From Pacificimonas aurantium (lineage in GTDB: Bacteria; Pseudomonadota; Alphaproteobacteria; Sphingomonadales; Sphingomonadaceae): a stretch of 64,000 bases of DNA. The stretch covers positions 1,054,001 to 1,118,000 of the forward strand of contig NZ_JAGSGB010000002.1 of the NCBI RefSeq assembly GCF_020092905.1. Direction: 5' to 3'. The notes below the pieces were generated by a model, which saw nothing but the letters and a program-made list of their open reading frames with translations, was not told the DNA's origin and ran no database searches. The translations under genes were made by a program, and so were the position numbers. Shown here in pieces: positions 1-64,000 of the stretch. The stretch's first letter is position 1, and each line of letters begins with the position of its first letter.

Positions 1-885
1 GAACCCGTAGAAGCGCATCAGCCAGTCGGACTGATAAAGCCGGTGCTCGCGCATCAAGGGCGGCCGTTGAAGAGGCAGCACCGCACTGGCATCGGGAATG
101 GGGCTGAAAGCCGAGTAATAGACGCGGCGCAAACGGAAGCGATCGTAGAGCGTACGGGCGCGCATGATGATGTCGCCGTCCTTCGCCGCATCCGCACCGA
201 CGATCATCTGGGTGGACTGGCCTGCGGGCGCGAATTTGGGCGCCGACCGGTATTTCTTCCGCGCATCCTTCAGATCGTCGATGGCGCCCTTCATGTCCGC
301 CATCGCCCCTTCGATGCGACGTCCGTCCTTTTCCGGAGCGAGCCGCTTCAAACCGCTGACGGTCGGAAGCTCCACGTTGATCGATACGCGGTCCGCATAA
401 AGGCCCGCCTGGCGAACGAGCTCCTCATCGGCGTCGGGGATCGTTTTCAGGTGGATATAGCCCCGGAAGTCGTGCGTTTCGCGCAGTTCGCGCGCGACCT
501 CTACGAGCTGCTCCATCGTGTAGTTGGAGGAACGGATGATGCCCGAGGAGAGAAACAGCCCCTCAATATAATTCCTCTTGTAGAAAGAGAGCGTTAGATG
601 GACGACTTCCTCGGCGGTGAACCGCGCGCGGCGGACGTTCGAGCTTTTGCGGTTGATGCAGTAGTGACAGTCGAAAATGCAGCTGTTCGTCAGCAGGATC
701 TTCAGAAGGCTGATGCACCGTCCATCGGGGGCATAGGCGTGGCAAATTCCCATGCCCTCGGTCGACCCGATGCCTTTCCCGTCCAGCGAGTTGCGCTTCG
801 AGGTGCCCGACGACGCACAGGACGCGTCATATTTCGCCGCATCGGCGAGAATCTCTAACTTCTGACGCGTATCGAGCTGGGCCAT
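1..885 (-). CDS. Radical SAM protein, putative DNA modification/repair family (3' end cut by window edge)
   Basis: This is an iron-sulfur radical SAM enzyme. The start at 885 gives MAQLDTRQKLEILADAAKYD, and the 4Fe-4S motif CIFDCHYC places cysteines at residues 69, 73 and 76 (CX3CX2C). The 295 visible codons run off the left edge, so the C-terminus is missing. The N-terminus with an ADAAKYDASCASSG-type segment is what I know from the family usually encoded next to a UdgX-like uracil-DNA glycosylase; that partner would lie left of base 1. The substrate is unknown. An in-frame TAA lies seven codons upstream of the ATG, so no longer N-terminus is possible. The good Shine-Dalgarno (GGAGGA, about 17 bases upstream) is better spaced for a 14-codon overlapping frame starting at 896. 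The family call is firm; the function is inferred. Confidence 0.88.
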   Translation of the reverse strand, partial: MAQLDTRQKLEILADAAKYDASCASSGTSKRNSLDGKGIGSTEGMGICHAYAPDGRCISLLKILLTNSCIFDCHYCINRKSSNVRRARFTAEEVVHLTLSFYKRNYIEGLFLSSGIIRSSNYTMEQLVEVARELRETHDFRGYIHLKTIPDADEELVRQAGLYADRVSINVELPTVSGLKRLAPEKDGRRIEGAMADMKGAIDDLKDARKKYRSAPKFAPAGQSTQMIVGADAAKDGDIIMRARTLYDRFRLRRVYYSAFSPIPDASAVLPLQRPPLMREHRLYQSDWLMRFYGF

Positions 886-979
886 TCGTTCTTCATATGT
901 TCCTCCTTATGAAGCGTCGATACACCTAGATCAAACCGCGTCCTTTCGGCGCACGGCGCAAGGGACGAAGAAAGGAAAC

Positions 980-1020
980 CGGCGGAGACAGGGCGGACAA
1001 TCTTTCCGCCCTGTCCGCCG
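980..1020 (-). terminator. Hairpin terminator downstream of dksA
   Basis: A strong inverted repeat whose arms share GACAGGGCGGA and extend to GGCGG-type ends, with a short AATCTT loop. On the minus strand it is followed by a T-rich run (TTTCCTTTCTT). It lies between the dksA stop (1072) and the radical SAM start (885), both leftward, so it probably ends dksA transcription. Confidence 0.7.
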
Positions 1021-1071
1021 ATACGCACGGGCCCGCGATTGGGACGGACCACTTACCCCCCCCCGGGGCGC

Positions 1072-1551
1072 CTACAGGTCGCGGCTGACCTTTTCCCGGC
1101 GCTCGTGCGCTTCCTGGGCCTCGACCGTCATCGTGGCGATCGGGCGTGCCTCCAGCCGGCCGAGACCGATCGGGTCGCCAGTGACCTCGCAATAGCCATA
1201 TTCACCCTCGTCGATACGGCGCAGGGCAGCGTTGATCTTGCCGATCAGCTTACGCTGACGATCGCGCGTACGCAGGTGCACGGTCCAGTCCGTTTCCGAA
1301 CTCGCCCGATCGGCGAGATCCGCCTCATGCAGGCTGTCGGCTTTCAGCTCGATCAGTGTCTCGCGCGCTTCGTCCTGGATCTGCTCCCGCCAACCCAACA
1401 ACTTGGCGCGAAAATAAGCGAGCTGCCTGGAACTCATGAAGGGCTCGTCCTCGCTCGGCCGGTAGCCGGCAGGCAGAACCATGCTCTCTTCATTTACGAC
1501 TTCAAAACCGATCCCGGTGTCGGGAAGCGGTGACGCAACAATGGTATCCAC
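1072..1551 (-). CDS. dksA: RNA polymerase-binding transcription factor DksA
   Basis: DksA binds the secondary channel of RNA polymerase and, with ppGpp, retunes promoters in the stringent response. The coiled-coil tip motif DxxDxA is present as DLADRA, and the C-terminal EYGYCEVTGDPIGL...EARPIAT segment is typical. Only one cysteine of the usual four zinc ligands remains (C-x-x-T, with the second pair replaced), as in several alphaproteobacterial and DksA2-type proteins, so stability should not depend on zinc. I chose the GTG at 1551 because GGGAGGG lies seven bases upstream; a TTG at 1584 in the same frame lacks this. The resulting 159 residues fit the family. The gene is monocistronic and is followed by a hairpin terminator. 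Confidence 0.93.
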   Translation of the reverse strand: MDTIVASPLPDTGIGFEVVNEESMVLPAGYRPSEDEPFMSSRQLAYFRAKLLGWREQIQDEARETLIELKADSLHEADLADRASSETDWTVHLRTRDRQRKLIGKINAALRRIDEGEYGYCEVTGDPIGLGRLEARPIATMTVEAQEAHERREKVSRDL

Positions 1552-1841
1552 TTCAATTCCCTCCCTAGTCTCGTCCTCCCCCAAGGACGATGGCGGCGCT
1601 CATAGCGTGCCGTCGCTTATGTCTCAACGGATTACGAGTGGCTGAACGGCAGAATGTTCTCTTGCAAAGACGAAAAACATCACCTCCGCGACGGGAGCGG
1701 CGGGTTCCACGCAAGAATCCCTTCCACGGCTCAAGGCGTTACGACTCGCATTCGCGCCTTTCCACCATGGCGCCGACGCCGCGGCCATACAGTCCGCTAG
1801 GAGCTTGGCGGCCTGCGCGCGCGCTGCTATCTCCCCGGCCC

Positions 1842-2033
1842 ATGATCATCGACCCCGCCAACCCCGAAACCGTGTTCAGCGAAAACAAGCGCGTCGCCTG
1901 CGAAGGCGAAGGCGGCCCGCTCGGCCACCCGCGCGTATGGCTGCAGATGGGCGCAGAGGGTTTCGTCGATTGCGGCTATTGCGACCGCCGGTTCATCCTG
2001 GCGGGCGGTCCTGCGGATCCGCGCAAGGACTGA
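1842..2033 (+). CDS. Small zinc-finger protein (zf-CHCC, NDUFS6-like)
   Basis: A 63-residue protein with the complete CHCC zinc site: Cys20, His29, Cys44 and Cys47 (the last two in DCGYCDRRF). The domain is shared with the mitochondrial complex I accessory subunit NDUFS6, which alphaproteobacteria carry as a short stand-alone protein; a role in complex I assembly is inferred from that homology. The gene ends at TGA 2031-2033, and the next gene continues in the same reading frame directly after this stop, so the two are probably co-transcribed and translationally coupled. Confidence 0.85.
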   Translation: MIIDPANPETVFSENKRVACEGEGGPLGHPRVWLQMGAEGFVDCGYCDRRFILAGGPADPRKD

Positions 2034-2057
2034 CCCGCCGTCACTCCCCGCCGTCTC

Positions 2058-2855
2058 CTGATCCTCGGCGAAGGCTATAGCGGCGGCTATATCCGCCGCG
2101 CCGCGGAGCGCGCTGGCTGGGCTGTGACGGGAACCTCCCGAACTCCCAAACCGGACAAGGGCATTCATGCCTTCGACGACCCTGCCGTGACCGACATGGT
2201 GGCGGACGCGGACGCGGTGCTTTCCTCGGTACCGCCGGGGAAGGACGGCGACCCGATGCTTGCCCGGTTTCGCGAGAGCTTGGCACCGCGCGAGGGCTGG
2301 ACCGGATATCTGTCCTCGACCGGCGTCTACGGCGATGCGGACGGGGCCTGGGTCGACGAGAGCGCACCCACGGGTAGTGGACGCAGGGAAGCGCGCAGCG
2401 ACGCGGACGCCGCCTGGCGGGCGCTCGGCGATGTGCACATTTTCCGCCTGCCCGGTATCTACGGCCCCGGACGCTCTGCCTTCGAGCGGCTGGCAGACGG
2501 GAAGGCGCAGCGAATCGACGCGCCCGGCCAGGTCTTTTCGCGCGTCCATGTGGAGGATATCGCCGCTGCGGTGCTCGCAGCGCTCAACGACCCCGCGCCG
2601 GGCATCTACAATATTTCGGACGACCAGCCCGCACCCAATCACGAAGTAATCGCCTGCGCGGCGCGGCTGATGGACCGTGAGCCGCCGCCGCTCATCCCCT
2701 TGGAAGATGCGCAGCTATCGCCCATGGCGCGCGGCTTTTACGCAGAGAACCGCAGGGTCGCGAACGGCAAGATGAAGCGCGACCTGAAAGTCCGCCTGCG
2801 CTATCCTGATTATGAGCGCGGGCTCGCTGCGATCTGGAGGGAGACGGGGACATGA
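2058..2855 (+). CDS. NAD(P)-dependent epimerase/SDR-type protein (YeeZ-like), non-standard start
   Basis: An extended-SDR/epimerase-like oxidoreductase of unknown substrate. The Rossmann glycine motif LILGEGYSGG is at the very N-terminus, YLSSTGVYGD follows about 100 residues in, and SRVHVEDIA with an NISD-type C-terminal half is typical of the YeeZ-like branch. The start is odd. Between the upstream stop (2033) and the Rossmann motif there is no ATG, GTG or TTG. The first standard start, GTG at 2124, would delete the dinucleotide-binding motif. I therefore placed the start at CTG 2058 (ATC 2061 is the alternative), assuming coupling to the zinc-finger gene just upstream. The 3' end overlaps the next gene by four bases (ATGA). 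Family confidence is high; the exact start is uncertain. Confidence 0.78.
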   Translation: MILGEGYSGGYIRRAAERAGWAVTGTSRTPKPDKGIHAFDDPAVTDMVADADAVLSSVPPGKDGDPMLARFRESLAPREGWTGYLSSTGVYGDADGAWVDESAPTGSGRREARSDADAAWRALGDVHIFRLPGIYGPGRSAFERLADGKAQRIDAPGQVFSRVHVEDIAAAVLAALNDPAPGIYNISDDQPAPNHEVIACAARLMDREPPPLIPLEDAQLSPMARGFYAENRRVANGKMKRDLKVRLRYPDYERGLAAIWRETGT

Positions 2856-5128
2856 TGAAATTCGGCGTGGGCCAGAGCCCGAAACGGCTGGAAGACGACC
2901 GGCTGCTGACCGGCAAGGGACAATATACCGACGACCTGACGCCGGATGGCTGCGCTTACGGCGTCACCGTGCGGTCTCCCTATCCGCATGCGAAAATCCT
3001 GGCCGTGAATACCGAAGCGGCGCGCGCCATGCCGGGCGTGCTGGCGGTCTACACCCATGCGGACATTGCCGAATATGGTCCCATTCCGTGCCTCGTCCCG
3101 CTGTCGGGCGACGTGCAGACGCCGCGCCACCTGCTGACCGGGGACGTCGCGCGGTTCGTCGGCGACGGGGTTGCCTTCGTCGTTGCCGAAACCCGTGACG
3201 AGGCGCGGCTAGCGGCAGAAGCGGTCGACGTCGATTATGAAGACCTGCCGGCGGCGCCGACCGTCGACGCCGCCCTGGCCGACGATGCCCCGAAACTCTG
3301 GGAGGCCGCAGCCTCCAACAAGCTGTTCGACTGGCAAGTCGGTGACGAAGAGGCCACCGAGGCGGCATTTGCCCGCGCCGCCCATGTGACCGAACTGCAC
3401 CTGGTCCAGAACCGGGTCGCGCCCGTCTCCATGGAAGTGCGCGCGGCCCTCGCCGAATATGACGCTGAAAGCGGCTTCACCTTCACCACCGGTTCGCAGG
3501 GCGTCGCCGGCATGCGCGGCAACCTCGCCAATCTGGTATTGAAGATCGAGCCCGAGAAGCTGCGCGTGAAGACCGGCGACGTCGGCGGCGGCTTTGGCAT
3601 GAAGTCGTTTCTTTATCCCGAATATGGCCTCGTATGCCACGCGGCGCGCGACCTCGGCCGTCCGGTAAAGTGGACGGGAGAACGCGGAGATGCGTTTCAG
3701 ACAGACGCCGCCGGGCGCGCCATGCAGACCGATGCCGCCGTCGCGCTGGACGAGGAGGGCAAGATCCTGGGCCTGAAGGTGCGCACCTGGTCGGACCTCG
3801 GCGCCTATCAGTCGCAGTTCGGACCGGCGATCCAGACCTTTGCCGGCGGCCGGATCATGGGCGGCGTCTATCGCATCCCGGCGATCCTGAACCAGGTGCA
3901 CGGCGTGGTGACGAACACCGCCCCCACCGACGCCTATCGCGGCGCCGGCCGCCCGGAGGCGACCTATATCGTCGAACGCCTGCTGGAAGCGGCAGCGCGC
4001 GAAACCGGTATGGAGGTGGACGAAATCCGGCGGCGCAACCTGCTGACGCCGGCAGAGCTGCCCTATGACAACGGCATCGGCCTGACGTACGATGTCGGCG
4101 ATTTTCCCGGACTGCTGGATGCAGCGCTGGAGAATGCCGACTGGACCGGCTTTCAGGCGCGCAAGGCCAAAGCCGAAGGGCGCTGCCTGTTATATGGCCG
4201 GGGCATGGCCTTCTACGTCGAGATCGCCGGCGGCGGCTCAAGCGAGGAGTTTGCCGACCTGCGCATTGCAGGCGGAAAGGTCCACGCGGCCATCGGTACC
4301 CAGTCGAACGGTCAGGGCCATGAGACATCCTATGCCCAGGTCATCGCCGAACGGCTGGGGCTCGAGCTGGAAGATGTCGTCATCGAACAGGGCGATACCG
4401 CGCGGCTGGAGGTCGGCCATGGTACTGGCGGGTCACGCTCGATGGTCTGGGGCGGCGCGGCAGGTCTGGTCGCGGCGGACGAGATCATCGAGAAGGCGAA
4501 GGAGATCGCCGCCGAGGAGCTGGGCGGCGAGGTGGACTTCGAAGACGGCCTGTTCCGGGCCCGCGGATCGAACGAAACAAGGTCGCTCATGGAGCTGGCG
4601 GATGCGCATCCCGGCGCGCTCGATACGCGCGGACGCTACAAGCCGGAAACGCCCATGCCGACCTATCCCAATGGCTGCCACATCGCCGAAGTCGAACTAG
4701 ACCCCGAGACGGGCGTCATGAAGGTCGCGCGTTACAGCGTCACCGACGATTTCGGCACGCTGGTAAATCCGATGCTGGTCCAGGGCCAGGTGCATGGCGG
4801 CGTGGCACAGGGCCTGGGCCAGGCGATCCTGGAAAATGTGGTCTATGACGAGATGGGGCAGCTGCTGACCGGAAGTTTCATGGATTACGGCGTGCCGCGT
4901 GCGGACGATGTGCCGCTGGGCCAAACCTTCGACACGAAGCCCGTACCGACGCCGAACAACCCGCTGGGGTCGAAAGGCTGCGGCGAAGCGGGGACGATCG
5001 GCGCCATGCCCTCCATCATGAACGCCCTGTCCGATGCGCTGGGTGGCCAGCATCTGAACATGCCCGCCACCCCGGAAAAACTGTGGCGGCTGGCACAATC
5101 CGCCAATCGCCAGCGGGCTGCCGCCTAG
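2852..5128 (+). CDS. Xanthine dehydrogenase family molybdopterin-binding subunit (CoxL-like)
   Basis: This is the large, molybdenum-cofactor-binding subunit of an aldehyde oxidase/xanthine dehydrogenase/CO dehydrogenase family enzyme (758 residues, normal length). Visible marks are GDVGGGFGMK near residue 245, the AYRGAGR motif near 360 (the form II type rather than the AYxCSFR of true CO dehydrogenase), and the C-terminal GCGEAGTIGAMP with the catalytic glutamate near 710. Such enzymes normally need an FAD-binding medium subunit and a 2Fe-2S small subunit in the same operon; neither is adjacent. It overlaps the epimerase gene by ATGA, so the two are co-expressed. The substrate cannot be read from the sequence. 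The partner subunits may be elsewhere in the genome. Confidence 0.92.
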   Translation: MMKFGVGQSPKRLEDDRLLTGKGQYTDDLTPDGCAYGVTVRSPYPHAKILAVNTEAARAMPGVLAVYTHADIAEYGPIPCLVPLSGDVQTPRHLLTGDVARFVGDGVAFVVAETRDEARLAAEAVDVDYEDLPAAPTVDAALADDAPKLWEAAASNKLFDWQVGDEEATEAAFARAAHVTELHLVQNRVAPVSMEVRAALAEYDAESGFTFTTGSQGVAGMRGNLANLVLKIEPEKLRVKTGDVGGGFGMKSFLYPEYGLVCHAARDLGRPVKWTGERGDAFQTDAAGRAMQTDAAVALDEEGKILGLKVRTWSDLGAYQSQFGPAIQTFAGGRIMGGVYRIPAILNQVHGVVTNTAPTDAYRGAGRPEATYIVERLLEAAARETGMEVDEIRRRNLLTPAELPYDNGIGLTYDVGDFPGLLDAALENADWTGFQARKAKAEGRCLLYGRGMAFYVEIAGGGSSEEFADLRIAGGKVHAAIGTQSNGQGHETSYAQVIAERLGLELEDVVIEQGDTARLEVGHGTGGSRSMVWGGAAGLVAADEIIEKAKEIAAEELGGEVDFEDGLFRARGSNETRSLMELADAHPGALDTRGRYKPETPMPTYPNGCHIAEVELDPETGVMKVARYSVTDDFGTLVNPMLVQGQVHGGVAQGLGQAILENVVYDEMGQLLTGSFMDYGVPRADDVPLGQTFDTKPVPTPNNPLGSKGCGEAGTIGAMPSIMNALSDALGGQHLNMPATPEKLWRLAQSANRQRAAA

Positions 5129-5176
5129 GATAACCGACACGCCCAGGGTAGCGGACAGGGGTAGCTGAGGACGTCC

Positions 5177-6538
5177 ATGGCAGCGCGGCTCTTCTCAGAT
5201 CTCCCCCGCGTCAGGCTGATGCAGCAGCAGGCGCAGCTGCACGCCTGGATCCGCACTCGTCTGTGGGCGCAGGTCATAACAGGCCTGGTACTGGGCCTCG
5301 CGGTGGGCATCCTGCTCGGGCCGGAAGGCGGAGTTCTGGCGCCCGAACTGGCCCGCCGGGTCAGTGCTTGGCTGATGCTGCCGGGGAAAATCTTTCTCGG
5401 CCTGATCGCAATGGTGCTCATCCCGCTAGTTTTCGCCTCGATTATCGGCGGACTGACCGGATCCGGATCGAGCGACGCGCTCAAAAGCGTCGGCACGCGC
5501 TTCGCCGCCTTCGTCCTCACCACGACGTTTGCTGCGGCCGGGATCGGCATTGCGCTGGCCACCATCTTCCAGCCTGGCCGTAGCCTGGTCGGGAAGACCG
5601 GGCCGCCTGCAGAACCTGCCGCCTCCAGCACCGAGGCCGCGGGCGGCAGCTTCGACATGGGGCTGGCGCCGGACCTGATCTCCGGCCTGCTCCCGACCAA
5701 TCCGACCGCGTCGGTCGTCGAGGGCGACCTGATGGCGGTGGTGGTCTTCGCGCTGCTGATCGGCATTGCCGCCACCCAGGTCGAACGCGAGAAGATCGCG
5801 CCCTTCCTGAACGTGCTCGACGCCCTTCTCTCGATCTCCATGACAATCGTGAAATGGGCCATGTTCCTGGCACCCATCGCGGTCTTCGGCATGATGGCCC
5901 AGCTGGTCATGCGGATCGGCATCGAGACCATCCTGGGGGTCGCCGGTTATGTCGGCACAGTGCTGGCGGGCCTGGCGCTTCTGTTCCTCCTTTATCTGCT
6001 GTTGGTAGCCATCGCTGCCCGGCTGGGACCCGTCCGGTTCCTGCGCGAGGCCGGCGAGACGCTGCTGCTGGCCTTCTCCACCTCGAGCTCGACGGCCGTC
6101 ATGCCAAGCACGGTCGCGACGGCGCGCAAGTTCGGCGTGCCGCGTGAAATCGCCAATCTCGTGGCGCCGCTCGGCGCGACGATGAACATGGCCGGGACCG
6201 CCCTCTACCAGACCGTCGCCATCCTCTTTCTGGCGCAGATGTCGGGGATCAGCCTGGATGCGGGCCAGATCGCCATCATGACGATGACCCTCGTCGCCTC
6301 CTCGATCGGGGCACCGGGAACACCCGGCGTCAGCATCGCGATCCTGATCAATGTCGCGGCGGGATTCGGCATACCCGCCGACGGCATGGTCATCGTCATG
6401 GGCGTGGACCGCCTGCTCGACATGAGCCGCACCACGGTAAACGTCGCAGGCGACATCACGGCCAGCATCCTGCTCAAGGGCGCGGCCGAACCCGGCAACG
6501 CGCTCGAGGCCGAGGCGGGCGAGCAGCCCGCACCCTAG
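5177..6538 (+). CDS. Dicarboxylate/amino acid:cation symporter (DAACS family)
   Basis: A sodium- or proton-coupled symporter of the inner membrane for dicarboxylates or acidic amino acids (GltP/DctA family; 453 residues, usual length). The re-entrant loop signature SSSTAVMPST is near residue 305, followed by a TMNMAGTALYQ-like helix and the cation/substrate-binding MGVDRLLDMSRTTVNVAGD near 415-435. The hydrophobic segments fit the eight-helix plus two-hairpin fold. It lies 48 bases after the CoxL-like gene on the same strand, so it could be co-transcribed, and is convergent with the LOV kinase. The exact substrate is not determinable. Confidence 0.94.
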   Translation: MAARLFSDLPRVRLMQQQAQLHAWIRTRLWAQVITGLVLGLAVGILLGPEGGVLAPELARRVSAWLMLPGKIFLGLIAMVLIPLVFASIIGGLTGSGSSDALKSVGTRFAAFVLTTTFAAAGIGIALATIFQPGRSLVGKTGPPAEPAASSTEAAGGSFDMGLAPDLISGLLPTNPTASVVEGDLMAVVVFALLIGIAATQVEREKIAPFLNVLDALLSISMTIVKWAMFLAPIAVFGMMAQLVMRIGIETILGVAGYVGTVLAGLALLFLLYLLLVAIAARLGPVRFLREAGETLLLAFSTSSSTAVMPSTVATARKFGVPREIANLVAPLGATMNMAGTALYQTVAILFLAQMSGISLDAGQIAIMTMTLVASSIGAPGTPGVSIAILINVAAGFGIPADGMVIVMGVDRLLDMSRTTVNVAGDITASILLKGAAEPGNALEAEAGEQPAP

Positions 6539-6558
6539 TCACGGCCAGAGCAGGGTCG

Positions 6559-7623
6559 CTATTCGACGGTCAGGTCGAGCGTGATCGTGGTGCCCGTAAT
6601 GCCGCGGTCTACGGAGAGCTTGCCGTTCATTTCGCCGACCAGCCCCTTGACGATGCGCCCGCCCAGTCCGCTGTCGTCGGGCCAGTTCATACCCTCAGGC
6701 AGACCGCTGCCGTCGTCGCTGACGCGCATACGCACGACGCCATTGGACAACTGCTTCAGTTCCATCGTGACCAGGCCGTTCCGCTGGTCGCGAAACGCAT
6801 GCTGCAGCGAATTGGTCAGCAGTTCAGAGGCGATGAGCCCGAATTGACCAGCCTGCTGCGCGCTGACGGTGATTTCGTCCGCATCGATGTTGACGCGGAT
6901 GGATTCGCGCCCGTCCAGGTGGCTGACAGCACTTGCCACCCGGCTGACATAGGCACCCAGCGGGACAACGTCGGAGTTGTGGCGAGCGACCCCGGCATCG
7001 GACAGTTCCTGATAAAGAAGCTGCAGGGTCTCCACGCGGCGCGCCAGCGTCTTGTAGTCGCTGCCCGCTTCGTCGGCCCGAGCCTGCATCCGGATCATTC
7101 CGACGATCATCGACAGGTGATTCTTCACGCGGTGCTGGAGTTCCTCCAGCGTCCGCCCGCTTTCGTCCTTTGAATATTCATGCGGCGGCCCCGGAAGCTG
7201 GTGCTGGATACCGATGAAGTAGGCCAGTTCGCCATGTTCGTCGAAGAGCGGCGTGATCAGCAGGCGGTTCCAGAACCCCTCACCGCTGGCGCGGTAATTG
7301 TAGATGTCCTCGTTGATTTCCTCGCGCTTCGCGATGGCCTTACCGATGCGCTTGACTGTTTCGGGATCGGTATCTTCACCCTGAAGGAAGCGGCAATTGC
7401 GACCGACACAGGCTTCCTTGGCATAGCCCGTGATGCGGCAGAATGCCGGAGAAACGTAAACGAGAGGATTGTCGTCCAGCCGAGGGTTCGTGATGGCGAG
7501 GGCAAACGGAAGAACCGAAATGGCCGCCCCCTCGAAATCGCCTTCCAGAATATCGCTGGAAACCGGTTCCTCGATAACCTTGCTACTCACACTCAAGCCC
7601 TCGTCATTCGCAGCCACTGTCAA
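6559..7623 (-). CDS. LOV-domain blue-light sensor histidine kinase (HWE/HisKA_2 type)
   Basis: A soluble photoreceptor kinase of 354 residues. The N-terminal PAS domain carries the LOV flavin signature GRNCRFLQG, with the adduct-forming cysteine at residue 77. The kinase core begins with ELQHRVKNHL (phospho-acceptor His164), the form typical of HisKA_2/HWE kinases, followed by the ATP-binding segments ELLTNSLQHAF and DDGSGLPEG. There are no membrane segments. Blue light would form a cysteinyl-FMN adduct that changes autophosphorylation; in related alphaproteobacteria such kinases feed the PhyR-NepR-EcfG general stress response. That pathway link is family knowledge; no response regulator gene is adjacent. 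Confidence 0.93.
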   Translation of the reverse strand: MTVAANDEGLSVSSKVIEEPVSSDILEGDFEGAAISVLPFALAITNPRLDDNPLVYVSPAFCRITGYAKEACVGRNCRFLQGEDTDPETVKRIGKAIAKREEINEDIYNYRASGEGFWNRLLITPLFDEHGELAYFIGIQHQLPGPPHEYSKDESGRTLEELQHRVKNHLSMIVGMIRMQARADEAGSDYKTLARRVETLQLLYQELSDAGVARHNSDVVPLGAYVSRVASAVSHLDGRESIRVNIDADEITVSAQQAGQFGLIASELLTNSLQHAFRDQRNGLVTMELKQLSNGVVRMRVSDDGSGLPEGMNWPDDSGLGGRIVKGLVGEMNGKLSVDRGITGTTITLDLTVE

Positions 7624-7687
7624 CGCCCCGGACAGGGACCCCCGCTCCGATTAAGTGCGATTCGCCGACAATTTCAATAAAGCCTGT

Positions 7688-8587
7688 TTATGCGGCAGGT
7701 TGGCGCACCTTATTGCGAGCGCCTAGCGCTATCAAAAGACCCGAAACCGTAAGTATTGCGCCGATAATCGCCGGCAAGGTCCAGACATAGCCTTCAAGCG
7801 CGGTCGAAATCGCCATCGCGACGAAGGGAACGATCACGCCGGAATAGGCAGCACGCGCCGGCCCGACTTCGCGAATGACGTTGAAATATACGACGAACGC
7901 GATGGCCGAGGCAAAGACGGCCAGATAGACGACCCCGCCGATATAGACGGGGGTCAACTCGATCACCGGCGGTCCGGCGACCAGCCAGGCAGCGCCGACG
8001 TCGAAGATGGCGCCGTACAGCATTGCCCAGGCAAGCATCGAGGTCATGGCGTAAGAGCGGATGAACGGAGACGCCTGCATCACGTTCGCAGCCGATGCGG
8101 ACAAAACGGCAAGCACCGTCATGGCCAGGCCCCAGCCCAGTTCGGGCCCGCCGCTGAGCGCGGCGATTTCCTGCCGGAAGAGAAGCGATACGCCGACTAT
8201 TCCCATCGCCGCCCCGGCGATGAAATTCCGGTCGACCCGGTGACGGAAGAAGATCCAAGCAAGCACAGCGTTCGGAACGATAAGCAGCGCGAACGCCACC
8301 GCGATCAGGCCGGACGTGACCACCTCGCTGGCCTGATAGACGAAATTGAAATTGGCGAAGAACTGGAACAGGCCAACGCCGAGAAAGAAGATGTGCGCCC
8401 GCGGCGGAAACGCAAGCGAACGCCGCCGGATCGCGGCGATCGCGAACATGATGACGCTCGCGACGATGAAGCGGTAGGCCACCGACCATTCGACGGGGAC
8501 GACGCCAAGCTGCGTCTTGATCACATACCAGGTCGTTCCCCAGACGAAGGTGGGAATGGCGAGAAGCAGCAGCTGGCGCGCAGTCAC
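7688..8587 (-). CDS. EamA/DMT-family transporter
   Basis: An inner-membrane drug/metabolite transporter of 299 residues with about ten hydrophobic helices and two EamA repeats; an early WGTTWYVIK-type helix and a second repeat beginning around GGPELGWGLAM are visible. The start is a GTG (MTARQLLLLAIPTFVWG) five bases after the threonine aldolase stop, consistent with one transcript. The solute is unknown; DMT exporters next to amino acid enzymes often export amino acids or their derivatives, which is only suggestive here. Confidence 0.9.
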   Translation of the reverse strand: MTARQLLLLAIPTFVWGTTWYVIKTQLGVVPVEWSVAYRFIVASVIMFAIAAIRRRSLAFPPRAHIFFLGVGLFQFFANFNFVYQASEVVTSGLIAVAFALLIVPNAVLAWIFFRHRVDRNFIAGAAMGIVGVSLLFRQEIAALSGGPELGWGLAMTVLAVLSASAANVMQASPFIRSYAMTSMLAWAMLYGAIFDVGAAWLVAGPPVIELTPVYIGGVVYLAVFASAIAFVVYFNVIREVGPARAAYSGVIVPFVAMAISTALEGYVWTLPAIIGAILTVSGLLIALGARNKVRQPAA

Positions 8588-8592
8588 CCGCG

Positions 8593-9612
8593 TCAGTCTT
8601 CGAGCGCGGCGATGGCGCGGGCGAGCGCCTGAATATCGCCCGGCGGCGTATCCCAGGCCACGACGAGGCGCGCCTCGCCAGACCCCGCATCGCCCCAGTC
8701 GTAGAAGTCGAAGCCTTGCGCGCGGAGCTTCGCGGCATTGCCGGTACCGATGCGCACGAAGATCTCGTTCGCCTCGACAGGGTGCATGAGCCGGTCGCCA
8801 AGGGCCGCGGCCAACTGGCGCGCGCCTGCATTTGCCGCCTCGGCATTGCGCTTCCACGCGCCGCTTTCGATCATGGCGAGCAGCTGCGCCGCGGCGAACC
8901 GGCCCTTCGAAGGCATCTGACCTGCGCGCTTGCGGCGGTGCGGTATCGTCGAGGCGAGGTCGGTATCGAAGAAAACCAGCGCCTCTGCGGAAATCCCACC
9001 ATTCTTGATGAAACCGAAGCTGAGGACGTCGACCCCGGCGCGCCAGGTCACATCGCCGGGATGGCAATCGAGGTGAACGAGCGCATTGGCAAGCCGCGCG
9101 CCGTCCATATGGACCTTCCAGCCCCTCCCCCGTGCGAAGTCGGCAAGCGCCGATACCTGATCCGGTGAATAGACGCGGCCATATTCGCTGGCCTGCGTCA
9201 GGGAAAGAGCGCCTGCCTGCACCTGGTGCACGTCGCCGCGCAGCGCCGCCACGCTGTCTTCGACCGTCTCCGGCGTCAGGATCGCGCCCTCACCCTCCGC
9301 GAGAATCAACTTGGCCCCGCCCGTGTAGAATTCCGGCGCGCCCGCTTCGTCGACCTGGATATGCGCCTCTTCGTGACAGACGACCGCACCCCAGGGCGGG
9401 ATGAACGCCGCCAGGGCGAGAGCATTTGCAGCGGTGCCGGTCGAGACGGGGAATACCCGGCAGTCATGACCGAAGAAGTCTCCGAAGACGCGATCGAGAC
9501 GCGCCGAGAGTTCGTCGCCGTCATAGCTGCCGCGAGTCACGCCGTTCGCGGAAACCAGCGCCTCCAGCGCTTCCGGGCAGGCGCTGGCATTGTTGTCGGA
9601 AAAGAAATGCAT
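8593..9612 (-). CDS. ltaE: Low-specificity L-threonine aldolase
   Basis: A PLP-dependent enzyme splitting L-threonine/allo-threonine into glycine and acetaldehyde (339 residues, family length). The N-terminus MHFFSDNNASACPEALEAL and the STGTAANALAL loop belong to the beta-eliminating lyase/aldolase fold; HMDGARLANAL precedes the PLP-binding lysine in FGFIKNGG near residue 205. It is the first gene of a two-gene leftward unit with the DMT exporter, five bases apart. The physiological direction (glycine supply or threonine breakdown) cannot be told from the sequence. Confidence 0.92.
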   Translation of the reverse strand: MHFFSDNNASACPEALEALVSANGVTRGSYDGDELSARLDRVFGDFFGHDCRVFPVSTGTAANALALAAFIPPWGAVVCHEEAHIQVDEAGAPEFYTGGAKLILAEGEGAILTPETVEDSVAALRGDVHQVQAGALSLTQASEYGRVYSPDQVSALADFARGRGWKVHMDGARLANALVHLDCHPGDVTWRAGVDVLSFGFIKNGGISAEALVFFDTDLASTIPHRRKRAGQMPSKGRFAAAQLLAMIESGAWKRNAEAANAGARQLAAALGDRLMHPVEANEIFVRIGTGNAAKLRAQGFDFYDWGDAGSGEARLVVAWDTPPGDIQALARAIAALED

Positions 9613-9648
9613 GGTCGTTCGGCGGCTATGCCGACAGCGGGCGGCAGG

Positions 9649-9972
9649 TCAATGCTGCGTCGTCAGGTTGAGCCCGATCGCGCCGACCAGGACCATTGCG
9701 ATGCAGACCAGCTGCAGACTTCCCAGCTTCTCGCCGAACGCGAACAGGCCGATCACCGCGGCGGCCACGATGCCGATGCCCGACCAGATGGCGTAGACGA
9801 CCCCGACCGGCAGCGCCTTCATCGCAGGCGCCAGAAACCAGAAGCAGGCGGAATAGCAGCCGATCGACAGCATTCCCCACCGCAGATCCTCAAAACCATT
9901 CGACAGTTTCAGAAGAAACGTACCGCAAACCTCCAGCGCGATCGCGCCGGCAAGAAAGAACCAGGGGCTCAT
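9649..9972 (-). CDS. SMR-family small multidrug resistance exporter
   Basis: A 107-residue inner-membrane protein with four hydrophobic helices and the essential glutamate in the first helix (ALEVCGTFLLK). VGVVYAIWSGIGIV is the helix-3 GxxYAxWxG signature of EmrE-type proton antiporters for cationic compounds. I chose the ATG at 9972 (MSPWFFLAGAIALEV), which gives the usual SMR length, over an upstream start at 9993. It is a single gene rather than a paired heterodimeric SMR, divergent from the amidohydrolase. Confidence 0.93.
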   Translation of the reverse strand: MSPWFFLAGAIALEVCGTFLLKLSNGFEDLRWGMLSIGCYSACFWFLAPAMKALPVGVVYAIWSGIGIVAAAVIGLFAFGEKLGSLQLVCIAMVLVGAIGLNLTTQH

Positions 9973-10038
9973 CGTGCACCTCCATGCTGGCACTCGGAAC
10001 GCCTAATCCTTAAGGCCTGCAGCAACGGAGGGAACAGC

Positions 10039-11472
10039 ATGACGAAAAAGTTCGCACCGGCCGCCTTGGCGGCCCTCTTTGCAGTTTCGGCCCCGGCGCT
10101 GGCCGCGAATGAGCAGATCGCGCTAGACCGGATCGAAGCGGACCGTGACCGCAATGTCGAGGTCGCCTCGACCATCTGGGGCCTCGCCGAACTCGGCTAC
10201 CAGGAAACCAAGTCTTCAGAGCTGCTGCAGGACCGGCTGGCCGCGGCGGGCTTCGAGATCAATGCCGGTGTGGCGGGAGCGCCGACCGCGTTCACCGCGA
10301 CCTACTCTACCGGGGACGGCCCGGTCATCGGCATCATGGGCGAATTCGACGCGCTGCCCGGCTTTTCACAGGCCGCCGAGCCCGCGAAGCAGACGGTCGC
10401 CAACCTAGATGCCGGCCATGCCTGCGGACATCACATGTTCGGAACCGCCTCGGCCTCCGCAGCCATCGCCGTGAAGGACTGGCTGACCGAGACAGGAACG
10501 CCGGGCACCGTCCGCTTCTACGGCACGCCCGCCGAAGAGGGCGGCGCGGGCAAGGTCTACATGGTGCGCGAAGGACTGTTCGACGATGTCGACGTCGCGC
10601 TCCATTGGCACCCGGGCGCGCAGAACTCCGCCGATATCGCGACCTCCAATTCCAACAAGTCGGGCAAGTTCCGGTTCTACGGCAAGTCCGCCCATGCCGC
10701 TGCGGCGCCCGAACAGGGCCGCTCCGCGCTCGACGGCGTCGAAGCGATGGACATGATGGCGAACATGATGCGCGAGCACATGCCGCAGGAAAGCCGCATG
10801 CACTACGTCATCACCGCGGGCGGCCGCGCGCCGAATGTGGTGCCGGACTTTGCCGAGGTGTTCTACTATGTGCGCAACCCCGATGCCGAAGTCGTGCGCG
10901 AAACCTTCGAGCGACTGGTGAAAGTTGCCGAGGGCGCTGCGCTCGGCACCGAAACGCGCATGGACTATGAAGTCATTCACGGGGCCATGCCGCTGCTGCC
11001 GAACGAGACGCTGCAGCAGCTGGTCCACGAGAAGATGACGCAGGTCGGCGGCGTCGATTATGAGGCGGCCGAACTCGCCTTCGCTCAAGAGCTGAAGCCA
11101 ACGCTCGCCAATCCGGACGTGCCGATGAGCGAGGCCACGGGCATCGATCCCCTGTCGGAAGACCATGGGGCCGGATCCACCGACGTGGGGGACGTGTCCT
11201 GGGCCGTGCCGACCGCTGGTTTCAACACTGCCACTTGGGTCCCCGGAACGCCGGCGCACAGCTGGCAGGCGGTGGCTGCCGGCGGCATGTCCATCGGCTG
11301 GAAAGGCATGCAGAACGCGGCCAAGATCCTCGCCCTGACCGCCATCGACCTGTACGAAGACCCGGCGAAGATCGCGGCGGCGAAAGAGGAGTTCCTCAGC
11401 CGCAAGCCGGAGGGCTACGAGTATCGCGCGCTGCTTGGCGACCGAGAGCCGCCGCTCGATTATCGCGACTAG
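10039..11472 (+). CDS. Secreted M20-family amidohydrolase (AbgB-like)
   Basis: A 477-residue exported metallo-amidohydrolase. The signal peptide is MTKKFAPAALAALFAVSAPA with an ALAA cleavage site. Metal-binding marks of the M20/AbgB group follow: EFDALPG near residue 105, HACGHHMFG near 135, and AEEGGAGK near 175. The family removes an acyl or amide group from amino acid conjugates (AbgB hydrolyses p-aminobenzoyl-glutamate). The signal peptide places this protein in the periplasm, consistent with peptide or conjugate scavenging. It is divergent from the SMR gene and is followed 32 bases later by an aminotransferase gene. Confidence 0.92.
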   Translation: MTKKFAPAALAALFAVSAPALAANEQIALDRIEADRDRNVEVASTIWGLAELGYQETKSSELLQDRLAAAGFEINAGVAGAPTAFTATYSTGDGPVIGIMGEFDALPGFSQAAEPAKQTVANLDAGHACGHHMFGTASASAAIAVKDWLTETGTPGTVRFYGTPAEEGGAGKVYMVREGLFDDVDVALHWHPGAQNSADIATSNSNKSGKFRFYGKSAHAAAAPEQGRSALDGVEAMDMMANMMREHMPQESRMHYVITAGGRAPNVVPDFAEVFYYVRNPDAEVVRETFERLVKVAEGAALGTETRMDYEVIHGAMPLLPNETLQQLVHEKMTQVGGVDYEAAELAFAQELKPTLANPDVPMSEATGIDPLSEDHGAGSTDVGDVSWAVPTAGFNTATWVPGTPAHSWQAVAAGGMSIGWKGMQNAAKILALTAIDLYEDPAKIAAAKEEFLSRKPEGYEYRALLGDREPPLDYRD

Positions 11473-11504
11473 CCCGCACTCCCAACCGAACTGAGAGGCC
11501 CGAT

Positions 11505-12413
11505 ATGGCGAAGGGGACGCACGACTATGCGCCGGACCCGCGTAACGACGACATCCTGATCGATGTGAACGGCGAGCTGAAACCGCGCGCGGACGCGGTG
11601 GTCAGCGTGTTCGATTCCGGTTTCATGCTGGGCGACGGCGTGTGGGAGGGTCTGCGGGTCCACAAGGGAAAGATCGCCTTCCTCGACCGCCATCTCGACC
11701 GGCTGTTCGAAGGCGCGAAGGCCATAGACATGGATATCGGCCTGACCCGGGAGAAGCTGACCGAACGGCTGTACGGCTGCCTCGAGGCGAACGGGATGAG
11801 CGAGGGCTGCCACATCCGGCTGATGGTCACCCGCGGCATCCGCGCGACGCCCTATCAGGACCCGAGAGTCATCATCTCCCCGGCGACCATCGTCGTCGTG
11901 CCGGAATATAAGGAGCCGCTGCCCGAGACGATCGAGACCGGCATCCGCCTGTTCACGGTTCATGTCCGGCGGGGCGATCCGGCCGTGCAGGACCAGAAGC
12001 TGAACTCCCATTCGAAGCTGAACTGCATCACCGCCTGCATCCAAGCTACGAAGGCGGGCTTCGACGAAGCGCTGATGCTGGATCCGCATGGGTTCGTCGC
12101 GACCTGCAATTCGACCCACTTCTTCATTGTGAGGAAGGGCGAGGTGTGGACCTCCAGCGGGAAATACTGCCTGGGCGGCATTACCCGCGGCGTGGTGATC
12201 GAACTGTGCCGGGAAGCGGGGATTCCGGTCCATGAAAAGGACTTTTCGCTGACCGACGTGTACGGCGCGGACGAAGCCTTCGTGACAGGCACCTTCGCGG
12301 GCGTCGTGCCCGTTCGCGAGGTGGACGGCCGCACGCTGACCGATGCGCGCGGGCCGATGGTCGAACGGCTGCAGGGCCTCTACCGCAAGCGTCTGAACGC
12401 CGAGACGTCATGA
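11505..12413 (+). CDS. Class IV aminotransferase (branched-chain/D-amino acid type)
   Basis: A fold-type IV PLP aminotransferase of 302 residues. The N-terminal FDSGFMLGDGVWEGLR segment, the PLP lysine in NSHSKLNC (Lys171) and the TGTFAGVVPV C-terminal segment fit this group. It could transaminate branched-chain or D-amino acids or act as an aminodeoxychorismate lyase-like enzyme; the sequence does not decide. It overlaps the following sulfotransferase-like gene by four bases, a coupling that suggests the two act on one metabolite. Confidence 0.9.
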   Translation: MAKGTHDYAPDPRNDDILIDVNGELKPRADAVVSVFDSGFMLGDGVWEGLRVHKGKIAFLDRHLDRLFEGAKAIDMDIGLTREKLTERLYGCLEANGMSEGCHIRLMVTRGIRATPYQDPRVIISPATIVVVPEYKEPLPETIETGIRLFTVHVRRGDPAVQDQKLNSHSKLNCITACIQATKAGFDEALMLDPHGFVATCNSTHFFIVRKGEVWTSSGKYCLGGITRGVVIELCREAGIPVHEKDFSLTDVYGADEAFVTGTFAGVVPVREVDGRTLTDARGPMVERLQGLYRKRLNAETS

Positions 12414-13138
12414 CCGTCAGGATCGCAATGTGGTCGGGCCCGAGAAACCTGTCGACAGCGATGATGCGCAGCTTCGGCGCCCGCGCGGATACGTTCGTCA
12501 GCGACGAACCCTTTTACGGCGCGTTCCTTGCGATGACCGGCGAGGAGCAGCCGCTGGGCAGCGAAACCATGGCGGAGATGGACTGCGACGAAGCATCGGT
12601 CCTGCGTACCATTTCGAGCGATGCTCCTGACGGCTCGCCTGTCTGGTACCAGAAGCACATGCCGCATCACATGGTCGGCCAGGTTTCGATCGAGGATATG
12701 CCGCATCATCGTCACGCTTTCCTGATCCGTGCGCCCGAGCGCGTCGTCGCGAGCTATGCAGCGAAGGACGAACTGCGCGATGCCGAGCTTCTCGGCTACG
12801 GACAGATACGCGGCTATGTCGAGCGGGAGCGCCAACGCACCGGCGCCACGCCGCCGATCATCGACGTCGACGATGTCTTGAGCGATCCGGAGAGCGTCCT
12901 ATCGAGGCTCTGCGAAGCGGTGGGCATCGACTGGACACCCGCAATGCTGAGCTGGGACAAGGGCCCCCATCCCGCCGACGGGGTGTGGGGCCGGCACTGG
13001 TATGAAAGCGTCAACGCTTCTACCGGCTTCGCGCCGCCGCGCGGCCCCCTTCCCGACCTCGAAGGCGCCTATGCAGACGTCGCCGCTGCATGCCGCGAAG
13101 ACTATGAGGCGCTGTGGCGCGACCGCATCGTGCCCTAG
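12410..13138 (+). CDS. Sulfotransferase-like P-loop protein
   Basis: A 242-residue protein starting MTVRIAMWSGPRNLSTAMMRSF, where SGPRNLST matches the phosphosulfate/nucleotide loop of PAPS-type sulfotransferases, with AFLIRAPERVVASY as the second helix-loop that normally contacts the 3'-phosphate. It is soluble, without a signal peptide. The start codon overlaps the stop of the aminotransferase gene (ATGA). A sulfotransfer reaction on the aminotransferase product is possible but inferred; some homologues may have lost sulfotransferase activity. Confidence 0.78.
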   Translation: MTVRIAMWSGPRNLSTAMMRSFGARADTFVSDEPFYGAFLAMTGEEQPLGSETMAEMDCDEASVLRTISSDAPDGSPVWYQKHMPHHMVGQVSIEDMPHHRHAFLIRAPERVVASYAAKDELRDAELLGYGQIRGYVERERQRTGATPPIIDVDDVLSDPESVLSRLCEAVGIDWTPAMLSWDKGPHPADGVWGRHWYESVNASTGFAPPRGPLPDLEGAYADVAAACREDYEALWRDRIVP

Positions 13139-13201
13139 GCACCGCACCGCGTCAGCCGAGAATTCTCACCCGCCGCCCCATCGCCGTGACGACGACTGGT
13201 C

Positions 13202-13615
13202 TCAGGAGGCTGGGTCGCGGGACGCAAGCTCAAGAATCTGGCTCCACTGTTTCTCGGGGACCGGCATGACCGACAGTCGCGACTGACGTACCAGCGCGAG
13301 TTCATCGAACCGGCCGTCCGCCTTGATCTCCTTCAAGGTTACCGGGCGCGGCATATCCCGCTCCGCCTTCAGGTCCACGAGGCCGGATTTGGGATCGTCC
13401 GGATCGTCGTAAAATTCCTTCACGACCGAACAGATGCCGACGATCTCAAGCCCCTTGTTCGAGTGATAGAACATCACTTCGTCGCCGCGCTTCATCTCGC
13501 GCATATTGTTGAGCGCTTGCGCCGAGCGCACCCCGTCCCAAGGCTCGACGCCCTTTTTCTTGTGTTCTTCCCAAGACCATTTGAACGGTTCGGACTTTAC
13601 CAGCCACTTGGCCAT
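13202..13615 (-). CDS. EVE-domain protein (thymocyte nuclear protein 1-like)
   Basis: A 137-residue single-domain protein, MAKWLVKSEPFKWSW, with WDGVRSAQALNNMREMKRGD and MFYHSNKGLEIVGI, the classic stand-alone EVE fold related to PUA and YTH domains. These domains bind modified bases in DNA or RNA. It is a chromosomal housekeeping copy, convergent with the sulfotransferase-like gene. It should not be confused with the distant EVE-like insert in the McrB protein further right. Confidence 0.93.
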   Translation of the reverse strand: MAKWLVKSEPFKWSWEEHKKKGVEPWDGVRSAQALNNMREMKRGDEVMFYHSNKGLEIVGICSVVKEFYDDPDDPKSGLVDLKAERDMPRPVTLKEIKADGRFDELALVRQSRLSVMPVPEKQWSQILELASRDPAS

Positions 13616-13826
13616 TAACTCGTCTCCCTTGGCGGCGCGGATCTGACGAAAGCGTCCACGCCCGAATAAGTCTGTTGCAGGGCCAAAAGCCTTCCCGTCG
13701 CGCCAAGGTCAATGCCAAGCGGCGTCGCCCACGAGAGTTGCGGCGCAGACATTCGGGCAAGCTCGAGGCCGGACAGGCCAAACGCCCTCGGACGCGGGAA
13801 GCTGAGCGAGCGGCAAGTCCGCCTCG

Positions 13827-14471
13827 CTAGGCGCTCGCATCCGATTGCGCCTCCGGTCGTGCGTTCCGAAATGCGGACAGTTCCATCAGGTTCTTGTCCA
13901 CCTCGACCAGTGCCGGAAAGGGTTCGAGGTCGGTCCGCCAGCGCCGGGCATTGTACATTTGCGGCGCCAGGCAGACGTCGGCGAGGGTGACATCGTCACC
14001 GAACAGGAAGCGGCCCGAAGAGCGCTCGGCCAGTTCCTCGAGCGGCCCGAATCCCACCGACATCCAGTGACCATACCAGGCGATGAACTCGTCCCGGTCG
14101 TGGCCGAGCCTCTCCTCAAGGTAGCGCATGACGCTGGAATTGCCGAGCGGGTGAACGTCGCTGACGATGATCTGTGCCGCGCCGCGAATGCGCCCGCGCA
14201 TGGCCGCATCGCCATGAAGAAGCGGCGGGTCGGGATAGACCTCCTCGAGATATTCGAGGATCGCCAGGCTCTGGTTGAGCGCCGCTTCGCCGTCGATAAG
14301 CAGCGGGACGCGGCCCTGCGGATTGAGCATGCGGTACCCGGGAGAGCGCTGCGCACCCGCGTTCAGGTCGATGACCGCGCGGTCATAGTCGAGGCCCTTA
14401 AGCCCCAGCGCGATTCGCACCCGGAACGCCGCCGAAGAGCGCCAGAAGTCGTATAGGACCCGGTCGCTCAC
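13827..14471 (-). CDS. maiA: Maleylacetoacetate isomerase
   Basis: A zeta-class glutathione S-transferase fold enzyme that isomerises 4-maleylacetoacetate to fumarylacetoacetate in the homogentisate route of tyrosine/phenylalanine breakdown. The glutathione-site motif SSAAFRVRIAL is at residues 12-22, with NPQGRVPLL and a QSLAILEYLEE segment. Its 214 residues are standard. It overlaps the upstream fumarylacetoacetase gene by four bases, so the two consecutive steps are co-translated. Homogentisate dioxygenase is not in the window. Confidence 0.93.
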   Translation of the reverse strand: MSDRVLYDFWRSSAAFRVRIALGLKGLDYDRAVIDLNAGAQRSPGYRMLNPQGRVPLLIDGEAALNQSLAILEYLEEVYPDPPLLHGDAAMRGRIRGAAQIIVSDVHPLGNSSVMRYLEERLGHDRDEFIAWYGHWMSVGFGPLEELAERSSGRFLFGDDVTLADVCLAPQMYNARRWRTDLEPFPALVEVDKNLMELSAFRNARPEAQSDASA

Positions 14472-15499
14472 GCCCCGCCCATGGCACTGGTCTGGAGCGG
14501 CACCACCTCCTGCTCGATCGTGCCGAAGATGGGCTTTCCGTCGTCTCCGTCCATCCAGATGCGAACCGTATCGCCATAAGCCATGAACTCGGTCGCAGGG
14601 CTGCCCGACGCGATCGTTTCGACCATGCGCTGCTCGGCGATGCAGCTATAGCCCTTGCCGCCCTCTGCCACGGGGCGACCGGGCGAGTTGTCGGGGTCGC
14701 GGTTCGACACGGTACCCGAGCCGATGATCGTTCCGGCCCCCGGCGAGCGGGTCTTGGCCAGATGCGCCACGAGCATGCCCATGTCGAAGGTCATTTCCTC
14801 GCCGGCCTCGGCACGGCCAAAGGGCCGGTCGTTATAGTCCACCTTCAAGGTGCGGTGCAGCTTGCCGCCGCGCCAGGCGGTGCCCAGCTCATCGGGCGTG
14901 ACGAAGACGGGCGACAATGCGCTGGCCGGCTTCGACTGGACGAAGCCGAAACCCTTGCCGAGCTCGCCGGGGATGAGGTTCCGAAGCGAGATATCGTTCG
15001 TCAGCCCGATGAGGATGATGTGATCGAGCGCCTGCTCGGGCGTGACGCCCTGCGGCACATCGTCAGTCACGACGACGATCTCCGCCTCCATGTCGCATCC
15101 CCATGCCGGATCGCCGAGAGGGATCGGGTCGCGGGGGCCGAGGAAGCCGTCCGAACCGCCCTGATACATCAGCGGATCGGTCCAGAAGCTGTCCGGGAGT
15201 TCAGCGCCGCGGGCACGGCGTACCAGCTCCACATGGTTCACATAGGCACTGCCATCGGCCCACTGATAGGCGCGCGGCAGCGGAGCGGCAGCGTCATGTT
15301 CGTGAAAACGCTCACGCGGGATGGCCTCATGCTCAAGCTCTTCGGCAAGGCTTTCGAGACGCGGGCGCATGACTGCCCAGTCGTCGATCGCCGCCTGAAG
15401 CGTCGGCGCAATATGTGCGGCATCCGCGTACCAGGCGAGATCGCGCGAAACGACGACGAGGCGCCCGTCGCGGCCGCCCTTAAGGCTTGCGAGTTTCAT
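14468..15499 (-). CDS. fahA: Fumarylacetoacetate hydrolase family protein
   Basis: Hydrolyses fumarylacetoacetate to fumarate and acetoacetate, the last step of homogentisate degradation. Its 343 residues carry the FAH-fold metal site (DMEAEIVVVTDD and the VTPDELG region) and GAGTIIGSGTVSNRDP near the C-terminus. The start MKLASLKGGRDGRLVVVSRD is typical of the short bacterial FahA branch. It is the first gene of a two-gene operon with maiA (four-base overlap), which raises confidence in the specific assignment. Confidence 0.92.
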   Translation of the reverse strand: MKLASLKGGRDGRLVVVSRDLAWYADAAHIAPTLQAAIDDWAVMRPRLESLAEELEHEAIPRERFHEHDAAAPLPRAYQWADGSAYVNHVELVRRARGAELPDSFWTDPLMYQGGSDGFLGPRDPIPLGDPAWGCDMEAEIVVVTDDVPQGVTPEQALDHIILIGLTNDISLRNLIPGELGKGFGFVQSKPASALSPVFVTPDELGTAWRGGKLHRTLKVDYNDRPFGRAEAGEEMTFDMGMLVAHLAKTRSPGAGTIIGSGTVSNRDPDNSPGRPVAEGGKGYSCIAEQRMVETIASGSPATEFMAYGDTVRIWMDGDDGKPIFGTIEQEVVPLQTSAMGGA

Positions 15500-15527
15500 C
15501 GGTCCTCCACGCTAATGTCTTGATCGC

Positions 15528-16946
15528 TCAGTCCGCGGCCAGGTCGCGGATCAGCGCCGGCCAATAGTCGAGACCGAAGTAAAAGCTGTCGGCGGGTGCG
15601 CGCTCGTTCAGACCATGCGCACCGACCGGGCTAGGCGGAAAGAAGATCGGCGAGACGGCGAACGTCGGGATGCCCGCCTTGCGAAACCATTTGCCATCGG
15701 TACCGCCAGCTGACTGGTTCGGCATGACCGTCACGTCGGGGTAGCGCGGAGCAAGCGCAGCCTTGACGGCGGCCATGACCTCAGGATCGGGCGTCGAGAT
15801 CGGGCTGGCGGACGGGTTGTCGAGAGCCTGCCAGGTCACATTCTCGATATCTGCGCTCAGCTCCTCGAGCCGGTCCTGAACCTCGGAGACCTCAACGCCG
15901 GGAAAGATGCGGCAGTTCACGGTCGCGGTGGCCCGTTGCGGCAACGCGTTTTCGGCATGGCCGGCGTCGAGCATGGTGGCGACGCAGGTCGTCGACACGT
16001 CGGGCGCCGTTTTCGGATCGTTCACGAGGGCTGCCGCCGCCTCGCTATCGGCAGGATCGTCTGCGAAGCGGCGCATCAGCGCGGCGCGCTCTGCCGGTTC
16101 GCCCGCCGCGGCGGCGCGGATCAGGCCGCGCGTGATCTCGTTCGACATTGCCGGGAAGCGCAGCTCGGCCACGCGCTGCAGGATGGAGGTCAGATCGTAG
16201 ATCGCATTGTCGGCCCGAGGCTGGCTGGAATGACCGCCGGGGTTGGTGACCGTAACCTCGAAGGTCGCATAGGTCTTCTCGGCAACCTGCATGCCGTAGC
16301 CGAGCGCGGTTCCGTCTTCGGACAGCGCGCCGCCGCCTGCATCTGAATTGAGCGCATAGGCAAAACCAAGCGGGGCAAGACTGTTCGCCAGCGCCTGCGT
16401 CGTCGCCATGCCCGTTTCCTCGTCTCCGGAGAAGGCAAGGAAGAGGTCGCGATCAGGGACGAAGCCGGACGCCTTCAATTCGGCAAACGCCCGCGTCAGA
16501 TGCGCAACGCCCATCTTGTTGTCGACGGCGCCGCGGCCAAGGAAGAAGCCGTCCTCCTCGCGAAGCGCGAAGGGATCATGCTCCCAGTCTTCCGGCAGGG
16601 CATCGACGACGTCCATGTGCGCCATGAACGCGATCGGGGCCTCCTCGCCCGACCCCTCGTAGCGGACGGTCATATAGGCGGTTTCGCCGCTGGGCGTGAT
16701 GGTGATGTCCTCGTCGGAAAAGCCAGCTTCGCGAAGTTCCTGCGCCAGCCGCTCCGCCATTGCGGGAACCTGACCGTGACCCTCTGCCGTCCGGAAGGAA
16801 ATCAGGTCGCGGTACAGGTCGAGCGCCTCGGTGCCGCGTTCGCTGCCGGGCTGCACCTGGGCGACGGCAGGCAGGCTGACGGCAGAGGCAAGAAGCGCTG
16901 CGGAAATACCTGCCGAAAGGACAGCGGCACTGCGGGTGCGGATCAT
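15528..16946 (-). CDS. Secreted M20/M25/M40-family zinc peptidase
   Basis: An exported metallopeptidase of 472 residues with signal peptide MIRTRSAAVLSAGISAALLA ending near AVAQ. Co-catalytic zinc site segments are FMAHMDVVDALPEDWEHDPF near 105-125, GRGAVDNKMG near 138 and FSGDEETGM near 170. It probably cleaves dipeptides or acyl amino acids in the periplasm. It lies downstream of an S9 peptidase gene on the same strand, but a strong hairpin between them argues for separate transcripts. Confidence 0.92.
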   Translation of the reverse strand: MIRTRSAAVLSAGISAALLASAVSLPAVAQVQPGSERGTEALDLYRDLISFRTAEGHGQVPAMAERLAQELREAGFSDEDITITPSGETAYMTVRYEGSGEEAPIAFMAHMDVVDALPEDWEHDPFALREEDGFFLGRGAVDNKMGVAHLTRAFAELKASGFVPDRDLFLAFSGDEETGMATTQALANSLAPLGFAYALNSDAGGGALSEDGTALGYGMQVAEKTYATFEVTVTNPGGHSSQPRADNAIYDLTSILQRVAELRFPAMSNEITRGLIRAAAAGEPAERAALMRRFADDPADSEAAAALVNDPKTAPDVSTTCVATMLDAGHAENALPQRATATVNCRIFPGVEVSEVQDRLEELSADIENVTWQALDNPSASPISTPDPEVMAAVKAALAPRYPDVTVMPNQSAGGTDGKWFRKAGIPTFAVSPIFFPPSPVGAHGLNERAPADSFYFGLDYWPALIRDLAAD

Positions 16947-17009
16947 GGCAATCGGGTCTCCTGAAATGTGCCCGCTTCTTGCCCGTCCGGCCGCCGCTTG
17001 TCGAGCGAG

Positions 17010-17040
17010 GCGCCCGCCGGCCGGAACCGGCCGGGCGCCC
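17010..17040 (-). terminator. Very strong GC hairpin after the S9 peptidase gene
   Basis: GGCGCCCGCCGGCCGG and CCGGCCGGGCGCC pair across an AA loop with one bulge. It lies between the S9 peptidase stop (17064) and the M20 peptidase start (16946). There is no clear T-tract, so it may attenuate rather than fully terminate. Confidence 0.6.
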
Positions 17041-17063
17041 CCGACAGGGCCTGAGCCCGCGCT

Positions 17064-19172
17064 CTAGTTCGCCCGAGCGGGCATCGGCGCGGAGACCGCC
17101 GCGACATTCGCCGCGCCGTCTTCCCCGACATCGTAGCGCTCGAACCAGCCGAGCACATAGGCGACCTTCGAGATCAGGTTCGACGGGCGCGCGGCGATAC
17201 CGTGGCCCGCCCCCTGAATGCGCACCATCGCCGTCGGCACGCCCTGAATCTTCAGCGCGGCGTAGAACTGCTCGGTTTCCGACATCGGCGTGCGATAGTC
17301 CTCCTCACCGGTAAGGAGCATCGTCGGTGTCTCGACGTTGCCGACCAGCGAGAGCGGGGACTGTTCCCAATAGAGCATCGGGTTGTCCCACGGCTTGGCC
17401 TGGAACAGCTCGTCCCAGGAGCCGGCGCCGAAGTCCGACGTAAGGATGAAGGTCGCCCAGTTGATCACGGGCTTCGCCACCACCGCGGCCCGGAACCTGT
17501 CGGTCTTTCCGACGATCCAGGCAGACAGCACGCCGCCGCCGGACCCGCCGGTGACGAAGAGCCGGTCAGGATCGACGAAGCCAGTCGCGACAGCCGCATC
17601 GACGCCCGCCATCAGGTCGTCATAGTCGCCGCTGGGATAAGCCTGGTCGATCTGCATGGCGAAATCATCGCCATAGCCCGTAGATCCGCGCGGGTTGCAG
17701 TAGGTGACGACATAGCCCTCGGCGGCATAAAGCTGCACTTCGGCGGAGAAACGCCGACCGTAATTCGCATGCGGGCCGCCGTGAATTTCGAGGATCATGG
17801 GGTAGGTCTGCGAGCTGTCGAAATCGGGCGGCGTTACAATCCAGCACTGGCTTGTGACGCCGTCCGCCGCCGTGACCGGGAGTTCGCGAACTTCGCCGAA
17901 GCGCGTCTGCGCCTTCAGATCGGCATTGATGTTCGTCAGCTGCCGCACACGGCCGTTCCGCAAGGTGGCCAGTTCTGCGGGTGCATCGTCCGACGCCATG
18001 TTGAAGGCGACGGTTCCGGCATCGTCGGCAACGTCGATGCTGGCGCCGGAATAGGGGCGGCCGAGGCTTTCCCCGCCAAGGCCCTCTGCCAGCACGTCAT
18101 AGTCGTCGCCGCGCACCGAGCCCCGGGCCAGCTTCGTCGTGCCGCCATCGTCATAAACGAAGTAGAGACTGCGTCCGTCCGCAGCCCAGTCATAGCCGCC
18201 GATGGTACGGTCGAGACCGGCCGCCACGCGCCGCATGTCCGACCCGTCGAGACGGCTGGTCCAGAGTTCCAGCGGGACATGCCAGGACTTGCGGTCCGAG
18301 CGCCGTAAGAACGCGATCCGGTCCCCGTCAGGAGACACGAGCGGGGCAAATTCGCTTTCCGGCGTCGTGGCAAGCGGGGTCACGGCCATCGTGCGAACGT
18401 CGACGGCGAACAGGTCGTTCTGCCCCTGCCCTTCGCGCCAGTCCTCGGTCCTGTCCGACGATACGAACAGACGGGCGCCGTCCGGCGACCAGGTGGCGGT
18501 CCCGCCATAGTCATAGTCGTCGCGCGTCAGCTGTCGCGGCGTACCGCCCTCGGCGCTGACCACGAAGAGCTGGCTGAGGCCCTGCTCGTAAAATCCGGCG
18601 CCGTCGCCGCGGTAGAAAGTCTGATCGATCACCTTCGGGCGCGCACTCCACTCGGCGCCTTCCGGCGGGCTGGGCAGCTTCGCGATCGGATCGGGATCGG
18701 CGGGCTGGAACATGGTGAAGGCAATCTGCCTGCCGTCCGGCGACCAGGAGAGGCTGGACGGGCTCTCGACGAGGTCGGTGAGCCGGGCGGTCTCGCCGCC
18801 CTCCATCCAGCGCACGTAAATCTGCGAGCCGCCCCCTTCTTCCGAACTGACATAGGCGATGCGCTCACCGTCCGGAGACCAGCGCGGACTGGAAAAGCTC
18901 TTCGCGCCCGAGAACAGCGGCACATGGCTGCCATCCTCAAGGTCGTAGACCCAGATCGCGGAGCGCGGCGCGTCGCCGCGAATGTCGAAGCCACGGCGCG
19001 TATAGGCGATCTTTGTCCCGTCCGGCGAGACCTGAGGCTGCGTGGCATATTCGAGCTGGAACACGTCCATCAGCTCGAACAGCGTTGGATCCGTCTCTTC
19101 CTTCTCCTGAGCCATTGCAGGCGCAGAGAAGGCCAGCGCCGCCATCGCGACGCATGCAAACCGTTTCATCAT
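17064..19172 (-). CDS. Secreted S9-family prolyl oligopeptidase-like serine peptidase
   Basis: A 702-residue periplasmic or surface serine peptidase (dipeptidyl/acylaminoacyl peptidase branch). Signal peptide: MMKRFACVAMAALAFSAPAMAQ. A WD40-like beta-propeller with repeated SPDG blades (residues about 40-370) is followed by an alpha/beta hydrolase domain with nucleophile motif GGSGGG near 560 and the catalytic histidine in GAGHG near 670. The start at 19172 is preceded by GGAAAG; an in-frame upstream codon at 19208 would spoil the signal peptide. Together with the neighbouring M20 enzymes it suggests peptide scavenging. Confidence 0.93.
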   Translation of the reverse strand: MMKRFACVAMAALAFSAPAMAQEKEETDPTLFELMDVFQLEYATQPQVSPDGTKIAYTRRGFDIRGDAPRSAIWVYDLEDGSHVPLFSGAKSFSSPRWSPDGERIAYVSSEEGGGSQIYVRWMEGGETARLTDLVESPSSLSWSPDGRQIAFTMFQPADPDPIAKLPSPPEGAEWSARPKVIDQTFYRGDGAGFYEQGLSQLFVVSAEGGTPRQLTRDDYDYGGTATWSPDGARLFVSSDRTEDWREGQGQNDLFAVDVRTMAVTPLATTPESEFAPLVSPDGDRIAFLRRSDRKSWHVPLELWTSRLDGSDMRRVAAGLDRTIGGYDWAADGRSLYFVYDDGGTTKLARGSVRGDDYDVLAEGLGGESLGRPYSGASIDVADDAGTVAFNMASDDAPAELATLRNGRVRQLTNINADLKAQTRFGEVRELPVTAADGVTSQCWIVTPPDFDSSQTYPMILEIHGGPHANYGRRFSAEVQLYAAEGYVVTYCNPRGSTGYGDDFAMQIDQAYPSGDYDDLMAGVDAAVATGFVDPDRLFVTGGSGGGVLSAWIVGKTDRFRAAVVAKPVINWATFILTSDFGAGSWDELFQAKPWDNPMLYWEQSPLSLVGNVETPTMLLTGEEDYRTPMSETEQFYAALKIQGVPTAMVRIQGAGHGIAARPSNLISKVAYVLGWFERYDVGEDGAANVAAVSAPMPARAN

Positions 19173-19243
19173 CTTTCCAGGTCCCCTCGCTGTCTCTCTG
19201 ATGCGCATCTGACTAGCGGGAGATGGGGGGCCGGTCTAATCCG

Positions 19244-20581
19244 TTAGTCGAACGGATTCGCCTTCGAGCGAAGGTTGAGACGCAGGGGAACGCCCTCCAG
19301 ACCGAATTCCTGCCGCAGCGAGTTTACGAGGTAGCGCTGGTAGCTGGCGGGCAAAGCCTCAAGCCGGTTGCCGAAGACAATGAAGGTCGGCGGCCGGGTC
19401 TTTGCCTGAGTGATATAGCGCATCTTGATCCGGCGCCCCTTCGGCGCGGGCGGCGGATTGGTTTCCTGCGCATTTTCGAACCAGCGGTTGAGCTGCCCCG
19501 TCGACACACGGCGGCTCCAGGCGTCGCGCTGCTCGAAGGCAACCTTGATCAGCGTGTCGATGCCCTTTCCGCTGAGCCCCGAAACGGTCAGGAGCGGCAC
19601 GCCGGAAATCTGCGACAGGCCGTCGGCTAGGGCTGCGCGAACGCCATTGAAAAGCCGCGACTGGTCCTCGGCGGCGTCCCATTTCGACAGGCACATGATA
19701 AGGGCGCGGCCCTCCTGCAGCACCTGATCTGCGATACGCAGGTCCTGCGCCTCCAGTCCCTTAGTGGCGTCGAGCAGGATGATAACGACTTCGGCGAAGT
19801 CGATGGCCCGGCGCGTGTCGGCAACCGAGAGCCGCTCGAGCTTGTCCTGCACCTTTGCGCGCTTGCGCACGCCCGCCGTGTCGATCAGCCGGACGTCGCG
19901 CCCTTCGAAGCTCCATTCGATCTCAATACTGTCGCGGGTAATGCCGGCCTCCGGGCCGGTAACAAGCCGCTCTTCCTCAAGGATCTTGTTGATCAGCGTC
20001 GACTTGCCGGCATTCGGACGGCCGACAATGGCGAGCCTGAGCGGTCCTTCTTCCTCGTCCCCCTCCTCCTCTTCGGCAGCGAGCGCGTCGAGATGGGGAG
20101 CCAGCGCCTCGTACAGATCGGCCATGCCCACACCATGCTCGGCGGAGATGGCGACGGATTCGCCGAGGCCGAGTTCAAAGGCCTCGTAAAGACCGGGATC
20201 GGCGGCGCTGCCTTCCGCCTTGTTCGCGACCAGGACGAGCGGGACCTTCTGACCGCGCATCCAGTCTGCGAAATGGCGATCGAGCGGCGTCAGCCCGGCC
20301 CGCGCGTCGATCACGAGCAGCGCGGCAGCAGCGTCGCCAAGAGCGGCCTCGGTCTGCTGGCGCATGCGTCCCGACAGGGTTTCCGGCCCCGCCTCTTCGA
20401 GGCCCGCCGTGTCGACGGCGATGAAGTGCAGGTCCGAAAGGTCGGCTTCGCCCTCGCGCCGGTCGCGCGTCACGCCGGGCGTGTCGTCGACAAGCGCGAT
20501 GCGCTTCCCGACGAGCCTGTTGAACAGGGTCGACTTACCGACATTCGGTCGTCCGATAATGACGACCTTCGGAAGGGCCAT
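19244..20581 (-). CDS. der: Ribosome biogenesis GTPase Der (EngA)
   Basis: An essential double-GTPase for 50S ribosomal subunit maturation. Two G domains are seen: GRPNVGKSTLF at residues 9-19, and GRPNAGKSTLI near 185, each with DTAG (VDTAGLEEA and IDTAGVRKRAK) and NKxE/SKWD specificity motifs, then the C-terminal KH-like domain. Its 445 residues are standard. It is the last gene of a leftward group TPR protein-bamB-der, an order seen widely in proteobacteria. Confidence 0.97.
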   Translation of the reverse strand: MALPKVVIIGRPNVGKSTLFNRLVGKRIALVDDTPGVTRDRREGEADLSDLHFIAVDTAGLEEAGPETLSGRMRQQTEAALGDAAAALLVIDARAGLTPLDRHFADWMRGQKVPLVLVANKAEGSAADPGLYEAFELGLGESVAISAEHGVGMADLYEALAPHLDALAAEEEEGDEEEGPLRLAIVGRPNAGKSTLINKILEEERLVTGPEAGITRDSIEIEWSFEGRDVRLIDTAGVRKRAKVQDKLERLSVADTRRAIDFAEVVIILLDATKGLEAQDLRIADQVLQEGRALIMCLSKWDAAEDQSRLFNGVRAALADGLSQISGVPLLTVSGLSGKGIDTLIKVAFEQRDAWSRRVSTGQLNRWFENAQETNPPPAPKGRRIKMRYITQAKTRPPTFIVFGNRLEALPASYQRYLVNSLRQEFGLEGVPLRLNLRSKANPFD

Positions 20582-20591
20582 AGCGGCTCCC

Positions 20592-21908
20592 CTAGCGCCA
20601 GGCGCTCAGGCGCCCGCTTTCATCGAGTAGGTAGAGTGTTTCACCGGCAACGATGGGCGGCAGGTAGAAGCGCTTGCCAACGCGGCGGCGGCTCTCGACT
20701 TCGCCCTCGGCGGGATCGACGGTGAGAAGCTCGCCCTCCGAATTGGTAAGCCACAGACGCCCGCCCGCAAGAACCGGCCCGCGATAATAGATCGGCCCCT
20801 TCTGGTCCTTCATGTCCCGCCAGCGGGGAAGCTGGGTGATCCAGCGAATCCGGCCGTCGGATTTCTGCACGGCCGCGAGTTCGCCGAGGGTCGAGACGGT
20901 GAAGACCCAGTCCCCCGCGACCCAGGGTGTAGAGACACCGCCCAGCGTCTGCTCCCACTGCCGCTGACCGCCGGTAAGGCGAATGCTGACAAGACGTCCG
21001 CCATGCCCGAAGGCGATGACATTGCCATCGTCGTCGATCACCGGCGAGGCATCGATGTCGCTAAGCGCCGTCAGAGCCGTCGTCCGGCCCGTGCGCGCGA
21101 TCAGATCCTGCCAGACCGTCCGACCGTTCTCCACGCGCGCTGCCGTCAGTTCGCCGGAGGAAAAGCCCACGACCGCCGTGTCACGCAAGACCGCCGGAGA
21201 GCCGGCGCCGAGAAGACCGGTGGCTTCGACCGTGCCGATGACCTCCCACTCGCGCTCGCCCGTGTCGGCATCAAGTGCGATCATCTGATTGTCGAGCGTC
21301 ATGGCGAAGACGCGGTTTTCCGCGACGGTCGGCGCGCCGCGCAGGGGAAGCTCCAGATCGCGGCGCCAGATTTCGCTTCCCGTTTCGGCATCATAGGCCG
21401 CTACGAGACCATAGCCCGACGTCGCATAGACGCGTCCGCCGAGAGCGGACACGCCGCCGCCAAAGGCCACGCGGCGATCCTCTTCTTCGGGACGCAGGAC
21501 GGAAGACCAGAGCGAACGGCCGGAGTGCGCGTCGAAGGCAGAGATGCGCGACACCGTATCCATCGCGAAGATGCGCCCGCCGCTGACGACGGGCGGAGCG
21601 CCATAATAGGCGTTCTTCGTGGACGCTTCACCGATCTGCACGTCCCAGCGGCGTTCCGGTGACACCGGGACAAAGACATGGCCGAGCGACTTCGCCGCTT
21701 CGCCGCCCGGCTGGGTCCACTCCGCGTTCGGGATGCTGGGCGGTAGCACGACCGGCTGGCCGCGCAGGTCGGGATCGGCCTCGACTCGCGATTCGCCCGG
21801 CAGCACGGCGACGCGGTTGCCGACGGTCGGCGTTCGTGCCTCATCGCCGCCGAACAGGCCGCAACCGGCCAGAAAGATCAGCGTCAGCAGGGAAAGGGCG
21901 CGGGTCAT
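20592..21908 (-). CDS. bamB: Outer membrane assembly lipoprotein BamB (PQQ-like beta-propeller)
   Basis: A 438-residue lipoprotein of the BAM complex, which inserts beta-barrel proteins into the outer membrane. The lipobox is LAGCGLFGG with the lipidated cysteine at residue 16. Eight-bladed PQQ-type repeats are visible (IFAMDTVSRISAFDAHSG, VYATSGYGLVAAYDAETG, VFAMTLDNQMIALDADTG). It starts four bases inside the preceding TPR gene and ends ten bases before der, the conserved context that supports the BamB assignment. Confidence 0.94.
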   Translation of the reverse strand: MTRALSLLTLIFLAGCGLFGGDEARTPTVGNRVAVLPGESRVEADPDLRGQPVVLPPSIPNAEWTQPGGEAAKSLGHVFVPVSPERRWDVQIGEASTKNAYYGAPPVVSGGRIFAMDTVSRISAFDAHSGRSLWSSVLRPEEEDRRVAFGGGVSALGGRVYATSGYGLVAAYDAETGSEIWRRDLELPLRGAPTVAENRVFAMTLDNQMIALDADTGEREWEVIGTVEATGLLGAGSPAVLRDTAVVGFSSGELTAARVENGRTVWQDLIARTGRTTALTALSDIDASPVIDDDGNVIAFGHGGRLVSIRLTGGQRQWEQTLGGVSTPWVAGDWVFTVSTLGELAAVQKSDGRIRWITQLPRWRDMKDQKGPIYYRGPVLAGGRLWLTNSEGELLTVDPAEGEVESRRRVGKRFYLPPIVAGETLYLLDESGRLSAWR

Positions 21909-22669
21909 TCGGCAGTCTCGTCAGCGGAAGTTTCGGTCAAATTCGCCGCTTCGGGTGCAGTCGGCTCGTCGAGCGCCAGTTCGTCATCGACAGCGCCGCC
22001 ATAGGCAGCCGCCATCTGGCTGGCCCGGTCGCGCAGCGTGGGCGGCAGGTCTTCGTCGCCCGCCATGGCAACGTAAAGTTCGGCGGCGCGGTCGGTCTCA
22101 CCCTCTTTCAGATAAGCGGCTGCAAGCAGCTCTCCGGCGACGCCGAACCACGGCGTGCCAGGCTGCGCGAGCGGCGCCAGCCGCGAGGTCAGCTCCGCCG
22201 GTTCGGCATCGTCGAACCCGAGCTGCGCGGCGCGAATGGCAGCAAGGTCGCGCAGCGGCTGTGCGATGGAGGGGTTGTTTTCGATCTGGCTGTAAGCAGC
22301 GATGGCACCGTCGATGTCGCCATCCTCCACAAGGAAGCCCGCAGCGAGCAGTTTCGACAGATCCGAATAACCCCGAACATCGCTGCCCGCCAAACGCTCG
22401 ATGGTCTCAATCGACTGCGGATTGCCGAGATCGAGTCCCTTCAGCGCCTGGTCGAATTCCTCGGCCTGCACGGCGGCATCGGCGGCCTTCTGCTCCTGCC
22501 ACCAGAGATAACCGGCAAAGGCGATGAGCGCGATGCCGAGAATGATCAGCAAAGGCCTGCCGAACCGGCTCCAGAAACCGGTCAGCTGGTCTTGCCGATA
22601 GGCATCATCGACCTCTCGCATGAACGAGGTCGTCGTCGGATCAGCGGGAGTGGCTGGCGGCTTGGCCAA
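21905..22669 (-). CDS. Inner-membrane TPR protein (YfgM-like)
   Basis: A 254-residue protein with a short cytoplasmic N-terminus, one transmembrane segment (ILGIALIAFAGYLWW, about residues 48-62) and a periplasmic TPR region. This matches the TPR_21/YfgM family, described in E. coli as an ancillary SecYEG-associated chaperone of the periplasm. It overlaps bamB by four bases, as in many proteobacteria, linking export and outer membrane assembly. Confidence 0.88.
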   Translation of the reverse strand: MAKPPATPADPTTTSFMREVDDAYRQDQLTGFWSRFGRPLLIILGIALIAFAGYLWWQEQKAADAAVQAEEFDQALKGLDLGNPQSIETIERLAGSDVRGYSDLSKLLAAGFLVEDGDIDGAIAAYSQIENNPSIAQPLRDLAAIRAAQLGFDDAEPAELTSRLAPLAQPGTPWFGVAGELLAAAYLKEGETDRAAELYVAMAGDEDLPPTLRDRASQMAAAYGGAVDDELALDEPTAPEAANLTETSADETAE

Positions 22670-22759
22670 GGAAGGCGCTCCTGAATGTTCGGAAAATTTG
22701 CGGACGACACATAGCGGCGGCGCCCCAGCGGCGCAAAATCAATTGCTGAAGAGAGGACC

Positions 22760-23626
22760 CTAGTCCTTCTTTACGCCGTAAAGCTGCGCATCCTCCGGAA
22801 AATCTCGAGATTTGACTGCGGTCGCATATTCGCCGGCAGCCCGGGAGATGTCCTCTGCCATCGTACCGAACCGCTTGACGAAACGCGGAGTGCGCTCGAA
22901 CAGGCCGAGCATATCCTCCGCGACGAGCACCTGCCCGTCGCACGACGGCGAGGCGCCGATGCCGATGGTGGGAATGTCGAGGCCAGCCGTCACATTGCGC
23001 GCAATCTCCTCGATCACGCCCTCGATCACGACGGAGAAAGCACCGGCCTGCTCGACCGCCTTCGCATCCTCGGCGATCTTGGCGGCCTCCTCCTGGCTCT
23101 TCCCGCGCGCGCCATATCCGCCAAGCGCGTTCACGGCCTGCGGCGTCAGGCCGACATGCGCCATGACGGGGATGCCCCGCTGCGTCAGGAAGCTGATCGT
23201 ATCGGCCATGGCGGTACCACCCTCGAGCTTCACGGCAGCGCAGCCGGTTTCGGCCATGATGCGAGACGCTGCGCGGAACGCGGCTTCCGGACTTTCCTCA
23301 TAGCTGCCGAAGGGCATGTCGACGACGATGAGCGATTTGTAGGAGCCGCGAACGACGGCGGCGCCATGCGCGCACATCATGTCGAGCGTGACGGGGAGGG
23401 TCGACGGCAAGCCGTAGATGACCTGTCCCAGGGAATCGCCGACGAGAAGCACGTCGCAATGCTCATCGAGAAGCTGCGCCATGCGTGCGGTGTAGGCCGT
23501 CAGCATGACGATCGGCTCGCCGCCGCTATTCTTGCGTGCGCGAATGGCAGGGACGGTCAGGCGCCGTACGGGCTCCGGCACGGGACGCGATCGGCTGGTC
23601 GACGTATCTATCGTGAAGGTAGACAT
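22760..23626 (-). CDS. panB: 3-methyl-2-oxobutanoate hydroxymethyltransferase
   Basis: The first committed step of pantothenate (coenzyme A) synthesis, adding a hydroxymethyl group from 5,10-methylene-tetrahydrofolate to ketoisovalerate. Its 288 residues contain [29 protein letters not shown], with the Mg-binding aspartate in VGDS, then KLEGG and the C-terminal [15 protein letters not shown] signature. It lies between a DMT transporter (11 bases upstream) and the TPR gene; panC is not in the window. Confidence 0.96.
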
Positions 23627-23637
23627 GGGCGGCGCTT

Positions 23638-24501
23638 CTAACCGGCGAACTGCAGGATGGCGAGGCCGCCCGCGAGAATGAGCGCGGCGACGATCCGCCG
23701 GGTCCCGAACCCTTCCTTCAGAATGAGAGCACCGAACAGGGCGGCGAACACGACCGAGGTCTCACGCACTGCCGACACGCGCGCCGCCTCCGTCAGCGAG
23801 AAGGCGTAGAGCGCCGCCCCGTAGCTGAGGATGGACAGGCCCCCTCCTGCCAGGCCGTAACGCCATTTCGCACGTATGATCTCGCCCCAGCGGCCGCGGC
23901 GGCGCCACAGAGCCAAGGGAGTGATGCCCAGACAGTCGAACATGAACAGAAGGACGATGAAGGTGAAAGGTGACGGCGCCGCGCGCACGCCCGCAGCATC
24001 GGTAACATTGTAAAGCGCAATACCAGCCGCCGTCAGCAGCGCGAACAGGAGCGCCCGGCGGTCGGGATGGGCCAGCAGCCCGACACCCCGCGGCGGCAGG
24101 GCAAAGGCGACGACCGCTAGTGTGGCGATGACCAGGCCGAGAACCGCAGGAAGCGACAGCGCCTCCCCCAGGACGAGCCAGGCGAGGAGCCCGGTCAGCA
24201 GCGGAGCCCCTCCGCGCATGATGGGGAAGACGAGCGAGAGCTCCCCATGCTTAAGAGCCCCGACCAGAACGAGCTGGTATGCGAAGTGCGCCGGCACCGC
24301 GACCGCGAGAGCGCGCCAAGTGGCCGCGTCGGGCGGCGGCACGACGAACAGCGCCGGTGCCACCATCAGAGCCGCACTGCACTGGAGAATGGCGCGCGAG
24401 GAGAGAATGTCCGCGCCTGCCTTTACGCTGAGATTGGCAGCCGCAAGCGTAAGCGCGCTGAACAGGCCAAGAGCGAGCGCCAGAAGTTCCGGGCTCAGCA
24501 C
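23638..24501 (-). CDS. EamA/DMT-family transporter
   Basis: A 287-residue inner-membrane protein with about ten hydrophobic helices and duplicated EamA domains; [19 protein letters not shown] and [15 protein letters not shown] are the conserved helix 3-4/8-9 regions with the typical late glutamates. It lies in a leftward run (purT, Spx-like, this gene, panB) with short gaps, so it is probably co-transcribed. The substrate is unknown. Confidence 0.9.
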
Positions 24502-24507
24502 ACGGCG

Positions 24508-24894
24508 TTACTCGTCATCTTCGGGAATGTCGCTCGCCTCGCCGTCGAGAAGGCCGGCATCCTCATAGGCGTCGGCATCATAGCCCACGAGAAGCGGACC
24601 CCCATGTTCGATCACCGGCCGCTTTATCAGCGACGGGTTCGCCGCCATCAACGCAATTGCCTTCGCCTCCTCGACGTTGGACTTATCCGCCTCGTCCAGC
24701 TGGCGCCATGTCGTGCCGCGACGGTTCAGAAGCGGCTCGTACCCGACTTCGGACGCCCAGAGCGCCAGCCGGCTCTCTTCGATCCCCGCCTTCTTATAGT
24801 CGTGAAAATTATAGGCGACGCCATGCTCGTCGAGCCACCGCCGGGCCTTCTTCACGCTGTCGCAATTGGGAATGCCGTAGAGCGTCACCGTCAT
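24508..24894 (-). CDS. ArsC/Spx-family thioredoxin-fold protein (YffB-like)
   Basis: A 128-residue protein of the ArsC-like thioredoxin fold. It begins [20 protein letters not shown], where the single N-terminal cysteine in NCDSVKKA is the YffB/Spx-type redox residue, and has SLIKRPV in place of the arsenate-site arginine region. Related proteins are glutathione-dependent reductases or unassigned; this housekeeping copy is distinct from the arsC genes of the arsenic operon. It overlaps purT by four bases. Confidence 0.86.
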
Positions 24895-26066
24895 TCGCTG
24901 TCTCCATAGTCGATGCGGACGCGGCCCGCCGCCTCGGCCGCCGCCTTCCTTGCCTCGTCGAGCGAGCCGGCGCGCACCAGCGCCACGCCCATACGGCGAA
25001 ACGGCCGGGTTTCCGGTTTTCCGAACAGGCGGACATCGACATGGTCCGCCTCGACCGACAGAGCTTCGGCAAGGCCGGTAAAGGAGAAGGCGCGGCTGTC
25101 GCGGCCAGCAAGGATCACCGCCGAGGCGGAGGGTCCGACGGCCCGCACCGGCGGCACGGGGAGCCCCAATATGGCGCGGACATGCAGGTCGAACTCGCTG
25201 AGGTCCTGGCTGACCAGCGTCACCATCCCCGTGTCGTGCGGCCGGGGGCTGAGCTCGGAGAAGATGACCTCCTCCCCCTTCACGAAGAACTCGACGCCGA
25301 AAATGCCATGGCCGCCAAGCGCTTCGACCACGCGCTCCGCCATGGCCTGCGCCTGATCGAGCGCAGCAGCGCTCATGGCCGCCGGCTGCCAGCTTTCCTG
25401 ATAATCGCCGCGCGCCTGCCGGTGGCCGATGGGCGGACAGAAGGAGATACCCGCCGCCGACGAAACGGTAAGCAGCGTGATTTCATAGTCGAAGTCGACG
25501 AACCCCTCGGCGATGACGCGCAGCCGGTCCCCACGTCCGCTATCCTCGGCATAGGCCCATGCCTCGGCGATGTCGCCCGGGCCGCGCACCGTGCTCTGGC
25601 CCTTGCCCGAAGACGACATGACCGGTTTTACAACGAGCGGGAAACCGATCTCAGAAGCCGCGTCCTCAAGCTCTCGCAGGCTTTCGGCATACCGGTAGGG
25701 CGAGGTGGTCAGACCAAGTTCCCCGGCAGCGAGGTCGCGGATGGCATCCCGGTTCATGGTCAGCTGCGCGGCGCGGGCCGAGGGCACGACGACCAAACCT
25801 TCAGCTTCCAAATCCGCGAGCACTTCGGTGCGAATGGCCTCGATCTCGGGCACGACGAAGTCCGGCGCATGCTTGCGGATGGCGGCCCGCAAGGCATCGC
25901 CGTCGAGCATCGAAAAGACCTCCGCCTCGTCGGCGACCTGCATGGCGGGCGCGTTCGCATAGCGGTCGCAGGCAATCACGTGACAGCCCAGACGCTGGGC
26001 GGAAATCACCACTTCCTTGCCAAGTTCGCCGGAGCCGAGAAGGAGGAGCTTTGCCGTAGGAGTCAT
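24891..26066 (-). CDS. purT: Formate-dependent phosphoribosylglycinamide formyltransferase
   Basis: An ATP-grasp enzyme making formyl-GAR from GAR, formate and ATP, the folate-independent third step of purine synthesis. [21 protein letters not shown] at the N-terminus, [11 protein letters not shown] and [10 protein letters not shown] near 75-85, [12 protein letters not shown] near 155 and the GVEFFVKG...[10 protein letters not shown] metal site are all present. The start at 26066 gives 391 residues, close to the E. coli enzyme, and has GGAAGG five bases upstream; an ATG 12 bases earlier is the alternative. Confidence 0.95.
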
Positions 26067-26133
26067 GCGGCCTTCCATAACGCCCGCCGTTCGCGTTGCC
26101 AGCCTTCGCCGACCCGCGTATCCCTTCACGGTC

Positions 26134-26616
26134 ATGACTTCAAAGACCGCACCCCCCGACCATCCGGGCGTCATCGCGCCGCCGCCGCTGATCTTCGCCA
26201 TCCCTCTGCTCGCGGGACTGGCGGTCCATTACACCGTCGGCGCTATGGATATGGGTCTGCCCGCCCTCGTCCGCTGGCCCCTGGGTCTTGTCGCCATCTT
26301 CGCCGGAGCGGCGCTGGTGGGGCTGGCGATCGAACGGTTCGGCCGCGCAAAGACGAACCCGGAACCCTGGAAGCCCGCAACGGCACTGGTGACGGAAGGG
26401 ATCTACGCGCGGACGAGGAACCCGATGTATCTGGGTATGGCCATTACCTATGCCGGTCTCGCGATACTCTGGGACTGCTGGTTTACGCTCGCACTGCTGC
26501 TTCTGGCCCTGCTGGTCATCCATTTCGGAGTGATCCTGCGCGAAGAGCGCTATCTGGAGCGCAAATTCGGCGGCGAGTATGTGATGCTGAAGAAGCGGAC
26601 CCGGCGCTGGATCTGA
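26134..26616 (+). CDS. Isoprenylcysteine carboxyl methyltransferase-like membrane protein
   Basis: A 160-residue integral membrane protein of the ICMT/PEMT-like methyltransferase family (about four or five hydrophobic helices). The SAM-binding signature [14 protein letters not shown] (near residue 90) and the C-terminal [24 protein letters not shown] are diagnostic. The bacterial substrate is unknown; phospholipid or small-molecule methylation is a family-level guess. It is divergent from purT and convergent with nth four bases away. Confidence 0.88.
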
Positions 26617-26620
26617 AGGC

Positions 26621-27268
26621 CTAAAGGGTCTTGTCCTCATACTCGCAAAGATCGACGAGGAAGCAGGCACCGCACTTCGGCGACCGGCTGGTGCAGATGC
26701 GCTTGCCGAACTGGATCAGCCAGAAATGCCCTTCCGCCTTTGCCCAGTCGGGCGCGCGAGCATCGAGATGCTCGGCAATCTTCGCCTCCGAATAGCCGCT
26801 GGCGAGGCCGGTGCGCTCGCAGACCCTGCCCACATGCGTGTCAACCGCGATGACGTCCTCGCCGAAGGTGAACGCCATGATGATATCGGCGCATTTCCGG
26901 CCAATTCCGTGCATCTGTAGAAGGCCGGCGCGCGTGCGCGGCACTTCCCCGCCCTTCTCGTCGATAAGCTGGCGGCAGAAGCGACGAATCGCCTTCGCCT
27001 TGTTGTTGTAGAGGCCGGCCGGGCGGATCGCGTCGACCAGCTCCTCGTCGCCGAGCGCCAGCATTTGCTCGGGCGTCGTGGCAAGCGCGAACAATGCGCT
27101 CGTCGCCTTGGCGGTGTTGGCGTCGCGCGACTGCGCGGAGAGCATGCAGGCGATGCAGGAGCGGAATGGATCCGGCTGCTCCTTCGGCCCCTTCGCACCG
27201 CGCGTATCGCCCGGCATGGCGTCCGCAAGCAGGCGGAACATCGTCTCGACCTCGGCATCGCTCAGCAC
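26621..27268 (-). CDS. nth: Endonuclease III
   Basis: A base-excision repair glycosylase/AP lyase for oxidised pyrimidines. HhH motif MHGIGRKCADI with the catalytic lysine, VDTHVGRVCERTG with the catalytic aspartate, and a C-terminal 4Fe-4S cluster CTSRSPKCGACFLVDLC (CX6CX2CX5C). The GTG at 27268 gives 215 residues, close to the E. coli enzyme. It starts within the last codons of the upstream HhH-GPD paralogue (seven-base overlap), so translation is coupled. Confidence 0.93.
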   Translation of the reverse strand: MLSDAEVETMFRLLADAMPGDTRGAKGPKEQPDPFRSCIACMLSAQSRDANTAKATSALFALATTPEQMLALGDEELVDAIRPAGLYNNKAKAIRRFCRQLIDEKGGEVPRTRAGLLQMHGIGRKCADIIMAFTFGEDVIAVDTHVGRVCERTGLASGYSEAKIAEHLDARAPDWAKAEGHFWLIQFGKRICTSRSPKCGACFLVDLCEYEDKTL

Positions 27269-27969
27269 TGCGTGCGGCCCATGTCGCACAGCGCCTGCGC
27301 GGGGCAAGGTCCGCAGTCTGCCCGGGCGGGTCGGCAATAGGTCTGGCCGACCTTCTTCATCAGAAGGTGATGCTCGTCATAGTCAGCTGCGTCCCATTCG
27401 GGCGGCATGACCGGCATGATCGCCTCGAACGCGCGAGAGGTCGTCGCCTTCGCCGGCACGAGACCCATGCGCTGGAGGATGCGCCGGTGATGACCATCGA
27501 GAACCAGTGCGCGCCGATCCAGCGTCGAGGCGTTCATGATCCCCGCCGCAATCTTCCGGCCAATGCCGGGCAGCCTCTCGAGCCAGCGCATCGCTTCGGC
27601 AGTTTCCATGCCCGCGAGATGGGCGAGGTCGACGCCGCCGCGAAGCTCGATCAACGCGCGCAGGCAGGCCTTGAGCCGCTCCGCCGCCATGTTCGGATAG
27701 GTCTGGGTGGCCAGTTCACCCTGCAGGTCCTCGACGGGAGCCTCGGCAACGGCCTCCCAGCTTCCCCAGCGCGACAGCAGTGTGTCGGTCGCCGCATTCG
27801 AAATCTCGGACCTGGTCTGTGCGCCGATGACACCCTGCACCAACACCCACTCCGGCGCCCGCCACGCCGCCGCGGCGCGCTCGATGCGCCCGAAACGCTG
27901 GACGAGTAGCGGCTGCAGGCGGCGCAAACGCTCGGTGCGTTCGTCAGAGCCGAAAGCAAGCTGCGTCAC
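27262..27969 (-). CDS. HhH-GPD base-excision glycosylase with 4Fe-4S cluster (second endonuclease III-like)
   Basis: A 235-residue endonuclease III superfamily protein, only distantly similar to its downstream partner. It has LPGIGRKIAAGIM (catalytic lysine), LVLDGHHRRI (catalytic aspartate) and a CRPARADCGPCPAQALC cluster (CX7CX2CX5C). Both catalytic residues are kept, so it should be an active glycosylase, but its lesion spectrum is unknown. It is overlapped by nth, forming a two-gene repair operon. Confidence 0.85.
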   Translation of the reverse strand: MTQLAFGSDERTERLRRLQPLLVQRFGRIERAAAAWRAPEWVLVQGVIGAQTRSEISNAATDTLLSRWGSWEAVAEAPVEDLQGELATQTYPNMAAERLKACLRALIELRGGVDLAHLAGMETAEAMRWLERLPGIGRKIAAGIMNASTLDRRALVLDGHHRRILQRMGLVPAKATTSRAFEAIMPVMPPEWDAADYDEHHLLMKKVGQTYCRPARADCGPCPAQALCDMGRTQC

Positions 27970-28041
27970 AGGAGACCGCGCCCGCCCATGTCTTCGCTGC
28001 CAAGACCAGTTCTCACCTGCATAGCCAGTAGGGACGGCGTC

Positions 28042-28272
28042 TCATCCGTCGTTCCGCCCGCGTCTGCGGAGGTTGACGACGAACTCACCCAGCGCTCCGA
28101 CGAGCATCAGGAAGGACCCAACGATGAATAGCCAGATGCCGGTCGTCTTCCACTGTTCGAATTGCGGCAGGAACAGGATGCTGCCGACAAAGAACATGAC
28201 GTTGCCGAGCAGTCCGAGCCCCGTATGGATCCAGCCATAGTCCTCGACGACCGTCTTGAGCAGGTTGCGCAT
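28042..28272 (-). CDS. YrhK-like small membrane protein
   Basis: A 76-residue protein with two hydrophobic segments (GLGLLGNVMFFVGSILFL and IWLFIVGSFLMLVGALGEFVV) in the arrangement of the YrhK domain, a family of unknown function. It is the last gene with chromosomal backbone character before the accessory region to its right. Confidence 0.75.
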   Translation of the reverse strand: MRNLLKTVVEDYGWIHTGLGLLGNVMFFVGSILFLPQFEQWKTTGIWLFIVGSFLMLVGALGEFVVNLRRRGRNDG

Positions 28273-28676
28273 GCAGGTACCTCCCCGGTCCAGGAGCTAG
28301 TGTTCGCCGCTCACTCCCATTCAATCGTCCAAACCAACATTAAGCCGTTGATATCACGTATAATTATGGCCTTGGGGCGCGCAAAAACCGACTACTGGCT
28401 AGTCAAAATGTTACGCTTTTGATTTTAAAGGGAAAAAGGGTCGAAAAAAAATTCGTGGGTTTCAAGGACAATCGGCGTCAATCGCCAGTCTCGACCCTGT
28501 GAACGCCGTCCCACAGATTGACCCAATCTGTAGCAGAAAACACCGCTGACCACAACGAGCAGCCTGCCTCGGACAAGAGGTCAGTTTGCGTTTATGCCGA
28601 TTTGCTAACCACAAAGCAGCAAACCAGGGCATCTTCAAACTGGCGCTTGGTTTGAAAGTATGCTAAAACACTCACT
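28273..28676. other. Gene-free junction between backbone and accessory island
   Basis: About 400 bases without a convincing gene. It is visibly richer in A+T than the flanks (an A-rich run near 28,430-28,455). No tRNA or integrase gene lies here, and I found no direct repeat pairing with another place in the window. Its right end holds the abiE operator-like repeat and promoter. It probably includes the left end of the accessory island. Confidence 0.5.
28634..28664 (+). promoter_or_regulatory. Inverted repeat and -10 element upstream of abiEi
   Basis: TTCAAAC (28634-28640) and GTTTGAA (28650-28656) form a perfect 7-base inverted repeat with a 9-base spacer, directly followed by a TATGCT -10-like box (28659-28664). 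AbiEi antitoxins are known to bind inverted repeats and repress their own operon, so this is the natural operator. The -10 is only about 12 bases from the ATG. Confidence 0.5.
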
Positions 28677-29525
28677 ATGAGTGAGCAAACAATAGGAAAG
28701 TTAAAGCAACTGGAACAGGTCCTGCCTGAGGGCCTGCTCGTCGATGCCGCGTGGCTTTCCGCTCAAGGCTACTCAACCTCGCTGCGCACCAAATATGTTG
28801 CCTCTGGCTGGCTCGAGCAGCCGGCACGCCGAGTGTATCGGCGCCCTCGCGGACAGCTTGGCTGGCAGCAGGTGGTCGTCTCGCTGCAGACGCTTCTCGG
28901 CTATCGTCTCACCGTTGGCGGCCGGACAGCCCTCGAGCTGCAAGGCTATGCCCATTACCTCTCACAGGATCGTTCCGAGATCCATCTTCACGGTCCAGCG
29001 AAGCCGCCCAGCTGGCTCACGACGCTCCCACTGAAGGAACGGTTCGTGTATCACAACAGCTCGCCGCTCTTCGGGGCCGACCTGGAGGATGTCAGCTTTC
29101 CTTCCCTCGTTTCGGACCGCGCACCTGATGCGCGAGTTGCGGGATCTTTTCAGGACGCCGGATTGCGCGCTCTGCCCTGGGGGCAATGGGATTGGCCGTT
29201 GACGGTATCGACGCCCGAACGGGCGGTTCTCGAACTTCTCGATGAGCTGCCCCAGCGTGAGAGCTTCGATCAGGTCGACGTGCTGATGGAAGGTCTGAGC
29301 GATCTTGCGCCGAGGCGGCTCCAGAAGCTGCTTGTCCGCTGCCGCAGTGTGAAGGTGAAGCGCCTGTTCTTCTTCTTTGCCGATCGGCATCGCCATGCAT
29401 GGCTCAAGCAAGTCGACCGGACCGCAATCGAACTGGGTTCGGGCAAGCGCATGCTGGTCAAGGACGGCAGGTACGATCCGACCTACGAGATCACTGTCCC
29501 CAAGGAACTGGCCGAGGCGTATTGA
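28677..29525 (+). CDS. abiEi: AbiEi-type antitoxin/transcriptional repressor
   Basis: The antitoxin of a type IV toxin-antitoxin pair, 282 residues. An N-terminal winged-helix domain (LLVDAAWLSAQGYSTSLRTKYVASGWLEQPARRVYRRP, residues about 20-57) is the AbiEi DNA-binding region; the larger C-terminal domain counteracts the toxin. The family represses its own promoter through inverted repeats, one of which lies just upstream. No Shine-Dalgarno precedes the ATG, and the -10 box is very close, so the message may be leaderless. The stop overlaps the toxin start by one base. Confidence 0.9.
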   Translation: MSEQTIGKLKQLEQVLPEGLLVDAAWLSAQGYSTSLRTKYVASGWLEQPARRVYRRPRGQLGWQQVVVSLQTLLGYRLTVGGRTALELQGYAHYLSQDRSEIHLHGPAKPPSWLTTLPLKERFVYHNSSPLFGADLEDVSFPSLVSDRAPDARVAGSFQDAGLRALPWGQWDWPLTVSTPERAVLELLDELPQRESFDQVDVLMEGLSDLAPRRLQKLLVRCRSVKVKRLFFFFADRHRHAWLKQVDRTAIELGSGKRMLVKDGRYDPTYEITVPKELAEAY

Positions 29526-30439
29526 TGGCATTTGCGGACACTTACCGAAATCAGGTCGCATTACTGATCCGCACACTGCCTTCGGTGGTTGCGGAAGAGT
29601 GCTTCGCGATGAAGGGTGGCACGGCGATCAATCTGTTCGTGCGCGACCTGCCGCGCCTCTCGGTCGATATCGATCTTACCTACCTGCCAGTGCAGGACCG
29701 CGCGACCTCGCTTGCAACGATCAATGCGGCGATGGCGCGCATCGCTGAGCGCATTACCGAGTCAGTCCGCGGCTCCCGTGTCGCTTCGTCACGCTCGCGC
29801 GAGAATGTGATCACTAAGCTCGTCGTCCGTGGCGATGGCGCGCAAATCAAGATTGAGGTGACGCCGGTCCTGCGTGGCTGCGTGTTCGAGCCCGCCATAC
29901 GGTCGGTCTCCCCCAGCGTGGAAGATGAATTCGGCTTTGCCGAAATGCGGATCGTCTCGTTTCCCGATCTCTATGCCGGCAAGATTGTCGCCGCCCTCGA
30001 CCGTCAGCATCCACGCGATCTGTTCGACGTGCGTGATCTTCTGGCGAATGAAGGCATCGACGATGCGCTGCGTCGGGCCTTCCTCATCTACCTGATCAGC
30101 CACGACCGCCCCATGGCCGAAGTTCTGGCGGTGCGGCGCAAAGATATTGCGGTAGAATTTGACCGAGGTTTCGTCGGCATGACGCGACAACCGGTCGAAC
30201 TCGAGACCCTGCTTGCGGCGCGTGAAGCACTGATTGCCGACATCGTCGGAGAGATGCCCAATGCGCACCGCCAATTTCTGTTGGCGTTCGAGCGCGGCGA
30301 ACCCGACTGGCCAGCCCTCAACCTGGAGGCCGGCGCCGAACTGCCGGCCGTGCGATGGCGGCAACAAAACCTCGATGGTTTGAAGGCTGAGAAACGCCAG
30401 GCACTGGTGCGGCAGCTTGAAGAGGTTCTGGCAACATAG
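29525..30439 (+). CDS. abiEii: AbiEii-type nucleotidyltransferase toxin
   Basis: A 304-residue toxin of the AbiEii/MenT-like nucleotidyltransferase family. The catalytic core MKGGTAIN (near residue 27) followed by SVDIDLTY (near 45) is the G-G-x-x ... D-x-D site; the next acidic strand is KIEVTP near 115. In characterised relatives the enzyme adds nucleotides to tRNA or otherwise uses GTP, halting growth during phage infection. One-base overlap with abiEi gives coupled expression. It is convergent with arsH. Confidence 0.9.
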   Translation: MAFADTYRNQVALLIRTLPSVVAEECFAMKGGTAINLFVRDLPRLSVDIDLTYLPVQDRATSLATINAAMARIAERITESVRGSRVASSRSRENVITKLVVRGDGAQIKIEVTPVLRGCVFEPAIRSVSPSVEDEFGFAEMRIVSFPDLYAGKIVAALDRQHPRDLFDVRDLLANEGIDDALRRAFLIYLISHDRPMAEVLAVRRKDIAVEFDRGFVGMTRQPVELETLLAAREALIADIVGEMPNAHRQFLLAFERGEPDWPALNLEAGAELPAVRWRQQNLDGLKAEKRQALVRQLEEVLAT

Positions 30440-30481
30440 GGTCGTAGAAGGCCGGAGCCGTCATCATCATCGGCGAGCAAA

Positions 30482-31195
30482 TCAGGTGGCGGCCGAAAGG
30501 TTCACGCGCTCCATCAGCGCTTCGGCGCTTTCCTTGCGCTCCGAATAGCGATCGGTGAGATAGGTCGAGACATCCCGTGTGAGCAACGTGAACTTGACCA
30601 GCTCCTCCATCACGTCGACCACGCGATCGTAGTAGGAGGACGGTTTCATGCGGCCGGCCTCGTCGAATTGCTGGAACGCCTTGGCGACGGATGACTGGTT
30701 GGGGATCGTCACCATGCGCATCCATCGACCAAGCACCCGCATCTGATTGACGGCGTTGAAGCTCTGGGAGCCGCCCGATACTTGCATGACGGCCAGTGTT
30801 CGGCCCTGTGTCGGCCGGACGGCCCCGACCGAAAGGGGAATCCAGTCGATCTGGGCCTTCATCACCGCGCTCATCGCGCCGTGCCGCTCGGGACTCGTCC
30901 AGACCTGCCCCTCCGACCAGAGCGACAGGTCACGCAGCTCCTGCACTTTCGGGTGAGCGACTTCCGCTCCGTCCGGCAATGGCAGGCCGGTCGGGTCGAA
31001 GATGCGTGTTTCGGCGCCAAAGGCATTCAGCAGTAGTTCGGCCTCCTGCGTCAGAAACCGGCTATAGGAGCGCTCGCGAAGCGAGCCATAAAGCAGCAGG
31101 ATGCGCGGCCGATGCGCCGAAGGCGACGCCCGCAGCCGGTCAATATCGGGAACATCGATGCAACCGGGATCGATATTGGGCAGAGCGTTCAGCAT
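30482..31195 (-). CDS. arsH: ArsH, NADPH-dependent FMN reductase of arsenic resistance
   Basis: A 237-residue flavodoxin-like organoarsenical oxidase/quinone reductase, last gene of the ars operon. It has [26 protein letters not shown] (FMN phosphate site) and [21 protein letters not shown], characteristic of ArsH. It oxidises trivalent methylarsenicals to less toxic pentavalent forms. Its start overlaps the ACR3 stop by one base. Confidence 0.95.
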
Positions 31196-32250
31196 TAGTG
31201 GTTCGCCTCCGCGACAGCCACGGTCTTGCTGCCCCGCTCATACCAACCTTTCGAGCGGTTCACGATCCACACGACCGAGAGCATGACCGGCACTTCGATG
31301 AGAACGCCGACGACGGTGGCGAGCGCCGCGCCCGAATGGAACCCGAACAGGCTGATGGCAGCGGCGACGGCGAGTTCGAAGAAGTTGGAGGCACCGATAA
31401 GGGCCGAAGGGCCGGCGACGCAATGCTGCTCGCCCGTGATCCGATTCAGCAAATAGGCAAGTCCGGAGTTGAAATAGACCTGGATCAGGATCGGCACCGC
31501 GAGCAGCCCGATGACCATCGGCTGGGCGATGATCTGTTCGCCCTGAAAGCCGAATAACAGCACCAGTGTCACCAGCAGCGCCGTCAGCGAGGCCGGGCTT
31601 AGCCTGGCGAGCAGCCGGTCGAGCGCGGCTTGCCCGCCTGCCGCCAGCAAATAGCGACGCACGATCTGGGCGATAATCACCGGGATCACGATATAAAGCA
31701 CAACCGATAAAACGAGCGTGCCCCATGGTACGGTGATCGCCGACAGGCCGAGCAGCAGGCCAACGATCGGCGCGAAGGCCACCACCATGATCGCGTCATT
31801 GAGCGCGACCTGGGAGAGCGTGAAATGCGGCTCGCCCTTGGTCAGGTGCGACCAGACGAACACCATCGCCGTGCACGGGGCAGCGGCAAGAATGATCAGG
31901 CCGGCGATATAGCTGTCGATCTGGCCGGCCGGCAGAAAGGGCCGGAAGAGCCAGCCGATGAACAGCCAGGCCAGCAACGCCATCGAGAAAGGCTTGATCG
32001 CCCAGTTGATAAACAGCGTTACGCCAATGCCCCGCCAGTGCCGGCCAACTTCGCCGAGCGTGGTGAAGTCGATCTTTAGCAGCATCGGTATAACCATCAG
32101 CCAGATCAGCCCCGCCACCGGCAGATTGACGTTAGCGATTTCGGCTGCGCCAATGGCCTGGAACACGCCCGGCACAAAATGGCCGAGTGCAATGCCAAGG
32201 ATGATGCAAAGCGCGACCCACAGGGTTAGGTAGCGTTCGAATGTGGACAT
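31195..32250 (-). CDS. arsB: ACR3-family arsenite efflux permease
   Basis: A 351-residue inner-membrane As(III) exporter with about ten helices. The essential cysteine lies in [15 protein letters not shown] (near residue 128), and [15 protein letters not shown] is the second diagnostic segment. It is the ACR3 (acr3/arsB2) type, not the E. coli ArsB type. It follows the glutaredoxin-type arsC by nine bases. Confidence 0.96.
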
Positions 32251-32259
32251 GGATTTCCC

Positions 32260-32685
32260 TTATGCGGTCGCTACGCGGTGACCGTGCTCGTCAATGACGC
32301 GCTCGCCATCTTCCTTGATGAATTTGTCTTGCTGCGGCGGCAGCAGGTCGAGCACGACTTCAGACGGCCGGCAGAGTTTCACGCCCTTGGGTGTGGCCAC
32401 GATCGGTCGATTGATGAGGATCGGATGCGCCATCATGGCGTCGAGAAGCTGGTCGTCGGTCAGCGCCGGATCGCCAAGACCGAGCTCCCCATAAGGCGTT
32501 CCCTTTTCGCGCAGCAGCGCGCGCACCGATATGCCCATGCGCTGGATGAGCTGGTCCAGCATCACCCTTGAGGGCGGGGTCTTTAGATATTCGATGACAT
32601 GGGGTTCGACACCGGCATTGCGGATCATCGCCAGCGTGTTGCGTGAGGTACCGCACTCGGGGTTGTGATAGATGACAACGTCCAT
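32260..32685 (-). CDS. arsC: Arsenate reductase, glutaredoxin-dependent type
   Basis: Reduces arsenate to arsenite for export using glutathione/glutaredoxin. MDVVIYHNPECGTSRNTLAMI contains the catalytic cysteine in NPECGTSRN; LINRPIVATPKG carries the arsenate-contacting arginine. About 141 residues, the usual length for this type. The ATG at 32685 is preceded by GAGGT; an upstream in-frame start at 32697 would run into the preceding gene. It is the second, unrelated arsenate reductase of the operon. Confidence 0.95.
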   Translation of the reverse strand: MDVVIYHNPECGTSRNTLAMIRNAGVEPHVIEYLKTPPSRVMLDQLIQRMGISVRALLREKGTPYGELGLGDPALTDDQLLDAMMAHPILINRPIVATPKGVKLCRPSEVVLDLLPPQQDKFIKEDGERVIDEHGHRVATA

Positions 32686-32693
32686 GGCTGACC

Positions 32694-33236
32694 TCACGCG
32701 GCGCTGTTGCGGGACGAGGACGCCCCATCCGATTGCCCTATCTCCACGAGCTTGGCGCGCAGGGATGCCTTGTCGAGGCTGGCTACGGGGAGCGCGGTAA
32801 AAATGGAGATGCGATTCTTGAGGTAGCGAAGGGCCGCAACGAAGGCGGCTTCCTGTTCGATCTCGGAGCCTTCCACCGGGGCGGGATCTTCGATGCCCCA
32901 GTGCGCGGTCATTGGCTGGCCCGGCCAGACCGGACAGGCTTCACCGGCCGCGCTGTCGCAGACCGTGAACACGAAATCCATGGTCGGCGCATCAGACGCA
33001 GCGAATTCTTCCCAGCTCTTCGAGCGCAAGCCGTCGGCAGGATAGTCAAAGCTTTTCAGCACCTTCAACGCGAGGGGATGGACCTTCCCCTTGGGCTGAC
33101 TGCCGGCGGAAAAGGCACGAAAGCGACCCGCGCCATCCTTGTTCAGGATGCTTTCTGCCAGGATCGAGCGCGCCGAATTGCCGGTACACAGAAACAGGAC
33201 CTTGAAAATACGATCGGGTTGGCTTGCATCAGACAT
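32694..33236 (-). CDS. arsC: Arsenate reductase, low-molecular-weight phosphatase (thioredoxin) type
   Basis: A 180-residue arsenate reductase on the LMW tyrosine phosphatase fold: FLCTGNSARS is the CX5R phosphate loop, and FVFTVCDSAAGEACPVWPGQP carries the second and third redox cysteines and the family WPG. It belongs to the thioredoxin-coupled class, so this operon encodes both reductase classes. Its start overlaps arsR by eight bases. Confidence 0.95.
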   Translation of the reverse strand: MSDASQPDRIFKVLFLCTGNSARSILAESILNKDGAGRFRAFSAGSQPKGKVHPLALKVLKSFDYPADGLRSKSWEEFAASDAPTMDFVFTVCDSAAGEACPVWPGQPMTAHWGIEDPAPVEGSEIEQEAAFVAALRYLKNRISIFTALPVASLDKASLRAKLVEIGQSDGASSSRNSAA

Positions 33237-33597
33237 GGGCTGTGCCTTTCGTCGGTTCGCAACAAGATGACAACGCGGCCATGGCCGGGTTGCACACTTC
33301 CGGGTGCCCCTGACAGCAGTCGCGCATGAGGAATTCGATAAGGCCCGAGAGCACCCCGAGCGCCGCGGTGTAGATAATCGAGCGCCCGGCTCGCCGGGAT
33401 TCAACAAGCCCGGCCTGTTCTAGATGGCTCAGGTGAAAAGACATGCGCGAAGAGGACGCGCCGTCCACTGCTTCGCCGATGGCACCGGCGGACATTCCTT
33501 CCGGCCCGGCCGTCACAAGAAGCCGAACGATGCGTAGCCTCGTCTCCTGCGAAAGCGCGGCGCAGGCCGCGAGAGCTCGTTTCTCATCCATAATCAT
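33229..33597 (-). CDS. arsR: ArsR-family arsenite-responsive repressor
   Basis: A 122-residue winged-helix metalloregulator, first gene of the leftward ars operon. The helix-turn-helix is in the GASSSRMSFHLSHLEQAGLVESRRAGR region. Cysteines for As(III) binding are in the C-terminal part (DCCQGHPEVCNPAM), the C-terminal site arrangement seen in several alphaproteobacterial ArsR proteins. An alternative ATG two codons later (33591) is possible, since neither has a strong ribosome site. A 34-base near-perfect palindrome covers the start codon. Confidence 0.94.
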   Translation of the reverse strand: MIMDEKRALAACAALSQETRLRIVRLLVTAGPEGMSAGAIGEAVDGASSSRMSFHLSHLEQAGLVESRRAGRSIIYTAALGVLSGLIEFLMRDCCQGHPEVCNPAMAALSSCCEPTKGTAHV

Positions 33598-33626
33598 CTC
33601 AATAATTCAAGAATCATTGAGATGAT
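33593..33626 (-). promoter_or_regulatory. ArsR operator: 34-base near-perfect palindrome
   Basis: Two 16-base arms (33593-33608 and 33611-33626) with a single mismatch, separated by AA. The palindrome overlaps the arsR start codon, so bound ArsR would block both transcription and the very start of the gene. This is the expected autoregulatory operator, released by arsenite. Confidence 0.8.
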
Positions 33627-33733
33627 TGGTATAGCAAAAGCTCTCAGGGCACCAGTCCCTAGTGTGCATCGCGCGGCATCTGTCCATCGCATGGTGACGG
33701 ACCGGACTTTGGGCCGCGTTAGGCAGTCGGCGT

Positions 33734-33754
33734 AGGTGACAGGATTTGTCACCT
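33734..33754 (+). promoter_or_regulatory. 21-base perfect palindrome upstream of the TIR gene
   Basis: AGGTGACA-GGATT-TGTCACCT, with 8-base arms and a 5-base spacer, about 100 bases upstream of the DUF1883-TIR start. It is unlike the ArsR operator and too short for a typical terminator, so it is probably the binding site of an unidentified regulator. Confidence 0.5.
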
Positions 33755-33856
33755 TCGTATGCGAATTTTATCCTGAAAAGGATAGACGATTCGCGATCGC
33801 TCTCCGCGCTCTCGAACAGTCTGCTCTTAGCTGAACGCACGCGATCGGAGAGCTCG

Positions 33857-34657
33857 ATGAATTTCACGCATTACAATCTGGGGCATGTCGAACGGGGCAG
33901 TGTCGTCGTGGTGACGCTCAGCGGCAGTGCGGCCAACGTCCGCCTCATGGATGGCTCGAACTTCAACAGCTACAAAGCGGGCCGTCGCCATAGTTATGTC
34001 GGAGGCCTCGCGAAGCGCTCTCCCGTGCGCCTACCGGTGCCGCGTTCCGGCACCTGGCATGTTGCCATCGACATGCAGGGGCTTCGCGGATCGGTGCGGT
34101 CCGGAGTTCAGGTGGTCCCGGGTGCGGCGCTCACCCCTCTGCCCACAATCAACGAGGCACCGCTGCGCAGTGTCCCCACACTCGTCCGCGACGCCGATGA
34201 TGATCTCGCGCCGCCGCCCGAGGCACCCGATGGCCGAGTGTTCGACGTTTTCATCTCTCATGCGTCCGAAGACAAGAACGAGGTCGTCCGACCGCTGGCA
34301 AATGCACTGCGCGAAGCAGGATTGTCGGTCTGGTATGATGAATTCGAACTGCGAATCGGCGACAGCCTTCGCCGCAAAATCGACCGAGGCCTGGGAAGCA
34401 GCCGCTTCGGCGTGGTTGTGCTGTCGCAGGCGTTCTTTGGCAAAGGCTGGCCCGAATACGAGCTCGACGGGCTCGTCACCCGCGCCGTATCGGGGGAACA
34501 GATCCTGCTGCCGATCTGGCACAACGTCTCCAAACGCGAAGTGATCGGCTACTCGGCTTCGCTCGCCGATCGACTGGCGCGCAGCACCGCCACCCACACC
34601 GTCGAAGAGATTGCCGCGGAAATCGCCGACGTCGTGCGCTTGCCGAACGCAGCGTGA
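33857..34657 (+). CDS. DUF1883-TIR domain protein, probable NAD-degrading effector
   Basis: A 266-residue two-domain protein. Residues 1 to about 85 are a DUF1883 domain (MNFTHYNLGHVERGSVVVVT, then GRRHSYVGGLAKRSPVRLPVP). After a proline-rich linker, residues about 125-266 form a TIR domain: FDVFISHASEDK, GLSVWYDEFELRIGDS, and the glutamate in GWPEYELDGL that aligns with the catalytic Glu of TIR NADases. In bacterial defence TIR domains deplete NAD+ or make cyclic ADP-ribose signals after infection is sensed; DUF1883 would be the sensor or ligand-binding part (inferred). The ATG is preceded by GGAGAG, which can pair with an upstream copy (33799-33806). Confidence 0.85.
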   Translation: MNFTHYNLGHVERGSVVVVTLSGSAANVRLMDGSNFNSYKAGRRHSYVGGLAKRSPVRLPVPRSGTWHVAIDMQGLRGSVRSGVQVVPGAALTPLPTINEAPLRSVPTLVRDADDDLAPPPEAPDGRVFDVFISHASEDKNEVVRPLANALREAGLSVWYDEFELRIGDSLRRKIDRGLGSSRFGVVVLSQAFFGKGWPEYELDGLVTRAVSGEQILLPIWHNVSKREVIGYSASLADRLARSTATHTVEEIAAEIADVVRLPNAA

Positions 34658-34682
34658 CGCCGGAGGCGGCAGGAGAGACCAA

Positions 34683-34880
34683 ATGAGAAGGCAGATTGAG
34701 GATGAATGGAACGGTTGGGACGGCGACACCATCGTCCGGCTGACCGACGGTTCGGTGTGGCGTCAGGAGGAATATCACTATGAATATCGCTACGCCTACC
34801 GCCCCTCAGTGACCCTGTCCGGCAACGTCATGCATGTCGAGGGCATGAGCCGCGGCATCCGCGTCCGCCGGATCGACTAG
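34683..34880 (+). CDS. Small beta-rich protein, TIR-associated paralogue 1
   Basis: A 65-residue protein of unknown function with no cysteines, signal peptide or membrane segment. Pattern: GWDGDTIVRLTDGSVWRQ, an aromatic stretch YHYEYRYAYRP, and a C-terminal MHVEGMSRGIRVRRID. This looks like an SH3-like or small beta-barrel fold. It is 25 bases after the TIR gene and 13 bases before a paralogue ending in the same VRVRRID-like tail, so the three form one unit. Confidence 0.75.
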   Translation: MRRQIEDEWNGWDGDTIVRLTDGSVWRQEEYHYEYRYAYRPSVTLSGNVMHVEGMSRGIRVRRID

Positions 34881-34893
34881 GAGAACAACGCCG

Positions 34894-35091
34894 ATGCAGA
34901 CGCGTATTGCAGGAGCCTGGACGGGCTGGAGCGGCGATACCATTGTCAAGCTCGCCAATGGAACGGTCTGGCGCCAGGATCAGTACTATTATCGCTATCA
35001 GTACAAGTACCGGCCGCGTGTGGTGATCGAGGGCCGGTATATGCATGTCGAGGGCATGCCTAAGGCGGTACGCGTGCGCCGCATCGATTAG
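34894..35091 (+). CDS. Small beta-rich protein, TIR-associated paralogue 2
   Basis: A 65-residue paralogue of the preceding protein with identical length and spacing of motifs (GWSGDTIVKLANGTVWRQ, YYYRYQYKYRP, MHVEGMPKAVRVRRID). By eye roughly half the residues are identical. Keeping two same-length copies in tandem suggests a heteromeric or dose role, possibly ligand binding or control of the TIR protein; this is inference from position only. Confidence 0.75.
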   Translation: MQTRIAGAWTGWSGDTIVKLANGTVWRQDQYYYRYQYKYRPRVVIEGRYMHVEGMPKAVRVRRID

Positions 35092-35222
35092 CAGTCAAAG
35101 TATCACTTCCGCGGCGGCGCTCATGACCGCTCATTCAAAAATCTGCCCGCCACCGGTTTGGAACATCTCAACAAGTTGCTGATAATCAGCCCTTTGAATC
35201 TGGATGTTCGGGCATATCGAAG

Positions 35223-38009
35223 GTGGCGTTGAGCAAATTGTTATCCGGCCGAGCGCAGACATACCGCCCCGGCTTTCTTGCGCGTTTGTTTGCTTCCGGA
35301 AAATGGAAGCTGACCCTGGACCCGAGACTGTCCGGGCGCATCCGGTTGCGCCAGGAAGGTGATATCGAGCTTGCCTGCCTCGATATTGTGTCGATTTCGG
35401 CCAGCAAGGCTCTGCTGTGGCACAGCGTTGAGATCCGCTCTCGCGGCAGAACGGATGCTCTGTCCGGCCTGACTGGTGAAGCAGCCGCGCAATTGGTCAC
35501 TGACCTTCACGCCTTCATCAATACCCATCTCTTCGGCCTGATTGGCGCCGAAACGGGCCGCTTGCACGATGTCGATGCCCAGCTTCGGAAAATCACCGAA
35601 GGCAGCAGGCAGTATCTCGCTCAGGCCGATCTTGGCCGGGCGATTGCCAGCGTGCCAGGCGATGCGGCGGCCGCCCTCGCGCATCCGCTCTTGAATTCAC
35701 AGTTAATGCCGGCCAAGCTCAAGGCGTCTCTGCCGCCTTCGTTCACCTTCCTGACGGATCCGGGCGTTCGCCAAGCCTATAATGAAGCATTCGTCGCCGC
35801 GGAGCTGGAAACATTCGGGCCGTTCTTCGACGATCTCGACGGGCGGTCCCTGTCCGATCAGCAACGCGAAGCCTGCATTCGCCTCGAGGACAACAATTTG
35901 CTGGTCGCCTCGGCGGGCTCGGGCAAGTCCGCGACCATGGTCGGCAAGGTTGCTTATGTTCTGGAAAAGCAGCTCTACCGGCCGGAGGAGATCCTGCTTC
36001 TGGCTTTCAACAAGAGTGCTGCCGATGAATTGAAGACCCGGATCGCCCGGCAGCTGCAGGTCGAGGAAAGCGAGCTGGCTTGCCGCGTCACGACGTTTCA
36101 TGCGCTGGGACGCGGCATTATCGAAGAGGTCGAGGGGCGGCCGCCCCAACTGGCCAATTGGGTCGAGCACCCTGCCGGCGAAACCAAGGTCATCGAAGAG
36201 ATCATTCAAGCCTTGGTCGAGAGCGATCCGGAGTTCGCGCGGATGTGGAGCGATCTGCTGGTGGTGCATCCCAAGGCCGACATTCCGGTCGAGGTCTTCG
36301 ACACCGAAACCGACTACAATCGCTATGTCTCCGATCGCCTCAGGAAGGGCTCTGCCACGATCGGCTCGCTTGCCGGCACTATCGTCAAGTCCCTGCAGGA
36401 GCAGAAGATCGTCAACTGGCTGTGGCTGCATTCGGTTGCCTTCGAATACGAGCGGCAGATCGCAGTCGAAGACGATGATGGTACGGTGCGCCACCTCCAT
36501 CCCGACTTCTATTATCCGCAGGCTGACACGGTGCATGAGCACTTCGCGCTCAACGCCGATGGGACCTCGCCATTTGCGGACTATGCCGTGCATGCCGAGA
36601 GCAAGCGGCAGGCCTATCGCCGCAAAGGCATCGACTTCTTCGAAACGACGTCAGCCCAGGCCAGCAGCGAAACGCTTTTGAGCACGCTCGAAGCCGAGTT
36701 GGCGCAGCGCGCCGTGCCATTGGAGCGCAGGGACTATGCCGAGATCACCAAGGCGCTCGAGCCGGTGGTGATCAAGCATTATCACAAGCTCATATCGATC
36801 TGCATCAAGCACATTCGCGCCAGCCATTTGACGCTCGACATGCTGCTCGAACGCGCCAAAACCCTGCACGACAAGGAGCGGGCAAAGCTCTATGCCCGGG
36901 TCGTCTGGTCGATCGCGCAAGGCTATTCCCGCCGCCTGGAAGAGACCGACCGGATCGATTTCGATTCCATGATCGCCGATGCCGTCAGGCTTGTCGAAAC
37001 CGGCCGCTATCAGAGCCCCTATTCGCTGATTCTTGTCGACGAGTTCCAGGATATCTCCGAACCGCGCGCCAATCTCATCAAGGCGCTCAAGCAGCAGGTG
37101 GCGTTCAGCAAGGTATTCGCCGTCGGCGACGACTGGCAGTCGATCTATCGCTTTGCCGGCTCAGACATCACGATCTTCACGCAGTTCGAGGCCAATTTCG
37201 GAGCAAGCTGGCGGGGGCGCCTGGAACAGACCTATCGCTGCAATCAGCTGATTGCCGAGACGGCCGCGAAATTCGTCCAGCGCAATCCGGAACAAATCGC
37301 TAAGGCGGTTCGCTCGACACGACCCGCCATCGCGCGGTCGATCCGGGTCATTCCCATCGATGATGAGCGCGGCAGACCCGATTTTGCCAAGGCTTGCCAT
37401 CGCCTGCTCGAACGGCTCGACACGGCTCTGGGCGGTATGGCCGCGCAGTGGCGCAAGGAGCCGAACGCCAAGCTCAAGGTTCTGGTGTTATGGCGGTACA
37501 ATCTGCTCGATCCGTTCGCAGGACGTCCGCCCGCCTTTGCCCATATCGAGGTTTCGGGGATGTCCTTTCACCGGGCCAAGGGGCTTGAGGCGGATTACAC
37601 GGTTCTGCTCGACGTGAGCGAGGGCGACTACGGCGTGCCGAGCCGCATCGAGGATGATGAACTGCTCAATCTGGTTATCCCCCGTCCTGAGACTTACGCA
37701 TATGCCGAAGAACGACGTCTGTTCTACGTTGCGCTGACGCGCTCCAGCCGGGGCGCCTATCTTATGACCAATAGCCGGCAACCGTCCCGCTATATTCGGG
37801 AGCTGTGCGAGATCGCGGGCGACGAGATTCGCTTTGAAACGATCGAAGGCGCGGCGCTGCGTCAATGCCCCAAATGCCTGGTCGGGCAGATGGTCGAAAA
37901 GCGCAACAGGAACGGCGCGGTGTTTTGCGGATGCAACCAGTTTCCCGAATGTCGGCATAGTGAAGGAGCCGAGACGCCTTCAACCGCACGCTTGCGACGA
38001 CGCGCATAA
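35223..38009 (+). CDS. UvrD/HelD-like superfamily 1 helicase with topoisomerase-type zinc finger
   Basis: A 928-residue SF1A DNA helicase. The N-terminal region of about 200 residues resembles that of helicase IV (HelD). Walker A is ASAGSGKSATM near residue 231, motif Ia LLAFNKSAADEL, motif II LVDEFQDIS near 606, and motif III GDDWQSIYRFAGSD near 640; ALTRSS lies near the end of the motor. The C-terminus (about 881-912) has a four-cysteine zinc finger CPKCLVGQM...CGCNQFPEC as in topoisomerase I tails, probably for single-stranded DNA contact. The start is a GTG. Similar helicases occur in defence islands, sometimes as effectors; here it stands alone after the TIR cluster. Confidence 0.85.
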   Translation: MALSKLLSGRAQTYRPGFLARLFASGKWKLTLDPRLSGRIRLRQEGDIELACLDIVSISASKALLWHSVEIRSRGRTDALSGLTGEAAAQLVTDLHAFINTHLFGLIGAETGRLHDVDAQLRKITEGSRQYLAQADLGRAIASVPGDAAAALAHPLLNSQLMPAKLKASLPPSFTFLTDPGVRQAYNEAFVAAELETFGPFFDDLDGRSLSDQQREACIRLEDNNLLVASAGSGKSATMVGKVAYVLEKQLYRPEEILLLAFNKSAADELKTRIARQLQVEESELACRVTTFHALGRGIIEEVEGRPPQLANWVEHPAGETKVIEEIIQALVESDPEFARMWSDLLVVHPKADIPVEVFDTETDYNRYVSDRLRKGSATIGSLAGTIVKSLQEQKIVNWLWLHSVAFEYERQIAVEDDDGTVRHLHPDFYYPQADTVHEHFALNADGTSPFADYAVHAESKRQAYRRKGIDFFETTSAQASSETLLSTLEAELAQRAVPLERRDYAEITKALEPVVIKHYHKLISICIKHIRASHLTLDMLLERAKTLHDKERAKLYARVVWSIAQGYSRRLEETDRIDFDSMIADAVRLVETGRYQSPYSLILVDEFQDISEPRANLIKALKQQVAFSKVFAVGDDWQSIYRFAGSDITIFTQFEANFGASWRGRLEQTYRCNQLIAETAAKFVQRNPEQIAKAVRSTRPAIARSIRVIPIDDERGRPDFAKACHRLLERLDTALGGMAAQWRKEPNAKLKVLVLWRYNLLDPFAGRPPAFAHIEVSGMSFHRAKGLEADYTVLLDVSEGDYGVPSRIEDDELLNLVIPRPETYAYAEERRLFYVALTRSSRGAYLMTNSRQPSRYIRELCEIAGDEIRFETIEGAALRQCPKCLVGQMVEKRNRNGAVFCGCNQFPECRHSEGAETPSTARLRRRA

Positions 38010-38057
38010 GGCCGGGTCTGCGGTCGTAACGAAGTACAATTCGCCCCAATGACGGCC

Positions 38058-38723
38058 TCATCCGCCGAGCGGACGCTCGTCGGTTTCCGGAGCACCGGTT
38101 GTTCGGCGGTATCGCCCCTTCCGCCGCGATCCGACATAGCAGATCAGGTTCGCCGTTTTCAGCGCGGCGATGTCGCGGCGCGCGGTTTTGAGGCTGACTT
38201 GCCACAAGGCCATGATCTCGCTGGCGCCGCAGCGATCGCCTTCGGCGAGTCTGGCCAGAAACCAGTATTGGCGCTCATTGAGTTCAGCCCGATCAGGGTC
38301 ATTCATAGGGTCGCGATTAGAGTCATCTTTAGGGTCATTTGGCCGGTGATCGGCAGGTCTCCTGCCCCCGGCAAACTCGCCGACGACATAGGCGCCCCTG
38401 GCCGCCGCCAGCGCATAGCGATCGACTGGCCCTGACAGTTTGGCGGCCACCGGTCCCTCGATGATCCCGAGGACGAAAGCGCGAATGACGGGTGAGGACA
38501 CCACGAGACGCAAGAAAAACACCGTATCGGGACCGTGTTGGCCCGAAAGCCAGTGTTTGACTGTGCGCTCGCTGGCATGGGTCTGGCGCATGATCTGCTT
38601 GACCGCGCGGTGGCTGTCGCCGTGCTCCTTGCGCAGCAGTTCGGCCATGGTTTGCGCATAGATCTGGCGCGTGGCCAGGACACCTTTCCATGGCGGTAAT
38701 TTCCTGCCCTTTTTCTGCAACAT
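38058..38723 (-). CDS. HTH DNA-binding protein, probable regulator of the recombinase cassette
   Basis: A 221-residue basic protein, not assigned to a named family. An N-terminal helix-turn-helix-like segment (RAVKQIMRQTHASERTVKHWLSG, about 38-60) and a C-terminal winged-helix-like segment (RCGASEIMALWQVSLKTARRDIAALKTANL, about 165-195) flank a charged linker. It is divergent from the recombinase, and the shared 112-base promoter region holds a perfect 31-base palindrome, so autoregulation plus recombinase control is likely. An excisionase-like role is the alternative. Confidence 0.7.
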   Translation of the reverse strand: MLQKKGRKLPPWKGVLATRQIYAQTMAELLRKEHGDSHRAVKQIMRQTHASERTVKHWLSGQHGPDTVFFLRLVVSSPVIRAFVLGIIEGPVAAKLSGPVDRYALAAARGAYVVGEFAGGRRPADHRPNDPKDDSNRDPMNDPDRAELNERQYWFLARLAEGDRCGASEIMALWQVSLKTARRDIAALKTANLICYVGSRRKGRYRRTTGAPETDERPLGG

Positions 38724-38782
38724 CTTCCGGTCTCTCCGCAGTTAAACTGGTCGAGGTGCGGAAGCGGCGGCGAGGCCACGTG

Positions 38783-38813
38783 CTGAGGCGGTCGGTTGCC
38801 CGGACCGCCTCAG
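38783..38813. promoter_or_regulatory. 31-base perfect inverted repeat between HTH regulator and recombinase
   Basis: CTGAGGCGGTC (38783-38793) and GACCGCCTCAG (38803-38813) with a 9-base spacer, about 20 bases before the recombinase start. It could be the operator of the divergent HTH protein, or the recombination half-site pair (attP-like), which serine recombinases often keep beside their own gene. Confidence 0.6.
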
Positions 38814-38835
38814 GTAAAGCAGGAAAGGGCAAGGT

Positions 38836-40404
38836 TTGCCGAGATGGGATCTTAACGACGACAACCGATCCGAGCCGGCACCTCTGGTGCGCGCGGCCGA
38901 ATATGTCCGCATGTCGACCGATCATCAGAAATATTCGACTGAAAGCCAATCCGACGCGATCCGGCAATATGCTGAAGCGCGCGGGATCGAGATCGTGCGC
39001 ACCTATGCCGATGCTGGCAAGAGCGGGCTCAAGATCGAGGGCCGCGATGCGCTCAGGCAGTTGATCGAGGATGTTGAGGCCGGCACGGCCGATTTCACAT
39101 TGGTGCTGGTCTATGACGTCAGCCGCTGGGGCCGGTTCCAGGACGCCGACGAGAGCGCTTACTACGAATATATCTGCCGGCGCGCCGGCATCGCGGTGCA
39201 ATATTGCGCCGAGCAATTCGATAATGATGGCAGCCCGGTCTCGACCATCGTCAAAGGCGTCAAGCGCGCCATGGCCGGCGAATATAGCCGCGAGCTTTCG
39301 ACCAAGGTGTTTGCCGGGCAAGGCCGGCTGATCGAAAAGGGATTTCGCCAGGGCGGCCCGGCCGGGTTTGGTTTGAGGCGCACGCTGATCGACGAACATG
39401 GCGCGATCAAGGGGGTGCTGGTCCGCGGCGAGCACAAGAGCATCCAGACCGACCGGGTGATCCTCACGCCTGGGCCGGACGAAGAGGTCGCGCTGGTGCG
39501 CGATGTCTACCGCGCCTTTGTCCATGAGGGGCGAAGCGAAAGCGTGATCGCGGCCGATCTCAATGCGCGCGGCCTTACAACCGATCTTGGCCGGCCCTGG
39601 ACGCGCGGCACGGTCCATCAGCTGCTGATCAATGAGAAATATGTCGGCGACAATGTCTGGAACCGCCGCTCGTTCAAGCTCAAGAAGAAGCGGGTGCACA
39701 ACGCGCCCGAGATGTGGATCCGCGCCGACGGCGCGTTCGAGGCGATTGTCGAGCGCGAGCTGTTCGAGGCGGCACGCGCGATCATCGCGGCGCGCTCGTT
39801 CCGCTTGAGCGATGAGGAGATGCTTGAGGCCCTGGCCGAACTTTACCAGCGTCAGGGCATGCTTTCGGGGATCATCATCGACGAATGCGAGGCCATAGCC
39901 TCGAGCAGCGCTTACAGTTCACGGTTCGGCAGCCTGCTCAGGGCTTATAGCCTGGTCGGGTTCACCCCGGAGCGGGACTATCGCTATGTCGCGATCAACC
40001 GCGAATTGCGCCAGCTTCATCCTGGCATCCTGCGCGAGGTGCTCGACGGTCTGCAGGCAAGCGGCAGCGAGGCGTGGCAGGAGGACGAGAGCGACCGGGT
40101 GATCGTCAACAGCGAATTCAGCGTCTCGGTGGTGATCGCGCGCTGTTTCGAAACCCCGACGGGGCTTTTGCGCTGGAAGCTGCGTTTCGACACCTCGCTT
40201 GCCCCTGACATTACCGTGGTCGTGCGCATGGACCGCGCCAATCGCGCCCCGTTCGACTACTACCTGTTCCCGCGCCTCGAGAAACTGGCCGACAGGGTCC
40301 GGCTGAGCGAAGACAATGCGCTGGCCCTCGACGCCTACCGCTTCGATGACCTCGACCTGCTCTACACCATCGCCGCTCCTATCCCCTTACCGGAGGCTGC
40401 CTGA
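38836..40404 (+). CDS. Large serine recombinase without zinc ribbon
   Basis: A site-specific recombinase of 522 residues. The N-terminal resolvase domain has AEYVRMSTDHQ with the nucleophile Ser27 and Arg25, and DVSRWGRFQD near 95 with further active-site arginines. The recombinase domain (DNA binding) covers about 165-310 (GRPWTRGTVHQLLINEKYVGDNVWNR). The C-terminal 200 residues lack the CxxC zinc ribbon that helps large serine recombinases tell att sites apart. The start is a TTG after GGAAAGGGCAAGG. It overlaps the following ParB-like gene by one base. It probably mobilises or inverts this cassette. Confidence 0.9.
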   Translation: MPRWDLNDDNRSEPAPLVRAAEYVRMSTDHQKYSTESQSDAIRQYAEARGIEIVRTYADAGKSGLKIEGRDALRQLIEDVEAGTADFTLVLVYDVSRWGRFQDADESAYYEYICRRAGIAVQYCAEQFDNDGSPVSTIVKGVKRAMAGEYSRELSTKVFAGQGRLIEKGFRQGGPAGFGLRRTLIDEHGAIKGVLVRGEHKSIQTDRVILTPGPDEEVALVRDVYRAFVHEGRSESVIAADLNARGLTTDLGRPWTRGTVHQLLINEKYVGDNVWNRRSFKLKKKRVHNAPEMWIRADGAFEAIVERELFEAARAIIAARSFRLSDEEMLEALAELYQRQGMLSGIIIDECEAIASSSAYSSRFGSLLRAYSLVGFTPERDYRYVAINRELRQLHPGILREVLDGLQASGSEAWQEDESDRVIVNSEFSVSVVIARCFETPTGLLRWKLRFDTSLAPDITVVVRMDRANRAPFDYYLFPRLEKLADRVRLSEDNALALDAYRFDDLDLLYTIAAPIPLPEAA

Positions 40405-41303
40405 TGTCTGCCGTGCGTTCCAGCGGTGTCGAAATGATCCCGATTTCGCGGATCACGGTGCTCAACTCGCGGGCGCGCAACAAGCGCCAGCACCGCGAGA
40501 TCGTCAACAATATCGAGGCCATCGGGCTCAAGCGCCCGATCACGGTGGCGCGCCATAACGGTCCGGGCGGTGCGCGTTATGATCTGGTCTGCGGCGAAGG
40601 CAGGCTCGAAGCGTTCCAGATGCTCGGTCAGAGCGAGATCCCGGCGGTGGTGATCGAGGCCAGCGAGAGCCAGTGCCTGGTGATGAGCCTGGTGGAAAAC
40701 ATTGCCCGCCGCACGCCGCGTCCGATCGACATCATGCGCGAGATCGGCGCCTTGCGCGCACGGGGCTATAACGACACGGCGATTGGCGAAAAACTCGGGG
40801 TCGGCGCGTCCTGGGTCAACATGATCGCTTCGCTGCTCGAACGCGGCGAGGAGCGTCTGGTCGCCGCGGTCGAAACCGGCGTTATCCCGATCACGCTGGC
40901 GATGGAGATTTCCAAGGCCGAGAGCGAGGAAGCCCAGACCCTGCTCCTCGACGCCTATGAGACCGGCAAGCTCAGAGGCAAGAAGCTGGCGGCAGCGCGG
41001 CGTATGCTCGACATGCGCATGCGTGCGCAGGGCAAGGGCCTGCCTTCGGGGCGACTGGGCCGCAAGGGCAGCGGCAGGCGGATGACCGCCAACGATCTCA
41101 TGCAGGTCTATCAGCGCGAGGCGGAAAAGCAGCGGCTCCTGGTCAAGAAGTCCGATTTCACGCAGACGCGGCTCTTGTTCATTGTCGAGGCGCTCAAAGA
41201 CCTGCTCACCGACGAAAGCTTCCTTAACCTGCTCAGAGCCGAAGGCCTGGCGACGATGCCGCGCGCGCTGGCGATGCGGATTGCGGGAGAGCACGATGGC
41301 TGA
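40404..41303 (+). CDS. ParB N-terminal domain protein (recombinase-associated)
   Basis: A 299-residue ParB/Spo0J-fold protein. The ParB nucleotide-binding (CTPase) domain covers about residues 10-110, with CGEGRLEAFQML as the GExR motif and VMSLVENIARR after it; a helix-turn-helix follows (DTAIGEKLGVGASWVNMI, about 125-145). There is no adjacent parA. The one-base overlap with the recombinase and eight-base overlap with the next gene show a single operon. A role as accessory DNA-clamp for recombination, or partition of an excised element, is inferred. Confidence 0.88.
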   Translation: MSAVRSSGVEMIPISRITVLNSRARNKRQHREIVNNIEAIGLKRPITVARHNGPGGARYDLVCGEGRLEAFQMLGQSEIPAVVIEASESQCLVMSLVENIARRTPRPIDIMREIGALRARGYNDTAIGEKLGVGASWVNMIASLLERGEERLVAAVETGVIPITLAMEISKAESEEAQTLLLDAYETGKLRGKKLAAARRMLDMRMRAQGKGLPSGRLGRKGSGRRMTANDLMQVYQREAEKQRLLVKKSDFTQTRLLFIVEALKDLLTDESFLNLLRAEGLATMPRALAMRIAGEHDG

Positions 41304-42225
41304 ACGGATCGACGATCCTGGAGAGCGCATCCATCAGGCGTTCGAAAGCCAGTTCGTGACCATACCCGTTGCAAGCATCGTGCCGCTCAAGACGCTGCCC
41401 GACGGCGCGCGCGAAGGCCGAACCTTCGCGCAGGTGCTTTCCTCGATCAAGGCGGTCGGACTGATCGAAGCCCCGGCGGTCATGGCCGATACGGCCAAGA
41501 CCGGATCCTACTTCCTGCTCGATGGGCATTTGCGGATCGAAGCGCTGAAAGAGCTTGGTATCGAACAGGTCGAATGCCTGGTCGCCACTGATGACGACAC
41601 CTATACCTATAACAAGCGGGTCAACCGGATACCGCCGATCCAGGAGCACCGAATGATCGCCCGGGCCATGGATCGCGGGGTGGCGGCGACCGATATTGCC
41701 GAGGCGCTCAACCTGCAGGTGGAATCGGTCATCCGGCGCTTTCGCCTGCTCGAGGGCATCAGCCCCGAAGCGGCCGAGATGCTGAAAGACACGCCCTGCT
41801 CGATGAAGGTGTTCGACATTTTGCGGCAGATGTCGGCGGTGCGGCAGATCGAGGCGGCGGACCTGATGATCGGACAGAACAATTTTTCGATCATGTTCGC
41901 CCGCGCCCTTCGCGCGGCGACCCCGGACAATCAGCTGGCGACAGCCAAGAAAGGTAAAGGCGCCGGCATACCGACGCCGTCCGGCCAGCAGATTGCGCGC
42001 ATGGAGCGCGAGCTGGCGGCGCTGCAGACACAGGTCAAATCGGTCGAGGAAACCTATGGCATCGACAATCTGCATCTGACGGTGGCACGCGGCTATATCG
42101 CCAAGCTCCTGGCCAATGGCCGGGTGGCGCGCTGGCTCGCCAGCCACCGCCAGGAATATCTCGGCGAATTCGAAAAGATTGCCGAGATCGACACGCTGGC
42201 ACCGATCGCCGAGCAGGACGCCTGA
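41296..42225 (+). CDS. ParB/RepB-like partition protein (recombinase-associated)
   Basis: A 309-residue protein with a ParB-type N-terminal domain (IPVASIVPLKTLP; FLLDGHLRIEALKEL near residue 80, where DGHLRIEA replaces the usual GxRRxxA), a helix-turn-helix (GVAATDIAEALNLQVESVIRRFRLL) and a C-terminal region like that of plasmid RepB proteins. It starts eight bases inside the preceding ParB-like gene. Two different ParB-fold proteins behind a serine recombinase and no ParA is an unusual set. Confidence 0.83.
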   Translation: MAERIDDPGERIHQAFESQFVTIPVASIVPLKTLPDGAREGRTFAQVLSSIKAVGLIEAPAVMADTAKTGSYFLLDGHLRIEALKELGIEQVECLVATDDDTYTYNKRVNRIPPIQEHRMIARAMDRGVAATDIAEALNLQVESVIRRFRLLEGISPEAAEMLKDTPCSMKVFDILRQMSAVRQIEAADLMIGQNNFSIMFARALRAATPDNQLATAKKGKGAGIPTPSGQQIARMERELAALQTQVKSVEETYGIDNLHLTVARGYIAKLLANGRVARWLASHRQEYLGEFEKIAEIDTLAPIAEQDA

Positions 42226-42368
42226 GCCAGCCAATGGGGACCCGGACCCGATAAGCGCGGGGACCATGGGAGACGCCGCACGCTGGGGCGGATCGAGCAT
42301 GGTGGTGGGAATGGCGGCGAACCCGCAGGAAGCCCACCAGGCTGGCCGCCATCAGGTCCAGCCGTCCC

Positions 42369-42391
42369 GCGGAAGCTCCACCAGCTTCCGC
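42369..42391. repeat. Perfect 9-base inverted repeat (hairpin 1)
   Basis: GCGGAAGCT, loop CCACC, AGCTTCCGC. It is seven bases upstream of a larger hairpin, about 145 bases after the RepB-like stop. It could be a terminator or a protein-binding site of the recombinase cassette. Confidence 0.6.
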
Positions 42392-42398
42392 ACCACAG

Positions 42399-42433
42399 AT
42401 CGGCGTGCCGGAGACGCCATCCGGCACGCCGAT
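42399..42433. repeat. Perfect 14-base inverted repeat (hairpin 2)
   Basis: ATCGGCGTGCCGGA, 7-base loop, TCCGGCACGCCGAT, followed by a short T-containing stretch. It is stable enough for an intrinsic terminator, but a 14-base perfect dyad is also what a recombinase crossover or ParB-type site would look like. Confidence 0.6.
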
Positions 42434-42626
42434 TTCCATCGATTCCAGAGCGTTCGGCTTTTGGCTGCATGCCGGTGCGGCTGGCGACGTGAACTTGGAC
42501 GATGCCCGCAAAAAAGTGGCATTCTTCACCCTGCTGAGATAACGTCCCGCGAACCAGATGATCGGTCTTAAGAAGATCTGAGGCAAATATAGTCTAGCGC
42601 GGCCGTTCAAGAGAAAGGAGGCGAGC

Positions 42627-43637
42627 ATGTCGACGAAGCAAATACTCGCGCTCCTGAATTCGCACATCGACGGCGATGAAGATCAGCTCCTGTCGATCGC
42701 CTTGCAGATCGCGGCTCAGGAAGCCCGTCAGGGCCGGGCCGAAGACGCCGACAAGCTCAAGCGCCTTGTTCAAAAGGCGCGCGATCAACGCCGCACAGGC
42801 TCTCCTGCTGGCGGTCAGACACCCATCCCGCTGGCGCGTCCTCGGGGTGAATTGCAGGGCTTGGTCGAGAGCGCCTATCCCAAGGTTACGCTGTCGAGCA
42901 TGGTGCTGTCTGATGATCTCGCCAAGCGGCTTGAGCGGATCGTTCGTCAGCAGCAGGAACGTGTGACCCTGCGCGAGCACGGCCAGACCCCGACGACGCA
43001 TATGCTTCTGGTCGGCCCGCCCGGGACCGGCAAAACGATGACCGCCTCGGCCCTGGCGGGCGAATTGCGACTGCCTCTCTTCACCGTGCGCCTTGAAGCC
43101 CTGTTCAGCCGCTTTTTCGGCGAAACCGCGGGCAAGATGCGCCTTCTGTTCGATCAGATCGCACAGACGCGCGGCGTCTATCTACTCGACGAATTCGATG
43201 CGATCGGCGCGCGCCGGGGCGATCCGAACGATGTTGGTGAAATCCGCCGCGTGCTCAACTCGGTTCTGGCCTTCATGGAAGAGCCCAACTCGACCGACAG
43301 CCTTGTCCTGGCGGCGACCAATCATGTTGAGATTCTGGACGAGGCTCTGGCGCGCCGCTTCGATGAGGTGATCGAGTACACGCTGCCGGACACCGTCTCG
43401 GCGCGGGCCATTATCGAACGGCGCCTGGGTAAGTTCAAATTCGCGGCGAAGGAATGGGGCGCGCTCGAAAACGCGCTGGGCGGCCTCAGCCAGGGCGAAT
43501 TGGTTCGGGCGGCCGATGCGGTCGTCAAGGATGCCATTTTGGAGGGGGCGTCGAAGGTTTCACCAAAGGCACTGCGAGATGCCTTGGAAAACCGGCAGAC
43601 ATTGAGGGGCAAGTTCCGTCGTCAATCCAGCCGTTAG
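42627..43637 (+). CDS. AAA+ ATPase (subtilase-associated)
   Basis: A 336-residue classic AAA ATPase of the FtsH/katanin-like core type. A helical N-terminal region of about 85 residues precedes the motor; Walker A is LLVGPPGTGKTMTAS near residue 130, Walker B VYLLDEFDAIG near 187, sensor 1 LAATNH, and the arginine finger is in ALARRFDEVIEY. It has no protease domain of its own, but the next gene, 51 bases away, encodes a subtilase. The pair would work as a chaperone-protease. An AGGAGG ribosome site lies six bases before the ATG. Confidence 0.9.
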   Translation: MSTKQILALLNSHIDGDEDQLLSIALQIAAQEARQGRAEDADKLKRLVQKARDQRRTGSPAGGQTPIPLARPRGELQGLVESAYPKVTLSSMVLSDDLAKRLERIVRQQQERVTLREHGQTPTTHMLLVGPPGTGKTMTASALAGELRLPLFTVRLEALFSRFFGETAGKMRLLFDQIAQTRGVYLLDEFDAIGARRGDPNDVGEIRRVLNSVLAFMEEPNSTDSLVLAATNHVEILDEALARRFDEVIEYTLPDTVSARAIIERRLGKFKFAAKEWGALENALGGLSQGELVRAADAVVKDAILEGASKVSPKALRDALENRQTLRGKFRRQSSR

Positions 43638-43688
43638 GCAGGCTCCGCCAACGGATAGACTGGAACGCGAACGAACGAGCAGGATTTT

Positions 43689-46232
43689 ATGGCGGAGCCA
43701 GACAATTTCGATACGAGAGACCGTCCGCATATTCCCATCGACGCTTTCCGTGAAACGGCAGCTTACGAACGTCCACCACGCAATCAGGAACGTAAACCGC
43801 TTCGCGACGACTATGCGGCGCACGCAGCCCGGCTTCTCGACCAACTTGCGGTAGCGCTCGGCGATCTTCCCCTACCCGGGGACGACGCACGGATCAGCCT
43901 CCAGGGCCTGAAACCCGGTACGATCGTCGAGATCGCGACTTTGCCGCCGGCCGAAACCTCCCGCACCAAGGCCGTCAAAGTTCCGACCGCACTCGAATTT
44001 CCCACGCAAGACGTGGTGGTGCTGCGCTCGGAGCGAAATGAGGATCGCACCGAAAGTGCTCTGCTCTTTGTGCCGGACGATGCACGCATGTTCCTGCGCG
44101 GCCGCATCAGCGACTATGGGCGAGACCCGGGCAACCAGCGACGGCCCGATGTCGACCGCTTCGAGGTCGTTGAAGAAGTCCGCACACTCGATACGGCATC
44201 GCTGTTCACCGGCGATGTGGACCTGGCCGCACCGGACCTCGTATGGTGGGAATTATGGGTCCGCCAGCCGGTCGTCCTGGCGGATCGCCTGGTTCAGGCG
44301 GCGCGCAACGCCGGTATCGACGTTCACGACGACCGCCTGATCTTTCCCGATACGACCGTTCTGTTTCTTCATGGCGCTGCCGCAACGGTTGCGATGTTTG
44401 CGATGCGCGTGCCGGGCGCAATTTCCGAGATCCGCCGGGCGACGGGAACGATCGAACCGTTTCTCGATCGCGGTGACGCTGGGGTCGGTCAACATGATTG
44501 GGTCGCGGAGCTGGCGCAGCGGGTCACGGCGCCATCACAGGACGCGCCGGTGGTCTGCACGCTCGATACCGGTGTTGCCGCTACCCATCCATTGATCGCC
44601 CCCGGCCTTCGCGGCGCGTGGGCTTACGACGCCGAATGGGGTGTCGATGACCACGAGCCCCATGGCGGTCACGGTACGCCACTGGCCGGGCTTGTTCTTT
44701 ATGGCGATCTCGAGCCGCTCATGAACGATGCGCGCGCGGTGACACTGACCCATGGTGCAGAATCCATGAAGCTGTTGCCGCCGCATGGTTTCCCGCCGAC
44801 CAAGCCGCCCAGTTACGGCGTCGTTACACAAGGCGCCGTCAGCGCGGTGGAGATCGAACAGCCGGACAAGCTCCGCAGTTTTTGTATCGCGAACTCCGCG
44901 ACCGATTTTCCGCCCAGCCGCCCTTCGACCTGGAGCGGTGCCCTCGATCAGGTCGCCGCCGGAGCAATGCCCGGCGAGGGTGACGAGAATGGTCCTGCGT
45001 CAGAACGTCCGAAGCGCCTGGTGGTTGTCGCAACCGGCAATGTATCCGGGGGTATGGCCATCGACGTTCTTCCCTCACAGCCGCTGGAAGATCCCTCGCA
45101 AAGCTGGAATGTTCTGACCATTGGCGGCTTTACCCGCAAGGAACAACCGCCAGCGCCGCCGCCTGTGCTGAATGCGGCCGTACCGGCAAACCATCGCAGT
45201 CCCTTCAGCCGCGGCTCGCAATCACTTCCCGACGATCTCACGCCCATCAAACCCGAGGTATTGTTCGAGGCAGGCAACATGATGTCGGACGCCGCCGGCT
45301 TTTGTGGCTGGGATCCGGCGGTTTCGCTGCTCTCTGCAGGCTCTGATATTGCCGCCGCACCCTTGGTCCCGTTCTGGGCAACCAGCGCCGCTGCCGGTCT
45401 GGCTGGCAATTTCATCGGACAGTTGCAATCCGCCCTGCCTGACCTCTGGCCTGAAACGCATCGTGCGCTCACTGTGGATTCGGCGCACTGGCCCGAGCCG
45501 ATCCGTAAGAATTTCATTGGCCGGGGCGCGCATTGGAAAACCGGCTCGAAAGCTGAAAAGCAGCAGCATCTGCGCGAATTCGGATATGGCGTGCCAGATA
45601 TTGGCCGCGCGATCCTGTCGGCCCGCAATGACGCGACGTTGGTCGCTCAAGCCGAAATTCAGCCCTTCGCCATCGGCGCCGATGGGCGAACCGGCGTCTT
45701 CAACGAGATGCATTTCTACGACCTGCCCTGGCCGAAAGCGGCATTGGAGCAGCTGGAAAATGAAATCGTCACGATGAAGGTCACGCTGTCCTATTTCATC
45801 GAGCCGAACCTCACCGGCAAGGCGGCGACACGCCCCGACACCTATCGCTCCTTCGGTCTTCGCTTCGACATGAAAAAGCGTCTGGAGAGCAAGGCCCGTT
45901 TCCGCAGCCGGATCTCAGCGAGTCAGGCGAAGGACGGCACCGAAACCGAAAGCGAGACCAGTTGCTGGCTGTTGGGACCGAAGGCGATCCAGGCCGGCTC
46001 GCTGCATTGCGATTTGTGGCGGGGCCGTGCCATCGATCTGGCCGGGCATGACGCCATCGCCATTTTTCCAGTCGGAGGCTGGTGGAAATCGCATGCCGGG
46101 CAGAAGCGGATTGAGGCCAAGGCCCGCTATTCGCTGGTCATCTCCATTTCCGCGCCCGGTCAGGGGGTCGATCTCTATTCGGAGATCAACACGCTCGTCG
46201 AAGCGAAGGAGCTTGAAGTTCTGCTCGGCTGA
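43689..46232 (+). CDS. S8-family subtilisin-like serine protease (AAA-associated)
   Basis: An 847-residue cytoplasmic subtilase without a signal peptide. Catalytic triad: aspartate in CTLDTGVAATHP near residue 290, histidine in PHGGHGTPLAG near 328, serine in FWATSAAAGLAG near 565 (ATSxA instead of the usual GTSMA). A region of about 250 residues precedes the protease fold, and about 230 residues follow it. Such proteases coupled to a AAA ATPase recur in genomic islands; the target protein is unknown. Activation during infection, followed by cleavage of a host factor or a toxin, is one inferred scheme. Confidence 0.88.
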   Translation: MAEPDNFDTRDRPHIPIDAFRETAAYERPPRNQERKPLRDDYAAHAARLLDQLAVALGDLPLPGDDARISLQGLKPGTIVEIATLPPAETSRTKAVKVPTALEFPTQDVVVLRSERNEDRTESALLFVPDDARMFLRGRISDYGRDPGNQRRPDVDRFEVVEEVRTLDTASLFTGDVDLAAPDLVWWELWVRQPVVLADRLVQAARNAGIDVHDDRLIFPDTTVLFLHGAAATVAMFAMRVPGAISEIRRATGTIEPFLDRGDAGVGQHDWVAELAQRVTAPSQDAPVVCTLDTGVAATHPLIAPGLRGAWAYDAEWGVDDHEPHGGHGTPLAGLVLYGDLEPLMNDARAVTLTHGAESMKLLPPHGFPPTKPPSYGVVTQGAVSAVEIEQPDKLRSFCIANSATDFPPSRPSTWSGALDQVAAGAMPGEGDENGPASERPKRLVVVATGNVSGGMAIDVLPSQPLEDPSQSWNVLTIGGFTRKEQPPAPPPVLNAAVPANHRSPFSRGSQSLPDDLTPIKPEVLFEAGNMMSDAAGFCGWDPAVSLLSAGSDIAAAPLVPFWATSAAAGLAGNFIGQLQSALPDLWPETHRALTVDSAHWPEPIRKNFIGRGAHWKTGSKAEKQQHLREFGYGVPDIGRAILSARNDATLVAQAEIQPFAIGADGRTGVFNEMHFYDLPWPKAALEQLENEIVTMKVTLSYFIEPNLTGKAATRPDTYRSFGLRFDMKKRLESKARFRSRISASQAKDGTETESETSCWLLGPKAIQAGSLHCDLWRGRAIDLAGHDAIAIFPVGGWWKSHAGQKRIEAKARYSLVISISAPGQGVDLYSEINTLVEAKELEVLLG

Positions 46233-46234
46233 TA

Positions 46235-46251
46235 CCGAAACTGGTTTTCGG
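46235..46251. terminator. Short hairpin between convergent subtilase and mcrC
   Basis: CCGAAA, loop CTGGT, TTTCGG, in the 36-base gap between two convergent genes, with A/T-rich flanks on both sides. It is a possible bidirectional terminator. Confidence 0.5.
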
Positions 46252-46268
46252 ATATTTGGCCAGCGCAA

Positions 46269-47585
46269 TCACCCCACCAGTTCGAGGTCCATCGGCTCTT
46301 CACTCAGGATCAGGCGCCGAAGCCGCCCCAGCATGTCGGTGCTGTTGGCCACGTCGATGCTCGCGGTTTCCAGGATCGTGGCGTGTCCGGTAATCGCATA
46401 ATGCCCATGAACCGTGTCTTGGCCGCCGAGGCCGGGATGGTGGGGATAGAGCAGCGTGAGGCGCGGCGCGTCATAGAGCTGGGCATAGGCCATCATCTGA
46501 TAGACATCGGCCTGCGAGACGCCCTGCTTGGGATCATCGATCCGCGCCGATATCCGCTTCCACTTGGTGTCGATGACATGGATGACCCTGCCGCCCCGGC
46601 GGATCAGGATATCGGGCCGGGTCTGGAACAGGGCGCGTCCGCTGTCCTGCGCGCTCAGACAGAACAGCCGTCCGCCCTGCAACGAAACAGTGAGCCCGGT
46701 TCCTGCCAGGGCGCGGGCGATCAAGCGCCCGACATATTCCTCGAACAGCGCATTCATCTCGAACAGCATGGCGGTGCCCTGGCCGGCGCCGCCGGTGGTT
46801 GTCTGGTAGCGGTCCTGCAAAAAGAGCCGGGCCATGGCGAAGAGCTCCTGCCAGGATCGGTTGGTGCGGTCGATCACAACCTGATCCCAGCGCAGCGCGG
46901 ACACCGGTACGTCGGTAATATCGGCATAGACGAAGGCCAGCTCGCGCAGACGCTGCTGGTTGGCGGGCCGGCGCGAGAGGCGCGCCAGGCGCTGCACGGC
47001 CGCTTTCATGATCCGGTTAAGCGGCGTGTCTTCGGACAGGAGATCGAAGCGGCAGGCAAGGCGCGATGGATTGACCGCATGACGGGTGAACTGGCGGGTG
47101 ATGTCGAGCTGGCCGCGCAAGGTCGGCAGATCGTCTTCGCAGGTGATATAGCGGCGCGGCATGCCCTTGCGCAGCGCTTCGGTCAGCTTGTCGCAAAAGA
47201 TGCGGATCAGGATTTCGAGCAGGGTTTCGCGCTGCCAGGCGAGATCGGTGATGACGCCCAGGTCAATTTTCAAATCCAGCGCAACCGCCAACATGTGCAC
47301 CAGGCGCTTGCGGATCGCCGCGTTCTGGTGATCGGTTGTTTCACCGGGCGCCACATCGATCTTGGGCAGGATCTCCAGGCTGGCATCGCCCGCTGCCAGA
47401 ATTCCGACCACGCCGCGGGCGCGCAAGGCATGCCGACCATGTTCGAGCACGCCGCTGCCGCCGCGTCCGGCAAAGGCTGAGCGGGCTGCCAGCGCCGCCA
47501 GCTTCTCGGCATGGCCATCGGGAATCTGCCCTGCGCCTTCGCCATAGGCGAGCTTGTCCCATTCCCGAACCGTATAGGCGGGCAT
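46269..47585 (-). CDS. mcrC: McrC-like nuclease subunit of McrBC-type restriction system
   Basis: The nuclease and McrB-stimulating subunit, 438 residues. The C-terminal PD-(D/E)xK nuclease site is visible in TRPDILIRRGGRVIHVIDTKWKRI (near residue 320-345), where DTK is the catalytic strand; the N-terminal McrC domain precedes it. With McrB it cuts DNA carrying modified bases. Its start overlaps the McrB stop by one base. Confidence 0.93.
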   Translation of the reverse strand: MPAYTVREWDKLAYGEGAGQIPDGHAEKLAALAARSAFAGRGGSGVLEHGRHALRARGVVGILAAGDASLEILPKIDVAPGETTDHQNAAIRKRLVHMLAVALDLKIDLGVITDLAWQRETLLEILIRIFCDKLTEALRKGMPRRYITCEDDLPTLRGQLDITRQFTRHAVNPSRLACRFDLLSEDTPLNRIMKAAVQRLARLSRRPANQQRLRELAFVYADITDVPVSALRWDQVVIDRTNRSWQELFAMARLFLQDRYQTTTGGAGQGTAMLFEMNALFEEYVGRLIARALAGTGLTVSLQGGRLFCLSAQDSGRALFQTRPDILIRRGGRVIHVIDTKWKRISARIDDPKQGVSQADVYQMMAYAQLYDAPRLTLLYPHHPGLGGQDTVHGHYAITGHATILETASIDVANSTDMLGRLRRLILSEEPMDLELVG

Positions 47586-50500
47586 CAGGCCGCAAACTCT
47601 GAAAAGTCGAAGCGCGCCTTGACGCTCCAGCGCCGCTTGTCGCCGCCCAGCTCATCGTCGGCAAAGCCGGCCGGCGCCGTCAGCCGCCGTGTTTCGAGGA
47701 AATGGGAGCCATTGGTGCCGTCGCCATCGCCGAGCACTGCGGCGACTTTCGACCAATCCTCGTAGAAATACTCGGTCAAGAGCGGGATGACCTTATAGCG
47801 CATGACATCTTCGACATCGGCGCGGTCACGACAACCGGTGAAATAGGCGTGGCCGATCTGGTGTTCGCGATCGAAGAGATATTCGATCCGCTCGTTGATT
47901 GTGTGCAGCAGCTTGCACAGATCGATCCCCTCAAGATTTTCTGCATCGAGCCCCCTGGCCGCCAGCGCCTGCCGCAGTTCCTCGACATCGGGCATCAGCT
48001 CGCGGAAGGTGAAGCGGCGGCGCAAAGCGGTGTCGAGCAGCGCGATCGAGCGGTCCGCGGTGTTCATGGTGCCGATGATGTGCAGATTGGCCGGGACGCC
48101 GAAACTCGTCCCCGAATAGGGAAGCCGCACCCGGACTTCGTTTTCACAGCCGAGCCGCTTGTCGGTTTCGAGCAGCGTGATCAGCTCGCCGAACACCTTG
48201 GAGATATTGGCCCTGTTGATCTCGTCGATGATCAGGACATGCGGCCGTGCGCCGGCCACTGGCCGCTCGGCATTGGGATCGATCACCACCGCTTCGAGCG
48301 CATCCCAGTCGATCCGGTCCGGATCGAGCCGATAGGCTGACTGGCGGCGGAAATTGCGGGCGTAGAATGGCGCGCGCACGGCGCCATTATCATCGCGCCA
48401 GATCCATTCGACGCTGCGTCGATGCGGATGGAAATCGGCATCGGCATCGAAATAATACTCGCCGCTCACCCGGCCCAAGGCACGATAGCTGTCACGGCCA
48501 TCGGAGATGACGACATAGTCGCCGACCTGCAGGCCGGAGCGAAAAGCGTAGAGCATCTCGATATTAGGGTCCTTGCCGGATGCGTCGGGATCCTTCTCCT
48601 CGTTCCACGTTTTCCGGATTTCTTCGAAATCATCGAAGCGCTCGTCGGACCAGTCGATATCGCCGCCCCAGCCGAGATGGATCAGCCCGCCATCGAGGCC
48701 TTCGCGGATTCGGTCTTCCTGGCTGCCGCGCTGACCGAGTGCGATCTTGTAGATCGGGCGCGAGCGATCGAGCCGCTTGGCCGGCGCATCGCCGGTGTCG
48801 AGCCGTGCTCTCTCGCTGATGATCTTGAACACGCCGGCATGGGGCTTGAGACTGAAGCCACCCGACGTGCTGGCCCCCTCATCGTCACCTTCCTGTTCGA
48901 CGCCTGTCGTCGGCCGCAGCCCCTCGACAAAATCCTCGTAAGCGAAGGACTGGTGAAAAGTGACGAATTCGATCCGGCCTTCGCCGGCCAGACGGCGATA
49001 CTCGGCCATCAGGGCATCGCGGTCATCGCGCAGGGGTTCGGCCGCGGCTTCGCCCAGGCAAAGCCGCACGGCCTCCCAGGCGGTGGCATAGGTCTTGCCG
49101 GTCCCGGGCGGGCCGTAAAGGATGAGATTGGTGGTCACCGGCATCGCGGTCATCGGTTCAAAGGTCATGGTTTGGTGCCCTTCGGCTGAGGCGAGCTGGT
49201 AGGTGAAGACGGTGGAACTGCTGGGATTTGGCAGCGTGTGCGAGGGCGCGGGAACGTTGGCGAGCTCCTGAAATTTCTCGCCGCCGAGGGCGCTGCAAAT
49301 CGCTGGGAACGCGTCCCGCAACCCCATGTCGCGGCCAAGGTCACCGGCGCGGATTGCAATGTCTGCCGCGCTGTTCTCACGGGCCGGTTCGACATAGTAG
49401 TTTCGCGCGCAGAGCCGGATGCGATCTGCGTCGCGGATCAGATGCTCGTAGCGCTCGGGCGGGGTGACCGGTGCGTCATCGGCATCGACGATGATGTAAC
49501 CCGCATTGTGGAGTTGGGCGGCGGCATCGGCCTTCTGTCCCCACCCGCCATTGAGCTGCGTCTTGCCGCGCAGGAAGCCGACGATCGGCTTGGACGGATA
49601 GACGCGACCCGGCCGCGCACGTGTCGAGCGCACCCAATAGTCGCGCGGCTCACCAAAGGCCTCGAAGATGGCGGCGTGCTCGCCCAACTGGCGGTAGCTG
49701 TCATAGGCGTCCATCGCCGCCTCGATCGCTTCGCGCGAAAAGGTCGCCGCGTCTTCTTCCTTGTAGTTGTGGACGATCCACAGCGCGCTTTGCACGTCGA
49801 TCATGTCGCGCGGCGCCAGACCCCGATCCACAAAAGCGACGCGCACGGCCTGCATGAAGCGCCATTCGTCGCGATAGGCGTCGGCCATCGACGCATGATC
49901 GGGAAAGCGGCTGCCAACCGCTTCCAGCCAAAGGTCCTGGCGCACCGAATGGCGGATATAGATGCCGTCATCGGGGGCGAGATGGAGGAACAGGAATTCG
50001 GCGATCTGGCGCGCCGGATCAGGCTTGCCGTCCGGGACGGCCGCAATCCACGCGTCAACAAAGGCCTCCAGCGCCAAGGCGTGACCGGCGGCTGCGCCAA
50101 GCGCGGCGTCGACAAGCGCGCGCAGGGCCGGCCAGAGCTGCTCACGATCGGCGTCGCCTTTGGGCGACATCGGCCAATAGGCGCGCCATTGCAGCAGATT
50201 GCTTTTGGCCAGCGCGGTGTTGACGGCATCGGCCAGTTCCTGGTCGGAACCAGCCTGCGCGATCGCCGTCTTGAGCTCGGCGGCAATCGCCAGCTTGTAA
50301 GTCCGCTCCGCCTCATCGAAATGCGGATCGGGCGGGTCGAACCGGTCGAAGGCGGGAAAGAAATGGCGTAGCCGCTCGATCCAGCGCGTAATCGCCGCCG
50401 GATTGAGCACCAGCGCATCGCCGGACTGCAACAGCACCGCGATCAGCCGGCGCAGGGTTTCGGCGTCTTCAATCCTCACGACAAAGCAGTCAGCGTCGCC

Positions 50501-50815
50501 AAAGGACCAGTCGCGGCTGAGGGCGGAATGCCGACCGCCATCCTTCATGCCGCGCTGATAGGGGCGCAGCTCGGTGGCAAAGCCATTCGCCTCGGCAGAA
50601 TCGCGCCATTTTATGTGCAGAAAGACGTTGGATGGATTCTGGATTTCCCACACGAGCCGCTCGCCAGCGCCAAATTCAAGCGACACCATCTTCTTGGTGA
50701 TACCCGCGCCGGGACGAAGCCCCGAGCTGCGCAACACGTCGAAAAGCGCTCTGCGCAGGGGAATGGAGCCTTCGCGCTCATTTTCATCGAGGCGCGCCTC
50801 GAAATTCTCCCACAT
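47585..50815 (-). CDS. mcrB: McrB-like AAA+ GTPase with EVE-like insertion
   Basis: A 1076-residue motor subunit. Residues 1 to about 540 form a long N-terminal region I cannot assign, probably for target recognition. The AAA+ domain has Walker A LYGPPGTGKTYATAWEA near 565, FHQSFAYEDFVEGL near 600, Walker B VLIIDEINRANISKVFGEL near 860, and MNTADRS near 915, the McrB motif linked to GTP use. Between the Walker motifs lies about 160 residues resembling an EVE domain (IYKIALGQRG, GDYVVISDGRDSYRALGRV, about 685-845). EVE domains read modified bases, so this insertion could couple modified-DNA sensing to the motor. The ATG directly abuts the stop of the upstream nuclease-helicase gene. Confidence 0.9.
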   Translation of the reverse strand: MWENFEARLDENEREGSIPLRRALFDVLRSSGLRPGAGITKKMVSLEFGAGERLVWEIQNPSNVFLHIKWRDSAEANGFATELRPYQRGMKDGGRHSALSRDWSFGDADCFVVRIEDAETLRRLIAVLLQSGDALVLNPAAITRWIERLRHFFPAFDRFDPPDPHFDEAERTYKLAIAAELKTAIAQAGSDQELADAVNTALAKSNLLQWRAYWPMSPKGDADREQLWPALRALVDAALGAAAGHALALEAFVDAWIAAVPDGKPDPARQIAEFLFLHLAPDDGIYIRHSVRQDLWLEAVGSRFPDHASMADAYRDEWRFMQAVRVAFVDRGLAPRDMIDVQSALWIVHNYKEEDAATFSREAIEAAMDAYDSYRQLGEHAAIFEAFGEPRDYWVRSTRARPGRVYPSKPIVGFLRGKTQLNGGWGQKADAAAQLHNAGYIIVDADDAPVTPPERYEHLIRDADRIRLCARNYYVEPARENSAADIAIRAGDLGRDMGLRDAFPAICSALGGEKFQELANVPAPSHTLPNPSSSTVFTYQLASAEGHQTMTFEPMTAMPVTTNLILYGPPGTGKTYATAWEAVRLCLGEAAAEPLRDDRDALMAEYRRLAGEGRIEFVTFHQSFAYEDFVEGLRPTTGVEQEGDDEGASTSGGFSLKPHAGVFKIISERARLDTGDAPAKRLDRSRPIYKIALGQRGSQEDRIREGLDGGLIHLGWGGDIDWSDERFDDFEEIRKTWNEEKDPDASGKDPNIEMLYAFRSGLQVGDYVVISDGRDSYRALGRVSGEYYFDADADFHPHRRSVEWIWRDDNGAVRAPFYARNFRRQSAYRLDPDRIDWDALEAVVIDPNAERPVAGARPHVLIIDEINRANISKVFGELITLLETDKRLGCENEVRVRLPYSGTSFGVPANLHIIGTMNTADRSIALLDTALRRRFTFRELMPDVEELRQALAARGLDAENLEGIDLCKLLHTINERIEYLFDREHQIGHAYFTGCRDRADVEDVMRYKVIPLLTEYFYEDWSKVAAVLGDGDGTNGSHFLETRRLTAPAGFADDELGGDKRRWSVKARFDFSEFAA

Positions 50816-53800
50816 TCAAACGTCTCCAAATTCAGGCAATGCGCAAAGCGTGTTGACGAGGCGCATCTGTTCAACGGTGTTGCATTTTGCTTCGCGCAGC
50901 CGCGGTGCGCCGAAGACGAGCGCCAGGCTTTTGGCGCGCGAGACAGCGACATTGATGCGGTTGAGCGAGAACAGGAAATCCATGCCGCGCGGGGTTTCCT
51001 CGACCGAGGAGGCGGTCATGGACACCAGGCAGACGGGTGCTTCCTGCCCCTGGAACTTGTCGACCGTGCCGACACGGATGCCAGCGGGCAAGGCGTCCTG
51101 CAGGGCATTGACCTGCGCATTATAGGGCGCAACGACGATGATATCGGCGGGCTCAAGGGCGCGCGTTGTCCCATCCTTGTCGGTCCAGCTTCCCGAGAGC
51201 AGATCGTCGATCGCCGCCTCAATGGCAGCGACTTCCTCGGCTGCGATCTGGGCATTGCCCTCATGGATGACCGGCGCCCAGAACGCGCCAGCTACAGGAA
51301 AGCCCGTCCCGCGGACTGCCTGGACGGCTGTATCGGGCGCGCTGTTGAGACGGCCTTCATAGACCTGCTGCGAAATAAACCCGCAGACATCGGGATGCAT
51401 GCGGCGAGAGACCGGCAGGAAGATGCCGCGATCGGGCGGGATGGTGGCGTGCTCGCCCAGCATCCACTCGAGACAGGAAAGGTTGGCCGGATCGGGATGA
51501 GCGCCCTGGATGACCTGCGGCAATTGCCGCGGATCGCCGACCAAAACGATGTTGCGAGCGCAGCGCCCCATGGCGACCATATTGGCCAGCCCCACTTGCC
51601 CGGCTTCGTCGACGAAGAGCCAGTCGAGGGCCTGCTCGTGCTCCGACCGGGCAAAAAAGAAGGCGGTGCCGCCGACCACATGGGCGCGGCTCCATAAGGA
51701 ATCGTCATTGGCCGTCGAGCGGATGACGCCGAAGCAGTTGTCCGGATAACCGTCTTCGCCGCTGCTGACCTTGTGCCCGATGCACAGGCCCGGGACAGGG
51801 TCACCATCATCTTGCGCGGCAAGGCATCCCATCAGCACATTGCGGATGGCCTCATGGCTGTTCGAGGCCACGCCAACGCGGTGCCCCTGGCGCACCAGCG
51901 CAAGGATTGCCCGCGCGGTGACATAGGTCTTGCCGGTTCCCGGCGGCCCCTGGATCGGCAGCACGGTGCCATCCATGGCGGCGATCGCCGCGATCGTGCC
52001 GGCCAAGGGATCGGCGCCATCAAGCAGATCGGCGCGCGGTCCCGTCACCAGACGCGGGGCCGTGCGCGCCAGCAGATCATCGAGCGCCGTCAGTCGGCGC
52101 ACGCCGCATTGATCGTCGATCACATCGCGCAGGGCCGCGGCAATGACATCCGTATTGAGCGGCCAGTCGGGGTGGAGCGTCAGGCGATCGGTCAAAAGAT
52201 GCGCCTTGGCCGCCCCCGCCTTGATCGCGATGATCCGCTCACTGCGGTCGAGCTCTTCGATGCTGACAGTGGCCGGTGGCCCGTCGATGACCGGGACCGT
52301 CGCTTTGCGGCCGGCCCGCAGCTTGGTCTCCTGAAGCGGAAAGCGATAGCGGCGCAGCACCGAGCGTTTGACGGGTTCTGCCGGACCTATGGCTTCCAGA
52401 CCGGCCAGTGCATCGAGATCGTCGATCAGCTCGTCCTCGTCCTTGCCAGCGCTGTCGAAAACCGCCCATTGCGCCGGCTTGGCCTCGCGCTTGTGGAACA
52501 GGCCGAGGTTGAACAACATGTCTTGCCGCTCCTGCGGCAGACCGGATGCGGCAAGCCTCGCGCGCAAGCCTTGTGTATCGGCGTCCTCCTCGACTTCCTT
52601 GTCGCCGGCATCCACCGCAAGTACCGGCCAGGGCGCGGCGGGACGGATGCTCACCAACCAGTCGCGCAGCTCCTCAGTCGAGATACAGTCGATGCGGTTA
52701 TAGTCTTCGATCTCGTCGAGGATCGTTTGTTCGCCGGTTTCGCGCCAGCGCTCATAGGCAACGACCGAACCGCCGGCGGTTTTGACCTCACCTTCGCGCA
52801 CCCGGCCATAGAAGGCTTCCATCGACTTGATCGAATAATTGGCTTCCGAGCCGATGAGAGCGCCGCGCACCACCGCGAAAAGATCGACAAAGCGCCGCTC
52901 GCGCAGCAGGCGATCGAGAAAGGCCTCACCGATTCCATATTGGGCGGTCAGCCGCCGCAAGGCGGTGATCTCATAGGGCGCATAGTGATAGATGCGCGCT
53001 TCGGGATAGGCTGCGAGCCTTTGCCGGAAAAACTCCAGAAGGTCCGCCAAAGCCCGCGCTTCGGCGCCGTGATCATGCGCCCAGAAAGCCTTGAACTGGC
53101 CATCGAACCAGACGCCGTGGAGATATTCGAGGCCGCCTTCGTAGTGCGGATCGCCCTCGATATCGTAGAAGAGATCGCCCGGCTGCGGCGCGGGCAAAAG
53201 ATCAAAGCCCTTGCCGGATTCGGCCTCGCGCAACTCGAAGGCCGGCGCCCCTGTCTTGCGGGCGTGCTGCAGGCGCGCCTGTGTCACCAGCCGCGCCCGG
53301 GTGGTCTCGGCCATGCCGCGGATGGGATGATCGAGACCGGCCAGCCGCTCCATGGTGGTGATGCCAGCCGCCTCGAGCTTCTTGACCTGGGTCCGGGTAA
53401 TGTTGGCGACGTTGAACAGGCTGTCCTCAGCCTGCCACTGGCTTTCGCAGTGATCGCCCCAGCGGCAAAGCCCACAATCGGCACAGGGGATCGGCCGGGT
53501 CGGCGCCGGGTTTTCCAGGAAAGCCTCGAGCCGCTGACGCGCCATGCGCGCATAGGCCTGATAGTCCGCGAGCCGTAGCTGCGCCCGGCTGCCATCGCCG
53601 AGTTCGACATGGGCAAATTCAGGGGCGACGCCCTGAATTTCCGTCAGCAAATCCGAGTAGAGCACCAGTTGCAGCACATGTTTGGGATGGGGCCGCCGCT
53701 TGAGCTTGGTGTCGGTGACTTCGTAGCTGAAGGGGCCGAGATCGGACGGGCGCTCGACGCGCTCGAGAAAGTCCGACCAACCGCCCCAATTGTCGCCCAG

Positions 53801-54109
53801 CAGCGCCCCCTGAAAGACGATCTGCGGACCGCTTGCCAAAGCCGCCCGGGTTGCCTGCGCATTTTCGGCAAGGTCGGACCGGTCGATCTCGATCACCGAC
53901 ACATCCGATGCCTTGAGCTTGGCCAGGTGAGCCGCCTCGTGGGCATCGCCCTGCTTCTGGAGCAGCGCCGCATCCTCGGTATCTTCGCGCGGAACTGGCC
54001 CCTCGCCACGCATATAGGTGAGATCGAGCGCGGTCGCGTGAGCGCAGCCCATGAACCGCATCAGATCCGATGCGGACAAGAGTATCCGATCCCCCTCAAT
54101 AGTTCGCAT
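50816..54109 (-). CDS. Cas4/RecB-like nuclease, RNase H-like domain and UPF1-type helicase fusion (TM0106-like)
   Basis: A 1097-residue protein. The N-terminal RecB-type nuclease has GWSDFLERV, then EVTDTKLKR (catalytic D-x-K) near 145, and a cysteine cluster CADCGLCRWGDHC near 210 as in Cas4 4Fe-4S nucleases. A middle DEDD-like exonuclease region starts at LFYDIEGDP near 315, with YHYAPYE and DYNRIDCISTEEL. The C-terminal SF1B helicase has Walker A IQGPPGTGKTYVTA near 715, WLFVDEAGQV near 840 and VDKFQGQEAP near 1025. I chose the ATG at 54109, preceded by a GGGGG ribosome site; another ATG lies at 54166. It heads the leftward operon with mcrB and mcrC. Confidence 0.88.
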   Translation of the reverse strand: MRTIEGDRILLSASDLMRFMGCAHATALDLTYMRGEGPVPREDTEDAALLQKQGDAHEAAHLAKLKASDVSVIEIDRSDLAENAQATRAALASGPQIVFQGALLGDNWGGWSDFLERVERPSDLGPFSYEVTDTKLKRRPHPKHVLQLVLYSDLLTEIQGVAPEFAHVELGDGSRAQLRLADYQAYARMARQRLEAFLENPAPTRPIPCADCGLCRWGDHCESQWQAEDSLFNVANITRTQVKKLEAAGITTMERLAGLDHPIRGMAETTRARLVTQARLQHARKTGAPAFELREAESGKGFDLLPAPQPGDLFYDIEGDPHYEGGLEYLHGVWFDGQFKAFWAHDHGAEARALADLLEFFRQRLAAYPEARIYHYAPYEITALRRLTAQYGIGEAFLDRLLRERRFVDLFAVVRGALIGSEANYSIKSMEAFYGRVREGEVKTAGGSVVAYERWRETGEQTILDEIEDYNRIDCISTEELRDWLVSIRPAAPWPVLAVDAGDKEVEEDADTQGLRARLAASGLPQERQDMLFNLGLFHKREAKPAQWAVFDSAGKDEDELIDDLDALAGLEAIGPAEPVKRSVLRRYRFPLQETKLRAGRKATVPVIDGPPATVSIEELDRSERIIAIKAGAAKAHLLTDRLTLHPDWPLNTDVIAAALRDVIDDQCGVRRLTALDDLLARTAPRLVTGPRADLLDGADPLAGTIAAIAAMDGTVLPIQGPPGTGKTYVTARAILALVRQGHRVGVASNSHEAIRNVLMGCLAAQDDGDPVPGLCIGHKVSSGEDGYPDNCFGVIRSTANDDSLWSRAHVVGGTAFFFARSEHEQALDWLFVDEAGQVGLANMVAMGRCARNIVLVGDPRQLPQVIQGAHPDPANLSCLEWMLGEHATIPPDRGIFLPVSRRMHPDVCGFISQQVYEGRLNSAPDTAVQAVRGTGFPVAGAFWAPVIHEGNAQIAAEEVAAIEAAIDDLLSGSWTDKDGTTRALEPADIIVVAPYNAQVNALQDALPAGIRVGTVDKFQGQEAPVCLVSMTASSVEETPRGMDFLFSLNRINVAVSRAKSLALVFGAPRLREAKCNTVEQMRLVNTLCALPEFGDV

Positions 54110-54188
54110 TGCTGCCCCCTCGTCGAACGCAATCTCCAACAAGACTTGCATCTCGACAGATTGCACGTTCAGCCATAGCGTGCGTGGG

Positions 54189-54203
54189 TGTCAATATCTG
54201 ACA
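54189..54203. promoter_or_regulatory. Operator-like dyad between the nuclease-helicase and WYL genes
   Basis: TGTCA-ATATC-TGACA in the 118-base divergent promoter region, 25 bases before the WYL gene start. WYL regulators of defence operons characteristically bind such dyads and repress both their own gene and the system. Assignment is by position. Confidence 0.5.
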
Positions 54204-54227
54204 TAGTCTTTGACCAGGATTTGGATC

Positions 54228-55211
54228 ATGTCGTTCGCCAAGGCTCAGGACCTGATCAGGCTGGCGCGTCTGGCCGCCACGCGGCGGACGGGGATCGGCC
54301 TCGACGAGATCTGCGAGGAATTCGGCGTTTCGCATCGCACGGCGCAGCGCATGACCGATGCGCTGGAAACCGTGTTCACCAATGTCGAAGCGGTGGATGG
54401 AGACGACCGCCGGCGGCGCTGGCGTGTTGCCGACCCCATGCTCGACCGGCTTCAGACACGCCAGGAAACGGCCGTCGAAGCGCTGGAGATCGCCGGCCGA
54501 ACGGCGCGCGGCGATGGCCGGCTACGCCACGCGGCGGCCCTTGAAGACCTGCGCGACGGATTGCTGGCACGGCTGACACCAAAGGATGCGCTGCGCACCG
54601 AAGCCGACGTCGAGGCGGTCCTGCTGGCAATGGGCTCGGTGACACGCCCCGGTCCGCGCGTCAATCTGGCGCCGACGGTGCTCGATGCCGTGATCGAGGG
54701 ACTGCGCGGCCCGTTTCGTCTGCGGCTGCGCTACCGGGACGAGGATGCACCTGAACGGATCATCGAGCCGCACGGGCTCCTGCTGGGGCATCGCAGCTAT
54801 CTGGTGGCGCGCCAGCCGGCGCGCGGCGAAGACATGCTGAACTTCCGGATGGATCAGATCCTCAGCGCCCAGACCCTCGATGAGAGCTTCAGCCTAATGC
54901 CCGGCTTTTCGCTGGAGGACTATGCGGCGCAATCCTTCGGCGTCTACCAGGACCCGGCGCAATATGACGAAGTCATCTGGCGGTTTGCGCCACATGCCGC
55001 AGCAAGGGCGGCCGAGTTCTGTTTTCACCCAAAGCAAACCGTTGAGGTGCAAGAGGATGGCGGGCTCATCGTGCGCTTTCATGCGGCGGGCTGGCTCGAG
55101 ATGGCGTGGCATCTCTATCAATGGGGCGATGCGGTTGAGGTTATCGCGCCCGAGGGGCTGCGCACGCTGGTCGAAAATTACCGCAGGAGCGATTTTGGCG
55201 CCCTGCCATAA
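54228..55211 (+). CDS. WYL-domain transcriptional regulator
   Basis: A 327-residue regulator of the defence-associated WYL class. An N-terminal helix-turn-helix (GLDEICEEFGVSHRTAQRMTDALE, about 25-48) is followed by the WYL domain (LRLRYRDEDAPERIIEPHGLLLGHRSYLVAR, near 165-200), where the signature reads SYL rather than WYL, and a C-terminal extension. It is divergent from the nuclease-helicase/mcrBC operon and shares its promoter region, so it probably represses that operon until a ligand, likely a nucleic acid fragment or nucleotide, binds the WYL pocket. The ligand idea comes from other WYL proteins. A HEPN gene follows 20 bases later. Confidence 0.88.
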   Translation: MSFAKAQDLIRLARLAATRRTGIGLDEICEEFGVSHRTAQRMTDALETVFTNVEAVDGDDRRRRWRVADPMLDRLQTRQETAVEALEIAGRTARGDGRLRHAAALEDLRDGLLARLTPKDALRTEADVEAVLLAMGSVTRPGPRVNLAPTVLDAVIEGLRGPFRLRLRYRDEDAPERIIEPHGLLLGHRSYLVARQPARGEDMLNFRMDQILSAQTLDESFSLMPGFSLEDYAAQSFGVYQDPAQYDEVIWRFAPHAAARAAEFCFHPKQTVEVQEDGGLIVRFHAAGWLEMAWHLYQWGDAVEVIAPEGLRTLVENYRRSDFGALP

Positions 55212-55231
55212 GGCAACAGGAACGACGCGGA

Positions 55232-55903
55232 ATGACCACAAAGACGGGCCTCACCCATGCAGAACTGAAAACCAAGCAGCGCGCGATCCGCGACGGCTTT
55301 CCGGAAACGATGGGTCTGCGCGTCCATCGCGCTATCAGCTGGATCGGCCGCGCCGAGGCCTGCGGAACCGACGACGACGCAAAATTCATCTTCCTATGGA
55401 TCGCGTTCAACGCCGCTTATGCCGACGAGGGCGAATTCCAGACTATCCAGCCGGGCGAACGCGCTGCCTTCGCGGACTTCTTTGGCAAGTTGATCGCGCT
55501 CGACGAGCAGCGCCGCATCTATGGGGCGATCTGGCAGCGCTTTTCGGGGCCGGTGCGGCTGCTGATGGAGAACCGCTACGTCTTCAATCCGTTCTGGCAG
55601 CACCATAACGGGATTGCCGGCTATGAGGATTGGGAGGAGCGTTTCAAAGCCTCCTCGCGGGCCTTCGCGCAGGCCATCCAGAGCGGTGATACCAAGCGCG
55701 TGCTCAGCTTCGTGTTCGACCGGCTATACGTGCTGCGCAACCAGCTCGTTCATGGCGGCTCGACCTGGAACAGCGGCATCAACCGAACTCAGGTCCGCGA
55801 TGGCGCCGCGATCCTCGGCTTCCTGATGCCGGTCTTCACCGACCTGATGATGGACAATCCCGACAAGGACTGGGGCAAGCCCTTCTACCCCGTTGTTCCC
55901 TGA
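55232..55903 (+). CDS. HEPN-like protein, probable RNase
   Basis: A 223-residue alpha-helical protein. The HEPN catalytic motif RNQLVH (R-N-x3-H) is at residues about 169-174 in VLRNQLVHGGSTWNS, where the polar N after R is typical of active RNases; an earlier FIFLWIAFNAAY segment is a common feature of this HEPN branch. HEPN proteins cut RNA as toxins or defence effectors. It shares a transcript with the WYL regulator (20-base gap, AGGAA ribosome site) and faces the sacsin-type gene with only 24 bases between stops, so it could belong functionally to either neighbour. Confidence 0.8.
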   Translation: MTTKTGLTHAELKTKQRAIRDGFPETMGLRVHRAISWIGRAEACGTDDDAKFIFLWIAFNAAYADEGEFQTIQPGERAAFADFFGKLIALDEQRRIYGAIWQRFSGPVRLLMENRYVFNPFWQHHNGIAGYEDWEERFKASSRAFAQAIQSGDTKRVLSFVFDRLYVLRNQLVHGGSTWNSGINRTQVRDGAAILGFLMPVFTDLMMDNPDKDWGKPFYPVVP

Positions 55904-55927
55904 CTCCGAGGCCGAGGGCAGAAGAGC

Positions 55928-58900
55928 CTATTTGGCCACAGTATCCTGCTGACGCAGCACCTCATCCACTTCTGGATGTTGATCGGCTTCGATAATTGCC
56001 TGCAAGTCAGCAAGATGGGTTTTCGTGAAATAGATCGTCTCGTCGATTTGTGCGAGCACCACGCCTAGTTCGTTTGTTGTTTGCCCGGCAATACCGTCTC
56101 TCAATACCTCACGTGAGCCGTTTGCATGCCTGAACATGGCCGCGTGGTTGGGACAGAGGCACAGATAATTCTGGTCGTGATGCCGCTTCAATTCGGGTAG
56201 CAGTTCCACTGCTTCGAAATAGTACGACCCATCGTCACGTTTGAACGGCAGAACATCCTTGCAGACTTGGCAAATTTGGTCGGCATCCGCATTGGTGTAC
56301 TGCTGCCGCAGATACTGCTTGGCCTCATCCTTCACCTCATCGCGTCCAACCGACACCGACCGGGTTCGCTCCTCTGTACGACGCACCGGCGCATCCGATG
56401 AGCGAGCGAGCACACGTTCACGTCGGCGTACTGGGTTTCCCGGTTCATGCTCCGGAAGAACAACACTCGCACGACGCTCGTACTCCGCAAGGATCCGCGC
56501 TTGTTCTTCTACGGGCATCGTCGCGAATTTCCGCGCGGTATCGGCGTCGGCAAAGCCGAGTGCTTTGGCCGCCTCCTGATCTCTGCGCTTGCGCTCATTG
56601 GCAGCAGCGGCTTCCTGAAGAGCCTTCTGGTTCTGAAGCTCAATGCTCTTGCCGAATTCAATAGCCTTGATCCACGGCCAGCCGGCATCAAACGTAAAAC
56701 CCTCAGGAAGAAGCTCCGCTCGAGCTTGGGCAGGCTTTACGAACTGGCCTCCCTTCTGCGGGATCCATGCCTCTTGGCGCAGCTGGTGCACCAGTTGCGA
56801 ACGCGCTTTGTGTGCACCACCCGCCACGTTCTTTCGATACACCGCCCACAACGGGTTCTGTCTCGAGATTTCATCGTTGCTGGTGCCTGCCAGCGTGCGC
56901 ATCGTTTCCCAAACGAGCCTGGCAAGCTTTTCAGATTTTTTTGCCGCCAGACGATTAAAGCCTCTGAGGACAAAGTCTTGGTCAATTGGGTTGGTGTATC
57001 GCTCGCCGGAGACCGAACTCAGCCATTTCCATTCTGGGTTCTTGCTACAGTTGGCCTTCGTTACCGCGAGCTTTGTACGGGCGCCGAGCTTTTCAACGAA
57101 CCGCGTAATCTTCACGGTATCGATCTTCAGTGAAGCATAGAAATCCGCAAGGGGGGATAACTGAGTAGTTTCACCTCCTAACTCCAGATACTCTGCGAAC
57201 CCCGTGTCGAGATACGGCGCATCAAGGTAGATTTCCGAGGCCTTCCGCCACTTGTTTTCCTTCCCTACGAAAAGGGGATAGCTGGCGAGAACCGAGGCAG
57301 CCGAAGCGTCCTCATCGAGAAGCTTCATAAAGCGGCGGAGGTCGGCAAGGTAGGTCCGTTCGTTGAGCGCGAGGTGTCCACCAGTATACTTGCTCTTCAG
57401 GACGGCTTCGACCAATTGGCGCTCACCGACTGCCGTCACACCGACCGTCTCAAGAAAGCGCCGCGCACTTTCTTGCTGTGCCTTGCTCTTGCCTGAAGTG
57501 TACACGGCGCGATCAACATAATGGAGACCGTCAGTTTGCGCCTGTTGCTCCTCTAAGAAATGACACGCTGAACCGACGGCATAGCCGCCATCTGCAAGAC
57601 GAACGATCTGGCAGCGCTTCAAGCGGTAAATTTCGTCTTTCGCTTCACTTTCCCGATCGAGAAGCGAATAAAACTGCTGATGCCACTCGACGCTCTTCCG
57701 CCCAAGCCATGCCATGAACTCTTCGTCGACGCCGCCCCAATTGTTCTTATCAGCATTTTCATCGAGGCAATCGACAAAGGCTTCGATATCCCAATCGCGA
57801 ATCTCGAGGCCGGTCATGAAGCGCTCAACATTGGTCCCCTGCAATGCTCGACTGGCGGCCCAAAGGGGCGGATCGGTCTCATAATCGACCAGATATTCGA
57901 GGTCGTCCTCATTCAGGAGGTCCTTAAGCGACGCCTTCGCCTGCACGAGATTGTCAGCAGGTGCATGCCCTTTGCCATAGGTCGGAAACAGCGGCTCCGT
58001 CTTCATCGCTCCGCAGATTGCATCCCGAATTAGACCGTAACCATACCCCTCCCCCAGTTGATCTTGAGGATTAGGCAAAACCCCTAGGAATTCGGTCGTC
58101 AGAAGATCTTGATCTCGTATTTCGTGAAGCGCCGAAGCCGAAAGTTCAGCAAGTTGATCGTACAGCGGGTTGTTCGCGGGAGTGGCCTTGATGCTGGCTC
58201 GACTCAATTCAGGAACAAATGGTGCATGCAGATGAAACCTCAGCCCGGACACCTCTTTGTGCGCAGGGAAGAACACGCAGACCTTTCCTGGCACAGGCAC
58301 GATCTTCAACTGCTGTGAGAGCGGCTTTTCTGGGGTAAATGCCTTTACATTGGGAAGAAAATCCAAAGCGAAAGCGATGGCGACCCGCTGCTTTTCCAGT
58401 GCCGCCACCGCCTGATCGAATTTCAAGAAGTGGGAGCTCGTCGTCGTTTCGCCGCCGATCTGCTTGAGCACCTCGACATGAATGGGCGTATGAGCAATTC
58501 GAAGGATTTCGCCCACAAGTGTGTCCTCGACCTCCCATCGAATCGATTCGATGTTCGGCAGAAATAGAAGAGTTGTTTCGGCAAGCTCGTTGAGGCCTGC
58601 AGCGATCTCCTCATAGGCGGCGGCTGGTGTTTTCTTCGCGTTATTGAACGGCAGCCAGAATCGCGTTCGGCTACCAATGTCCGCATCGCCGACAACCGGC
58701 TCCGGCATGACGTATTTTACGATCTTGAATGAGAAATCGGCAGCATAAATGGTTGGTGTCTGCGTGTAGACGAATACGGACTTGAAGCCGACGCCAAATT
58801 TTCCAATCTGGTCCGACGATTTCGTTTTCGTGCTGTTGTGAATGCCGGTAATCGCGCGTACGTCCGCTTCAGTGAAGGTCCTTTTCCCGTTGTGTTCAAA

Positions 58901-59101
58901 CCAGCAGCCATTACGCGTTAGCTTAAAGGCGGCTTCCGTTGCGCCCGTATCCTCCGCATTCTGAAGCAATTCGAAGACGAAGTGAGCCTGGTCAGGATAG
59001 AAATCTTCGAAGATATCGAGGTTGATATCGTCCTCATTGGCATCAAGTCCGTCGAGAAACTTGCGCCGTTGCTCCATTAAGGTTTGCAAGAAGGAACTCA
59101 T
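55928..59101 (-). CDS. Sacsin/Hsp90-type ATPase with C-terminal HNH-like zinc module
   Basis: A 1057-residue protein. The N-terminal GHKL (Hsp90-like) ATPase has the N-box FELLQNAEDTGATEA near residue 45 and G-box IGKFGVGFKSVFVYTQTP near 100, as in sacsin and plant NO VEIN proteins. A long middle region of unknown fold follows. The C-terminus (about 950-1005) has a zinc module CQVC...YYFEAVELLP...YLCLCPNHAAMF, which matches an HNH treble clef except that the catalytic His-His is replaced, so it may bind rather than cut DNA. The start overlaps the SNF2 helicase stop by four bases (ATGA). The composition looks less GC-rich than the mcr operon, suggesting separate acquisition. Confidence 0.82.
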   Translation of the reverse strand: MSSFLQTLMEQRRKFLDGLDANEDDINLDIFEDFYPDQAHFVFELLQNAEDTGATEAAFKLTRNGCWFEHNGKRTFTEADVRAITGIHNSTKTKSSDQIGKFGVGFKSVFVYTQTPTIYAADFSFKIVKYVMPEPVVGDADIGSRTRFWLPFNNAKKTPAAAYEEIAAGLNELAETTLLFLPNIESIRWEVEDTLVGEILRIAHTPIHVEVLKQIGGETTTSSHFLKFDQAVAALEKQRVAIAFALDFLPNVKAFTPEKPLSQQLKIVPVPGKVCVFFPAHKEVSGLRFHLHAPFVPELSRASIKATPANNPLYDQLAELSASALHEIRDQDLLTTEFLGVLPNPQDQLGEGYGYGLIRDAICGAMKTEPLFPTYGKGHAPADNLVQAKASLKDLLNEDDLEYLVDYETDPPLWAASRALQGTNVERFMTGLEIRDWDIEAFVDCLDENADKNNWGGVDEEFMAWLGRKSVEWHQQFYSLLDRESEAKDEIYRLKRCQIVRLADGGYAVGSACHFLEEQQAQTDGLHYVDRAVYTSGKSKAQQESARRFLETVGVTAVGERQLVEAVLKSKYTGGHLALNERTYLADLRRFMKLLDEDASAASVLASYPLFVGKENKWRKASEIYLDAPYLDTGFAEYLELGGETTQLSPLADFYASLKIDTVKITRFVEKLGARTKLAVTKANCSKNPEWKWLSSVSGERYTNPIDQDFVLRGFNRLAAKKSEKLARLVWETMRTLAGTSNDEISRQNPLWAVYRKNVAGGAHKARSQLVHQLRQEAWIPQKGGQFVKPAQARAELLPEGFTFDAGWPWIKAIEFGKSIELQNQKALQEAAAANERKRRDQEAAKALGFADADTARKFATMPVEEQARILAEYERRASVVLPEHEPGNPVRRRERVLARSSDAPVRRTEERTRSVSVGRDEVKDEAKQYLRQQYTNADADQICQVCKDVLPFKRDDGSYYFEAVELLPELKRHHDQNYLCLCPNHAAMFRHANGSREVLRDGIAGQTTNELGVVLAQIDETIYFTKTHLADLQAIIEADQHPEVDEVLRQQDTVAK

Positions 59102-62100
59102 GCAGACGGCCTCGTGATGGTGACCGTGCCTACGACTACCGGAGAAACCCGAATGTCACCGGTAGCGGCCGCACGCTTCAAATCGTTCATACGCCGCTCG
59201 AAATCCGCCTGTGCTCGGGCCAATTCACTTTCCTTCATCAAGCGAATTTTGCTGTTGGTCGCTCGCGCGAGTTGGTCCTCGATAGCCTTGCAACGGGCGC
59301 GATTGCTGACGGTCAGACTTTGGATGCGCAACGCGACTAGCTGCTCATTGTTAGCGATATGGAGTGCCTGCGCCTCGGCCCATTTCGCGTGATGTCGTGC
59401 ATCAAGAGCATCTTTGTCGGTGGGACCAAGGGAACCACCGCCATCCGCTGTCCGTGCTTCGGGCAAAGCGTCTAGCAACGCGGATTCAAGTGCGGGACTC
59501 AGTGCCACGGGTATCAACATCCGGTCCGGCTTTACGCCATGCATGGACCAGCGATAGATCGCAAAGGGATAACTTCCGGGGTCCAAATCGGCGGATTCGA
59601 CGGTTACTGCGCAGGCCTGTGCATCAGCTACCTCCAAAGCGTATGCAGCTTGCCGAACGAGAGGATGCACGACGGTGAGGTGCAGCGATTTCGGATTCTC
59701 GGCGGCGGTCTGTTGATCAGACGTCACCGGAATCGTGGACTGTGTTCCCCTAAGCCATTTTTCCCATTCACGCGCTACGGGCTCGCTCGACTTCGGCAAG
59801 CGGCGGAAGTCGTCGAGCAGTGACGCACGGGCGGATTGATTGACACGGAGCGTCCTCAGCTTTTTTTCGCCGAGCAGATGCTCTGTGTCCGTACCAAGGC
59901 GTTTGGCCAAGTAGGTACTAACGCAAGCCTCTATCGAATGCGGCGACAGCCAAAAGGATTCTGCGGCATCTATCTCGTCCTTCCACGACTGCTTTGGAAC
60001 ATTGAGGCCGAACAACTCCGCCTGGCGAGCTTCCAGTTCCTGCTCTTCCTGAATCTGGCGAATGCCATTGTCCGCCAGCTGCTGCAGCCGTGCAGCCCGC
60101 TCTTCTGGCGTCAGAGTGAAGCTTTCGGCGATGTCGTGCAGTTCTTTTGTGACGGCGCCCAGAATTTCTTCACTGCCACCCACCGCGTGGTGAAACACCC
60201 CTATTCGCCACAGACAACGATCATAGATGTCAGCGTCGACTGTGCCAGGAGTCACGAAGTTCACGATGGCTACGGTCTCACTTTCCTGGCCATAGCGATC
60301 GATACGTCCGATCCGCTGCTCGATGCGCATCGGGTTCCAAGGCAAATCGTAGTTCACGAGAAAATCGCAGAACTGGAAGTCGAGACCCTCGCAGCCAACT
60401 TCCGAGGAGAGCAGCACATCGAGCGCATCGCCGTCAGCCTTTGGCAACGCAAAGCGGCGCCGCAGTTCGGCGCGCTCATCGTCCGGTACGTCGCCATGCA
60501 CGAGGCCCACGCGTAGTCCTGTGTCAGCAGTGCGCTGCTGCAGATAGCGCAGCGTGTGCCTGAATGTACTGAACACGAGGACCTTGTTGTTCTCGCGAGC
60601 GCTCTTATCCTTCAGAATTTTCAGGAAAGCGTCGGCCTTGGGGTCATCCTCATCAAGCACTTCGGCCTGCGCAAGCACCGCCTCGATATCAGGCCTGATC
60701 TGCTCCACAAAGCGCAGGTCACTGTTGCCGTCGCTGTCACTCGCTTCCATCAGCTCGAGTTGGTCGAGCTTTCCGTTGAGCATGTCCGTGAGCAGTGGCG
60801 CGAGGCCATAAAGGCAGCTGGCCGCCTGACGCCGAATGGTTGTCATCATGAACGCGACGTTCTGCTGACCGTGTGCATATCCCAGAATTCTGGCAATGAC
60901 CGCGAGAAGATCATCATGCAGCTGTTGTTGGGCAGACGTAAATTCGACCGTGAGCGTCTCCGGTTTCCGGCTCGTAAACTCTCCGATGTCGCGCCTGCGC
61001 GTCCGATTGATCAGGCTGCTGAACGTATACATCTGTTCGATGCTATAGATGGCCCGGATGCGTTCATCATCGCTCAACGCCCCTGAACCAAGGCGATCGT
61101 ATATGTCCTGAAATTCCGGTGTCTCACGAATAAAGAGGCGCCCCCAGTCGGTCCGCGCGACGCCATCAAGGCAGGCCCGCGCCGCTTCCTGCCAATCGGG
61201 GGCAGCCACGCGACAATGCTTCACGGCCTCATTGATGAACCCGTTCGGCTCCGCCATCTGCTGGAAGCTAGGGGGATCAATGACAAGATCGGGGCGAAGG
61301 ACGTTTAGAAGCGTATAGAGATCTTTACTGCCAAGCTGAACCGGAGTGGCCGTCATCAACACGACGGCCTGGGCATTGTCACAGAAATATCGAATACCCT
61401 GATGCAGGTACGTTTCCGGATTCCGGATGTGATGGGCTTCATCGACGATGACGAGATCGAATTTCGGCGGGGGATCAAGCCCCAGCAAGCCCTGATCCTT
61501 TCGGCGTCCGGTACTCGCACCCAGCACCAGATCGGAATCGAACAGCGAAAACGGCAGGATCGCTTTCGCATACTGTTCCGGCCATTCGCCCTCGAGTTCG
61601 GCTTCCTTGAGGCAATGGCGCAGGAGGGCGCCGTTAAGTGCCGAGAAGCTCTCGTCGAAGCGCTTCATCTCGTTGTACCACTTGCGCTCGGCAACCAGCG
61701 CCTTTGGGCAGATCACCAGCACCGATGAGATGTCCATCCGCGCTCGCAGTTCCTTGACGATCAAGCCGGCTTCGATGGTTTTCCCCACACCGACTTCGTC
61801 GGCGATGAGAATGCGTGGCCGGTCAGCCCGAATCAGCTTCAGGACGGGACGGTACTGGTAAGGCACGAACTGTACGCGCCCGGAGCGCAACGAAAACAAG
61901 TTGGCCGTGGATGGAGAAAGGATCTGAAGACTCGTCAGGTGCGCTCGTAACTCATCTGCCTCGAGCAAGGTCTCGTCACCTGGCGCCGCTGCCAGAGGCT
62001 GCAGCTGGCTTTCATAGTAGAGCGCTTTCGTACCGTTCTCGAAGACATGATAACGGCATTCACCGCCCCCGGGCAGCACTTCTACCACGGGCAGGAGCTT

Positions 62101-62631
62101 TGCGGGGTCGGCACGCAGCGCCACGATATCTCCTGCCCTAAACGCGGTCGTGGAGCCTGCCAATGTTTCAGGAAGCGACGGCGCGGCCGCATTAGCAGGG
62201 GCCATATTCACCAGCGCACGCCGCTTTTCGGCCGCCACGCTCTCGAGCGTTTCGGCTCGCGCTCCGATCAATGTAAGCAGACGCCCGAGCGTGTCTGCGT
62301 CACGATATATTTCATCGAAAGCAGGTTCTACGGTGGTGAGGTGCGCCCATTTGTTCCGGATCGTTTGAAGCTCCTTGATCCAGTTACGACCTTCTCGCGG
62401 CCACTGGCGTAATTCGGAAAGCTCGTACCAATTCTGATCCATCACGCGCAGCAGCGCAGCAAGGTCCAACTGCTCCAGCGAAGCGATGCCGCGCTCTAAG
62501 GCCATTCGTTGCTGCTGGAAGCTTAACCGATCAACGACGTGGCCACGCCACCAATCGGCAGAGAGCCTTGGCAGATGCTCACCGAGGAACGCAGCGATCT
62601 CATAGGTCGCTTCCTTAAGAAGGTCGATCAT
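59098..62631 (-). CDS. HEPN-SNF2 family helicase fusion
   Basis: A 1177-residue protein. Residues 1 to about 120 look like a Swt1-type HEPN domain, with the motif IRNKWAHLT giving Arg92, Asn93 and His97 (R-N-x3-H). A linker region leads to an SNF2-type SF2 motor: Walker A DEVGVGKTIEAGLIVKEL near 280, DEAH box VIVDEAHHIRNPETY near 390, and the helicase C-terminal lobe LDFQFCDFLVNYDLPWNPMRIEQRIGRIDRYGQ near 765. The C-terminal 300 residues are unassigned. It would translocate along double-stranded DNA; the HEPN part could cut RNA when DNA invasion is sensed (inferred). Middle gene of three. Confidence 0.86.
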   Translation of the reverse strand: MIDLLKEATYEIAAFLGEHLPRLSADWWRGHVVDRLSFQQQRMALERGIASLEQLDLAALLRVMDQNWYELSELRQWPREGRNWIKELQTIRNKWAHLTTVEPAFDEIYRDADTLGRLLTLIGARAETLESVAAEKRRALVNMAPANAAAPSLPETLAGSTTAFRAGDIVALRADPAKLLPVVEVLPGGGECRYHVFENGTKALYYESQLQPLAAAPGDETLLEADELRAHLTSLQILSPSTANLFSLRSGRVQFVPYQYRPVLKLIRADRPRILIADEVGVGKTIEAGLIVKELRARMDISSVLVICPKALVAERKWYNEMKRFDESFSALNGALLRHCLKEAELEGEWPEQYAKAILPFSLFDSDLVLGASTGRRKDQGLLGLDPPPKFDLVIVDEAHHIRNPETYLHQGIRYFCDNAQAVVLMTATPVQLGSKDLYTLLNVLRPDLVIDPPSFQQMAEPNGFINEAVKHCRVAAPDWQEAARACLDGVARTDWGRLFIRETPEFQDIYDRLGSGALSDDERIRAIYSIEQMYTFSSLINRTRRRDIGEFTSRKPETLTVEFTSAQQQLHDDLLAVIARILGYAHGQQNVAFMMTTIRRQAASCLYGLAPLLTDMLNGKLDQLELMEASDSDGNSDLRFVEQIRPDIEAVLAQAEVLDEDDPKADAFLKILKDKSARENNKVLVFSTFRHTLRYLQQRTADTGLRVGLVHGDVPDDERAELRRRFALPKADGDALDVLLSSEVGCEGLDFQFCDFLVNYDLPWNPMRIEQRIGRIDRYGQESETVAIVNFVTPGTVDADIYDRCLWRIGVFHHAVGGSEEILGAVTKELHDIAESFTLTPEERAARLQQLADNGIRQIQEEQELEARQAELFGLNVPKQSWKDEIDAAESFWLSPHSIEACVSTYLAKRLGTDTEHLLGEKKLRTLRVNQSARASLLDDFRRLPKSSEPVAREWEKWLRGTQSTIPVTSDQQTAAENPKSLHLTVVHPLVRQAAYALEVADAQACAVTVESADLDPGSYPFAIYRWSMHGVKPDRMLIPVALSPALESALLDALPEARTADGGGSLGPTDKDALDARHHAKWAEAQALHIANNEQLVALRIQSLTVSNRARCKAIEDQLARATNSKIRLMKESELARAQADFERRMNDLKRAAATGDIRVSPVVVGTVTITRPSA

Positions 62632-62742
62632 TTCAATCCGTCGACCAAAACACGAATATTCAAGATACCCCCCAATAAAACAGTTTTCTTACAATCCATC
62701 TTCCCAATTACGTGTAGCGACTGGCGAAGTTGGATAGTTTAA

Positions 62743-64000
62743 TTATGCCGCCATTTTTTGGATGATTGATGCGATGTATATGTCACGTTGATCCTCCATG
62801 AATAGCACATGCATGGCCTCCAGCTCCTGGATCGTCTTGCCCCAATTCAGCTTGCCAAAGCGTGTGGGCGTGACAATGAAGCTGTTCAGAACAACATTCT
62901 CGCTAGTCAGCCTTGCCTGGATGTCCTTGATGACACGATGGAATTCAACCTTCTTGTGGCCAGGGCCTTCATGCTGGAGGCCATGAGGCTCGACGAAAGC
63001 CAAGTGCTGTCTGCCGTCCTTCACCAGCCATAGAAGGAAGTCGGGATAGAAATTTCCTGCCTCAAAGAAGCCCACCCCGCGCCCGCGGCTTTCGTTGCGA
63101 AGCAAGAAGAGTTCAATTCCCTCCGCCGCCAGCCGTGCTTGATCCTTTTCAATGAAAAGGCGCAGATCATCCAAGAACTGGAATTCGCTCTCATTCAATG
63201 AAACCGGCGCGATCTGGATTTTGCTTCCCTTGGCCGCATGAAGCACGGGCTCGTAGAGATGCGTGCCAAACAGGCAGCCTTTCAAGTCGCCAGCACGCAA
63301 CACCCCGGCTTTTCGAGCCGATATCTCGCCGGTGAGGTTCTGGATGTCGTTGATGAGCGCGGTTTCGCTGGCATCGACGATTAGCTGGTATTCCTCCGCT
63401 TCAGGCAGGCTTCCGTCACCGGCTTCGATCTCACGGAGTTCAAGACGTGGCTCAATAAAGGCTGCCTTGCAGTAGTTGTAGTATTCTTCAGAGAATTTCT
63501 GCAGCAGCTCCGCCGCCATCTCCTGCCAGAGCGCGACGTTCCCAAAATCCGAGAACTCCATCTTCCCCGAAGGCACGACGACCTTGTACCAGGTCCGGTC
63601 AGTGAGCAGTGCCCTGATCATGGACTTGGAAATGTTGAGATTGTGCCAGGTGCGCTCACGCTTGAATTTCTCAAGACGGAAGAAAAGATCGTCGTAGTCC
63701 AAGAAGTCCAGGTGGCCATCTTCGAAAACGGTCTCCTCCTTGGTGCCCAGCCTGCTGCCCTTCTTGGACTCGAGAGACTGGATGCGGGGATACCAATCTA
63801 TCGTGACGCCCTTTTGGCGTATCTTTGCCGGGACCAACGTCAGGGCCGGCACAGCGCCATCCCTCTTGAAATCGTACTCGCGACCGTCACCGCGCTTCTT
63901 TCGGGGGCGCAACACCTTGAGGCGTTGCCCGAAGTCGTACGTGACCGTCAGCGGAACTGTGAAGACCTGCTTCTGATCGTTGCGAGGCAGCTCTTCTTCT
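62743..64000 (-). CDS. Type III Res-like helicase-nuclease, C-terminal part (5' end beyond window)
   Basis: About 419 codons are visible; the frame stays open to the right edge, so the N-terminal part, expected to hold the DEAD/DEAH motor, lies outside. The visible part resembles the tail of type III restriction Res subunits: a helical region, then a nuclease-like segment FYPDFLLWLVKDG...LAFVEPHGLQHEG. The D...E-x-H pattern matches a PD-(D/E)xK fold with histidine in place of the usual lysine. It is followed after 111 A+T-rich bases by the HEPN-SNF2 gene on the same strand. No methyltransferase is seen in the window. Confidence 0.72.
   Translation of the reverse strand, partial: EEELPRNDQKQVFTVPLTVTYDFGQRLKVLRPRKKRGDGREYDFKRDGAVPALTLVPAKIRQKGVTIDWYPRIQSLESKKGSRLGTKEETVFEDGHLDFLDYDDLFFRLEKFKRERTWHNLNISKSMIRALLTDRTWYKVVVPSGKMEFSDFGNVALWQEMAAELLQKFSEEYYNYCKAAFIEPRLELREIEAGDGSLPEAEEYQLIVDASETALINDIQNLTGEISARKAGVLRAGDLKGCLFGTHLYEPVLHAAKGSKIQIAPVSLNESEFQFLDDLRLFIEKDQARLAAEGIELFLLRNESRGRGVGFFEAGNFYPDFLLWLVKDGRQHLAFVEPHGLQHEGPGHKKVEFHRVIKDIQARLTSENVVLNSFIVTPTRFGKLNWGKTIQELEAMHVLFMEDQRDIYIASIIQKMAA

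What the first reader, a model, noticed from the sequence alone, without database searches (positions are those of the whole stretch)
38058..42225. Serine recombinase operon with two ParB-fold proteins and a divergent HTH regulator
Recombinase, ParB-like and RepB-like genes overlap by one and eight bases, with no parA or replication gene. The recombinase lacks the zinc ribbon that normally gives large serine recombinases directionality. ParB clamps might replace that control, or segregate an excised circle. I do not know a characterised element with this set.
Basis: partly seen in the sequence, partly recalled or inferred. Interest (0 to 1): 0.68.

Follow-up and report, generated by a model that had tools for sequence, protein, structure and literature searches.

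The report
Recombinase operon with hidden structured RNA
A gene cluster that probably moves DNA between bacteria and their viruses turns out to end in a folded RNA that matches no catalogued family and is conserved more strongly than the protein genes beside it, which hints at an untested, RNA-assisted form of DNA recombination.

Summary
The four-gene observation is confirmed: a divergent HTH gene, a large serine recombinase without zinc ribbon, and two ParB/RepB-family proteins overlapping by 1 and 8 bases. The main find lies just outside the given coordinates. Right after the second ParB-like gene is a non-coding element (core 42234-42366, terminal hairpin to 42433) with the marks of a structured, pseudoknotted RNA: 17 of 35 pairs with changes on both sides, 82 such cells against 25 in shuffles, G-U excess for the + strand, and stronger conservation than the genes. 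Rfam has no match. It follows the module in 62 of 74 testable relatives, tracks the recombinase tree (r=0.72) and was apparently lost several times. The module occurs in islands, plasmids and at prophage edges of Alphaproteobacteria, with changing, often defence, cargo; among close copies that diverge, 54 of 101 pairs lose homology at the RNA's terminal hairpin. Distant RNA copies in other classes mostly sit beside prophage tail genes without the recombinase. Best reading: a recombination module with its own RNA, whose 3' end is a cargo junction. That the RNA acts in recombination is inferred; no attachment site was found.

The parts
38058..38723 (-). Divergent HTH regulator (DeoR-like HTH near its C terminus)
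   Evidence: PF08220 2.2e-5; in 38 of 52 close pairs that diverge here, homology stops inside the gene
38724..38835 (.). Divergent intergenic region with inverted repeats, promoter/operator-like
   Evidence: alignment of 26 rows, repeats visible in most, not in the most distant; role inferred
38836..40404 (+). Large serine recombinase without zinc ribbon (exact start codon not established)
   Evidence: PF00239, PF07508; phrog_95 integrase 1.9e-61; model matches serine integrases
40404..41303 (+). ParB-like protein 1 (ParB_N + RepB)
   Evidence: PF02195, PF07506; phrog_3951 1.1e-33; conserved CGxGRxEA and ENxxR
41296..42225 (+). ParB/RepB-like protein 2
   Evidence: PF07506 1.7e-44; phrog_31451 2.6e-52; model matches ParB/Noc/KorB
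42234..42366 (+). Structured RNA core: 5' pseudoknot and further stems
   Evidence: covariation; model R1 143.3 bits, which was built with this sequence among 31; no Rfam match; strand by wobble pairs
42399..42433 (+). Terminal inverted repeat P5 (14-nt arms, 7-nt loop): terminator-like, and the commonest point where homology between close copies stops
   Evidence: arms; 54 of 101 pairs within 6 nt
42434..46258 (+). Exchangeable cargo block with IetA (42627-43637) and IetS (43689-46232); other cargo stands here in relatives
   Evidence: PADLOC IetA 1.1e-69, IetS 1.3e-26; blocks

Best explanation
The locus is a recombination module carried by mobile elements (islands, plasmids, prophage edges): HTH regulator, zinc-ribbon-less large serine recombinase, two ParB-fold proteins and a dedicated structured RNA encoded right after the operon. 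Shown: the module and its order, the RNA fold, joint inheritance, varied cargo on both sides, frequent junctions at the RNA's terminal hairpin. Inferred: the recombinase does the cutting, the ParB-fold proteins load as clamps near the RNA-encoding DNA, and the RNA (as transcript bound by them, or as the DNA that encodes it) controls synapsis or direction and marks where cargo is joined. Because the RNA core is nearly invariant among elements in different places, it is unlikely to be a target guide; a scaffold or switch is more likely.
For: Order kept in 80 loci as far as contigs reach. RNA: 31 loci, 35 pairs incl. pseudoknot, 97.5% of cells paired, 17 pairs changed on both sides, 82 double-change cells vs 25.3 (0 of 500 shuffles), slid versions at most 49.1% paired; with copies from other classes 21 of 27 pairs, 85 cells vs 25.3. 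G-U 61 vs A-C 11, and 42 vs 10. Core identity 82.6% against gene DNA 66.3/58.9/59.3% in the same 31 loci. RNA in 62 of 74 testable loci, starting -4 to +69 nt from the RepB-like stop. Mantel r 0.724, 0 of 1000 permutations; absence needs 6 changes on the recombinase tree, at least 4 forced by well-supported branches. Close pairs: 54 of 101 lose homology within 6 nt of the P5 end. Six near-identical loci and the window share the module but differ in cargo.
Against: RNA without the module: 15 of 16 fetched non-alpha loci and a Roseomonas plasmid. Module without the RNA: 12 of 74 loci; in the class sample 11 of 21 recombinase-bearing genomes have no RNA hit, confirmed with relaxed search on the stretches fetched, one of them too short to judge. 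Tyrosine integrases (3 of 17 viral records; guaA islands) or another serine recombinase (5 of 17 viral records) can do the integrating. No attachment site found. The pairs are not independent (all 28 that stop after the P4 stem involve L088, L097 or L102), and such stops may only mark where a selected sequence ends, with homologous recombination inside the module moving flanks. Single-sequence folding is weak evidence (z -1.74 for the window, -2.5 to +0.69 for three others).
Confidence: 0.45

Rival explanations
1. The RNA gene is an element-borne landing site, like a tRNA gene for phages: other integrases insert prophages and cargo at its 3' end, and the recombinase module is one of several neighbours.
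For: In 13 of 16 non-alpha loci a member of one of two tail-protein clusters faces the RNA within 1 kb (one member of each matches PHROG tail families); two RNA copies flank a cargo with an nSTAND1 protein in L154; RNA 3'-half remnants beyond a full copy in L039 and L046; junctions at the hairpin end; other integrases in the same prophages.
Against: In the 62 alpha loci the RNA starts within 69 nt of the RepB-like stop and its distances follow the recombinase; no attachment repeats found; the two L154 copies differ clearly in sequence.
Confidence: 0.25
2. A maintenance module: ParB-fold clamps and a trans-acting or replication-priming RNA keep an excised or plasmid form, and the recombinase resolves multimers.
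For: 10 plasmid records hold the RNA; of four looked at, three carry the module and one does not. RNA-based replication of extrachromosomal mycobacterial prophages is described (PMC7157519, abstract and outline seen).
Against: No ParA or Rep among 19 window proteins scanned; plasmid pNIN3, which carries the module, has another ParB-family gene about 3 kb away.
Confidence: 0.15
3. The RNA is a separate mobile-element or phage small RNA (host takeover, anti-defence) that merely travels with the module.
For: Occurs without the module beside tail genes; the first gene on its right is convergent in 42 of 62 loci, codirectional in 13, absent in 7, so it is not a leader of the cargo.
Against: Tight placement after the RepB-like gene and joint inheritance with the recombinase.
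Confidence: 0.15

Closest known systems
Large serine integrases (phiC31, Bxb1 and others) with recombination directionality factors
   Same: Catalytic and recombinase domains; best structural hits, though with low TM-scores of about 0.26; PHROG integrase family
   Different: No zinc ribbon family match; two ParB-fold proteins and a structured RNA beside it, no known directionality factor recognised
ParB/Noc/KorB CTP clamps and RepB of repABC plasmids
   Same: ParB_N and PF07506 domains, pocket motifs, fold
   Different: Two in tandem, no ParA seen nearby, operon with a recombinase
IS110 bridge RNA system (recalled, no call)
   Same: A recombinase gene next to a structured RNA
   Different: Other recombinase class; RNA core nearly invariant
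Integrons (recalled, no call)
   Same: Cargo varies next to the recombinase, newest nearest, as far as seven loci suggest
   Different: Serine recombinase; a single RNA copy in the window's genome
Mycobacterial prophages with RNA-based replication and parABS (PMC7157519, abstract and outline seen)
   Same: ParB-type proteins with an RNA in temperate phages
   Different: No ParA seen here; no replication evidence

Membership tests
Large serine recombinase | Resolvase catalytic domain and Recombinase domain | tested here: met
   PF00239, PF07508 over cut-off
Large serine recombinase | Zinc ribbon domain | tested here: not met
   no such family at E<=0.01
Large serine recombinase | attB/attP sites with short shared core | tested here: inconclusive
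   no direct repeats above 14 nt at the ends of 9 viral records, which may be fragments
ParABS | ParB CTP-binding fold | tested here: met
   domains, motifs and fold only; CTP binding itself not testable
ParABS | ParA partner | tested here: inconclusive
   none among 19 window proteins; rest of genome not searched
ParABS | parS binding site | not tested
   -
IS110 bridge RNA | DEDD recombinase | tested here: not met
   serine recombinase
IS110 bridge RNA | variable guide loops matching target and donor | tested here: inconclusive
   core nearly invariant among loci with different flanks; the variable 3' hairpins were not compared with targets
Integron | tyrosine integrase IntI | tested here: not met
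   the module's recombinase is a serine recombinase
Integron | repeated cassette recombination sites | tested here: inconclusive
   one RNA copy in the own genome; no other repeat shared by the cargo borders was noticed by eye
Any Rfam 15 RNA family | score over the gathering cut-off | tested here: not met
   window RNA, whole window, and the L163 and L153 copies

The most novel reading that the evidence does not exclude
An RNA-dependent serine recombinase: a ribonucleoprotein of recombinase, two CTP-clamp proteins and a pseudoknotted RNA that joins cargo next to the RNA gene, a mode of site-specific recombination for which eight literature searches listed no description.
Probability: 0.28. 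Interest if true: 0.95.

Novelty: new variant of a known kind. Interest (0 to 1): 0.76.

Why it matters
The RNA is a strongly supported structured RNA without an Rfam match, with a pseudoknot, spread over mobile elements of more than one bacterial class. If it takes part in recombination it would be, as far as I know, the first RNA component of a serine recombinase system and could explain how one lacking the zinc ribbon is controlled. Even if it does not, it marks a junction where defence genes are swapped and gives a handle to find such islands.

Tried and rejected
Tried without success: attachment repeats at prophage ends and a second tRNA-Met 3' end in the L092 chromosome. The recombinase as the sole phage integrase: of 17 viral records, which may be fragments, 3 have a tyrosine integrase, 5 (G797, G800, G803, G807, G810) another serine recombinase, and two distant recombinases in viral contigs (L203, L204; 45-46% identity) have no ParB or RNA hit beside them. 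My notebook entry called it the probable integrase of these prophages; one search weakened that. Coding explanation of the conserved stretch: rejected for 1-nt indels and paired changes; some plasmid records annotate hypothetical proteins over it. Cis-leader of the cargo: rejected, first gene on the right is mostly convergent. tRNA-like 3' fragments right of the RepB-like gene in L051 and L170 matched no full tRNA in the loci held. My notebook entry miscounts the RNA-bearing loci as 63; one search lists 62 plus the window. Neighbour scans covered 133 of 153 distinct neighbour families (20 under 130 aa were left out); PADLOC was run on the 74 right-hand ones only.

Literature searches, listings only unless said. 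Papers seen further: PMC12445526 passages, PMC7157519 abstract and outline, PMC9203015 passages, PMC11109978 passages.

Full report
Observation. Searches confirm the genes and the 1- and 8-base overlaps. Pfam gives Resolvase and Recombinase domains without zinc ribbon for 38836-40404, ParB_N plus RepB for 40404-41303, RepB for 41296-42225, and a DeoR-like HTH for 38058-38723. The neighbours are largely defence-type genes: TIR/DUF1883, a UvrD-like helicase, IetA/IetS, an McrBC-family gene beside an AAA gene, an AbiE pair, a HEPN/SNF2 gene. The window lies in a 3.35-Mb genome; a genome of the same family holds the locus known here as L075 (Erythrobacteraceae bacterium; coordinates agree), so the host is probably a sphingomonad (inference).

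Distribution. 286 relatives of the recombinase were confirmed in one collection and the best 80 kept: Sphingomonadales, Hyphomicrobiales, Rhodobacterales, Acetobacterales and others, up to 98% identical in Camelimonas, a Hyphomicrobiales genus, hence recent transfer if the host is a sphingomonad. Recombinase, ParB-like and RepB-like genes stand in order as far as contigs reach; the HTH match is weak or missing in some. Neighbours differ widely: core genes, conjugation genes, and families matching restriction and other defence models such as Zac, Hma and DISARM/BREX-type helicases (see Tried and rejected for what was scanned). In five loci (L037, L056, L062, L063, L064) the module follows guaA, a tyrosine integrase and AlpA; in Rhodobacteraceae some contigs start at tRNA-Met just left of the module.

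The hidden part. Aligning what follows the RepB-like gene showed a stretch far more conserved than the genes. In 31 diverse loci the core is 82.6% identical on average, against 66.3, 58.9 and 59.3% for the DNA of the three genes and 39-43% at third codon positions. It has a consensus fold with strong covariation, including a 5' pseudoknot. Wobble pairs favour the + strand. Rfam has no match. A covariance model finds it full length after the RepB-like gene in 62 of 80 loci and in the window, starting -4 to +69 nt from the stop; 12 lack it (L040, L043, L044, L049, L050, L051, L053, L055, L061, L065, L080, L095; L095 keeps a remnant) and 6 are cut by contig ends (L032, L038, L048, L057, L079, L110). 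31 of the 63 were used to build the model. On the recombinase tree the 12 need 6 changes, and RNA-bearing rows stand on both sides of the midpoint root, so absence looks secondary. RNA distance tracks recombinase distance (63 rows, r 0.724, 0 of 1000 permutations).

Wider sample. In 385 genomes of the class, 15 have the RNA and 21 a recombinase at E<=1e-80, 10 both. The five with RNA only (G151, G217, G233, G263, G413) keep at least part of the RepB-like gene beside it. Of the 11 with recombinase only, two (G236, G418) show no ParB match in the stretch fetched and are under 45% identical; one (G062) is cut by the contig end; eight have the module without RNA. In 398 genomes of the phylum, 11 of other classes carry diverged copies, 27 copies with a model of their own. 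Of 16 such loci fetched, one (L153) has the module; one further copy, not fetched, lies 1.2 kb before recombinase fragments (G572:C424). In 13 of the 16 a tail-cluster protein faces the RNA within 1 kb (tail assignment of one member per cluster). These RNAs have further hairpins with a shared motif just before and after the core. Plasmids: 10 records; GenBank phages: none. IMG/VR: 12 contigs by an RNA pattern and 10 by the recombinase; where the locus reaches, module and RNA stand together, often with tail genes a few kb on, except for the two distant recombinases L203 and L204.

Junctions. The window and L032-L036, L085 share the module at 90-98% but differ beside it. To the right, the simplest series is: RNA next to the 50816-54166 helicase; then the McrBC-type block placed between in the window, L033 and L036; then IetAS in the window and a SLATT cargo in L033 and L036; while L034, L035 and L085 got another cargo. 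Newest would be nearest the RNA (inference). Over close pairs (156, at least 88% identical), 55 share 250 nt or more past the core; of the other 101, 54 stop within 6 nt of the P5 hairpin end, 28 just after the P4 stem (all involving L088, L097 or L102), 19 elsewhere. The hairpin end was set by a simple search and is unsure in some loci, and pairs are not independent. On the left, of 113 pairs 52 stop near the HTH gene: 31 lie 7-60 nt inside its end, 7 deeper, 6 within 6 nt of the stop, 8 beyond it. So both ends are junctions, the right one sharper. This fits site-specific joining at the RNA end, but homologous recombination within a conserved module cannot be excluded.

Proteins. The recombinase model (mean pLDDT 74.6, pTM 0.45) matches serine integrase complexes best (E 1e-12, low TM-scores). 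The RepB-like model (72.5, pTM 0.48) matches ParB bound to a CTP analogue, Noc and KorB. PHROGs place the recombinase with phage integrases and each ParB-like protein best with a phage family of unknown function.

Mechanism and limits. I take the module to be a recombination unit with its own RNA. Shown are the parts, the fold, the joint inheritance and the junctions. Inferred are transcription, RNA-protein binding, clamp loading and control of recombination. Against a strict partnership stand RNA without module, module without RNA, and other integrases in the same prophages. No crossover site was identified.

Noticed in passing
window 28677-62631: Dense defence-type island: AbiE pair (28677-30439), TIR-DUF1883, UvrD-like helicase, IetAS, McrBC-family gene with AAA gene, RNase H/helicase, WYL regulator, sacsin-like and HEPN-SNF2 genes.
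   Followed up: partly
L113 8033-8230, L115 7863-8354: The RNA stretch is overlapped by hypothetical proteins in plasmid annotations, probably spurious genes.
   Followed up: no
L154 455-588 and 6544-6670: Two diverged RNA copies in the same direction flank about 6 kb with an nSTAND1/FGE-sulfatase protein.
   Followed up: partly
L153-L168 around the RNA: Hairpins with a GGATTCCC...GGGTCGAGTCC-like motif just before and after the RNA core in many non-alpha copies.
   Followed up: no
L035 336-588; L039 14073-14124; L046 14052-14103: Remnants of module ends: a 253-bp HTH 3' part left of a full module, and RNA 3' halves about 530 bp right of full RNAs.
   Followed up: partly
L051 about 13680; L170 about 5700; L080 7649-7724: tRNA-like 3' fragments right of the RepB-like gene in two RNA-less modules, and a tRNA-Ala gene in a third.
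   Followed up: partly
L087, L091, L200 left ends: tRNA-Met(CAU) stands directly left of the module region (a Fic-family gene lies between in this group) in Rhodobacteraceae contigs.
   Followed up: partly
L037, L039, L042, L045, L046, L060, L062-L064: A recurrent right-hand cargo operon (about 1000-, 600- and 411-aa genes), possibly the Zac defence system given PADLOC matches among the neighbours.
   Followed up: no
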